A stretch of DNA of 34,484 nt from a virus. A program made the translations under genes and the position numbers. The stretch spans positions 1 through 34,484 of IMG/VR virus record IMGVR_UViG_3300046804_003266; one strand, 5' to 3'. The notes under the pieces were generated by a model, which was given only the letters and a program-made list of their open reading frames with translations, searched no databases and was not told the DNA's origin. This document shows positions 1 through 34,484 of this stretch, piece by piece (position 1 is the stretch's first letter; each line of letters begins with the position of its first letter).

Positions 1-114
1 AGTGTTGCTACAAGTTCAGCAATAGAAACAAGACAGAAACCACATCTTATTTTTGCTAAACTTCTTTATGACGAACTAAACGACATCAAATTACCAGTAG
101 AACTTGGTAAATAA
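1..114 (+). CDS. 3' end of an unidentified protein (partial)
   Basis: The reading frame is open from base 1 to a TAA at 112-114, giving 37 residues that end in PVELGK. The start lies outside the window. No family is recognisable from this tail. It is mildly charged, with no membrane segment. The next reading frame, a tail-lysozyme-like fragment, begins at once in another frame, so the two could be pieces of one broken gene. However, this tail does not resemble the N-terminal half of a lysozyme domain. Confidence covers only the existence of a coding end. Confidence 0.45.
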   Translation, partial: SVATSSAIETRQKPHLIFAKLLYDELNDIKLPVELGK

Positions 115-149
115 AATTAGAATGGACATCTGCCAACAGATATTATGGA

Positions 150-383
150 TTGGGTGATTTTGCTAGAAAATTTGGTGGTTCGCCATCAAATATTCACACG
201 CAACTTCGTTATCTAACAAATGAGGTCCAGTGGAAAGAGATTGAGAGTAGGATGAAAACTCCTGGTAAGTCTATCAATCGTTACATGGACTATGCGTATA
301 GTTGGATTGGTTGGGGGCATCATGGTGCCCGTACATCTTATGCACATGAATATGCTTCCAAACTGATCACGGTAGAAGTTTAA
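150..383 (+). pseudogene. Phage tail-lysozyme-like fragment (C-terminal half of the domain)
   Basis: From a TTG at 150 the frame encodes 77 residues, but it is already open from 111 after a TAA at 108-110, and those extra residues (LEWTSANRYYG) look like part of the same domain. The order of features (aromatic and Arg before a GL..FA core, QLRYLTNE, then RTSYAHEYA) resembles the C-terminal half of the phage tail lysozyme family (Pfam PF18013). The N-terminal half, which should carry the catalytic Glu, is missing. No ATG lies in frame and no Shine-Dalgarno sequence is visible. It is therefore probably a remnant, though expression from TTG or by frameshift cannot be excluded. The family call is from memory of the motif pattern. 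Confidence 0.45.
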
Positions 384-390
384 TATATAA

Positions 391-418
391 GGGGAGTGCT
401 GCAGAACTCCCCTTTCTT
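391..418 (+). terminator. Rho-independent terminator
   Basis: A 7-bp perfect stem (GGGGAGT at 391-397 with ACTCCCC at 406-412) is followed by a T-rich tail (TTTCTTAT). It closes the unit that ends at 383. The ATG of the next gene starts inside the tail, so that gene needs another promoter or readthrough. Confidence 0.85.
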
Positions 419-811
419 ATGTTTAAATTTGGAAAACAAAAACCAGATATAAAACAATACGCTATAATAGGACTTGTATTATCTTCTCTTATAGCAGCAC
501 TCTCACAATGCACAGGAGCATCCGAAGATGGACTTTGGGACTTATTGGATGAGATTCAAAGAAAATATTTCCCACAAACGATTCTTAATGAGTTTATACT
601 TAAAGATCCTGAAAAACTGAATAGAAGAATCAAACGTGATGTTGATAGAGCGATTGATGAGGTTACACCCGAATATGACCGCATCATTAGAGAATCAATA
701 AAGAAACCTAGATATGTTGAGAAACCACCAGACGGCAGTGAGGCACAGAGACTGCTTGGTGGGGAAATGAGAATCTGTGCTCCTTGGGTTGACGACTGCC
801 CTAAGGACTGA
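419..811 (+). CDS. Single-span membrane protein of unknown function (130 aa)
   Basis: The protein has a basic start, one hydrophobic segment at about residues 14-30 (YAIIGLVLSSLIAALSQC), then a charged soluble domain with helical character and a Cys-containing tail (CAPWVDDC). The layout suggests an inner-membrane anchored protein; the Cys after the hydrophobic stretch might also act as a lipobox, but the context (LSQC) is poor. No catalytic motif is seen. The ATG lies directly after a terminator T-tract with no clear ribosome binding site, so the start is the weak point. The 3' end overlaps the promoter of the tRNA cluster. Similar-looking proteins occur in cyanomyoviruses as far as I recall, with no known role. 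Confidence 0.75.
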   Translation: MFKFGKQKPDIKQYAIIGLVLSSLIAALSQCTGASEDGLWDLLDEIQRKYFPQTILNEFILKDPEKLNRRIKRDVDRAIDEVTPEYDRIIRESIKKPRYVEKPPDGSEAQRLLGGEMRICAPWVDDCPKD

Positions 812-817
812 TACAAT
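789..817 (+). promoter_or_regulatory. Promoter of the tRNA cluster (sigma70-type)
   Basis: TTGACG at 789-794, a spacer of exactly 17 bases and TACAAT at 812-817 form a near-consensus host-type promoter. Predicted initiation is near 824, just before tRNA-Tyr at 832. The -35 box lies inside the last codons of the upstream gene. Confidence 0.75.
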
Positions 818-831
818 AAGAAGGTTCACGA

Positions 832-913
832 GGGTAGGTGTCCGAGTGGTTAATGGAGGCGGACTGTAAATCCGCTGGCTCTGCCTACGGGGGTTCAAAT
901 CCCTCCCTGCCCA
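832..913 (+). tRNA. tRNA-Tyr (anticodon GTA)
   Basis: The acceptor stem GGGTAGG pairs with CCTGCCC (906-912). The anticodon stem GCGGA/TCCGC encloses the loop at 864-870 with GTA at 866-868. A long variable arm, as expected for bacterial tRNA-Tyr, and a T loop TTCAAAT are present. CCA is not encoded in full. It is the first gene of the cluster. Confidence 0.95.
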
Positions 914-917
914 CCTT

Positions 918-1006
918 GGAGGATTGGCTGAGCGGTTTAAAGCGGGAACCTGCTAAGTTCTTGATCTCTGTAAAGGGATCCGTTGGTTCAAATCCAACAT
1001 CCTCCG
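918..1006 (+). tRNA. tRNA-Ser (anticodon GCT)
   Basis: The acceptor stem GGAGGAT pairs with ATCCTCC (999-1005), with discriminator G. The anticodon stem GGAAC/GTTCT holds GCT at 952-954. The long variable arm and the TTCAAAT T loop fit a class II serine tRNA reading AGC/AGT. It lies 4 bases after tRNA-Tyr. Confidence 0.95.
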
Positions 1007-1009
1007 CTT

Positions 1010-1081
1010 GGGAGATTAGCTCAGTGGTAGAGCAATGTGCTGATAACGCAGAGGTCGCTAGTTCAAATCTAGCATTTCCCA
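1010..1081 (+). tRNA. tRNA-Ile (anticodon GAT)
   Basis: The acceptor GGGAGAT pairs with ATTTCCC (1074-1080). The D arm is GCTC/GAGC, the anticodon GAT is at 1042-1044, and the T arm GCTAG/CTAGC has loop TTCAAAT. The last base pair of the anticodon stem is an A-G mismatch. The tRNA reads ATC/ATT. Confidence 0.94.
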
Positions 1082-1082
1082 C

Positions 1083-1111
1083 TTGACCAGTTCCCAAACA
1101 ACTGGTACAAT
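1083..1111 (+). promoter_or_regulatory. Internal promoter with a perfect inverted repeat in its spacer
   Basis: TTGACC (1083-1088), a 17-base spacer and TACAAT (1106-1111) start two bases after tRNA-Ile. The spacer carries a 7-bp perfect inverted repeat, ACCAGTT (1086-1092) and AACTGGT (1100-1106), with a 7-base loop. The repeat could be an operator, a cruciform, or an RNA hairpin in transcripts coming from the upstream promoter. Predicted initiation near 1118 falls at the first base of the structured RNA that follows. Confidence 0.65.
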
Positions 1112-1116
1112 ATAAG

Positions 1117-1182
1117 AGTTGAGAAATCAACTGCGGCGCTCCCCTTCGGTAGATTCAGGAGCGGCGGCGATAGGAATCTACC
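1117..1182 (+). ncRNA. Pseudoknotted small RNA between tRNA-Ile and tRNA-Arg
   Basis: The element starts with a 6-bp hairpin AGTTGA/TCAACT closed by a GAAA tetraloop (1117-1132). Two interlocked helices follow. CGCTCC (1137-1142) pairs with GGAGCG (1158-1163). GGTAGATTC (1148-1156), inside that loop, pairs with GAATCTACC (1174-1182). All pairs are perfect Watson-Crick, 6 and 9 bp, giving an H-type pseudoknot. It ends 4 bases before tRNA-Arg, so it may be processed from a tRNA precursor or started at its own promoter (1083-1111). T4 encodes two stable RNAs of unknown role in its tRNA cluster, a possible parallel; I know of no named family that matches. The fold is by eye only. Confidence 0.6.
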
Positions 1183-1186
1183 TTAT

Positions 1187-1260
1187 GACTCAGTAGCTCA
1201 GTTGGATAGAGCATCTGCCTTCTAAGCAGTTGGTCGGGGGTTCAAGTCCCTCCTGAGTCG
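1187..1260 (+). tRNA. tRNA-Arg (anticodon TCT)
   Basis: The acceptor GACTCAG pairs with CTGAGTC (1253-1259), discriminator G. The anticodon stem TCTGC/GCAGT has TCT at 1221-1223. The T arm is GGGGG/CCCTC with loop TTCAAGT. It reads AGA/AGG, codons common in this AT-rich DNA. Confidence 0.95.
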
Positions 1261-1262
1261 CT

Positions 1263-1341
1263 TGGAGATTTTATCTCCATACATAAAAGTGATAGAGGGT
1301 AAGTCACTGTTATATCCTTATGAGATATATCACACTTACTC
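1263..1341 (+). other. Structured spacer (nested hairpins) between tRNA-Arg and the tRNA-like element
   Basis: A 7-bp hairpin with a 3-base loop (TGGAGAT 1263-1269, ATCTCCA 1273-1279) is followed by a nested pair. GGGTAAGT (1297-1304) pairs with ACTTACTC (1334-1341), with one G-T, and encloses TATATC (1311-1316) paired with GATATA (1324-1329) around a 7-base loop. No open frame or tRNA fits here. It could be processing signals or part of another stable RNA. Confidence 0.4.
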
Positions 1342-1347
1342 CATCAT

Positions 1348-1417
1348 GGAAGTTAAGTCAAAGAAACGAGACAAGCAGACAATGCCCTTTGAACTGGTGT
1401 AAGTCCAGTAACTTCCT
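1348..1417 (+). ncRNA. tRNA-like element or decayed tRNA without a normal anticodon arm
   Basis: GGAAGTT (1348-1354) and AACTTCC (1410-1416) form a perfect 7-bp acceptor-like stem. Directly inside its 3' strand lies a perfect 5-bp arm with a 7-base loop (ACTGG 1393-1397, CCAGT 1405-1409), exactly where a T arm should be. A two-base linker and a small GTC/GAC arm (1357-1359, 1370-1372) mimic a D arm. The anticodon region (1373-1392) forms only a 3-bp stem, GCA/TGC, with a 5-base loop. The conserved GG of the D loop and TTC of the T loop are missing. It is about 70 bases long. It may be a pseudo-tRNA, a tRNA mimic, or chance pairing. Confidence 0.4.
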
Positions 1418-1422
1418 TATAA

Positions 1423-1495
1423 TGGGGTGTAGCTCAGCGGTAGTAGCGGGATGCTGTTAACATCTAGGTCGCAGGTTCGATCCCTGCCGCCCCAG
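1423..1495 (+). tRNA. tRNA-Asn (anticodon GTT)
   Basis: The acceptor TGGGGTG pairs with CGCCCCA (1488-1494), discriminator G. The anticodon stem GGATG/CATCT carries GTT at 1456-1458. The T arm is GCAGG/CCTGC with loop TTCGATC. The D stem has one mismatch at its inner pair. A TATAAT-like string overlaps the 5' end (1418-1423) but has no -35 box at the right distance. Confidence 0.93.
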
Positions 1496-1499
1496 TTGG

Positions 1500-1594
1500 A
1501 TGGACTTCGGTTCTTCCATAAGAATCGGGATCATCATATCCGATTCACTAAAACCTAGAATATTTCTAGGTCAGGGGGATGGCCTCCCCTGTTT
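1500..1594 (+). other. Run of four perfect hairpins between tRNA-Asn and tRNA-Val
   Basis: Four inverted repeats lie in tandem: ATGGA/TCCAT (1500-1504, 1515-1519); GAATCGG/CCGATTC (1522-1528, 1540-1546); ACCTAGAA/TTCTAGGT (1553-1560, 1564-1571, 3-base loop); CAGGGG/CCCCTG (1572-1577, 1586-1591), followed by TTT. The last could act as a weak terminator or a processing hairpin. There is no open frame. Confidence 0.45.
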
Positions 1595-1595
1595 C

Positions 1596-1667
1596 GGGCG
1601 ATTAGCGCAGTGGTAGCGCACCTCCTTTACACGGAGAGGGTCGGGGGTTCGAATCCCTCATCGCCCA
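1596..1667 (+). tRNA. tRNA-Val (anticodon TAC)
   Basis: The acceptor GGGCGAT pairs with ATCGCCC (1660-1666), discriminator A. The D arm is GCGC/GCGC, the anticodon stem CCTCC/GGAGA with TAC at 1628-1630, and the T arm GGGGG/CCCTC with loop TTCGAAT. It is the last tRNA of the first cluster. Confidence 0.95.
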
Positions 1668-1671
1668 CTTA

Positions 1672-1679
1672 TATAAATA
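1672..1679 (+). promoter_or_regulatory. T4-type late promoter
   Basis: TATAAATA at 1672-1679 matches the late promoter used by T4-like phages with gp55 and gp33. It sits 4 bases after tRNA-Val and 17 bases before the Dps-like gene. Confidence 0.75.
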
Positions 1680-1695
1680 CTCAAAAAAGAGTATA

Positions 1696-2130
1696 ATGGA
1701 AAAACTTTATAAACTTTTGAGTGATGCTCAGTCATCACTTTTTGTTTTATTCCATAAAACTTGGGCATTTCATTGGAATGTTGTAGGTGAAGACTTCACT
1801 CAATTGCATCAACTCTTTGGTGGTCAGTATGAGACTATGTTTGAAGAGATTGATCGTCTCTCAGAACATATGCGTTATTTGAATGTAAAACCTTTAAGTT
1901 CTCTCTCCAGAATGCTTGAGGTAACGCAAATTAAAGAAGCAGCAAGTTCAACGGGAGCAAGAGAAATGCTTCAAGAACTTCTTGATAACAACACTAAGTT
2001 CTGTGAAATGATGCAAGAGATTTCTGAAGAGTCTGAAGCACAAAAGCAGTATGCAACTGCTAACCTAGTTCAAGATTTAATGGAAGCTCATGGGAAGTTT
2101 ATTTGGATGTTAAGATCACATTTACAGTGA
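1696..2130 (+). CDS. Dps-like ferritin (DNA-protection / iron-storage protein)
   Basis: This 144-aa protein has the Dps signature HWNV.G..F..LH with an acidic helix after it. Dps proteins form 12-subunit shells that oxidise Fe(II) with peroxide at inter-subunit sites and protect DNA. Aligned to E. coli Dps by spacing, the ligands His26, His38, Asp53 and Glu57 are kept, but the position of Asp67 is Gly42, so the ferroxidase site may be altered. There is no Lys-rich N-terminal tail, so DNA binding by the usual mode is doubtful. A late promoter lies upstream. It probably limits oxidative damage in the illuminated infected cell, along with the peroxiredoxin and PTOX in this window. Confidence 0.85.
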   Translation: MEKLYKLLSDAQSSLFVLFHKTWAFHWNVVGEDFTQLHQLFGGQYETMFEEIDRLSEHMRYLNVKPLSSLSRMLEVTQIKEAASSTGAREMLQELLDNNTKFCEMMQEISEESEAQKQYATANLVQDLMEAHGKFIWMLRSHLQ

Positions 2131-2145
2131 AAAGGATGAAAGAAA

Positions 2146-2397
2146 ATGATTTCAATAAGATGCAAAGATTGTAATAAAGAACTATTTGGGCACTCTACTA
2201 AAACAGTAACGTGTGGATGCCCAAATATGGCTACTATTCGTGGTGATAAGATCTCTGCAGTTGACTTATCCCAAGTTGTTATGTTAAACTCTATTGATAC
2301 TAAAACAAAATCTTCAGTTTTAAGTAATGAAGATATTGCTTGGCAAGAGTCTCGTCGTCAACGTAAAGTTAAAAGATTAGACTTTGAGGTTCGCTGA
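2146..2397 (+). CDS. Small Cys-rich (zinc-ribbon-like) protein, unknown role
   Basis: The 83-aa protein begins MISIRCKDCNKELFGH and has four Cys in the pattern C..C, then C.C about 15 residues later, resembling a treble-clef or zinc ribbon. The rest is polar and ends in a basic stretch (SRRQRKVKRLDF), compatible with nucleic-acid or protein binding. It follows the Dps-like gene by 15 bases with an AAGGATG-like ribosome binding region and is probably in the same late unit. Cyanomyoviruses carry similar proteins to my memory; no function is known. Confidence 0.75.
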   Translation: MISIRCKDCNKELFGHSTKTVTCGCPNMATIRGDKISAVDLSQVVMLNSIDTKTKSSVLSNEDIAWQESRRQRKVKRLDFEVR

Positions 2398-2408
2398 ACC
2401 TCACTACT

Positions 2409-2493
2409 GGAAAGGTGGTCGAGTGGTTTAAGGCACCTGTCTTGAAAACAGGCGATGTGCAAGCATCCGTGGGTTCAAATCCCACCCTTTCCG
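2409..2493 (+). tRNA. tRNA-Ser (anticodon TGA)
   Basis: The acceptor GGAAAGG pairs with CCTTTCC (2486-2492), discriminator G. The anticodon loop CTTGAAA carries TGA. A long variable arm (class II) and the T arm GTGGG/CCCAC with loop TTCAAAT are present. It starts 11 bases after the Cys-rich gene. Confidence 0.95.
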
Positions 2494-2513
2494 TTACAAA
2501 TATTACAGAAATT

Positions 2514-2537
2514 TAGATTTTCTTAATCTATATTTTT
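2514..2537 (+). terminator. Probable rho-independent terminator
   Basis: TAGATT (2514-2519) pairs with AATCTA (2525-2530), then TATTTTT. The stem is short and AT-rich, so efficiency is uncertain. It separates tRNA-Ser from the next promoter. Confidence 0.55.
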
Positions 2538-2551
2538 GTATCAACACAAAC

Positions 2552-2579
2552 TTGACAAGGTAAAAGTACTCACTAGTAT
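2552..2579 (+). promoter_or_regulatory. Probable sigma70-type promoter of the small-gene block
   Basis: A perfect -35 box TTGACA (2552-2557) is followed after 16 bases by TAGTAT (2574-2579), matching four of six -10 positions. It lies 28 bases upstream of the first small gene. Confidence 0.5.
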
Positions 2580-2606
2580 AAGTAGTAGTATTCAATCTAA
2601 AACCTT

Positions 2607-2756
2607 ATGGATCAGCACACCTACGATAATTGGGTGAAGATCAAGGAGACCTTTGAACAGTCTGGTAATACAGACAATATGTTCTACAAAAGATCTGTCG
2701 AAATTGTAAAAACCAGAAGAGATCCTCTTGCAAAATTTCTTGGAGATGAGAAATGA
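2607..2756 (+). CDS. Small soluble protein, unknown function (49 aa)
   Basis: ATG at 2607 and TGA at 2754-2756 give a 49-residue polar protein starting MDQHTYDNWVKIKETFEQSG and ending in GDEK. It is helical in character with balanced charge and no membrane segment. It overlaps the next gene by ATGA, the first link in a chain of coupled genes up to 4228. I recall near-identical short proteins in cyanomyoviruses, with no assigned role. Confidence 0.75.
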   Translation: MDQHTYDNWVKIKETFEQSGNTDNMFYKRSVEIVKTRRDPLAKFLGDEK

Positions 2757-2959
2757 TGGAACCTTTTGATGATGATTATGTAACTCGCACTGAAGTGCAG
2801 GAGATGATCGATGCAGCAATACGACGACACAACCGTAATGCTTCTATCATTAGTATGTGCGTCGGTTGGGTGGTTCTTGCTTTATTTGCTGAGGGACTTT
2901 TAAGGTTGATTGGAGTTATTCCACCGCTACTACCATGGCTCAACATTACCCTGAAATAA
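2753..2959 (+). CDS. Small single-span membrane protein (68 aa)
   Basis: The N-terminus is acidic (MMEPFDDDYVT), followed by an amphipathic helix with an Arg/His patch (AAIRRHNRN) and one hydrophobic span at about residues 32-55, then a short tail. The start ATG overlaps the previous stop (ATGA); a second ATG follows at once at 2756. The topology suggests an N-in anchor in the host membrane. No known family is recognised. Confidence 0.75.
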   Translation: MMEPFDDDYVTRTEVQEMIDAAIRRHNRNASIISMCVGWVVLALFAEGLLRLIGVIPPLLPWLNITLK

Positions 2960-3114
2960 TCGGTATCGTTTTCCTGTTAGTATTTGCCGCCACGATGTTT
3001 TATCAAGGCACCTGTATTATGAAAGGTCAGAGAGGATATTCCCTCCGAGACTATATGAAACAGGAGAGTAGAAATATGCGTCAAAGAATAGAAGAACTAC
3101 TTAAGGACAAATGA
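2935..3114 (+). CDS. Small membrane protein (59 aa)
   Basis: ATG at 2935 to TGA at 3112-3114. A hydrophobic segment (residues 7-23, EIIGIVFLLVFAATMFY) is followed by a basic, helical cytoplasmic-type tail rich in Arg, Lys and Glu. It overlaps the preceding gene by 25 bases and the next by 4, which supports translation by coupling. Function unknown. Confidence 0.65.
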   Translation: MAQHYPEIIGIVFLLVFAATMFYQGTCIMKGQRGYSLRDYMKQESRNMRQRIEELLKDK

Positions 3115-3224
3115 TATCTCTCACAGACGAAGACATCCAAGAACTACAGAGAAGAGTTTTACAGCAAAAAATAAATGAACTCTTTGAAGAACCATCCACC
3201 TACGAGGACGAAGAAGATGACTAA
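3111..3224 (+). CDS. Tiny acidic peptide (37 aa)
   Basis: ATG at 3111 (overlapping the previous stop) to TAA at 3222-3224. The peptide is a charged helix (MISLTDEDIQELQRRVL) ending in a very acidic tail with seven Asp/Glu in nine residues. No membrane segment. Support comes from tight packing in the coupled chain rather than from recognition. Unknown role. Confidence 0.55.
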   Translation: MISLTDEDIQELQRRVLQQKINELFEEPSTYEDEEDD

Positions 3225-3306
3225 TACTATTTTTGCTGCAATGACTATTTTCGGTCTGGTTGGATTTTTTATTATTTGGGGACTCAACAACGCATATCCA
3301 CAATGA
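3217..3306 (+). CDS. 29-aa single-span membrane peptide
   Basis: ATG at 3217 overlaps the previous gene by 8 bases, and TGA at 3304-3306 overlaps the PTOX start. Almost the whole peptide is one hydrophobic span (IFAAMTIFGLVGFFIIWGL), then NNAYPQ. In size and shape it resembles the tiny single-span subunits of photosynthetic complexes, but no specific subunit is matched. Its place directly before PTOX makes a thylakoid partner conceivable; this is inference only. Confidence 0.5.
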   Translation: MTNTIFAAMTIFGLVGFFIIWGLNNAYPQ

Positions 3307-3803
3307 AAAAGTTTAACGATACAATACTAACAGTCACGATAGCAATCATTGACTTCCTGTATCGTGACTTACCCATTCAAAGATTCTGGGTTCTAGAGAC
3401 TATAGCAAGAGCACCTTACTTTGCTTTTGTGAGTGTGCTTCATCTTAAAGAATCTCTAGGACTCAGAGACCTATCTCATTACTACTTAATGAAAGAACAC
3501 TTCGCACAAACCATCAATGAAACGGAACACCTTATTGAAATGGAGCATCGTGGCGGAGCAGATCGCTGGGTTGATCGCTTTTTCGCTTATCATTTGGTTC
3601 TCATCTATTATTGGATTCTGGTGGGTTATTATTTTATTGCTCCCGTTTCTGCTTATCACCTGAACGCAGGTATTGAGTTTCACGCCACAGAAACTTACAT
3701 CAATTATTTGTGGGATCATCAGGAGGATACCAAGATCGCAGAGATTGCAGTTGATGAAATGAATCACTATATTGAACTTACAAGAGCAATGGAGATGGTT
3801 TGA
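3303..3803 (+). CDS. PTOX: Plastoquinol terminal oxidase (PTOX, alternative-oxidase family)
   Basis: This 166-aa di-iron carboxylate oxidase passes electrons from plastoquinol to O2 to form water, acting as a safety valve on the thylakoid. Family motifs are clear: LETIARAPYFAF (Glu32), NETEHL (Glu73 and His76), GIEFHATETY (Glu125/Glu130) and DEMNHY (Glu152 and His155), together supplying the iron ligands. The ATG at 3303 overlaps the previous TGA; a longer frame from a TTG at 3276 is less likely. PTOX genes are known in some cyanomyoviruses, where they are thought to keep electron flow and ATP synthesis going while CO2 fixation is shut off. It pairs functionally with psbA and hli in this window. 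Confidence 0.92.
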   Translation: MKKFNDTILTVTIAIIDFLYRDLPIQRFWVLETIARAPYFAFVSVLHLKESLGLRDLSHYYLMKEHFAQTINETEHLIEMEHRGGADRWVDRFFAYHLVLIYYWILVGYYFIAPVSAYHLNAGIEFHATETYINYLWDHQEDTKIAEIAVDEMNHYIELTRAMEMV

Positions 3804-3925
3804 TGTTATTAGCAAAAGCACTATTATTTGTTTCAATTCCGTTTGTTTTATCTACAATCTATTTCGGAACAAAAGGAGGATATTATGACTCCAAAGATTA
3901 TAAGGGAAATGGGACCGCACATTAA
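3803..3925 (+). CDS. Small membrane peptide downstream of PTOX (40 aa)
   Basis: ATG at 3803 overlaps the last base of the PTOX stop; TAA at 3923-3925. The peptide is one hydrophobic span (LLAKALLFVSIPFVLSTIYF) with a polar GGYYDSKDYKGNG tail. The Shine-Dalgarno sequence for the next gene lies inside it. Unknown function. Confidence 0.55.
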   Translation: MLLAKALLFVSIPFVLSTIYFGTKGGYYDSKDYKGNGTAH

Positions 3926-4106
3926 ACAACGGTATCACTTTGCTGCCTCTGCGTTTGTAAGAATGTGGGGTCACAGTTCATTACATGATCGTAAAATTGT
4001 AGATTTCTGTATTGAGTGGGCTCATAGGGAAGAAAATGCTCCTTTGGATAATTTTGTTGTAGATCAATATTTTTATCATGAATTTAAAACTTGGAGGGGA
4101 TATTAA
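3885..4106 (+). CDS. Small soluble protein, unknown function (73 aa)
   Basis: The start at 3885 is chosen because a strong ribosome site (AGGAGG) precedes it; the frame is open further upstream but lacks a better start. The sequence (MTPKIIREMGPHIKQRYHF, then MWGHSSLHD and CIEWAHREENAPLDNFVVDQYF) is rich in His and aromatics, fully soluble and probably helical. It overlaps the preceding gene by 41 bases in another frame. No family recognised. Confidence 0.7.
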   Translation: MTPKIIREMGPHIKQRYHFAASAFVRMWGHSSLHDRKIVDFCIEWAHREENAPLDNFVVDQYFYHEFKTWRGY

Positions 4107-4228
4107 TGTTTCATTTAGTAGAATTTTTAGCATCAAGCCCTATATGGATAGGACTTTGTGGTGGTGGGTTGATCATTCCACCAATCATAGGTATAATGAT
4201 TATACATAAAGATAAACAGAAAAAATAA
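4106..4228 (+). CDS. Small membrane peptide (40 aa)
   Basis: ATG at 4106 shares one base with the previous TAA and has a GGAGGGG ribosome site. One long hydrophobic span with several Gly (IGLCGGGLIIPPIIGIMII) ends in a Lys-rich tail (HKDKQKK), suggesting the C-terminus faces the cytoplasm. Function unknown; last member of the coupled chain. Confidence 0.6.
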   Translation: MFHLVEFLASSPIWIGLCGGGLIIPPIIGIMIIHKDKQKK

Positions 4229-4229
4229 T

Positions 4230-4490
4230 ATGAGTTATATCACAGATCTTCCTTTAATGAGTGTTATTATGCAGGCTGAAAAAAAGCATGGTATTAACAC
4301 TCACATGATTATTGAAGCAATTCCAAAAACAGAAGATGAAATTGAGTACCCCACAGAATCAGATGTTTGTTGGTGGGTTGAATTTGAAAATGAAAAAAAA
4401 ATTTTTGAGACGTTTGGAGAGGTTCAAAAATATCTCCTAGAAGAAGTAGTTGCCAAAGGTGACGGACCTGTGGTAGAATTTGAAGAGTAA
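4230..4490 (+). CDS. Acidic soluble protein, unknown function (86 aa)
   Basis: It starts two bases after the previous stop. The protein is soluble and acidic (many Glu, ending VVEFEE), with two Trp and one Cys in DVCWWVEFEN. The alternation of predicted strands and helices suggests a small alpha/beta fold. No known domain recognised. It ends 4 bases before tRNA-Pro, so the mRNA is probably co-transcribed with the tRNA and processed. Confidence 0.65.
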   Translation: MSYITDLPLMSVIMQAEKKHGINTHMIIEAIPKTEDEIEYPTESDVCWWVEFENEKKIFETFGEVQKYLLEEVVAKGDGPVVEFEE

Positions 4491-4494
4491 ACAA

Positions 4495-4566
4495 CGGGGC
4501 GTAGTTCAGCGGTAGAATGCTGGTTTTGGGAACCAGAGGTCACAGGTTCGATCCCTGTCGCCCCGA
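4495..4566 (+). tRNA. tRNA-Pro (anticodon TGG)
   Basis: The acceptor CGGGGCG pairs with CGCCCCG (4559-4565), discriminator A. The anticodon stem CTGGT/ACCAG has TGG at 4527-4529. The T arm is ACAGG/CCTGT with loop TTCGATC. The C1-G72 pair is typical of bacterial tRNA-Pro. Confidence 0.95.
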
Positions 4567-4576
4567 TTAAAAGATT

Positions 4577-5170
4577 ATGGTATTAAAAAAAATCGAATGG
4601 TCTTGGGAATATGGAAAGGTTTATTATAAGATCTTTCATGAGCAATATGAAGAATCGTTTTCATCTCCTAAACCACCACCAACAAAACCATCACATGATA
4701 TAAGTCATTTCATTTGTGGATTTATTCCAAATATGGAATGGAACTTTAAAATAATGCCTAATGATATTGCCGAATATAATGCAGTATACATTGAAAACAT
4801 TTTAAATCTTTTTTCAGTTCATTATTATAATAATAAAGATTTTGATATTAGAGAACATTGTGAACATGTTAGAAATCATATGAAGTGGTTTTCTGATGAT
4901 TATTATAGAATAAAAGTTTTTCATCCAAGTAAAAAGACTTCTATTGATCTTGAAGCAGATTTTTTTGAACAGGTAGACTTTAAAATTGTTTGTAAATTTT
5001 TTAGATCTTACTACAAAGTATGGATACTTGAAAAACACTTGGATCCTTCAAACATTAAAATTTCTATCACGATGGATAATGGGGTTGACTACGAGTTTGA
5101 TTTGCTGTATGATTATCTTAACAAATTTAAAGAACTTGTCTCCGAATCTAATGGAAAAGTTTACTGTTGA
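4577..5170 (+). CDS. Uncharacterised protein (197 aa)
   Basis: The protein is soluble, with no signal peptide or membrane span, and rich in aromatic residues (Tyr, Phe, Trp). A short Pro-rich turn (SPKPPPTKPSHD) sits at residues 30-41. The middle contains many His and Tyr (EHCEHVRNHMKWFSDDYY). No motif ties it to a known enzyme. It starts 10 bases after tRNA-Pro without an evident ribosome site and overlaps the next gene, a Phd/YefM-like antitoxin, by 20 bases. It does not look like a known toxin, but the coupling makes a functional pair possible. Confidence 0.65.
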   Translation: MVLKKIEWSWEYGKVYYKIFHEQYEESFSSPKPPPTKPSHDISHFICGFIPNMEWNFKIMPNDIAEYNAVYIENILNLFSVHYYNNKDFDIREHCEHVRNHMKWFSDDYYRIKVFHPSKKTSIDLEADFFEQVDFKIVCKFFRSYYKVWILEKHLDPSNIKISITMDNGVDYEFDLLYDYLNKFKELVSESNGKVYC

Positions 5171-5366
5171 AGAGTTTCAAAAGGATTTTGATAACCTTAT
5201 TTCTAGAGTAGAAAATGGAGAAACATTTATTATAACTAGTGAACATGGAAACGCAGTTATAGTTCCTTACAAAGAAGTTATAGAAGTATTTGAAGATAAT
5301 AAAATAAAAAGTAAAGTGGATGAGGAAGTCATACGAATCCACACTGACCACGAAGAAGCTTCGTGA
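5151..5366 (+). CDS. Phd/YefM-family antitoxin-like protein (71 aa)
   Basis: The sequence EFQKDFDNLISRVENGETFIITSEHGNAVIVPYKEV follows the Phd/YefM pattern: a helix, then an ENGE turn, an FIITS strand and a GNAVIVP strand. These proteins bind operator DNA with the N-terminal domain and neutralise a toxin with the C-terminal tail. ATG at 5151 lies inside the end of the upstream gene; a longer frame from 4986 is a shadow of that gene. No recognisable toxin is adjacent, so it may be an orphan that counters host toxin-antitoxin systems or acts as a repressor. Confidence 0.7.
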   Translation: MEKFTVEEFQKDFDNLISRVENGETFIITSEHGNAVIVPYKEVIEVFEDNKIKSKVDEEVIRIHTDHEEAS

Positions 5367-5373
5367 ATTTTAT

Positions 5374-5445
5374 GGGACTGTCGCCTATGGGTTAAGGCCC
5401 ACTGCTTATAACGGTGTGAACTGAGTTCAAGTCTCAGCAGTCCTA
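5374..5445 (+). tRNA. tRNA-Ile (anticodon TAT)
   Basis: The acceptor GGGACTG pairs with CAGTCCT (5438-5444, one G-T), discriminator A. The D arm is GCCT/AGGC with GGG in its loop. The anticodon stem CACTG/CGGTG has TAT at 5407-5409, and the T arm is CTGAG/CTCAG with loop TTCAAGT. A TAT anticodon reads ATA directly, which is unusual because most bacteria read ATA with a lysidine-modified CAT tRNA. Confidence 0.85.
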
Positions 5446-5449
5446 CCTT

Positions 5450-5522
5450 GCTCCTTTAGCAATCTGGTGAATGCAGCGAACTCATAATTCGCCTGAGGCG
5501 TGTTCGATCCACGCAAGGAGCA
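5450..5522 (+). tRNA. tRNA-Met (anticodon CAT)
   Basis: The acceptor GCTCCTT pairs with AAGGAGC (5515-5521), discriminator A. The anticodon stem GCGAA/TTCGC has CAT at 5483-5485. The T arm is GCGTG/CACGC with loop TTCGATC. The G1-C72 pair argues against an initiator. An Ile tRNA with lysidine is possible, but the neighbouring TAT tRNA makes elongator Met more likely. Confidence 0.88.
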
Positions 5523-5546
5523 TGGACAGAAACTAAACTGTCCTAC

Positions 5547-5575
5547 TTGACTTCTAAAAGTCAAAACCTTATAAT
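5547..5575 (+). promoter_or_regulatory. Strong sigma70-type promoter with the -35 box in an inverted repeat
   Basis: TTGACT (5547-5552), a 17-base spacer and a perfect TATAAT (5570-5575). TTGACTT pairs with AAGTCAA immediately downstream. A second hairpin GGACAG/CTGTCC (about 5524-5543) precedes it. It drives the gene at 5598 and shows that an upstream TTG at 5547 is not a real start. Confidence 0.85.
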
Positions 5576-5597
5576 AACAAGGTCAACATTCAAATCA

Positions 5598-5810
5598 ATG
5601 ACTCTAACTGCTAAATTCAAGAAAGACGTTCAAACCCTTCGTGGTGCCGCAAATGGTGATTTCTACCTTGATGTAAAGAATCCGAAACTCTACAAAAAGG
5701 TTCGTCGGTACTATGAGAACGAAGGTGTAGTGTTCTCTGGTGATCCCCTGGATGATTATGAAATGCTAATGGAATATGTCGCTGGTGATCTTGAGTCTGT
5801 TGAAGCATGA
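5598..5810 (+). CDS. Small soluble protein, unknown function (70 aa)
   Basis: ATG at 5598 is 23 bases after the -10 box of a strong promoter. The protein starts MTLTAKFKKDVQTLRGAANG with a basic N-terminal half (KLYKKVRRYY) and an acidic C-terminal half (DPLDDYEMLMEYVAGDLESVEA). Soluble, alpha/beta. The early-type promoter suggests expression soon after infection. It overlaps the next gene by 4 bases. I recall similar cyanomyovirus proteins without function. Confidence 0.75.
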   Translation: MTLTAKFKKDVQTLRGAANGDFYLDVKNPKLYKKVRRYYENEGVVFSGDPLDDYEMLMEYVAGDLESVEA

Positions 5811-6061
5811 CTAAGGTTCTCTTGGAAAGAGAAGGATATCGCTTTATTGAAGCGGGTATTCTTGAGATCAACGGTAAACCCGATTACCGTATGCAAAAAC
5901 AAAATGAATATACCAAACGTTGGAACGATATCTATCTTTTTGATAATGTTCTTCAATGTTCTACAGCAATGGAAGACATTGAATATGCAAAATGGTTGGA
6001 TCCAGATAGAGTACCTTGTTATGTGAAAGATGATGATTTTGAAGACATGGAGAGTCTTTAA
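5807..6061 (+). CDS. Small soluble protein, unknown function (84 aa)
   Basis: It is translationally coupled to the gene before it (ATGA overlap). The protein is soluble with mixed charge and an acidic end (KDDDFEDMESL). The central part (KPDYRMQKQNEYTKRWNDIYLFDNVLQC) is rich in Tyr, Asn and Gln. No recognised family. It immediately precedes a structured RNA whose transcription it may share. Confidence 0.7.
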   Translation: MTKVLLEREGYRFIEAGILEINGKPDYRMQKQNEYTKRWNDIYLFDNVLQCSTAMEDIEYAKWLDPDRVPCYVKDDDFEDMESL

Positions 6062-6240
6062 AAACCCTGGTCGGGAGTAACCCCCCTTAGTCACGGAGAG
6101 ACTTAAAAAGAACTGGTGGAGTCAAAATGACCCCTTATGGTTTCTTGCTTTTCCATCAAAAAGCAAGTGGTGCGGATGGGACTCTCTCCCGCCTGGTTTC
6201 CAATTTCCAGTCAAAGAATTGGTGGCGAGCCTGAGTTACC
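6062..6240 (+). ncRNA. Structured RNA with pseudoknot, candidate wcaG-type element
   Basis: An outer stem pairs AAACC (6062-6066) with GGTTT (6195-6199) and CGGGAG (6072-6077) with CTCCCG (6186-6191). Inside is a 9-bp hairpin (CTTGCTTTT 6144-6152, AAAAGCAAG 6159-6167) whose loop CCATC (6153-6157) can pair with GATGG (6175-6179), a pseudoknot. GGAGAGA (6095-6101) can pair with TCTCTCC (6183-6189), excluding the CGGGAG helix, as a switch would. CCAATT/AATTGG (6200-6205, 6217-6222) follows, then a terminator. The wcaG RNA motif is known upstream of sugar-epimerase or hli genes in cyanophages; the next gene is such an epimerase. The class assignment is inferred from context, not from a covariance match. 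Confidence 0.6.
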
Positions 6241-6243
6241 GAA

Positions 6244-6270
6244 GGTGGGTTGCATAAACCCACCTTTTTT
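6244..6270 (+). terminator. Strong rho-independent terminator
   Basis: GGTGGGTT (6244-6251) pairs perfectly with AACCCACC (6257-6264) around a 5-base loop, then six T. It either ends the upstream unit or serves as the expression platform of the structured RNA before it. The -35 box of the next promoter is in its loop. Confidence 0.9.
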
Positions 6271-6278
6271 AGTATAAT
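6250..6278 (+). promoter_or_regulatory. Promoter of the glycan gene cluster, embedded in the terminator
   Basis: TTGCAT (6250-6255) lies in the terminator hairpin, then 17 bases including the T-tract, then a perfect TATAAT (6273-6278). Predicted initiation is near 6285, leaving a 5' leader of about 20 bases before the epimerase ATG at 6305. Transcripts from here would lack the structured RNA. Confidence 0.75.
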
Positions 6279-6304
6279 ATATACTATGAGTAATTAACTG
6301 ATTT

Positions 6305-7354
6305 ATGAGTCAATACACTAAAACAGCACTTGTTCTTGGTGCTGGTGGCTTTATTGGAAGTCATATGGTAAAAAGACTGCGAGCAGAGGGATATTGGGTT
6401 CGCGGTGTAGATCTTAAGCGTCCAGAATTTTCTTCTACTGAGGCGCATGAATTTATTCAAGGAGACTTGAGAGACTTGAGATTCGTTGAGCGGTGTATTC
6501 GGTTCACTGGTTATCTTGGCAATTTCTATCATCAAATTGTAGATAGGTTTGCCGAACCGTTTGATGAGATCTATCAGTTTGCTGCTGATATGGGTGGTGC
6601 AGGATTTGTTTTCAGTGGAGAGAACGATGCTGATATCATGCACAACTCAGTCACCATTAATCTGAATGTTCTTGAAGCACAACGTCAACTAAATGATTTA
6701 AAAGAAGTAAACAAAACTAAGATTTTCTATTCTGGATCTGCGTGTATGTATCCAGAACATAATCAATTAGATCCTGATAATCCTGATTGTCGTGAAGAAT
6801 CTGCATATCCAGCTAATCCAGACTCTGAGTACGGTTGGGAAAAACTGTTCTCAGAACGCCTCTACTTTGCTTATCATCGCAACTATAATATTCCTGTACG
6901 TGTTACTCGATACCATAATATATTCGGACCAGAAGGAACCTGGGAAGGTGGAAGGGAGAAAGCACCAGCAGCAATCTGTCGTAAAGTAGCATATCTTCCA
7001 GAAGAAGGAGGTACTATTGATGTTTGGGGAGATGGTAAACAGACTCGTTCATTCCTTTATATTGATGAGTGCATTGAAGCATCTAGAAGATTGATGGATT
7101 CTGATTTTATTGGACCAGTGAATATTGGGTCTGAAGAAATGGTTACTATCAACCAACTTGTAGAAACTGCTGCAAAAGTTTCTGGTAAGGAGGTTAAAAA
7201 GAATCATATTGATGGACCTCTTGGTGTTCGTGGACGTAACTCAAACAATGATGTGATCCGCAGAGAACTTGGTTGGGACTATCAACAATCTCTTGAAGAA
7301 GGTATTCGCAAAACATACGCTTGGATTTCTGAACAAATTAATAATTCAAAATAA
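6305..7354 (+). CDS. GDP-mannose 3,5-epimerase (extended SDR family)
   Basis: The 349-aa protein has the NAD-binding GAGGFIGS loop (residues 12-19) and catalytic residues spaced as in plant GDP-mannose 3,5-epimerase: Cys147 (SGSACMYP), Tyr176 and Lys180 (YGWEK), and Lys219 (GGREKAP). FAADMGGAGF and GDGKQTRSFLYIDEC are also typical. The enzyme converts GDP-D-mannose to GDP-L-galactose (and GDP-L-gulose). It opens the glycan cluster behind a strong promoter. Its product could feed the fucosyltransferase-like (GT11) enzymes downstream, since L-galactose is L-fucose with a 6-hydroxyl. The substrate call is firm at family level; the final sugar is inferred. Confidence 0.88.
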   Translation: MSQYTKTALVLGAGGFIGSHMVKRLRAEGYWVRGVDLKRPEFSSTEAHEFIQGDLRDLRFVERCIRFTGYLGNFYHQIVDRFAEPFDEIYQFAADMGGAGFVFSGENDADIMHNSVTINLNVLEAQRQLNDLKEVNKTKIFYSGSACMYPEHNQLDPDNPDCREESAYPANPDSEYGWEKLFSERLYFAYHRNYNIPVRVTRYHNIFGPEGTWEGGREKAPAAICRKVAYLPEEGGTIDVWGDGKQTRSFLYIDECIEASRRLMDSDFIGPVNIGSEEMVTINQLVETAAKVSGKEVKKNHIDGPLGVRGRNSNNDVIRRELGWDYQQSLEEGIRKTYAWISEQINNSK

Positions 7355-7366
7355 TTTATTATAATC

Positions 7367-8191
7367 ATGAAAGTTATTTCTCATTTTCAGGGAAACTACC
7401 CTGATGATCCAGTTAGAATGCTTGGATTTGAAGACTTTTCCGATAAGGCTAATGATTGTCTTTTGTTTATCGGATGTCTACCTGATCCATCAATTAAAGA
7501 ACCAGCAGATGTTCCAAAATATCTTCTTTGTTTAGAAGAACAATTAAAACCAGAAGTTGATGGATCTTATTCAGATCCTTACGACTTGGATTCTTATTTA
7601 CCTTATGTTGATAAGGCTTTTACTATTGTTAGTCCAAATGCAACAGGAAGAAAAGGAAGAACAAATGTATTTTTTCCGTTTAATGAAAAATATATTCCAG
7701 AACAAACTGAAAAATTATATGATGTAATCTATACTGGATTTGTTAATATTCCTCATGTTAGAAGACTAGCAAATATAATTTCCAACTATAACTATAGATA
7801 TGTTTCTTTTGCTCTCCAAAATGGGCTTGAAACAAATTTAGGAGTCAGTTATGTTGAGAAATTAAAACTAGTTTCTCAGAGTAAAATATCTATTATCCAT
7901 AATATGTTATCTTATGGTACACCTCAATTAAAAAGTAGAACTTTTGAAGCCGCTTTTTCTAGAACTTTAATGTTAGTTCTAAAAGACAAATACAATGTTA
8001 TTGAAGAGTGGTTTGTTGAAAATGAAGATTTTATTTATTTTGAAAGTGAAGAGGATCTTCAGTATAAACTAGATAGCATTTTGGAAAATTATTCTGACTA
8101 TCAGAACGTTATCGACAACGCTTACAATAAAGCAATTAACGAATATACTACAGAAAAATTTGTAGAAAAATATATTGGATTTAAGAAATGA
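7367..8191 (+). CDS. Glycosyltransferase, CgeB-like GT-B fold
   Basis: The C-terminal part (KSRTFEAAFSRTLMLV, then IEEWFVENEDFIYFES.EDL) matches the nucleotide-sugar binding half of CgeB-type glycosyltransferases, in which the Phe-Glu pair binds the donor. At 274 aa the N-terminal domain is reduced compared with typical 350-aa members, so acceptor recognition may differ. No signal peptide. It starts 12 bases after the epimerase and overlaps the next gene by 4 bases. Donor and acceptor are unknown. Confidence 0.75.
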   Translation: MKVISHFQGNYPDDPVRMLGFEDFSDKANDCLLFIGCLPDPSIKEPADVPKYLLCLEEQLKPEVDGSYSDPYDLDSYLPYVDKAFTIVSPNATGRKGRTNVFFPFNEKYIPEQTEKLYDVIYTGFVNIPHVRRLANIISNYNYRYVSFALQNGLETNLGVSYVEKLKLVSQSKISIIHNMLSYGTPQLKSRTFEAAFSRTLMLVLKDKYNVIEEWFVENEDFIYFESEEDLQYKLDSILENYSDYQNVIDNAYNKAINEYTTEKFVEKYIGFKK

Positions 8192-9102
8192 AAAAGTATA
8201 TTGTAACAACAACAATTAATAGTCCAACAATAGCCACTCATAAATTTTGTGAATTTAATGATTGGACTTTAATTGTTGTTGGAGATACTAAAACTCCACA
8301 TTCAGAATATGAAAAATTAAATTGCATTTATTTGCATCCAGATTATCAAGAAAAAAAATATAAAGAACTATCTGATGTAATTGGGTGGAAGTCTATCCAA
8401 AGAAGAAACGTTGGATTTGTTGAAGCATATAATCTTGGTGCAGATGTAGTAGCAACCGTAGATGATGATAATATTCCTTATGATGATTGGGGATCTGACT
8501 TGTATGTTGGAAAAGAAATTGAGTGTGATTTGTATGAACCAACAAAGCATGATGTTTTTGATCCTTTATCGGTAACTAAAAGTAATCAAGTTTGGCATCG
8601 TGGATATCCAATAGAATATGTCCCCACTAGACATAATGTTGAGTATAAGGGGAAAACAAAAAGAAAAGTTTTAGTTCAGGCAGATTTGTGGGATGGGGAT
8701 CCTGATATTGATGCAATGGCTAGACTTTCTATTAAACCAATTGTAAAATATTCTGAGATAACAAAACCATATTGCTCTAACTTTATTGCACCATTTAATA
8801 GTCAAAATACTTTTTTGGCTCGTGAAGTTATTCCTTATTACTCAGTTTTACCTCATGTTGGTAGAATGGATGATATTTGGGGAGGGTACATTCTTCAGCA
8901 TTATTTTCCAAATTCTGTGGTTTATAATAGATCTTCCGTTTATCAGGATAGGAATGTGCAGGATCTAATTACTAATTTGGAAAAGGAAATTGTTGGATAT
9001 AGAAATACTTTAAACCTAGTAAAAGATTTATCAAATTATACAAAGTATCTTCCAGAAGAAACCAAGAACTATTGGGAAGTTTATCGCAGTTTATTTAATT
9101 GA
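8188..9102 (+). CDS. STELLO-like DXD glycosyltransferase
   Basis: The sequence GWKSIQRRNVGFVEAYNLGADVVATVDDDN (in part) resembles the STELLO / DUF288 and reversibly-glycosylated-protein type GT-A fold: a basic RRN motif, then a hydrophobic strand and the metal-binding DDD. The later WGGYI..HYF segment around the acidic MDDIWG is also typical. It is 304 aa and cytoplasmic, and starts on the ATGA of the previous stop. STELLO proteins are best known from plants and animals; the phage form probably acts on a lipid- or protein-linked glycan. The substrate is unknown. Confidence 0.65.
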   Translation: MKKYIVTTTINSPTIATHKFCEFNDWTLIVVGDTKTPHSEYEKLNCIYLHPDYQEKKYKELSDVIGWKSIQRRNVGFVEAYNLGADVVATVDDDNIPYDDWGSDLYVGKEIECDLYEPTKHDVFDPLSVTKSNQVWHRGYPIEYVPTRHNVEYKGKTKRKVLVQADLWDGDPDIDAMARLSIKPIVKYSEITKPYCSNFIAPFNSQNTFLAREVIPYYSVLPHVGRMDDIWGGYILQHYFPNSVVYNRSSVYQDRNVQDLITNLEKEIVGYRNTLNLVKDLSNYTKYLPEETKNYWEVYRSLFN

Positions 9103-9107
9103 ATGAA

Positions 9108-9956
9108 ATGAAAATTACAGTGCTTGGATCTAGTGGGCAGATTGGTGCCTATTTGACAGAATATCTTCGTGATAAAGGACACGAAGTTCATGAGTTTGAT
9201 GTTGTTAATGGCGAACATCAAGACATGACTGTGATCCCCAATCCAGAACTTCATAGAGTAATCGAAGATACTGATTTTGTATTCTTCCTTGCATTTGATG
9301 TTGGTGGTTCTCGTTATCTCAAAAAGTATCAACATACTTTCCAATTCATTGATAATAATGCTCGTTTGATGGCGAATGCATTTGGACTTCTTAAAAAATA
9401 TAATAAGAGGTTTGTTTTCGCATCATCTCAAATGAGTAATATGAGTTACTCTCCTTATGGTGTACTTAAGAACGTTGGTGAACTTTATACTAAGTCATTG
9501 AATGGTTTGATTGTAAAGTTTTGGAATGTTTATGGGATTGAGAAAGATCATGAGAAAGCACACGTTATCACAGACTTTATTCGCAAAGGATTTGAGACTG
9601 GTGTAATTGATATGCTTACTGATGGTCAAGAAGAAAGAGAGTTTCTTTATGCTGAAGATTGTTGCGAAGCGTTGGAAACGATCATGAATAACTATAATGA
9701 TTTTACTTCAGAAGATAATCTTCATATCACAAGTTACCACCCCACAAAGATCATTGATATTGCTAATATGATTTTGGGGCAATTTAATATTATTGGTAAA
9801 AAAGTCGAAATTCTTCCATCAGCAGAAAAAGATTCGGTTCAAATGGATAAAAAGAATCGTCCAGATCTTTATCTTTCAAAATGGTGGATTCCGAAAACAA
9901 CTATTGAAAAAGGAATTGCAAAAGTATTTTCGGCTATGAAAGGGGATTGTACATGA
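9108..9956 (+). CDS. NAD-dependent epimerase/dehydratase (short form)
   Basis: A Rossmann loop GSSGQIG at residues 7-13 and a Ser-rich active-site strand (FVFASSQMS) with Y..LK (YGVLK) mark an extended SDR sugar-nucleotide enzyme of 282 aa. The EEREFLYAEDCCEAL segment matches the conserved EFLYVDD motif. The ATG at 9108 is chosen over a TTG at 9099. It is less close to GDP-mannose epimerase than the first gene, and its substrate cannot be named. It sits between a glycosyltransferase and a TylF-like methyltransferase and overlaps the latter by 4 bases. Confidence 0.8.
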   Translation: MKITVLGSSGQIGAYLTEYLRDKGHEVHEFDVVNGEHQDMTVIPNPELHRVIEDTDFVFFLAFDVGGSRYLKKYQHTFQFIDNNARLMANAFGLLKKYNKRFVFASSQMSNMSYSPYGVLKNVGELYTKSLNGLIVKFWNVYGIEKDHEKAHVITDFIRKGFETGVIDMLTDGQEEREFLYAEDCCEALETIMNNYNDFTSEDNLHITSYHPTKIIDIANMILGQFNIIGKKVEILPSAEKDSVQMDKKNRPDLYLSKWWIPKTTIEKGIAKVFSAMKGDCT

Positions 9957-10822
9957 TAGATTTAAAAAAACTTCAAAAAGAACTTCATCCATATGAGATC
10001 ATATATCACGAGAATCCGAAACCAAAAAAAGAGATCATAAACACTTCAGTTAAAAATACTTTATTAACTAAGTCTCAATTGGACCTTATTGAATCTATAA
10101 AAAAAGACTTGAACTTTAGTGATTTTGAAATAGTATCATCTGATGAGTATTTTCAAGACCAAGTTTCTCTTGATGTTGATTATGAGAATAGAGTATCAAT
10201 GTTACTGTGGGAAATGTTCGACAATATTGAGGAATGTTTAGTTGATGTTGTTAAAAATAACATTGAAGGCGATTTTATAGAATGTGGAGTTTGGAGAGGA
10301 GGTGGAAGCATTTATGCGTATCATGTTCTTCAAAATTTAAAATCTGATAAAAAAGTTTGGGTAGCAGATTCATTTAATGGAGCACCTGAGCCATATCTAT
10401 ATCCCGAAGATCAACAAGATAAACATTACCTTGAAGATCTAATAGTTAGTTTGGATGACGTTAAAAATAATTTTAAAAAATTTAATGCTTTAGATGCAGA
10501 TAAAGTAATATTTGTTGAAGGATTATTTAGAGATAGCCTTCCAAAATGTGATATTGAAAAAATATCTGTTCTTCGTTTGGACGGTGATACCTATGAAGCG
10601 ACAATAGAAAGTTTACACTATCTGTACTCTAAATTATCTATTGGTGGGTATTGTATTATTGATGACTATGGTATACCTGGATGTGTGCTTGCAGTAAAAA
10701 AATTTAGAAAAAAACACAATATTGTTGATGAAATGATGCCTTGTATTGATCCTGAAAAACTTCCTCCTGGAGTAGGATGTTCAGCTGTTTATTGGAAAAA
10801 AACTACACCTGTGGAGATTTGA
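9953..10822 (+). CDS. TylF/MycF-type O-methyltransferase
   Basis: The motifs FIECGVWRGGGSIYA (SAM binding), VWVADSFNGAPEP and LRLDGDTYEATIESL, then GGYCIIDDYG, are those of macrocin O-methyltransferase family enzymes (Pfam TylF), which use SAM and a divalent metal held by the Asp residues. In this cluster it probably methylates a sugar hydroxyl. About 90 extra residues at the N-terminus are Lys-rich and not assigned. 289 aa; ATG at 9953 overlaps the previous TGA. Confidence 0.85.
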   Translation: MIDLKKLQKELHPYEIIYHENPKPKKEIINTSVKNTLLTKSQLDLIESIKKDLNFSDFEIVSSDEYFQDQVSLDVDYENRVSMLLWEMFDNIEECLVDVVKNNIEGDFIECGVWRGGGSIYAYHVLQNLKSDKKVWVADSFNGAPEPYLYPEDQQDKHYLEDLIVSLDDVKNNFKKFNALDADKVIFVEGLFRDSLPKCDIEKISVLRLDGDTYEATIESLHYLYSKLSIGGYCIIDDYGIPGCVLAVKKFRKKHNIVDEMMPCIDPEKLPPGVGCSAVYWKKTTPVEI

Positions 10823-10824
10823 AA

Positions 10825-11679
10825 ATGTTAGCATTTAATCAAATTGGAAATCTTGGAAGACTTGGAAACCAGATGTTTGAGTATGCCGCTCTCAGAGGTA
10901 TTGCTGCTAAACATGGATATGAATGGTGTATTCCTCCATTTCATAAAAAAGGAATTGAAAATTATAGTCTTAGCGAGTGCTTTAAGTTAGAATCCGTAAA
11001 GGATGGAAATTTAAATTTTGTTGAGCATTTCAAATATATTGGTGAAAGATTTTTTCATTTCGATGAAGAACTTTTTGAACAGTGTCCGGATAATGTAAGT
11101 CTCCATGGATTTTTTCAGTCCGAAAAATATTTCAAGCATATCTCTGATGAAATACGCAAAGACTTTACCTTTCACGATGAGCATCTTGGACCTTGTACTG
11201 AGATGATAAATTCTTTGGAAGGTGAACCAATTATGCTTCATGTGCGTAGAGGAGATCCTAATCTTACAGATCCTCGTGGATTTAAATGGTCTTATACTCA
11301 ATGCGGAGATCAGCATCCAGTTCAACCCATTGAATATTATGAAAAGGCTCTTGCTGAGTTTGATGATGATCAACCAGTAGTAGTCTTCTCCGATTCTCCT
11401 GAATGGGTTAGGGGGCAAGAATTTTTTTCTGGGGATCGGTTTTTAATTTCGGAACCACACGAAAAATATCCTGATGGATCTTATACTCCATATGCTGATT
11501 TATGCTTGATGTCTTTATGTTCTCATGCTATTATTGCTAATAGTTCTATGAGCTGGTGGGGTGCTTGGTTAATTTCTAATCCCAATAAAAAAGTAATCGC
11601 ACCAAAAATGTGGTTCGGACCCGCTTATGCTGATAAAGATACAAAAGATCTCTATGTTGAAAATTGGATTGTGCTATGA
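10825..11679 (+). CDS. GT11 family alpha-1,2-fucosyltransferase-like enzyme (copy 1)
   Basis: All GT11 landmarks are present: GRLGNQMFEYAALRG near the N-terminus, the HVRRGD motif that binds the GDP-sugar phosphate, the FSD strand (VVVFSDSPEW) and ANSSMSWWGAWL. The family transfers L-fucose from GDP-fucose to the 2-OH of a sugar. 284 aa; start at ATG 10825, two bases after the preceding stop; an upstream in-frame TTG at 10777 would overlap that gene. A close paralogue lies at 21641-22432. The actual donor could be GDP-L-galactose made by the cluster's epimerase. Confidence 0.88.
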   Translation: MLAFNQIGNLGRLGNQMFEYAALRGIAAKHGYEWCIPPFHKKGIENYSLSECFKLESVKDGNLNFVEHFKYIGERFFHFDEELFEQCPDNVSLHGFFQSEKYFKHISDEIRKDFTFHDEHLGPCTEMINSLEGEPIMLHVRRGDPNLTDPRGFKWSYTQCGDQHPVQPIEYYEKALAEFDDDQPVVVFSDSPEWVRGQEFFSGDRFLISEPHEKYPDGSYTPYADLCLMSLCSHAIIANSSMSWWGAWLISNPNKKVIAPKMWFGPAYADKDTKDLYVENWIVL

Positions 11680-12434
11680 ATCGTATTACTGATTACTCTG
11701 AATTAAAGACAAGAATTGTTGCCTGGATTAGAGAATATGCTATCTCTAATGGAATCAAATCTCTTGTTGTTGGTGTCTCTGGTGGTATTGACTCTGCTGT
11801 AGTTTCTACTCTTTGTGCAGAAACTGGACTACCAACTTATGTACTTTCAATGCCTTTACTTTCTAGTATTGATAATGATCGTTTGTCTGACGATTACACA
11901 AAAGTACTAGAAGAAAAGTATGAAAATGTTACGAGAATTCGTGTAGAACTTTCTGGTGTCTATGAAAAATTTATTCATAGTTTAAATTGGTGGACTGATA
12001 GTAACAAATATACTACTAATTCACTTGCTAATGCTAATACAAAATCACGTATTCGCATGGTGACTTTGTATCAAGTTGCCGGAACTGTTGGTGGTATTGT
12101 AGTTGGAACTGGAAATAAAGTTGAGGATTACGGTGTAGGATTCTATACTAAATATGGTGACGGGGGAGTTGATATTGCTCCTATTGCTGATCTCTATAAA
12201 ACTGAGGTATGGGAACTTGGAAAGCATCTTGGTGTAGATCAACGTATTATTGATGCACAACCTACGGATGGTCTCTGGGAAGACGGAAGAACTGATGAAG
12301 ATCAGATCGGAGTTTCTTATGCCGAACTTGAAGAGGCAATGGAGAATGGAACTGGACCAGCAGTTGAAATTCTTGCAAAGTTCAACTCTCAAAATCAACA
12401 TAAAATGAATTCTATTCCTACGTTTAAACTATGA
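11676..12434 (+). CDS. nadE: NAD+ synthetase (ammonia-type)
   Basis: The ATP-pyrophosphatase loop SGGIDSA (residues 35-41) and the segments GTGNKVEDYGVGFYTKYGD, IADLYKTEVW and QPTDGLWEDGRTDEDQ are diagnostic for NadE, which amidates deamido-NAD to NAD+ using ATP and ammonia. At 252 aa it has no glutaminase domain. It overlaps its neighbours on both sides by 4 bases, so it is part of the glycan operon. Four NAD-dependent sugar-nucleotide enzymes sit in the same operon, so it may boost NAD supply for them or for infected-cell metabolism generally. Confidence 0.93.
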   Translation: MNRITDYSELKTRIVAWIREYAISNGIKSLVVGVSGGIDSAVVSTLCAETGLPTYVLSMPLLSSIDNDRLSDDYTKVLEEKYENVTRIRVELSGVYEKFIHSLNWWTDSNKYTTNSLANANTKSRIRMVTLYQVAGTVGGIVVGTGNKVEDYGVGFYTKYGDGGVDIAPIADLYKTEVWELGKHLGVDQRIIDAQPTDGLWEDGRTDEDQIGVSYAELEEAMENGTGPAVEILAKFNSQNQHKMNSIPTFKL

Positions 12435-13588
12435 AGATTGGAGTTATTGGAGCAGGGAGACTTGGAATTTGCTTTGCTCTTTTGTTAGAAAAAGCAGGAT
12501 ATGATGTGATCGTCTCTGATTGTAGAGATGATTATGTGATTGGACTTAATAACCGTATCATCAATACAAATGAACCACAAGTTGCGGAGATGCTTGATGA
12601 TGCTAAAAACTTTAATGCAGTTTTGTGTAATATAGAAGTCATCAAGCAGTGTGATATTATTTACACTCTTGTCGCCACACCATCCTTATCTTCTGGGGAT
12701 TATGATGTTAGTGCCGTCTGGCAAGTTATAGATGATTTTAAAAATTGCCCATTCCCAGTTAGTGGGAAAACATTGGTAGTTGGATGCACTACAAATCCGG
12801 GAGACTGTGATGAGTTCCAATCACAATTAAGTGCATATGGTGTAGATGTCTTTTACAATCCAGAATTTATTGCTCAAGGATCGATTGTCAAAGATCTTCA
12901 GTATGCTGATATGGTTTTGGTTGGTGGGCATGAATCTAAAGTATATGAACATATATGTGATATTTACCGAAAGATTCAAATCTCCGAACCAAAAATTAAT
13001 CTAATGAGCAATACTGCCGCTGAAATTGTAAAGTTAGCTGTTAATTGTTTCTTAACTACTAAGATCAGTTATGCAAATATGGTTGGCGAAGTCATGACTC
13101 TCGCAGGTCTTGAGAATGAGATTGATCATGTTCTTAAAGCAATTGGATCTGATACTAGAGTTGGTAGTAAGTATTTGAAATATGGATATGGGTTTGGTGG
13201 TCCATGCTTACCAAGAGACAATCGTTCTTTTTCTGCTTATGCAAAAAAACTTGGACTTCAATATAATCTTGGAATGACCACTGATAATTTTAATGAGGAG
13301 CATTCTAAGTTTTTATTCAACTATTTTATTAATAAAAATACAAATAAAAGCATTCCATTTTGTTTTGATTATATTTCTTATAAAAAAGGAACAGATATTA
13401 TAACAGAAAGTCAACAATATAAACTTTGTACTATGCTGTTAGATGCTGGATATGAGGTTTATGTAATTGATAATGAAGCAGTTATAAGCAAAGTTAAAAA
13501 AGAATTGTGTGAGAAATATTATGATCGAGTAAAATTTTTTAATTCAAGATTTGATATTTCTGAAAACGTGTTTGATATTAACCTATAA
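12431..13588 (+). CDS. UDP-glucose/GDP-mannose dehydrogenase family protein
   Basis: The N-terminal Rossmann domain starts GVIGAGRLG. The catalytic Lys201 (AEIVKLAVN) and the thiohemiacetal-forming Cys259 (GFGGPCLPRD) are both present, as is NPEFIAQGSIVKD. The family oxidises the C6 alcohol of a UDP- or GDP-sugar to a uronic acid using two NAD+. 385 aa is short of the usual 410-450; the C-terminal domain looks compressed. The gene follows NAD+ synthetase with a 4-base overlap, placing NAD supply beside an NAD consumer. Expected product: UDP-glucuronate or a related acid sugar. Confidence 0.88.
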   Translation: MKIGVIGAGRLGICFALLLEKAGYDVIVSDCRDDYVIGLNNRIINTNEPQVAEMLDDAKNFNAVLCNIEVIKQCDIIYTLVATPSLSSGDYDVSAVWQVIDDFKNCPFPVSGKTLVVGCTTNPGDCDEFQSQLSAYGVDVFYNPEFIAQGSIVKDLQYADMVLVGGHESKVYEHICDIYRKIQISEPKINLMSNTAAEIVKLAVNCFLTTKISYANMVGEVMTLAGLENEIDHVLKAIGSDTRVGSKYLKYGYGFGGPCLPRDNRSFSAYAKKLGLQYNLGMTTDNFNEEHSKFLFNYFINKNTNKSIPFCFDYISYKKGTDIITESQQYKLCTMLLDAGYEVYVIDNEAVISKVKKELCEKYYDRVKFFNSRFDISENVFDINL

Positions 13589-13591
13589 ATA
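13584..13591 (+). promoter_or_regulatory. T4-type late promoter inside the glycan cluster
   Basis: TATAAATA at 13584-13591 overlaps the end of the dehydrogenase gene and precedes a 48-base gap, one of the few in the cluster. It would allow the genes from 13637 on to be expressed late independently of the promoter at 6250. Confidence 0.65.
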
Positions 13592-13636
13592 TTTTAAATT
13601 AAATTGTTTTTTGTATTTTTTGTTTGGAGATTTTGA

Positions 13637-14308
13637 ATGAACATTAACACTTATTATGAAGCCTATAAGGATGAATTGCTTCATAGTTTCAATGGATCTG
13701 ATAAAATTGTAAGAACTTACTCTCAAGCATATCAAGATCTTTTTGTTCTTACTGTTCTTGACGGAAAAAGGAATGGTACATATGTAGAAATAGGATCAAG
13801 TTATCCTATTGATTACAATAATACTTATATTTTAGAAAGTGAGTTTGGTTGGTCTGGAGTTTCTTTTGATAGGGATGAACTTCTTAATAAGATGTTTGAG
13901 AATGAAAGAAAGAATCCAATTGTTACTTGCGATGCTACTAGTGTTAACTACGCGGAGGAATTTGAGAAATATAATCTTCCAAATAGAATAGATTATTTGC
14001 AAGTAGATATTGAACCTGCAAGACAAACTCTAGCGGCACTTAAAGCAATTGATCACCAAAAATACAGATTTAATGTTATAACATTTGAGACTGATGTATA
14101 TGTTGGTGGAAATCAAGATGTTGTTAAAGAGTCTAGAGAGATGTTGCAAGATCTTGGTTACAAATTAGTTGCTTATCATGTAGCTAATGGAAATAATCCA
14201 TTTGAAGATTGGTATGTGGATCCGGAAATAGTTCCTGAGGAGAGATGGAAACCATTTGAAAGTCACTTTGTTGAGTGTGTAGACCTTTTTATTAAGAGCA
14301 AAGAATGA
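13637..14308 (+). CDS. FkbM-like SAM methyltransferase
   Basis: The order SQAYQDLFVL, GTYVEIGSSYP (SAM loop), then WSGVSFDRDE and DYLQVDIEP matches the FkbM family, which methylates hydroxyls of sugars and polyketides. 223 aa, soluble. The ATG has a TTGGAGA ribosome site. It is the first gene after an internal late promoter and overlaps the next gene by 4 bases. The acceptor is unknown, presumably a sugar of the glycan made here. Confidence 0.78.
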   Translation: MNINTYYEAYKDELLHSFNGSDKIVRTYSQAYQDLFVLTVLDGKRNGTYVEIGSSYPIDYNNTYILESEFGWSGVSFDRDELLNKMFENERKNPIVTCDATSVNYAEEFEKYNLPNRIDYLQVDIEPARQTLAALKAIDHQKYRFNVITFETDVYVGGNQDVVKESREMLQDLGYKLVAYHVANGNNPFEDWYVDPEIVPEERWKPFESHFVECVDLFIKSKE

Positions 14309-15144
14309 GTTACACTATTGGGCATTGGTCTGGGCAGTTTGGAAATAACATTCAACAAACTGCAAACGCTATTATGTTATCTGAGAGTAAAAAAACTAAT
14401 TTTATTCAAAACTTAGATCATGAAATTATAAATAAGTTTACAATTTCCTTTGGGGATAAGGAGCAAGAATCTTTATTATCTGGTAGATTTTTTGCCTGGC
14501 AGCAGTGGTATAATTCCACAACTGACTTATTTGAAGGGGGTAATGAAATCGGTCTTCCCCGAGAGTATCTTTATTCAAATATGCGTAGAATATGTAGAGA
14601 ATATATTGCACCAAATTTAAAAGTCAATGTTCAAGAACCATTTGATGATGATACAATTGTTATTCATTTGAGGAGTAGTGATGTTTATCATAAAATTTTT
14701 GATCCACCAACAAACTATGTTCAAAATCCTTTAGTATTTTATTTAAACTTAATTGATTCTTTTAAAGATGTAATTATAGTTACACAACAAGATAGAAATA
14801 ATCCTCTTATTTTTGAACTAGAAAAAATTGATAGAATTAAAATTCAACATTTGAGTAATGCTGAAGATATTGCGACAATCATGAGAGCAAAACATGTGGG
14901 ACTGTCTGGTGTTGGTACATTTGCAATGGCTTCTGCTTTGTGTTCTAGTAATGTTACTGATATCTACACAACCAATTTGCTATTGACTGAAAACTTAAAT
15001 CATAGTATATTTTATGGTACAGATGTAACTGTTCATGAAATGGAATTGGAAGATTATATTAAGATTCATCCTCATGAGGGTGGAGGGTGGTATAACACTG
15101 AAGAGCAAAGAAATTTTATTGTTAATTATGGATTGAACAAATGA
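14305..15144 (+). CDS. GT11/fucosyltransferase-superfamily-like glycosyltransferase
   Basis: The N-terminal GQFGNNIQQTANAI is a diverged GT11-like GxxGNxxxQ motif. IVIHLRSSD (about residues 118-126) stands in place of HxRRGD, and GVGTFAMASALCS replaces the SSxSWW segment. The fold is probably GT-B with a GDP-sugar donor. 279 aa, cytoplasmic. More distant from the two clear GT11 copies, so donor and linkage may differ. ATGA overlaps on both sides. Confidence 0.65.
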   Translation: MSYTIGHWSGQFGNNIQQTANAIMLSESKKTNFIQNLDHEIINKFTISFGDKEQESLLSGRFFAWQQWYNSTTDLFEGGNEIGLPREYLYSNMRRICREYIAPNLKVNVQEPFDDDTIVIHLRSSDVYHKIFDPPTNYVQNPLVFYLNLIDSFKDVIIVTQQDRNNPLIFELEKIDRIKIQHLSNAEDIATIMRAKHVGLSGVGTFAMASALCSSNVTDIYTTNLLLTENLNHSIFYGTDVTVHEMELEDYIKIHPHEGGGWYNTEEQRNFIVNYGLNK

Positions 15145-16133
15145 AAATATTTGTAACAGGTTGTGCTGGTCTTCTTGGATCTAATTATACTCGGCATCTT
15201 CTTCTCAATGGACATGAAGTAATTGGTATTGATGACTTGTCTGGTGGACACAAAGCTTTTGTTCCTAAGGGAGAAAATTTTACTTTTGTAAAATTGAATC
15301 TTGAAAAGAGAAAAAAAATTGTAGAACTTTTTGAAGAACATAAACCAGATGTTCTTCTTCATTTTGCTGCTTACGCTGCTGAAGGATTATCTCCTTTTAT
15401 CCGAAATTATAACTATAGAAATAATCTTATTTGTTCGGCAAACTTGATTAACGAATGTATTAATCATAATACAAAGATGATTTTTACATCTAGCATGGCT
15501 GTATACGGAGCTCAGGAACCTCCATTTACTGAAGATAAAGTACCGCAACCAATTGATCCATATGGTGTAGCTAAGTATGCTGTTGAATGTGATTTGAGAT
15601 TAGCTCATGAACAATTTGGTCTTCGCTACAATATTGTGAGACCTCATAACGTTCTTGGGGTTTATCAAAATATTTGGGATCGATATCGTAATGTAATTGG
15701 TATTTTTATCCGAAAAACTTTAAACGGACAACCAATTCTTGTTTATGGTGATGGGGAGCAAACCCGTGCCTTCTCAGACATTAAATATTACATGGAACCA
15801 TTTGATAAACTTTTAACAGATCATGATGGGGAAATATTTAATATCGGTGCAGACAAATATTTCTCACTAAATCAAGTTGCAGAAACCGTACAAAAGATTG
15901 GTAAAAAATATGGGTATGATGTTCCGATTGAACATGGTCAACCCAGACATGAAGTAAAACACGCTTATTGTGATCATACGAAAGCAAAAACAGTATTAGA
16001 ATTTAAAGATAATACTAATCTAGATGAATTAATCGAGAGCGTTTTTGTTTGGGCTATGAAAGAACCAAATCGAAAAGTGAAGAATATGGACTATGAAGTT
16101 AACCAAGGAATTTATGACTACTGGAAGGAGTAA
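15141..16133 (+). CDS. NAD-dependent sugar-nucleotide epimerase (GalE/WcaG-like SDR)
   Basis: The NAD loop is GCAGLLGS (residues 7-14), the DDLSGG segment follows strand 2 as in UDP-glucose 4-epimerases, and the active site has TSSMAVYG with Y..AK (YGVAK). 330 aa, the usual size. RPHNVLG and GDGEQTRAFSDI are also family features. It probably interconverts or epimerises a UDP-sugar for one of the transferases. The exact substrate is not decided by sequence alone. It overlaps the previous gene by 4 bases. Confidence 0.85.
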   Translation: MKIFVTGCAGLLGSNYTRHLLLNGHEVIGIDDLSGGHKAFVPKGENFTFVKLNLEKRKKIVELFEEHKPDVLLHFAAYAAEGLSPFIRNYNYRNNLICSANLINECINHNTKMIFTSSMAVYGAQEPPFTEDKVPQPIDPYGVAKYAVECDLRLAHEQFGLRYNIVRPHNVLGVYQNIWDRYRNVIGIFIRKTLNGQPILVYGDGEQTRAFSDIKYYMEPFDKLLTDHDGEIFNIGADKYFSLNQVAETVQKIGKKYGYDVPIEHGQPRHEVKHAYCDHTKAKTVLEFKDNTNLDELIESVFVWAMKEPNRKVKNMDYEVNQGIYDYWKE

Positions 16134-16136
16134 AAA

Positions 16137-16805
16137 ATGAAACCACAAGTTCTTGTATACACACCAAAAAACAAAAAGACAAAGGTAGAAAAACCATTTA
16201 GTTTGAAAGAACTTTACGAAGAGGCATGTGAATGTTATGTATCTGATATTTACCAGCATCTACCAGTCTTGTATCAGTACGCAAATGATTGTGATCATGT
16301 AACTGAAATGGGAGCAAGAGGAGGAAATAGCACTAGGGCTTTCCTGTATGCAAATCCTAAGAAGTTTGTTTCTTACGATTATCAATATGAAAACCCAGAA
16401 CCTCATCTAGCTCGTGAAGTTAATCAATTGATTTCTATTTTTGAAAAAGCAAAAGAACAGGGAGTCAATTGTGAGTATATTGGTGCTGATGTTCTGACTA
16501 TTGAGATCGAAGAAACCGATCTTCTCTTTATTGATACATGGCATTGTTATGATCAACTTAAGAAAGAATTGGAACTTCATGCAGGAAAAGTAAGGAAATA
16601 TATTGCTTTCCATGATACCTACACTTATGGTAAGAAGGGAGAAGGGTATCCTAGTATGGATGTGAATCATCCAAACAGGGATAGTTTGAGTGGAGAAGGT
16701 GGAATCCGAAAAGCAATTGACGAATTCCTAGAAGCAAATCCCGAATGGGAGATTAATTATGAGACAGAAGAAAACAATGGTCTAATTGTAATCGCAAAAG
16801 ATTGA
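16137..16805 (+). CDS. Class I SAM methyltransferase-like protein (CmcI/MT24-like)
   Basis: VTEMGARGGNSTRAFL is the SAM-binding loop with the GGxS variant seen in cephalosporin hydroxylase-like and Methyltransf_24 proteins. LLFIDTWHCYDQLKKELE and IAFHDTYTYG give the acidic metal or substrate residues typical of that group. 222 aa. The same architecture recurs at 18592-19188. Likely sugar O-methylation, but hydroxylase-like members have other reactions. Three bases after the previous stop with an AAGGAG ribosome site. Confidence 0.7.
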   Translation: MKPQVLVYTPKNKKTKVEKPFSLKELYEEACECYVSDIYQHLPVLYQYANDCDHVTEMGARGGNSTRAFLYANPKKFVSYDYQYENPEPHLAREVNQLISIFEKAKEQGVNCEYIGADVLTIEIEETDLLFIDTWHCYDQLKKELELHAGKVRKYIAFHDTYTYGKKGEGYPSMDVNHPNRDSLSGEGGIRKAIDEFLEANPEWEINYETEENNGLIVIAKD

Positions 16806-16806
16806 T

Positions 16807-17667
16807 ATGAGAATTTTTGATACTTTTAGATTTTTCAATGAACTAGAACTTTTAGAATTAAGACTCAACGTCTTAAATGATGTAGTTGATTACTTTGTTC
16901 TTACGGAGTCTCCATTTACTATCAGTGGAAAAGAAAAACCTCTTTATTATTTGGAGAATAAAGATAAGTTTTCAAAGTTTAATGATAAGATTATTCACAA
17001 TGTAACTGAAACTATTCCTACTGATTTCTCTGATTATATTGAGAAGAAACAGTATCATACTCCATATAAAAATATTGATGTTAATTGTGGGCAACCTTTT
17101 TATGAAATACCTCTAAGATACCAGAGGGACATATACGCTAGAGATTGTACTGTTTATGGTTTGTTGAAAGCCGAAGTAAAGGATGATGATATTGTAATTG
17201 TAAGTGATGCTGATGAAATTATTAATCCTTATATTTTAGAAGATTTGGATTGGTTTGATTCTGATAATCACTATGCTTGCCTTCAAAGATCATTCTATTA
17301 CAAATTAAACATCCTTTACCAAGAAAATTGGATTGGTAGTAGAATATGTTCTTGGGAACATTTGAAAAAAATTAGTGCGGATCAATTAAGACAAAGTGCT
17401 GAAACAGCATACAAAATAGAATCTGGTGGATGGCATTGGAGTTATTTTGGAGATGCTGAAAAATTCAGAGCAAAATTATCTGCATGTGCAGACTGTCATA
17501 TGAATGTACCTGAGATTGTAGACACCGCAGAAGAAAAAATTAAAAATGGGTTAGACCCTTTAAATAGGGGAGTCGTTTATCCTACAGTTCCTTTGGATGA
17601 TAGTTTTCCTGAATATATTCTCAACAATAAAGAAAAGTATTCTGAATTTATTAAACCATGGAATTGA
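16807..17667 (+). CDS. GT17-like N-acetylglucosaminyltransferase
   Basis: The opening (FDTFRFFNELELLELRLNVL, then DYFVLTESPFTISGKEKPL), the YQRDIYAR helix, the DDDIVIVSDADEI metal site and GGWHWSYFGD are the signatures of GT17. The type member is the animal beta-1,4-mannosyl-glycoprotein beta-1,4-GlcNAc transferase (MGAT3). The phage protein, 286 aa, lacks the animal membrane anchor. It would use UDP-GlcNAc or a related donor. It overlaps the following gene by 10 bases. Confidence 0.85.
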   Translation: MRIFDTFRFFNELELLELRLNVLNDVVDYFVLTESPFTISGKEKPLYYLENKDKFSKFNDKIIHNVTETIPTDFSDYIEKKQYHTPYKNIDVNCGQPFYEIPLRYQRDIYARDCTVYGLLKAEVKDDDIVIVSDADEIINPYILEDLDWFDSDNHYACLQRSFYYKLNILYQENWIGSRICSWEHLKKISADQLRQSAETAYKIESGGWHWSYFGDAEKFRAKLSACADCHMNVPEIVDTAEEKIKNGLDPLNRGVVYPTVPLDDSFPEYILNNKEKYSEFIKPWN

Positions 17668-18608
17668 TCGAGGGTGTAGCACTTTCTGATTTATGTGATT
17701 ATTCCTTCGGAGATCAGTCTGGACAATGGGGGAATATTTTTACATCTTTTATGAAAGATGCAAATTTAACTAATCTTGAATTTGTAAGTAAAGTATTTGA
17801 AATAAAAAAGAGTCGTAATTTCATGACTCTTTTTATTGATAATATAAGACTTTATAAAAGAGACATTAAAGAAGTAAAGCCAGAAGATAAAAAATACGTT
17901 CAATCCTTAATGGAAAATAGTGATCTTTTAAAGTTGTGTTCTCACTTTAAAGATATGAATTTTATAATCTTTACAAATTTAGAAGATACTCCTATAGATG
18001 ATTTTATATTTGATTTGATTCCAGATAATGTTTTATGTATTTCTGCTGCAAATGCATCTTCCTGGGGTGGTAAGGTTATTCCTGCACCTTATGGATTACA
18101 AAGGCAAATGAGTCCTCATGATAATAGGAATCAGATCCTTAAATCTATTATGGATAATAATATTACCCCAAGCAATCTTTTATACATAAATCATAGCATT
18201 AATACTAATCTAAAAGAAAGATCTGGAATTAATGAAATATTTGAGAATAAAGAATGGGCACTAGTTGATAAGGAAAGAGTTGATTACGAATCTTTTCTAA
18301 AAAAGATTTTAAATCATAAGTTTATGATATGCCCAATTGGTAATGCGTTAGATTGTCACAGAAATTGGGAAGTAATATATCTTAGAAGAGTTCCTGTAAT
18401 GAGGAGACATCCATATCTGGAGGAATTATTTAAAGATTATCCTGTACTTTTTGTAGATCAATACGAAGATTTAACTGAAGATATTTTGGTAGAGAATGAG
18501 TATCTTTATCAAAAAATTAAGTCTATGAATCTTGATGGATTGACCCTTCCTTATTTTTATGATAATATTGTAAATAAGTATTCAAGCATAAATGAACTCG
18601 TTAAATAA
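17658..18608 (+). CDS. Exostosin-like glycosyltransferase, putative
   Basis: The C-terminal third has the pattern of GT47/exostosin-like donor domains: ICPIGNALDCHRNWEVIYLRRVPVM (in part), where HR.WE and the following hydrophobic strand form the nucleotide-sugar pocket, then LFKDYPVLFVDQYEDL. The N-terminal 180 residues are not assigned. 316 aa, no signal peptide. The assignment is by pattern memory only. The gene is coupled to both neighbours. Confidence 0.55.
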   Translation: MELIEGVALSDLCDYSFGDQSGQWGNIFTSFMKDANLTNLEFVSKVFEIKKSRNFMTLFIDNIRLYKRDIKEVKPEDKKYVQSLMENSDLLKLCSHFKDMNFIIFTNLEDTPIDDFIFDLIPDNVLCISAANASSWGGKVIPAPYGLQRQMSPHDNRNQILKSIMDNNITPSNLLYINHSINTNLKERSGINEIFENKEWALVDKERVDYESFLKKILNHKFMICPIGNALDCHRNWEVIYLRRVPVMRRHPYLEELFKDYPVLFVDQYEDLTEDILVENEYLYQKIKSMNLDGLTLPYFYDNIVNKYSSINELVK

Positions 18609-19188
18609 CTTTTGCAATAAAGCATTGCATGGAGGTCTAGATTCTGACCGACATATTATTTCAATTTTTTCAATCGCTTTAGCTTCAAAAGGTAAAACTT
18701 ATGTTGAACTTGGAGTTAGAGAGGGGCATACAACGGAACCTTTGTATGAAGCGGCAAAATTAAATAATGGTCATCTATGGTCGGTAGACATTAATCCACC
18801 AACAGAATTCAAACCGAACAATGGAAATTATACGTTTTGCAAACAGGACAGTATAGAATTTCTTGAACAGTGGCCTAAAGATAAAAAGATTGATATTGCA
18901 TATGTTGATGATTGGCATTCATATCCTCATGTTAAGCGTCAATTAGAACTTCTGGATGAACTAGTTGGTCCCACCAGCATTATTTTGTTGCATGATTTAA
19001 TGTATGGGAACACTGATCCATTTTATCATTCTGACCTAACTTTGAGGGATGGTCAGTGGGCAGAGGGTGGACCTTATAGGGCAGTTGCAGAACTAAACCC
19101 TCAATTTTGGGAATGGGCAACTCTCCCTTGGAACAATGGTTTGACCATTCTTAGAAAAAAATACAGTAACAAATACCATAGGATTTAA
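18592..19188 (+). CDS. Class I SAM methyltransferase-like protein (MT24-like, second copy)
   Basis: TYVELGVREGHTTEPL is the SAM loop, LWSVDIN the acidic end of strand 2, and IAYVDDWHSYPHVKRQLELL with ILLHDLMYG matches the gene at 16137 (FIDTWHCYDQLKKELEL, AFHDTYTYG). 198 aa, lacking the N-terminal extension of that gene. The two are diverged paralogues. It starts 17 bases before the end of the upstream gene. Role: probable modification of a glycan sugar. Confidence 0.72.
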   Translation: MNSLNNFCNKALHGGLDSDRHIISIFSIALASKGKTYVELGVREGHTTEPLYEAAKLNNGHLWSVDINPPTEFKPNNGNYTFCKQDSIEFLEQWPKDKKIDIAYVDDWHSYPHVKRQLELLDELVGPTSIILLHDLMYGNTDPFYHSDLTLRDGQWAEGGPYRAVAELNPQFWEWATLPWNNGLTILRKKYSNKYHRI

Positions 19189-19190
19189 TT

Positions 19191-20126
19191 ATGTTAGCAG
19201 TAAGCATTCATGAACATGCTGGACTTGGAAATCAAATTTGGAGAGCAGTAGCATGTAGAGTTTTTGCAGATCGACTTGGATATGATTATGCAATTAGTCA
19301 CCCAGGTTGGCGTGGACCTTTTCTTGATTTTGATTTTGGTAAGAGTATTGATTTAAATATTGAAACTGATCCTGATGTTCCAGAAATTTTTCCTGAAGGA
19401 ATTGATTCTTATTATCACGAACATTGGGTACATGGTCCTGTAGGTCCAATTGGATATGTTGATGAAAGTCTTTTTACAATTAAAGACAATACTTATCTAA
19501 ATGGTGATTTTCAAAGAATGAAATATATTGAAGATTATCGTGATAAGATTTGCGATTGGCTGTCTTATGATGATAAGTATAAAATTACGGATTATTCTTC
19601 TGAAGATATTTGTGTAATTCAAGTTCGTGGTGGCGATTATACTACTGGACATTCTATGCTTCCTTCAGAGTATTATCAAACTGCAATGAAGCACATGCTT
19701 GATAATAACCCTAATATCAAATTTGTTATTGTTACTGATGATCCTCATACTGCTAGAAAGTTAATTCCTGGTGTCGAGGTTGTTGGATCTGCAATTTCCG
19801 AAGAAAAAGATCTATATCAAAAAAATATTTCTTGGTATACCTATCCAGGTGGTCCAGTTTCTATTGATTATAGTATTTTAAATACTTGTAAGTATGCAAT
19901 CATATCTGCATCTACTTTTGCTTTCTGGCCTGTATGGACTAATAAAGAACTAAAGAACGTTATAGTTCCTAAGTATTGGTTTGATTGGTCTAGATCTTCT
20001 GGTTGGTGGAGACCTTGGGATGGTATTGTTTCTGATGAAAGGTGGTTATGGTTGGATAGAGATGGAGATCTTTACCCCGGATCAGTTTGTAAAGAAGAAA
20101 GAGATAATTACAATTACGTCTATTGA
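19191..20126 (+). CDS. GT11-like fucosyltransferase
   Basis: GLGNQIWRAVACRVFADRLGY is a GT11-type start, VIQVRGGDY replaces HVRRGD, and the FVIVTDDPHTA strand and SASTFAFWPVW replace the SSxSWW region. 311 aa. The C-terminal 50 residues, rich in Trp (RSSGWWRPWDG, ERWLWLDRDGD), have no counterpart in the other GT11 copies and might contact the acceptor. A GDP-sugar donor is expected. Two bases after the preceding stop. Confidence 0.75.
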   Translation: MLAVSIHEHAGLGNQIWRAVACRVFADRLGYDYAISHPGWRGPFLDFDFGKSIDLNIETDPDVPEIFPEGIDSYYHEHWVHGPVGPIGYVDESLFTIKDNTYLNGDFQRMKYIEDYRDKICDWLSYDDKYKITDYSSEDICVIQVRGGDYTTGHSMLPSEYYQTAMKHMLDNNPNIKFVIVTDDPHTARKLIPGVEVVGSAISEEKDLYQKNISWYTYPGGPVSIDYSILNTCKYAIISASTFAFWPVWTNKELKNVIVPKYWFDWSRSSGWWRPWDGIVSDERWLWLDRDGDLYPGSVCKEERDNYNYVY

Positions 20127-20137
20127 TGAGGAAAAAA

Positions 20138-20965
20138 ATGAAAAAATTACAACAAAAAGGATTGCATGGTTGGATTGCTGCAGATCAAAATGTTCTAGAA
20201 GATTATGCTAAAGCATGTCTTCATGTATGTGATGATGATGAGTTTAAAAATTTTAAAAAAAATGAATCTTATCGTCCAATTGTTGAGGGTGGTCCAAGAC
20301 TTTTATTTGATACTTATTTGAATCACATTCTTGAGCATAATGAAAAGGATATTTTTCTAAGTAATTTGGAAAAGTTTAAAATTAATGATTCTGTGGGAAA
20401 CCCTGATATATACGAGGATCAACGAATTGGTGGTTTTTCTCCATCAACATTGAAGTTTGCTTTTAATGCAATTGATATTTTGGAATTTGTAAAAGACCAC
20501 GGAGACATTTCAAAAATTAAAAATGTTGTCGAAATTGGTGGTGGATATGGGGGTTTGTGTCTAATTTTATCTGGATTCATTGAATTTGAAACATATACAC
20601 TAATTGATCTTCCTGAAACATGTAAGTTGGTTGAGAAGTATATCGCCCAATTTCCTTCCCTTGAAAATAAAGTGAAGACTTTACCCTGCACAGAACTGAC
20701 TGATAAATCCTTTTCTAATATTGACCTTTCAATTGCAGTTAACTCTCTTTCTGAGTGTGACAGATTGACTCAATTGGATTACTTTGATAATATTATTTCT
20801 AAGTCTGATTTTTCATATATTGTAAGAAATCCAGATACGCAAAGTAGACTAGAAGATCATCTAGCTTGTATAAATTCTTTGGGTGATGAGTTCTTAGTTG
20901 ACGACAGTGGTAGAGTTGAACAATCGTATAGCAATCAAATAATTGTTTATATAAAAAGAGCATGA
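20138..20965 (+). CDS. Putative sugar O-methyltransferase
   Basis: The block RIGGFSPSTLKFAFNAIDIL followed by VVEIGGGYGGLCLIL and TYTLIDLPETC is characteristic of the putative sugar O-methyltransferase family found in polysaccharide gene clusters. The GGGYGG loop binds SAM. ATG at 20138 is preferred because GAGG lies 6 bases upstream; ATG at 20126, on the previous stop, is the alternative. 275 aa. The last 40 residues (VDDSGRVEQSYSNQIIVY) form the usual closing strands. It overlaps the next gene by 4 bases. Confidence 0.78.
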   Translation: MKKLQQKGLHGWIAADQNVLEDYAKACLHVCDDDEFKNFKKNESYRPIVEGGPRLLFDTYLNHILEHNEKDIFLSNLEKFKINDSVGNPDIYEDQRIGGFSPSTLKFAFNAIDILEFVKDHGDISKIKNVVEIGGGYGGLCLILSGFIEFETYTLIDLPETCKLVEKYIAQFPSLENKVKTLPCTELTDKSFSNIDLSIAVNSLSECDRLTQLDYFDNIISKSDFSYIVRNPDTQSRLEDHLACINSLGDEFLVDDSGRVEQSYSNQIIVYIKRA

Positions 20966-21633
20966 TTGATCTTTCAAATGTAACTTTATTCTGCATTTCA
21001 TCGAACAATATTCCTGGAGCAATATATGCACTCCAAAAAAGTATGGAGGGAATTAATTTTGGTGCTACCAAATTAATTACTCATGAAAATCCCAAAGATC
21101 TTCCCGAAGGAATTGAATTTTCTCAATGCTATAAAATAGAATCAATCCATGATTACAACTATTATTGCATCTATAATCTTACTCAACATATCGATACTGA
21201 GTATTGTTTACTTGTTCAACCGGATGGGTATGTTATTAGACCGTGGAAATGGGACAATGAATGGTTCAACTATGATTACATCGGAGCTCCCTGGAGATGG
21301 GAAGAAGCATCATTCATAACTCCTTTTGGGGAGCACATTTCTGTTGGTAATGGTGGGTTCTCTTTTAGGAGTAAAAAACTTCTTGACGTACCAAAAAATA
21401 CTTATATTGAATGGGATGTAAATAAAGGAGATTTTTACAAGCATTTTGGGTATGGATCTACATCTGAAGATGGAAATATATGTGTACACAATAGGCATAT
21501 ATATGAGGAGCAAGGATGTAAGTTTGCTCCAGTAGAAGTTGCAGCTAAATTTTCAAAAGAAAGACATATATCACCGTACCATGATGGCGTAGATACATTT
21601 GGATTTCACTTTTTTGTTCAGGATATTAGATGA
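20962..21633 (+). CDS. DUF5672-family putative glycosyltransferase
   Basis: LLVQPDGYVIRPWKWDNEWF, DYIGAPW, VGNGGFSFRSKKLLD and the closing GFHFF follow the DUF5672 pattern, a GT-A-like domain common in polysaccharide and multi-domain glycosyltransferases. The QPDG motif replaces DXD as the metal site. 223 aa. No signal peptide. Donor unknown. It overlaps the preceding gene by 4 bases and ends 7 bases before the second GT11 copy. Confidence 0.78.
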   Translation: MIDLSNVTLFCISSNNIPGAIYALQKSMEGINFGATKLITHENPKDLPEGIEFSQCYKIESIHDYNYYCIYNLTQHIDTEYCLLVQPDGYVIRPWKWDNEWFNYDYIGAPWRWEEASFITPFGEHISVGNGGFSFRSKKLLDVPKNTYIEWDVNKGDFYKHFGYGSTSEDGNICVHNRHIYEEQGCKFAPVEVAAKFSKERHISPYHDGVDTFGFHFFVQDIR

Positions 21634-21640
21634 GGTAATT

Positions 21641-22432
21641 ATGATTGGTTATAACCACTTAGGTAGAAATGGAAGACTTGGAAATCAAATGTTCCAGTAC
21701 GCCGCATTGAGAGGAATTGCAGCAAAACATGGATATGATTGGTGTATTCCTCCGAGTGATTTTCGCGTAGAACCAAAAGCTGGTGAAGAAAAAGATCATC
21801 AGCTTTTTGATGCTTTTAAACTGGAGTCCGTGAAAGAAGTTAAGGTTCTTGGCGCTCCTTACGTTCAAGAAAAAAGTTTTACTTTTGATGAAGACCTATT
21901 TGAAAACTGTAAGGATAATATTAATCTTTATGGATTTTTTCAGACCGAAAAATATTTTTCGCATATTGAAGGAGAAATCAAAAAAGACTTTTCTTTCAAA
22001 GATGAAATTTTAAAACCATGTAAAGAAATGTTTTCTTTTGGTGTAGAGACGATTTCTCTTCATATTCGTAGAGGAGATTATTTGGGTAAAGAGAATTATC
22101 ACCCTATTTGTTCAATGGAATACTACGAAGAAGCACTATCAAAACTTAATCCCGATATTCCTGTTGTTATTTTTTCCGATGATGCTCGTTGGTGTAAAGC
22201 GCAGGAAATTTTTGAATCTGATAGATTCCTTGTTTCAGAATCTAATAGTAATGTTGTTGATCTTTGCTTGATGACTATGTGCGACTATCATATTATTGCT
22301 AATTCGTCATTCTCTTGGTGGGGTGCTTGGTTATCTAATTCTAAAAAAGTAATTGCTCCTAAAAACTGGTTTGGTCCTAAAGCTGAATTGGATGATTCTG
22401 ATCTTGTTCCTCAGAGATGGGAAAGAATCTGA
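21641..22432 (+). CDS. GT11 family alpha-1,2-fucosyltransferase-like enzyme (copy 2)
   Basis: A close paralogue of 10825-11679: GRLGNQMFQYAALRG, then the same AAKHGYDWCIPP block, LHIRRGDY, VVIFSDDARW and ANSSFSWWGAWL. 263 aa, shorter in the loop after the RRGD motif. ATG at 21641 with a GAGGT ribosome site; upstream in-frame starts would lie in the previous gene. Two copies suggest two different acceptors or linkages on the same glycan. Confidence 0.88.
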   Translation: MIGYNHLGRNGRLGNQMFQYAALRGIAAKHGYDWCIPPSDFRVEPKAGEEKDHQLFDAFKLESVKEVKVLGAPYVQEKSFTFDEDLFENCKDNINLYGFFQTEKYFSHIEGEIKKDFSFKDEILKPCKEMFSFGVETISLHIRRGDYLGKENYHPICSMEYYEEALSKLNPDIPVVIFSDDARWCKAQEIFESDRFLVSESNSNVVDLCLMTMCDYHIIANSSFSWWGAWLSNSKKVIAPKNWFGPKAELDDSDLVPQRWERI

Positions 22433-23190
22433 TGAAAGAATTTTCTATTGCAATCCCCACACATGATCGTGGAGAGAATGGTCCTTTGTGGATGAGAGAA
22501 CTTTTAGAATCTTTGAAAGAACAAACCTTTCAAAATTTTGAAGTTGTTGTATCTGATCAAAGTAAAAATGATTTGATAATGAATGTGTGTGAGGAATACT
22601 CTGATATTTTTGAGTTTACTTATGTAAAGTATACTGGATCTGTACCTTGCGAAAATATTAATATTGCTTTAGATAATTGTACTGGTAGAATTATTAAAAT
22701 AATGTTTTCTGATGATATCTTTGTTAGAAAAGATTCTTTGGAAATAATTCACAGACAGTATAAAAACAAAGAATGCAAATGGGCCTTTAGTGGATTTTGT
22801 GGAACTAAAGATGGTAAAAATTTCTATGATGAGAAACTTCCACGGTGGACTGATTACATGCTTGAGGGTAGAAATCTTTTAAGTAGTCCTTCTGTGGTTT
22901 CTTTTTTGAATAAATCGAAAGTTTATTTTGATGAAAGATTAAAACTTTTTCTTGATACCGAGTTCTATCATAGAATGAGATGGAAAAATGGAATGCCCAA
23001 TATTATTCCAGAAGTTCTCGTAGCTAATAGAGATCATGATGATAGAATTAGCAGTCAGCAGCATTCTCAATATGATGCTTATTTTCATCATGAAGAAGGA
23101 AGTTGGATGGTAAATTCAAAAGAAATCGAGTATATTTACGAAAAGCATAGTAACTTTATTAAAGATAGAAGATATCCAGATGAGATTTGA
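22432..23190 (+). CDS. GT2 family glycosyltransferase
   Basis: The N-terminal strand-loop FSIAIPTHDRG, FEVVVSDQSKND and the IIKIMFSDDIF metal site are those of GT-A fold GT2 enzymes. 252 aa, no membrane segments, so a soluble transferase rather than a polysaccharide synthase. A late Arg/Asp/His-rich motif (NRDHDDRISSQQHS) is near the expected catalytic base region. It shares one base with the preceding stop and overlaps the next gene by 11 bases. Confidence 0.85.
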   Translation: MKEFSIAIPTHDRGENGPLWMRELLESLKEQTFQNFEVVVSDQSKNDLIMNVCEEYSDIFEFTYVKYTGSVPCENINIALDNCTGRIIKIMFSDDIFVRKDSLEIIHRQYKNKECKWAFSGFCGTKDGKNFYDEKLPRWTDYMLEGRNLLSSPSVVSFLNKSKVYFDERLKLFLDTEFYHRMRWKNGMPNIIPEVLVANRDHDDRISSQQHSQYDAYFHHEEGSWMVNSKEIEYIYEKHSNFIKDRRYPDEI

Positions 23191-23989
23191 TTTAACAGAA
23201 GCAACTTTTATAATACCGATTCGCATAGAATCTCCAGATAGACTTCGTAATGTTATTACTTCGACAGCATTTCTTTTAGAAAATTTTGATACTAATATCA
23301 TTATAAAAGAAGTGGACTCTGAATCTATCTTTCAAAGAGATGCTCTTCCAATTTTAAATGATATTCTTGATGTTGATATTAATATCAATCATATTTTTGA
23401 AAAGAGTAATGAACCACTCTTTCATCGTCAGAAAGTTCTGAATGAAATGATTGCTGAAGCAAAAACAGAAATCGTTGTAAATTATGATTGTGATGTTTTG
23501 CTTCCTTTAGATTCGTATCATGAAGCATATCAATCTATTCTTTTTCATACTCATGATGTAATCTATCCATATGGACAGGGAATGTATCAGCAACAAGTTA
23601 AAGCAACTGATGAGATTGTATCTGAGTTTTTGCAGACAGGAAATTATGATATCTTAAACAAGAATTCAAACTTACATACTTCTGATTTTGGTTGGGTACA
23701 ATTTTTTAATCGTCAAGTTTATATTGACGGTGGAATGGAGAATGAAAACTTTAAAGCATATGCTCCAGAAGACAAAGAAAGATTTTACAGATTTACAACT
23801 TTGGACTATAATGTAGGAAGAATTAATGATTATGTCTATCATTTAGAACATTCTAGAGGAGAAAATTCTTGGTTCAGTAATCCCTTTATGGTATCTAATA
23901 TGGAAGAGTGGGAAAAAATTCAAAAGATGAACAAGAATGAATTGCTAGAATATTATTCAACCCAACCATACCTCAAAAAGTATTTTTAA
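23180..23989 (+). CDS. GT-A glycosyltransferase (galactosyltransferase-like)
   Basis: TFIIPIRIESPDRLRN opens a GT-A fold, IVVNYDCDVLLP holds a DXD-type metal site, and GWVQFFNRQVYIDGGMENE, followed by the acidic PEDKERFYRF, resembles the GT7/GT27 C-terminal region (W..GG.NE..GWG.ED.E). Finding D.E after that motif supports galactosyl- or N-acetylgalactosaminyl-type transfer. 269 aa. It starts inside the preceding gene. Donor identity is uncertain. Confidence 0.72.
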   Translation: MRFDLTEATFIIPIRIESPDRLRNVITSTAFLLENFDTNIIIKEVDSESIFQRDALPILNDILDVDININHIFEKSNEPLFHRQKVLNEMIAEAKTEIVVNYDCDVLLPLDSYHEAYQSILFHTHDVIYPYGQGMYQQQVKATDEIVSEFLQTGNYDILNKNSNLHTSDFGWVQFFNRQVYIDGGMENENFKAYAPEDKERFYRFTTLDYNVGRINDYVYHLEHSRGENSWFSNPFMVSNMEEWEKIQKMNKNELLEYYSTQPYLKKYF

Positions 23990-23994
23990 ATAAA

Positions 23995-24780
23995 ATGGAT
24001 AAAAACAAGTCAGCATACAAACTTAAAAACCTTGGACCCATCTATTATATCAATCTTGATGGGGAACCAGATAGAAAAGCATATATGGAATATCAATTCA
24101 ACTATTGGGGGATTGAAAATTACACTCGTATTTCTGCTTATGATGGTAGAGATGACGATTTGAGTGATATTATTTCGGGTAGGTATCCTGAGATGATGAA
24201 TTCTGGTGAGGTTGGTTGTATTACTTCTCATTTGAAAGCAATCAAGCATTGGTATGAGACAAGTAATTCTCCCTATGCAATCATCATGGAAGATGATTGT
24301 AACTTAGATCTGGTTAAGTATTGGGATTTTACTTGGGACGACTTTTATTCAAAAATTCCTTATGATTGGGATGTAGTTCAAGTTGCAATTATTTGTACAG
24401 GAAGTTTACATGTAAAACTGCATAAGAGATTTGTAAATGATTTTTCAACAGCTTGCTACTTAATTACTCGTCATCATGCTGAAAAATTACTTAAGCATCA
24501 TGTTCGTGGTGATAAGTATAAACTTGATAATGGTGTTAAACCACGTCCAGTTGCTGATGATTTGATTTATAATTCAGGAAATACTTACAGCATTCCTCTT
24601 CTTCTTTACAGGATTGAACTTGGATCTTCTATCCACCCAGATCATATTGACGCTATCCACAAAGCTAATCATGATGGTCTTTTAAATTTCTGGCAACAAA
24701 CTGGAGCTCAAATAAAAATTTCGGATCTTATGGACTATGATCCTTATCTTGGACGAATTACTGAAGCAGAATCAAAATGA
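23995..24780 (+). CDS. GT25 family glycosyltransferase (LPS-type)
   Basis: IYYINLDGEPDRKAYMEYQF, GEVGCITSHLKAIKHW and IIMEDDC (Glu99-Asp100-Asp101) are the hallmark motifs of GT25, which includes LPS galactosyltransferases and collagen-type enzymes. STACYLITRHHAEKL is the usual following helix. 261 aa. Last gene of the cluster, 5 bases after its neighbour and followed by a palindrome and a strong terminator. Likely adds galactose or glucose to a lipooligosaccharide-like acceptor. Confidence 0.87.
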   Translation: MDKNKSAYKLKNLGPIYYINLDGEPDRKAYMEYQFNYWGIENYTRISAYDGRDDDLSDIISGRYPEMMNSGEVGCITSHLKAIKHWYETSNSPYAIIMEDDCNLDLVKYWDFTWDDFYSKIPYDWDVVQVAIICTGSLHVKLHKRFVNDFSTACYLITRHHAEKLLKHHVRGDKYKLDNGVKPRPVADDLIYNSGNTYSIPLLLYRIELGSSIHPDHIDAIHKANHDGLLNFWQQTGAQIKISDLMDYDPYLGRITEAESK

Positions 24781-24784
24781 TCAA

Positions 24785-24802
24785 GACAGTTTATAAACTG
24801 TC
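24785..24802. repeat. Perfect 18-base palindrome
   Basis: The sequence GACAGTTTA is followed at once by its exact reverse complement. With no loop it is more likely a dimeric-protein binding site than an RNA hairpin. It lies between the GT25 stop codon and a terminator. Confidence 0.6.
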
Positions 24803-24807
24803 CACTC

Positions 24808-24836
24808 GGGGGGTCACTACCCCCCTTTTCGTTTTA
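24808..24836 (+). terminator. Terminator of the glycan cluster
   Basis: Six G (24808-24813) pair with six C (24820-24825) around a 6-base loop, then TTTTCGTTTT. A TATAAT at 24835-24840 follows directly and may be the -10 box of the next gene, though no good -35 box sits 17 bases before it. Confidence 0.88.
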
Positions 24837-24862
24837 TAATAACTGCATGATCAATTTTCATC

Positions 24863-25108
24863 ATGAAACAAATTCTTAACTTCTACCTCGCTTCCGCTCT
24901 GACTGTTACTACTGCAGCAACTGCTGCCTGCTTTGTGTGGTATGTTCAAGAGTATGGTGCTGCTTATAAGTATCATAAAGTTGCTCCAGAAGTTTCTCAA
25001 ATTCATCGCAACAATTCTCTTTGGTTGGGATTGTGGGGTGGAATTTATGGTTTGACCGGAGTTGTGAGTGCTATTGGTCTTTCTCAAGGTATTAAAAAAG
25101 AACAATGA
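24863..25108 (+). CDS. Small two-span membrane protein (81 aa)
   Basis: There are two hydrophobic spans, at about residues 7-27 (FYLASALTVTTAATAACFVW) and 52-73 (LWLGLWGGIYGLTGVVSAIG), joined by a polar loop with Tyr, Lys and His. The first could instead be a signal peptide. Start ATG at 24863, 22 bases after a TATAAT. It overlaps the next tiny gene by 4 bases. Unknown function; membrane location is the only safe statement. Confidence 0.7.
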   Translation: MKQILNFYLASALTVTTAATAACFVWYVQEYGAAYKYHKVAPEVSQIHRNNSLWLGLWGGIYGLTGVVSAIGLSQGIKKEQ

Positions 25109-25215
25109 AACTATTTCTTCTTACTTTGCTTTGCGTCCCTCTGATTTTTGTTGGAGGAACCGTTGCCTATAATGCAATTAACAGTATTCAAGTAGAACTC
25201 CCGACTCCAAATTAG
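25105..25215 (+). CDS. 36-aa membrane or exported peptide
   Basis: ATG at 25105 overlaps the previous TGA; TAG at 25213-25215. A Lys followed by a strong hydrophobic stretch (LFLLTLLCVPLIFVGGTVAY) then a short polar tail ending PTPN. It could be a membrane peptide or a secreted one with an uncleaved signal. The Cys at residue 10 is inside the hydrophobic run, not a lipobox. Supported by coupling only. Confidence 0.55.
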   Translation: MKLFLLTLLCVPLIFVGGTVAYNAINSIQVELPTPN

Positions 25216-25218
25216 GTA

Positions 25219-25247
25219 TTGACTATTACCTAGAAGTCTGTTATGAT
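25219..25247 (+). promoter_or_regulatory. Promoter of the porin gene (sigma70-type)
   Basis: TTGACT (25219-25224), a 17-base spacer and TATGAT (25242-25247). Predicted initiation near 25254 is at the foot of the first leader hairpin. A late-like CTAAATAA (25281-25288) lies downstream and may give a second, shorter leader. Confidence 0.75.
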
Positions 25248-25254
25248 TATTGTT

Positions 25255-25382
25255 GAGTCTTAAGATTTGCTTAAGACTCTCTAAATAATCACGCATGATC
25301 AGCGCCCCAATTACTCGCGCTATCATGTAATCCACAATACAAAGGGTTTGTAAAACCCTGAAGTACAATGTCGTTTAGTACT
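25255..25382 (+). promoter_or_regulatory. Multi-hairpin 5' leader of the porin mRNA
   Basis: Four inverted repeats in tandem: a perfect 10-bp stem GAGTCTTAAG/CTTAAGACTC (25255-25264, 25270-25279); an 11-bp stem with one bulge, CATGAT plus AGCGC with GCGCT plus ATCATG (25294-25305, 25317-25327); AGGGTTT/AAACCCT with a 3-base loop (25343-25349, 25353-25359); and AGTAC/GTACT (25362-25366, 25378-25382). The leader is about 140 bases. It probably controls stability or translation of an abundant mRNA. Confidence 0.55.
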
Positions 25383-25396
25383 AAAAAACAAACTTT

Positions 25397-26869
25397 ATGA
25401 AACTCAAACAACTGATGCTTGCACCTGTTGCTCTGGGAATGGTTGCTCCTGTTGCTGCGAATGCCGCAGATCTTAATATGGCTGCAGTCAACCAATATAC
25501 TTCTTCTGAGCAGGTTACAAGTGTTAATCAACTATCTGATGTTCAACCCTCGGATTGGGCATATCAGGCACTCAGCAACCTTGTAGAACGTTATGGTTGC
25601 GTTGCTGGTTATCCTAACGGCACCTTTGGTGGTGGTAAGGCAATGACTCGTTTTGAGGCAGCAGCACTTCTGAATGCTTGCCTTGACCGTGTGACTGAAA
25701 ACACTGATGAACTTCAGCGTCTTGCTAATGAGTTCCGCAATGAACTCACTGTAATTCAAGGTAAAGTTGCAAGTCTTGAAACCAAAGTTGGTCAACTGGA
25801 AGCAACCCAGTTCTCCACCACTACCAAACTGCGTGGTGAAGCAAACTTTGTTCTTGGTGGTGTTCCTGGTGCAAAACTTACTAATGGAACTAACGTTGGT
25901 AATACTGCATTCAATTATGACCTTCGACTGAACCTTGATACTTCGTTCACTGGTAAGGATCTGCTCCGCACTCGTCTGCGTTCTGGTAACTTCTCCAGTC
26001 AACCTTTTGGTTCTTCCGCTTCTCTGTTCAAACTGGACAAGGCAGAAACTCTTGCTAATCAAGTAACTCTGGATCGTCTGTACTACCAGACCCCTGGACT
26101 TGCTAAGGGTGTAACTCTTACCGCTGGTCCTCTGGTTCGTAACACCGAGATGGCTTGGATTCCTACTGCTTATCGTTCTGAAGTTCTTGACTTCTTTGCT
26201 GTTGGTGGTGCTCCTGGCGTTTATAACAAGGCAACTGGTGCTGGTTTTGGTGCTCAGTATGCAGGTAAGAACGGCATTGTTGCTGGTCTAAACTATGTTG
26301 CTCAGAACGGTGCTGACTCTTCTACTGGTGTGTTCAATGAAGCAGGTGCTCTGAACGTTCTTGCACAACTTGGTTACCGTGCTCCTCAGTTCGGTGCTGC
26401 CTTCGGTTACCGTTATGGTACTGCAGGAACCCGTGTTCGCACCTTCAACGGTGTTGCTGGTAACTCTGGTCTTCTTGCATCTAATCAGACTTCTAACGGT
26501 TATGCTCTGAATGCCTACTGGCAACCCAAGACCTCTGGTATCATTCCTTCCGTGAGCGGTGCTTATGGTTGGAACACCGTGAGTGGTCCTGCAACTCCTA
26601 ATGCTGCTACTAACAACCAAACTTGGTTTGCTGGTCTTCAGTGGAGTGATGTGTTTGCTAAGGGCAATGGTGCTGGTGTTGCTTATGGTCAACCTGGCAA
26701 TGCTTCTGGTCTCTCTGAGAAGGCTCAAATGCTTGAGATCTTCTACAAGTACCGTGTGAGTGATAACATCAGTGTGACCCCTGCTCTGCTTTATGTCACT
26801 AACAATCAGGCATTCCAAAATGCTTCTGATAACTGGGGTGGTGTGATCCAGACTAAGTTTACGTTCTGA
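25397..26869 (+). CDS. Cyanobacterial-type SLH-domain porin (OprB-like)
   Basis: The 490-aa protein begins with a signal peptide (MKLKQLMLAPVALGMVAPVA, cleavage near ANAAD), then one SLH domain (residues about 45-100: VQPSDWAYQALSNLVERYGC, GYPNGTFGG, MTRFEAAALLNACL) that anchors to the cell wall, a coiled coil (about 103-138) and a long beta-barrel of alternating strands ending in the typical terminal Phe (TKFTF). This is the architecture of abundant cyanobacterial outer-membrane porins. Its base composition differs from the neighbours: 26 G/C in bases 25981-26040 against 14 in 14641-14700. It was probably taken from a host and may replace a host porin or alter permeability during infection. 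Confidence 0.9.
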   Translation: MKLKQLMLAPVALGMVAPVAANAADLNMAAVNQYTSSEQVTSVNQLSDVQPSDWAYQALSNLVERYGCVAGYPNGTFGGGKAMTRFEAAALLNACLDRVTENTDELQRLANEFRNELTVIQGKVASLETKVGQLEATQFSTTTKLRGEANFVLGGVPGAKLTNGTNVGNTAFNYDLRLNLDTSFTGKDLLRTRLRSGNFSSQPFGSSASLFKLDKAETLANQVTLDRLYYQTPGLAKGVTLTAGPLVRNTEMAWIPTAYRSEVLDFFAVGGAPGVYNKATGAGFGAQYAGKNGIVAGLNYVAQNGADSSTGVFNEAGALNVLAQLGYRAPQFGAAFGYRYGTAGTRVRTFNGVAGNSGLLASNQTSNGYALNAYWQPKTSGIIPSVSGAYGWNTVSGPATPNAATNNQTWFAGLQWSDVFAKGNGAGVAYGQPGNASGLSEKAQMLEIFYKYRVSDNISVTPALLYVTNNQAFQNASDNWGGVIQTKFTF

Positions 26870-26901
26870 TTTTCTAACAAAATTAAGTATAAATTACTAC
26901 C

Positions 26902-26928
26902 AGGGGCGCTTGACGCCCCTTTCTTTTT
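26902..26928 (+). terminator. Terminator of the porin gene
   Basis: AGGGGCG (26902-26908) pairs with CGCCCCT (26914-26920) around a 5-base loop, then a T-rich tract with one C. The loop and descending arm hold the -35 box of the hli promoter. Confidence 0.9.
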
Positions 26929-26938
26929 CCTATATAAT
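26910..26938 (+). promoter_or_regulatory. Promoter of the hli operon, embedded in the terminator
   Basis: TTGACG (26910-26915) in the terminator hairpin, exactly 17 bases, then a perfect TATAAT (26933-26938). Predicted initiation near 26945, about 20 bases before the hli ATG. Confidence 0.88.
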
Positions 26939-26965
26939 TGTGTAACAATTCGTAATAAAACGAAA

Positions 26966-27160
26966 ATGACTGTAACAACTAATGATCGTGGGCAACAAAA
27001 CATGTGGGCAAAAGAACCCACAATGTACTACGAAAACTATGGTATGCTCACTCCCAATCAAGTCAAAGAACGTACTAATGGACGTTGGGCGATGATGGGA
27101 ATTGTAGCTGGCTTGATTTCTTACGCCGCTACTGGTAAACTATTTTTTGGAGTCTTCTAA
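26966..27160 (+). CDS. hli: High-light-inducible protein (HLIP, 64 aa)
   Basis: The C-terminal helix carries the chlorophyll-binding HLIP motif (NGRWAMMGIVAGLISYAATG), in which Glu, Asn and Arg bind pigment. The N-terminal 35 residues are polar. HLIPs dissipate excess light energy and protect photosystem II assembly; phage copies are thought to preserve photosynthesis during infection. It is driven by a near-consensus promoter and heads a small operon with a second, shorter hli and two tiny genes. Confidence 0.95.
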   Translation: MTVTTNDRGQQNMWAKEPTMYYENYGMLTPNQVKERTNGRWAMMGIVAGLISYAATGKLFFGVF

Positions 27161-27170
27161 AGTAAAAATC

Positions 27171-27329
27171 ATGGATCCATTTGATTCTAAAAAGGTTACT
27201 GAAATCTGGGCAGACATCAAATTCATCCCTGCAGATCCTAAAAGGAAACCAGTTTCCGAAACTACTAAAAAAACAAGATTTCAAAAAATTCTTAAACACT
27301 TAAAAGATATTAGGAGATTTTTCAAATGA
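27171..27329 (+). CDS. Basic small protein between the two hli genes (52 aa)
   Basis: ATG at 27171, 10 bases after the first hli, preferred over a TTG at 27147 that overlaps it. The protein begins MDPFDSKKVTEIWADIKF and turns strongly basic (KKTRFQKILKHLKDIRRFFK), forming an amphipathic cationic helix at the C-terminus that could lie on a membrane or bind nucleic acid. It overlaps the second hli by 4 bases. No known family. Confidence 0.65.
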   Translation: MDPFDSKKVTEIWADIKFIPADPKRKPVSETTKKTRFQKILKHLKDIRRFFK

Positions 27330-27445
27330 ATAAACTTTTTACAGAAAAGGCAGAACGTATTAATGGTTGGGCGGCAATGATCGGTATTGTTGCTGCTATG
27401 GGTTCATATCTAACCACAGGTCAAGTAATCCCTGGAGTTTGGTGA
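27326..27445 (+). CDS. hli: High-light-inducible protein, minimal form (39 aa)
   Basis: ATG at 27326, TGA at 27443-27445. The peptide is almost only the HLIP helix: ERINGWAAMIGIVAAMGSYL, with the pigment-binding Glu, Asn and Gly, then TTGQVIPGVW. The usual Arg after Asn-Gly is replaced by Trp directly (NGWAAMIG), as in many cyanophage HLIPs. Coupled to both neighbours. It probably forms dimers with chlorophyll and carotenoid in the thylakoid membrane. Confidence 0.9.
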   Translation: MNKLFTEKAERINGWAAMIGIVAAMGSYLTTGQVIPGVW

Positions 27446-27531
27446 TGACTGAAGTAATCTGGACAATCACAACTGTTGCATTTTTTGTGATTTTGGGTTA
27501 TGCTGTAGATCAATTATCTGAAACTTATTGA
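27445..27531 (+). CDS. 28-aa single-span peptide at the end of the hli operon
   Basis: ATG at 27445 shares one base with the hli stop; TGA at 27529-27531. One hydrophobic span (VIWTITTVAFFVILGYAV) flanked by acidic residues (MTE at the start, DQLSETY at the end). Similar in shape to tiny photosystem subunits, but no particular one matches. The operon context suggests a thylakoid peptide. Confidence 0.5.
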   Translation: MTEVIWTITTVAFFVILGYAVDQLSETY

Positions 27532-27538
27532 AAAGATT

Positions 27539-28051
27539 ATGTTTGTACCATCTGTAGATTTGATGTTCCGCGAAAGTGGAGAATTTGTTCCTCGCAGTAC
27601 TGAAGAACTTTTTAAAGTAAAAAGAGTTGTTCTTTTCTCCCTACCTGGAGCTTTTACTCCAACCTGCAGTGCTTATCAGTTGCCTGGGTTTGAGGAAAAA
27701 TATTCTGAATTTATTTCAAAAGGTATTGATGCAATTTATTGCGTTTCCGTAAATGATCCATTTGTGATGAATGCATGGGGAAAATCTCTTGGAATTGAGA
27801 AGGTTAAATTGATTCCTGATGGAAATGGGGAATTTACTTCAGGAATGAATATGTTAGTTTCAAAATTCAATGTTGGATTTGCATATCGTTCTTGGCGCTA
27901 TGCTGCTGTTATTGATAACTGTTTCATTGAAAAACTTTTCGTGGAACCCGGTAAGTCTGATAACTGCCCAGATGATCCTTACGTTGAAACTACTCCTGAT
28001 AAAGTTCTTGAATATGTAACTGCAAATCAAAAAGTTAGGGTAACCGAATAA
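27539..28051 (+). CDS. Peroxiredoxin (Prx5 / type II-like)
   Basis: The peroxidatic Cys43 lies in LPGAFTPTCSAYQLPGFEE, the exact type II peroxiredoxin motif; Arg in the later SWRYAAVIDN region completes the active site. IDAIYCVSVNDPFVMNAWGK is also conserved. The enzyme reduces H2O2 and organic peroxides using thioredoxin or glutaredoxin; type II members usually have a second Cys about 25 residues after the first, here replaced by Cys69 (YCVSVND). 170 aa. It follows the hli operon by 7 bases and ends at a strong terminator. Fits a phage strategy against light-driven oxidative stress. Confidence 0.92.
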   Translation: MFVPSVDLMFRESGEFVPRSTEELFKVKRVVLFSLPGAFTPTCSAYQLPGFEEKYSEFISKGIDAIYCVSVNDPFVMNAWGKSLGIEKVKLIPDGNGEFTSGMNMLVSKFNVGFAYRSWRYAAVIDNCFIEKLFVEPGKSDNCPDDPYVETTPDKVLEYVTANQKVRVTE

Positions 28052-28058
28052 TAAATGA

Positions 28059-28081
28059 AGCGCCAAAAAGGCGCTTTTTTT
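28059..28081 (+). terminator. Terminator after the peroxiredoxin gene
   Basis: AGCGCC (28059-28064) pairs with GGCGCT (28070-28075) around AAAAA, followed by seven T. A late promoter begins at the last T. Confidence 0.92.
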
Positions 28082-28088
28082 ATAAATA
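28081..28088 (+). promoter_or_regulatory. T4-type late promoter of the lysis module
   Basis: TATAAATA at 28081-28088, directly joined to the terminator T-tract and 25 bases before the C39-like peptidase gene. Late timing fits lysis functions. Confidence 0.8.
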
Positions 28089-28112
28089 TCTCAGTGTTTA
28101 AAGAAATATCAA

Positions 28113-28784
28113 ATGACCCTAGATCTTCATAACTTTTTTAAGTTTTATGATGAGAAGAACGCAAATCATGTAGCTGCCGTTCAGTGGTTGGAAGATAAAC
28201 TTCCAGAAAAATTCTTAGATGATGCAGAGACTGACTGGATTGGTATTTTCAGAACCAAACCCCCAACTCCAGAAGTTCTCAATGTTCCATACTTTAATCA
28301 AGTAGATAACTACAGAGATGCACATAGAACTTGTAACAGTTCATCGTGCGCTATGTGCCTTGCGTTCCTCAAGCCAGGAAGCATTAAAGGCGACGATGAG
28401 TATGTTAAGAAAGTATTTGCGATTGGTGACACTACTGACCATGCGGTACAGACGAAAGTTCTGGCGGGTTATGGAGTTAAGTCACACTTTAGTTACAATC
28501 TTTCTTTCGCTGATATTGATAAAAGTCTCGATGCTGGGAAGCCTGTCGTTATTGGTATCCTTCACAGGGGTCCTCTATCTGCACCTACTGGTGGGCACAT
28601 GGTTGTAGTTATTGGTAAGACACCAGACGGAAAGGGTTACTATTGTAATGATCCATATGGTTCATGTAATGATAATTATACTGGTCCAGTAACAAATGGT
28701 AAGAAGACCATTTACACAAAAGCAATGCTTAAGCATCGTTGGTGCCCTGGCGGCAACGATGGTTGGGGTCGTATTTTTGACTGA
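28113..28784 (+). CDS. C39-like cysteine peptidase with shared N-terminal lysis domain
   Basis: Residues 3-35 (DLHNFFKFYDEKNANHV, AVQWLEDKLP) form a domain also found at the start of the next protein. A linker leads to a C39_2-like papain-fold peptidase from about residue 56: NVPYFNQVDNY, Cys74 (TCNSSSCAM) as nucleophile, His162 (GGHMVVVIG) and Asp180 (CNDPYG) as the likely triad. 223 aa, no signal peptide. Next to a muramidase, it probably cleaves peptide cross-links in host peptidoglycan, or acts in the tail. A late promoter precedes it. Confidence 0.8.
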   Translation: MTLDLHNFFKFYDEKNANHVAAVQWLEDKLPEKFLDDAETDWIGIFRTKPPTPEVLNVPYFNQVDNYRDAHRTCNSSSCAMCLAFLKPGSIKGDDEYVKKVFAIGDTTDHAVQTKVLAGYGVKSHFSYNLSFADIDKSLDAGKPVVIGILHRGPLSAPTGGHMVVVIGKTPDGKGYYCNDPYGSCNDNYTGPVTNGKKTIYTKAMLKHRWCPGGNDGWGRIFD

Positions 28785-28802
28785 TACTAAAGGAGAACAA
28801 TC

Positions 28803-29474
28803 ATGGCAAGAGTAGATTTACACAACTTCTTTCAATTCTATGATGAAAGAAATCCTAACCACGTTAAAGCAGTGCAATGGTTAGAAGATAACCTTCCCGT
28901 TGAATATCTTGGTGATAATGTAGAGTGGGCTGAGATCTATCGCGGAAAAAAGACTAGTGCTGCACCAGCCCCTGCTGCTGCAGCTCCTGCTCCCGTAGTT
29001 GGTGGTGATGATCTCCCACAAATGGGAATTAAACTCATTAAAGAGTTTGAAGGATGTAGACTAAATGCTTATCCTGACCCTCTTTCGGGCAATCTTCCAA
29101 TCACTATCGGTTGGGGTTGTACCCGTAAGAAAGATGGTTCTCCATTTAAAATGGGAGATACCATTACACAAGCAGAAGCGGATGAACTTTTAATCGATGA
29201 ATGTAAAAAACACTTTCTCCCATCTCTCAGAAAAATTCCATACTGGAACGAAATGTCGGATGGAAAGCGAGGCGCTCTGCTCAGCTTTGCTTATAATCTT
29301 GGTGCCGGCTTTTACGGCGGTGATAACTTTAATACTATTACTAAACGCCTGAAGAATAAAGAGTGGGACTTAGTTCCCGATGCGCTTTATCTCTACAGAA
29401 ATCCTGGTTCAAATGTAGAAGCAGGTTTAGCACGTAGAAGAAAAGCAGAAGGTGAATCTTGGAAAAAAGGTTAA
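28803..29474 (+). CDS. GH24 lysozyme (T4-like muramidase) with shared N-terminal domain
   Basis: Residues 5-36 repeat the N-terminal domain of the upstream peptidase (DLHNFFQFYDERNPNHV, AVQWLEDNLP). An Ala-Pro linker (AAPAPAAAAPAPVV) follows, then a GH24 domain with catalytic Glu83 (EFEGCRLNAY), Asp92 and Thr101 (TIGWG), and ALLSFAYNLGAG and GLARRRKAE typical of the family. It hydrolyses the MurNAc-GlcNAc bond of peptidoglycan. No export signal, so it needs a holin. ATG at 28803 has an AAAGGAGAA ribosome site. 223 aa, the same length as its neighbour. Confidence 0.93.
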   Translation: MARVDLHNFFQFYDERNPNHVKAVQWLEDNLPVEYLGDNVEWAEIYRGKKTSAAPAPAAAAPAPVVGGDDLPQMGIKLIKEFEGCRLNAYPDPLSGNLPITIGWGCTRKKDGSPFKMGDTITQAEADELLIDECKKHFLPSLRKIPYWNEMSDGKRGALLSFAYNLGAGFYGGDNFNTITKRLKNKEWDLVPDALYLYRNPGSNVEAGLARRRKAEGESWKKG

Positions 29475-29492
29475 CCCTCACACTCAAGGACA

Positions 29493-29858
29493 ATGGCAGA
29501 ACCACAAAAAAAGGAAAAATGTATGAGCACTATTGTTAGAATTACTGTTTTGAGTTGGAGTGCGGCTCTACTCACAGCTTCATATGCAGGTCTTCTTGCA
29601 AAAATGGATCCTACATTTATTGCTACAGTATTTACTGCTGCAGCTGCTACCTTTGGAGTTGATACTCTAAAGAAAGGAGATAAAGACGATGGAGATCAAC
29701 CAAATAGAAAACCTGAAATCACTTCAGTCGAACCAACTCCAGAACCAGAACCTCCAGCAGATATCGCAGTCGCAGATACCTCTTCAGCAGGTTGCCCAAA
29801 CTGCGATCCAGGGGATACCCCAGACTACAGTAGAGCGGCTTCCCGCCCAGAAGTTTGA
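29493..29858 (+). CDS. Possible holin: small membrane protein with acidic Pro-rich tail (121 aa)
   Basis: Two hydrophobic segments at about residues 15-33 (ITVLSWSAALLTASYAGLLA) and 38-52 (PTFIATVFTAAAATFGV), then a charged turn (KKGDKDDGDQPNRK) and a Pro/Glu-rich tail ending with CPNCDPGDTPD. Size, topology and position straight after the muramidase fit a holin, but no holin family signature is recognised. The last 170 bases also encode the start of the next protein in another frame. An internal ATG at 29524 with AAGGAAAA upstream could be the true start. Confidence 0.6.
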   Translation: MAEPQKKEKCMSTIVRITVLSWSAALLTASYAGLLAKMDPTFIATVFTAAAATFGVDTLKKGDKDDGDQPNRKPEITSVEPTPEPEPPADIAVADTSSAGCPNCDPGDTPDYSRAASRPEV

Positions 29859-30585
29859 GGTTCCTTTAACGAGAGGTCTGGTTCTTCCAATTTTTGAAGC
29901 ACCAGACCCTTCTATAAAATATCCTATAATTAATGTTCCTACACAGGAAGAGTTTGATGCTGCTGTAAAAGCAGATAAAGAAAAGCAAGCGCAAGAGCAG
30001 CAAGAAAAAACAAGAGGATTACCAAACAGTACTCCCCCTCCTCAACTGCCTGCAGTTGTTCAAACCCCCCCTGTTCAAGCGCCTGTTGCTGAAATTCCAG
30101 CAAACAAACCTCAACCTACTTTTACAGTCCTTGGAACCGATATTAATTTACCTGATCCTTCTCTTGTTGCTACGGCTGGTGCTGTAGCAGTAGTCACAAC
30201 TGCTGCTACCATTGCATCTACCACAGTTCTTAATGCACTTAAGAATGCTGCTGAACCACTTATCAAAGAAGCAACAAAGAATAAGTTTAAGATTAAAATT
30301 AAACAGGTTAAACCAGTTCTGCATTATGTTTTAGCAGAGGGTGGTCACATTGATGTATTTGAGTACTCCGCTGATGGTACTAGATTAATAGATCAAGTTG
30401 ATAATGTGGAGCAATATATTCGTGATCAAGTTGAAATTAATGCTCTTTATGAAATTGATAATAAAATTATTATTGATGATGTGATTGCTGATAAGTTCAC
30501 AAAAGAGGGGCAAAAGAGATTTAAACCTCTGTTTGCCCCAGCTAAAAAAATTGCTAAAAAGTTATCTGCTAGATTATCATTCTAG
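29689..30585 (+). CDS. Overlapping 298-aa protein, possible structural or membrane-associated protein
   Basis: ATG at 29689 has a GGAG site about 10 bases upstream, inside the preceding gene. The protein has a Gln/Asn-rich N-terminus (residues 1-50), a Pro/Gln-rich middle (STPPPQLPAVVQTPPVQAPV), a hydrophobic Ala/Thr stretch at about 159-183 (LVATAGAVAVVTTAATIAST) and a basic, alpha/beta C-terminal domain ending in KKIAKKLSARLSF. No catalytic motif. It may be a virion protein or part of the lysis apparatus. The out-of-frame overlap of 170 bases with the upstream gene is unusually long for this genome. Confidence 0.7.
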   Translation: MEINQIENLKSLQSNQLQNQNLQQISQSQIPLQQVAQTAIQGIPQTTVERLPAQKFEVPLTRGLVLPIFEAPDPSIKYPIINVPTQEEFDAAVKADKEKQAQEQQEKTRGLPNSTPPPQLPAVVQTPPVQAPVAEIPANKPQPTFTVLGTDINLPDPSLVATAGAVAVVTTAATIASTTVLNALKNAAEPLIKEATKNKFKIKIKQVKPVLHYVLAEGGHIDVFEYSADGTRLIDQVDNVEQYIRDQVEINALYEIDNKIIIDDVIADKFTKEGQKRFKPLFAPAKKIAKKLSARLSF

Positions 30586-30642
30586 ATTGGATATAAACCA
30601 AGTAATAATTGCTGCAGGAATGTATGCAATTATATTAAAAAG

Positions 30643-30683
30643 GGAATCAAGGAGGAAGTTATTAAACCTTGATTCCTTTTTCT
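30643..30683. terminator. Bidirectional terminator between convergent units
   Basis: GGAATCAAGG (30643-30652) pairs perfectly with CCTTGATTCC (30667-30676). T-rich on the right and A-rich on the left of the stem, so it can stop transcription from both sides. It ends the rightward lysis unit and the leftward operon. Confidence 0.88.
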
Positions 30684-30700
30684 TTTTCTTTAAATCTTCT

Positions 30701-31135
30701 TCATTGATTTGATTTATTGGCGTTTGCATTTCTTTTCTCCATCAGAAGGGCAAAATCTTTTTTCTTTGTACCGCCATCATATTCCCAGGCATACCCTTCA
30801 GCAACCATCTGATTATTGATAGAAACTGATTCACCATTGATAAACAAATGACCGATGATACGACCATACTTTTCGGTGGAATCTGGTAATTCAGTTTTAA
30901 TCAGGATATCTTTAGCAAACTCTAATCTGTGCTTGAGCCATTCTTTAACCTCAAGACCAAGTTTCTTTTCATACGCATCAGTTGTTCTGCTCTCTGGGGT
31001 ATCGATACCAGCAAGACGAATTCGCTTAGTAAGGGAGATATCAAAGCCAAGATCAATATCAGCATCAATAGTGTCGCCATCTACTACCTTATGTACTGAA
31101 CGTATTCTATAGATGTAGGGATCTCTGTCTGCCAT
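30701..31135 (-). CDS. Thermonuclease-like protein (SNase family)
   Basis: The staphylococcal nuclease fold is clear: VVDGDTIDADIDLGF (Asp21, Asp26), RIRLAGIDTPES (Arg40, Asp45, Thr46, Glu48) and EKYGRIIGHLF (Arg92) provide the calcium-binding and catalytic residues, then SINNQMVAEGYAWEY. Family members cleave DNA and RNA with Ca2+. 144 aa; no signal peptide, so it acts in the cytoplasm unless packaged. It could help degrade host nucleic acids. Last gene of the leftward operon, 3 bases after the previous one. Confidence 0.9.
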   Translation of the reverse strand: MADRDPYIYRIRSVHKVVDGDTIDADIDLGFDISLTKRIRLAGIDTPESRTTDAYEKKLGLEVKEWLKHRLEFAKDILIKTELPDSTEKYGRIIGHLFINGESVSINNQMVAEGYAWEYDGGTKKKDFALLMEKRNANANKSNQ

Positions 31136-31138
31136 TTT

Positions 31139-31348
31139 TCAGAATAACTTAAACTTCTCAGTATTTAGTTTGGGAATAGGTAATTTTTCAAATGCTTTAT
31201 TGACTTGATTCTCTACAACCTTACCTACAAACTGTTCTGGATTGTTGAGAATTGCTTCTGCTTTTTTGTAAGTTACATAAGCACCATAGCAAAGTGCTCC
31301 GCTAATTGCTAGACTCGTCGCTGATAGAATGATTGCTAAGTTCTTCAT
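31139..31348 (-). CDS. Small exported or membrane-anchored protein (69 aa)
   Basis: A hydrophobic N-terminal segment (LAIILSATSLAISGALCYGAY) acts as signal anchor. A charged, helical domain follows, ending LPIPKLNTEKFKLF. No motif. It overlaps the upstream small gene by 47 bases in another frame; the ATG follows an AUGA-like coupling region. Unknown function, probably inner-membrane associated. Confidence 0.7.
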   Translation of the reverse strand: MKNLAIILSATSLAISGALCYGAYVTYKKAEAILNNPEQFVGKVVENQVNKAFEKLPIPKLNTEKFKLF

Positions 31349-31454
31349 TTTTCATTTCCTCATGTGCTAACTTTAGTATGTAGTAAATGGTATATGCGGT
31401 AAATGTAAGACCGCATCCTAATATTATTAATACTCCCCAAGGAAATTCGTTCAT
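31302..31454 (-). CDS. Small single-span membrane peptide (50 aa)
   Basis: On the minus strand ATG at 31454 overlaps the TAA of the upstream protease gene (TAATG); TAG at 31304-31302. One hydrophobic span (WGVLIILGCGLTFTAYTIYYIL) then an acidic tail. It overlaps the next gene by 47 bases. Support comes from the coupled arrangement. Unknown role. Confidence 0.6.
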   Translation of the reverse strand: MNEFPWGVLIILGCGLTFTAYTIYYILKLAHEEMKNEELSNHSISDESSN

Positions 31455-32194
31455 TAGTATTTCCCAGCGGTACAGTATTCTTTCTTTTTATCTGGGTAGT
31501 ATGGGTATAATCCATCACGAGGTTTCATAAAACCACAACCAATTAACCATTCTTTAGTCATTGGTGTTGGTGCAATCTGTTCCCAGAGTGGACCTTTTGC
31601 ACACATTTCTAACTTTTCTGCAGTAACATTTGATTGTTCTTCTGCCCAGTTAGCATCCACTTCCCAGGGGATTGCTCTAGACATTCCAGCAATGCCGTAA
31701 GTTCTCTCGACCATTTTTCTCAACCAATCTGGAATTTCTTTATCGTGATGAACTTGAGCCATAAATGATGTTTCTAGACCACCACCCATACAATCTTGAA
31801 CAGTGTGCCAACCTTCATGTCTAAGAGTTCCAAGAAATTCTCTAGGATCATCGAGTAATTTTTTACTAATAAACAGACGATTATAATCTGGTTTATAAAT
31901 TCCTACGGTACTTCTTGTGAAGTAACGTTCATCACCAACATAAACTCCAATATTAAGTTTATCTAAAGCAGTCAGTATTTTTTTGATTTCGTCTTTAAAA
32001 ACGATAAATCTTTCCCCAAAGTCTTTATCTGGGGAAACTTTTTCTATTCCTTCGTAACAATCCAGAAGTATCATGCAACCCATTGCTGCTAGGCTGTAAT
32101 CTTTTACTACTGGATGTGATTCTTTAATTGATTCTGCTGCTACTGGTAATGTTAAAGTTAATGATAACCCGATTGCTGTGAGGAGTTTTTTCAT
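31454..32194 (-). CDS. Secreted putative metalloprotease (HExxH zincin)
   Basis: The protein starts with a signal peptide (MKKLLTAIGLSLTLTLPVAA, cleavage before ESIK). LRHEGWHTVQDC contains the zinc motif HExxH (His126, Glu127, His130), and PWEVDAN offers Glu178 as third ligand, the gluzincin arrangement. Several Cys (40, 46, 135, others) could form disulphides in the periplasm. 246 aa. It would act in the periplasm or outside the cell. The substrate is unknown; it could be cell wall, surface proteins or the phage's own exported proteins. It overlaps the genes on both sides by 1-4 bases. Confidence 0.75.
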   Translation of the reverse strand: MKKLLTAIGLSLTLTLPVAAESIKESHPVVKDYSLAAMGCMILLDCYEGIEKVSPDKDFGERFIVFKDEIKKILTALDKLNIGVYVGDERYFTRSTVGIYKPDYNRLFISKKLLDDPREFLGTLRHEGWHTVQDCMGGGLETSFMAQVHHDKEIPDWLRKMVERTYGIAGMSRAIPWEVDANWAEEQSNVTAEKLEMCAKGPLWEQIAPTPMTKEWLIGCGFMKPRDGLYPYYPDKKKEYCTAGKY

Positions 32195-32391
32195 TCATCC
32201 CACCATCCTTCTTGTTTATGAATCCAGATTTTCAAATCTTTTACATACTTTCTCAAGATCTGGGCTTGTTCTTCATGCCAAAAATCACCCGTCTCCATAT
32301 GAAGACGGGTGTGATTATCTATTGCTTTGAGTATTTGATGGATTGGAGCATTCCAACACTCCCTCTTTGGAGTGTTCCATTCTCTTGGCAC
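32191..32391 (-). CDS. Small soluble protein, unknown function (66 aa, GTG start)
   Basis: The frame opens with GTG at 32391 and no ATG is available before residue 32. The C-terminal two thirds (HQILKAIDNHTRLHMETGDF, then WHEEQAQILRKYVKDLKIWI) is a pair of amphipathic helices rich in His and Trp, which looks conserved. It is largely overlapped at its 5' end by another small frame (32319-32495) and overlaps the protease start by 4 bases. Unknown role. Confidence 0.65.
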   Translation of the reverse strand: MPREWNTPKRECWNAPIHQILKAIDNHTRLHMETGDFWHEEQAQILRKYVKDLKIWIHKQEGWWDE

Positions 32392-32495
32392 GGTATTACA
32401 AGTGAGTGTACTTCGTTGTATCTAAAATATTGCAATTCACATTGTCCAGGACTTATTTCACTATAACCAACTATTAAGAAAGCAATGAATTCCAT
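32319..32495 (-). CDS. Small protein with N-terminal hydrophobic segment (58 aa)
   Basis: Minus-strand ATG at 32495 overlaps the TAA of the Lys-rich peptide gene (TAATG). The N-terminus MEFIAFLIVGYSEISPGQCE is hydrophobic, followed by a polar region with a second Cys (VIPCQENG). It overlaps the downstream GTG gene by 73 bases in another frame. It resembles short cyanophage proteins from memory; no function. Confidence 0.5.
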   Translation of the reverse strand: MEFIAFLIVGYSEISPGQCELQYFRYNEVHSLVIPCQENGTLQRGSVGMLQSIKYSKQ

Positions 32496-32602
32496 TACTT
32501 TTTCTTACCACCATTTTTTGCTTTTTTAGCAGTAGCATTCCCTGAGTTCTGCTTTGCGTTTGCAGAGGCACCCTTTGGTTTTTTATTTTTTGGTTTGCCC
32601 AT
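32495..32602 (-). CDS. Lysine-rich 35-aa peptide
   Basis: ATG at 32602, TAA at 32497-32495. Of 35 residues about 14 are Lys and the rest are mainly Asn, Ala and Gly (MGKPKNKKPKGASANAKQNS, ending NGGKKK), with no acidic residue at all. It resembles an intrinsically disordered, histone-tail-like nucleic-acid binder. It lies inside the coupled leftward operon, overlapping the upstream gene's end by 20 bases. Confidence 0.6.
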   Translation of the reverse strand: MGKPKNKKPKGASANAKQNSGNATAKKAKNGGKKK

Positions 32603-33179
32603 TTTCTGGTGTAGTAGGTAATGTAGTATTTATTGCTTGGGGGTATTTTACGACAATATCTGCACAAACTTTGTAATATGGACTATCTGGGTGGAACATA
32701 ACTCCACTCTTTATTGCTTCCCCACATTTTAATAAACGAACTAATTCAAAATCTAAACGTGCTTTGTCTGCTTCTGCGTTTTGTCTTTTAATTTCTGTTC
32801 TTGCTCTTTCCTTACAAAGTTCTTGTAAAGATCCATCAAGAGGAAAATTAAATCCTAAACTTACTCCAGTGTTAAAATTTTGACTTTGGTATGTTTCTGG
32901 ATCTTGACTGCCGCTTATATTGCCTAAAGCAAAAGGAGCAACACTCATTGTTGGCCCCTGGCAACTAACGCCCGAACCATATGTATTGACCGCATATGGT
33001 CCTTGGAGGACTTGTACCGCTTGGTTAGTAACGTTTCCTGTAGCAGAAGCACTAGGCCCAGCAATGTTAGTATTACTAGGAGCTGTTTGAGCCAACACTG
33101 GCGATACATAAAGTCCTATTGAGTAAAGACAGATACTGAGTTTGTAGTAGATTGAGTTTCTGTGGTGCGATCTATCCAT
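32583..33179 (-). CDS. Exported protein of unknown function (198 aa)
   Basis: Near the N-terminus a hydrophobic segment (LSICLYSIGLYVSPVLAQ) ends in an Ala-x-Ala-like cleavage site; the preceding 11 residues are polar, so the true start may be a later Met or the signal may be long. The mature part is Ser/Thr/Asn-rich (SNTNIAGPSASATGNVTNQA), then a coiled helix rich in Arg, Lys and Glu (CKERARTEIKRQNAEADKAR) with paired Cys. It overlaps the gene upstream by 64 bases. Possibly an envelope or virion-associated protein. Confidence 0.65.
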   Translation of the reverse strand: MDRSHHRNSIYYKLSICLYSIGLYVSPVLAQTAPSNTNIAGPSASATGNVTNQAVQVLQGPYAVNTYGSGVSCQGPTMSVAPFALGNISGSQDPETYQSQNFNTGVSLGFNFPLDGSLQELCKERARTEIKRQNAEADKARLDFELVRLLKCGEAIKSGVMFHPDSPYYKVCADIVVKYPQAINTTLPTTPENGQTKK

Positions 33180-33481
33180 GTTTCTTTTGCCACTCCAGGT
33201 CCGAGATAAGTTTCACTGAACTGAAACGGAGCACCTTGAACCATAATACTATAATTTGTATCCTTAGTAGGATTTCCAGGAATGTTGATATTTGTTCCAG
33301 ATACAGTATATGATTCGCCAGTAGTATATTCAACTTGACGAATAGATTCTATAATCTTTGTTGTTGATTCTGTTGTTGCAGTAATTGTACCTCTGGTAAA
33401 ATTAGGCACAACACTTTCGGCATATGCAGGAGTACAAATGACTCCCGCTGCTAAAAGCAACGCGGGAGTTATGTGTCTCAT
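33116..33481 (-). CDS. Exported beta-rich protein, paralogue of its neighbour (121 aa)
   Basis: Signal peptide MRHITPALLLAAGVICTPAY with cleavage near AYAES. The mature protein is Thr/Ser-rich and beta-like, and shares with the protein from 33478-33939 the order SY..SGTNI, then a Y.I strand, a G..F.FSE motif (GAPFQFSETY). 121 aa. Likely a periplasmic or surface protein. It overlaps both neighbours by 4 and 64 bases. Confidence 0.72.
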   Translation of the reverse strand: MRHITPALLLAAGVICTPAYAESVVPNFTRGTITATTESTTKIIESIRQVEYTTGESYTVSGTNINIPGNPTKDTNYSIMVQGAPFQFSETYLGPGVAKETWIDRTTETQSTTNSVSVFTQ

Positions 33482-33939
33482 TTGAATACGCTTAATTCAA
33501 TACTACGTTGTGCGGTTGCTGTGGTTCCAGGACCACCAGCAGTTACAGTAGGAACACCAGTAGGTGATAATGTACCAGCGAGAGAACCTTTGTCTCCTGC
33601 TAACTGAGTAACACTATCCCCATAAAGGTTGGGAGAAGCAATAACTCCACCACTGACCGACTGAGTGGTGACTGGTGTATCAGCATCATTGAAACTTTCT
33701 GAGAAAGTGAATGCTTGACCTGCTGTATTGATATCATATGTTCCCGCACCGCTTACTCCACCAAATGAAGTTGCTTGAATATTTGTTCCTGAAGCAGAAT
33801 AAGATGCTCCAATTCTTGTCGATTGAACCGCCGCGCCCTGTACACCTAATTGAACAGAATCAGTAATTCTTGATGTGATTTCAGCAGCACTAACAGGAGT
33901 AATAAAGAATAACGAAAAGGCTAAAAGAAGTCTTTTCAT
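33478..33939 (-). CDS. Exported beta-rich protein, first gene of the leftward operon (153 aa)
   Basis: Signal peptide MKRLLLAFSLFFITPVSAAE with a clear SAA cleavage site. The mature region is Gly/Ser/Thr-rich with alternating strands (ASYSASGTNIQATSF, QAFTFSESF), low in charge and free of Cys. The SY..SGTNI and F.FSE motifs recur in the next gene, so the pair arose by duplication. No enzyme motif. Possibly a surface or virion fibre-like protein. A late-like CTAAATAA on the minus strand (33967-33974) lies 28 bases upstream. Confidence 0.75.
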   Translation of the reverse strand: MKRLLLAFSLFFITPVSAAEITSRITDSVQLGVQGAAVQSTRIGASYSASGTNIQATSFGGVSGAGTYDINTAGQAFTFSESFNDADTPVTTQSVSGGVIASPNLYGDSVTQLAGDKGSLAGTLSPTGVPTVTAGGPGTTATAQRSIELSVFK

Positions 33940-33996
33940 TTTCTTATTTTGTGATAAACACTGATATTATTTAGCACCGTGCTCCCATATGGGGGC

Positions 33997-34025
33997 TTGA
34001 CGCCTTCGGTAAACCGTAGTATGAT
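33997..34025 (+). promoter_or_regulatory. psbA promoter (sigma70-type)
   Basis: TTGACG (33997-34002), exactly 17 bases, then TATGAT (34020-34025). A small hairpin GCTCCC/GGGGGC just upstream touches the -35 box. Predicted initiation near 34032 gives a leader of about 165 bases. Confidence 0.85.
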
Positions 34026-34030
34026 AAATA
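34023..34030 (+). promoter_or_regulatory. T4-type late promoter overlapping the psbA -10 box
   Basis: GATAAATA at 34023-34030 matches the NATAAATA late consensus and shares bases with the early-type -10 box. psbA would then be transcribed both early by host sigma70 and late by the phage factor, from nearly the same position. Confidence 0.65.
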
Positions 34031-34089
34031 GGTAAACAAATGTTACGAATTTCTCATAATTCTTAACATTGTCGAACACCCGCTAACCG

Positions 34090-34176
34090 AGACCTATGGG
34101 TGTATAAATCACGTCTCTCATACCCACAGTGGAGGGTGCTGTGGGGAATAATCGTAACAGTTCGTCCCCCCGAACT
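34090..34176 (+). ncRNA. Structured psbA 5' leader, candidate PhotoRC-II-type element
   Basis: GAGAC (34090-34093 and adjoining base) can pair with GTCTC at 34113-34117. CCCACAG (34123-34129) pairs perfectly with CTGTGGG (34139-34145). AGTTCG (34159-34164) pairs with CGAACT (34171-34176), and the G-run of the first can meet the C-run in the loop of the last. PhotoRC motifs are known 5' elements of reaction-centre genes in marine cyanobacteria and their phages; assignment here rests on position and general structure, not on a covariance search. Confidence 0.5.
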
Positions 34177-34196
34177 TTTATCTAACTCTCTTAAAA

Positions 34197-34484
34197 ATGA
34201 CTGCTTCAATCGCTCAACAACGACAATCGAATACTTGGGAACAATTCTGCAGCTGGATCACCAGCACCGACAACCGCCTTTATGTTGGTTGGTTTGGTGT
34301 TCTGATGATTCCTTGCCTGCTTGCCGCAACAATTTGCTTTATTGTTGCATTCATCGCTGCTCCTCCTGTGGACATCGATGGTATCCGTGAACCCGTTGCT
34401 GGTTCACTCATGTACGGAAACAACATCATCTCTGGTGCTGTGATTCCTTCGTCCAATGCTATTGGACTGCACTTTTACCCCATC
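34197..34484 (+). CDS. psbA: Photosystem II D1 protein, 5' part (partial)
   Basis: The frame runs from ATG at 34197 to the window end (96 residues) and reads [20 protein letters not shown], then the first transmembrane helix ([20 protein letters not shown]) and [42 protein letters not shown]: unmistakable D1. The protein binds the reaction-centre chlorophyll and manganese cluster and turns over quickly in light; phage copies keep photosystem II active during infection. Base composition is richer in GC than most neighbours, similar to the porin gene, consistent with host origin. Confidence 0.98.

Follow-up and report, generated by a model that had tools for sequence, protein, structure and literature searches.

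The window analysed here is a 34,484-nt contig of a T4-like cyanophage, with nine tRNA matches in the Rfam search and a glycan gene cluster that starts at 6305. The first gene of this cluster encodes an NAD-dependent nucleotide-sugar epimerase/dehydratase (6305-7354; all features of the window given here with coordinates are on the + strand). Upstream of it lie two small ORFs, one of unknown function (5598-5810, PHROG 552) and one 'gp206-like' of 84 aa (5807-6061, PHROG 481), preceded by a likely promoter predicted at 5547-5575 (TTGACT-17-TATAAT, 11/12). An orphan Phd-like antitoxin gene (5151-5366, PHROG 375) is found just upstream of the small-gene unit, and Phd-like genes recur near wcaG in several wcaG-bearing isolates. 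PADLOC detected no defence genes among the neighbours in the window. A PhotoRC-II RNA, expected near cyanophage psbA, is present at 34064-34159 (82.5 bits).

Between the small ORFs and the epimerase gene, the covariance model of the wcaG RNA (RF01761) matches positions 6136-6236 over its full length (model positions 1-98) and scores 100.2 bits, the gathering threshold being 42 (E 2.6e-18), which settles the family membership proposed by the earlier note. The contig also has the cyanophage or marine phage origin expected of a wcaG RNA, its nearest isolates being Synechococcus phages such as DSL-LC03. The wcaG motif is known without an assigned function (PMC2864571, PMC9602691, PMC9964418); Weinberg et al. 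(2010) cautiously proposed it as a possible riboswitch (PMC2864571), and the open papers we searched contain no published function. For comparison we used 120 IMG/VR stretches with the wcaG core pattern and 22 annotated isolates. None of 292 cyanobacterial genomes encodes a detectable wcaG, although this is weak evidence of absence, since 14 control genomes likewise gave nothing. The single match among GTDB contigs (L148) comes from a MAG labelled Rhodobacteraceae, but the genes of the contig match phage families, and it is probably a misbinned cyanophage. Other structured RNAs were seen on wcaG-bearing contigs: a cyanobacterial-type tmRNA in one (L108, 5114-5383, - strand, 131.6 bits), and wcaG, manA and abiF RNAs within ~800 nt of a tRNA cluster in S-CREM1 (L125, 2598-3420).

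Covariation among relatives indicates that wcaG is composed of two tandem H-type pseudoknots, both of which are absent from the nested Rfam structure. In the first, A1 (6137-6170), AUGG at 6137-6140 pairs with CCAU at 6153-6156, and the second stem joins CUUGCUU (6144-6150) to AAGCAAG (6161-6167), followed by UGG. The 9-bp hairpin described in the earlier note (6144-6152/6159-6167) is thus present, but its loop pairs with the four bases 5' of UUU, that is, with the 5' flank. The downstream partner suggested previously for the loop CCAUC (6153-6157), GAUGG at 6175-6179, is complementary in the window; in relatives, however, GGAUGG is near-invariant while the loop varies between CCAU, CCUA, CUCA and CUU, and we reject this pairing because the partner does not follow the changes of the loop. 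Contiguous Watson-Crick pairing of the A1 loop with its 5' flank averages 2.97 in 65 distinct units, compared with a mean of 2.21 and a maximum of 2.72 in 3000 shuffles (p<=3.3e-4). The compensating switches include GG:CC, GAG:CUC and AAG:CUU, with GAG:CUC observed in 13/13 cases. A short hairpin of the Rfam consensus structure, P2 (UGGGA/UCCCG, 6177-6191), separates the two pseudoknots and is kept in relatives as GGGA/UCCC, GGAG/CUCC or GGGG/CCCC. The second pseudoknot, A2 (6193-6227), pairs CUGG (6193-6196) with CCAG (6207-6210) and CCAAUU (6200-6205) with AAUUGG (6217-6222), and ends in GUGGCG. A perfect 4-bp stem is formed in 52 of 57 distinct A2 units, whereas shuffled sets contain 21 on average and at most 33, and five compensating stem types occur: CUGG/CCAG, CCUG/CAGG, CCAG/CUGG, CAGG/CCUG and CGAG/CUCG. 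A third unit built in the same way, class C, is present in some phages; its stems are GUUG/CAAC, GCUG/CAGU and GAUG/CAUC. Weaker second wcaG matches directly before the first one, seen in two contigs (L082, 214-308; L110, 472-566), are further tandem pseudoknot units. The single-sequence minimum free energy of the whole interval is modestly special (z -1.77).

Comparison of the sequences upstream of wcaG further indicates that wcaG is the 3' part of a larger pseudoknot array with the order B1-B2-A1-A2. The two class B copies in the window are reported by no Rfam family in the Rfam search. The class B design consists of an AGUC/GACU hairpin whose loop has 7 nt, then an A-rich segment, and finally a tail that terminates in UGGU[CG]G and base-pairs with the loop. 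B1 (6042-6073) has its first stem at 6042-6046/6054-6058 and a second stem including U6048-A6064, and encloses the stop codon of the 84-aa ORF (6059-6061). B2 (6088-6119) repeats this arrangement, with 6088-6092/6100-6104 and a second stem including C6094-G6110. Our class B covariance model, R1, gives strong scores to exactly these two copies in the window (42.4 and 41.1 bits, respectively). The pairing between loop and tail is backed by covariation: base 2 of the loop (p2) and tail base q4 form a Watson-Crick pair in 201 of 203 distinct units (C-G in 164, U-A in 37), as do loop base 5 (p5) and q5 in 98/102. In an alignment of 45 units, helix 2 is paired in 100% of cells with both-side changes in both pairs, and the covariation score of the whole structure reaches 0.346, against 0.127 for shuffled and <=0.069 for slid alignments. 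Class B and wcaG belong together, as class B is present in 22/22 wcaG phage genomes and wcaG in turn is found on 14 of 15 contigs selected solely by class B; genes can nevertheless be inserted between the two. The phage genomes contain one or two strong class B copies each, mostly at the wcaG locus, and these whole-genome counts rule out a many-copy dispersed repeat. A linker hairpin, GGAGUC-AAAAU-GACCCC (6118-6134), joins B2 to wcaG. The ORF that starts at its AUG (6127-6234) is accidental; a coding reading of this 35-aa ORF across wcaG was rejected, as ORFs from the same AUG run from 3 to 76 codons in relatives.

Downstream, the array is followed by an intrinsic terminator at 6241-6271, an 11-bp stem with a GCAUA loop and a U run (-17.5 kcal/mol, z -5.9). 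The strong terminator noticed previously is real as a predicted structure, and it ranks first among the 12 terminator-like sites of the first 16 kb. The -35-like box TTGCAT (6250-6255), located in its loop and stem, precedes a perfect TATAAT (6273-6278) by 17 nt, and the predicted transcription start is at ~6285. Placement of the -35 box of the next promoter in the terminator, as the earlier note had it, also recurs in relatives; a consensus scan does not list TTGCAT, since the box is weak and matches 3/6 positions. A clean terminator is found in 70 of 97 distinct downstream flanks, and the hairpin of 65 of these 70 includes a -35-like hexamer (TTGCAT, TTTACA or TTGACA), which is almost always separated from the -10 box by 17 nt. 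A looser search recovers a T-run and -10 box after wcaG in 102/146 distinct flanks, with 8 nt between the start of the T-run and the -10 box in 94 of them; these counts show conservation rather than independent origins, as related loci are not independent. Approximately 30% of the flanks have no terminator-promoter at this distance. Elsewhere in the same contigs we count 38 such composites among roughly 460 terminators, the subtraction being approximate. The fused promoter, if used, would start the epimerase mRNA at ~6285, ~50 nt past wcaG, with a leader of ~20 nt that excludes wcaG. As the predicted start lies after wcaG, the RNA is probably outside the message of the sugar gene, contrary to the previous assumption.

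At its other end the array is anchored to the upstream gene. In 242 of the 270 cases in which class B comes first in the array, its start is no more than 30 nt away from a CDS stop or the 3' end of a tRNA, compared with 98 of 521 control positions; where the upstream feature is a CDS, 208/241 class B starts fall between ~20 nt before and 10 nt after its end, and B1 of the window overlaps the upstream stop. For the largest gene classes among the loci selected by wcaG, the array begins ~0-20 nt past the stop of the upstream gene. The downstream genes are more diverse: sugar-nucleotide enzymes are the most frequent, and hli genes, tRNAs, tail-fibre-like genes and cupins also occur. A position before a WcaG-type epimerase, emphasized earlier, is correct for the window but incomplete as a description of the family. 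As for the 5' UTR placement of wcaG before exopolysaccharide or high-light genes, the epimerase is the next gene in the window, but a predicted promoter intervenes between it and wcaG. Not every array has this layout. The third unit comes first in some arrays, and other arrays are found directly before an ATG or a tRNA, where they would sit in the leader. In S-RIM44 a consensus-like promoter lies just upstream of the B unit, so that the array represents the 5' end there. A 3'-end location is thus not universal, as the arrays next to an ATG or a tRNA and the one in S-RIM44 demonstrate, and the array could also bind a protein or act in trans.

Since the array of the window starts at a stop codon and ends at a terminator, it most likely serves as the structured 3' terminus of the small-gene transcript upstream. 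Our preferred reading, at about even confidence, is that the array is a structured 3'-end or intercistronic element of the upstream small-gene unit and not a leader riboswitch of the epimerase gene. The promoter at 5547-5575 could start a small-gene transcript spanning ~5582-6271 with the array at its end, while in other phages the array would be an intercistronic module with small genes, tRNAs and metabolic genes on either side. The stacked pseudoknots would most probably fix and shield the end of the upstream RNA by means of RNase resistance, protein binding to the conserved UGGYG tails, or both. The terminator would then stop the upstream transcript, and the promoter embedded in it would restart transcription for the glycan operon. 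Of this picture, the anatomy is established by the comparisons, and the use of the promoters, the location at a 3' end and the protective or binding function are inferences. The single-stranded parts of the array are highly conserved, which suggests specific recognition, beyond the needs of passive protection.

The alternative favoured by the earlier note, a metabolite-sensing riboswitch controlling terminator read-through into the glycan operon, appears rather unlikely, although the conserved pseudoknots with U-rich and A-rich loops, the strong conservation of unpaired bases, the frequent sugar-nucleotide gene downstream and the published suggestion of a possible riboswitch (PMC2864571) all speak for it. 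The earlier note described two mutually exclusive helices sharing 6183-6191. The alternative involving GGAGAGA at 6095-6101 is not conserved, and the corresponding strings do not co-occur across loci (3/16 versus 33/93, Fisher p=0.25). A riboswitch acting as a transcription attenuator has an alternative antiterminator pairing linked to its aptamer, and no such co-varying pairing was found: the terminator arms are no more complementary to their own array (7.05 bp) than swapped arms (7.09 bp), so no antiterminator is visible, and the terminator stems vary freely while A2 hardly changes. With the pseudoknot partner also wrong, metabolite-switched attenuation of read-through is without support. 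A promoter inside or after the terminator, and arrays that precede tRNAs, hli and tail-fibre-like genes, likewise argue against this reading.

Protein binding by itself could also explain the array. T4 gene 32, with its operator pseudoknot, provides a precedent, and each unit of the array ends in UGG[UC][GC]G. Where a B unit stops 10-19 nt short of a start codon, its GG..CCCC linker often contains a GGGAG Shine-Dalgarno-like stretch, so that a phage or host RNA-binding protein might regulate translation of the adjacent small genes through the RBS in the B-unit linker. However, we identified no candidate protein, and the tRNA-adjacent arrays have no RBS to control; we regard such a platform as unlikely. 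An RNA antitoxin-like decoy is a very doubtful explanation, even though the array shares its anatomy, tandem ~35-nt H-type pseudoknots followed by a Rho-independent terminator, with the Type III antitoxin RNAs (ToxI, AntiQ, CptI) and the pseudo-ToxI locus of phage PhiTE (PMC5086642, PMC3475682), and the orphan Phd-like gene is a neighbour. Type III RNAs are identical short repeats with a toxin gene behind them, whereas A1, A2, B and C have different sequences and stems, the gene downstream is an epimerase, and there is no toxin gene nearby. No ToxN-family match exceeded the cut-off in 194 cyanobacterial genomes, and the lack of wcaG in the cyanobacterial genomes, shared by the controls, points the same way. 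The likeness to Type III arrays is anatomical only. By analogy with them one may still speculate, as a quite improbable extension, that each wcaG cyanophage makes one modular RNA of tandem B, A and C pseudoknots, which would come off the 3' end of a small-gene transcript and serve as a trans-acting decoy or sponge of a host protein that binds or cleaves RNA.

Among other known elements, bacterial REP sequences are intergenic repeats that, similarly to the array, place structured RNA just past stop codons between co-directional genes. The array differs from them in occupying one locus per phage, in consisting of pseudoknots instead of palindromes, and in having a defined set of units. The manA RNA motif (RF01745) is likewise a cyanophage RNA without a known function and stands beside wcaG in the S-CREM1 tRNA cluster, but it corresponds to a different model and has no match in the window. 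With respect to wcaG as listed in Rfam (PMC2864571), the RNA described here agrees in its full-length model match, cyanophage origin and position upstream of a sugar-nucleotide epimerase. It differs in forming the 3' portion of a longer array, where another, unlisted pseudoknot module precedes it, and in the terminator fused to the promoter of the downstream gene, which usually separates the RNA from that gene. While the wcaG family is known, its extended architecture and position appear to be new. Neither the class B module, nor its co-occurrence with wcaG, nor the conserved fusion of terminator and promoter is described in the open papers searched, and we believe the module and the fusion to be new parts; the A1 and A2 pseudoknots may already be drawn in the supplement of the 2010 paper.

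Since 2010, wcaG has been listed as an orphan candidate riboswitch for exopolysaccharide and high-light genes. Our results redirect the search towards a modular pseudoknot array that includes a companion module not described before and is tied to the upstream gene; the gene downstream usually has a predicted promoter of its own, located past the RNA. Attention thereby shifts to transcript ends, protein partners and RNase resistance, and exact base pairs are now given for mutation.
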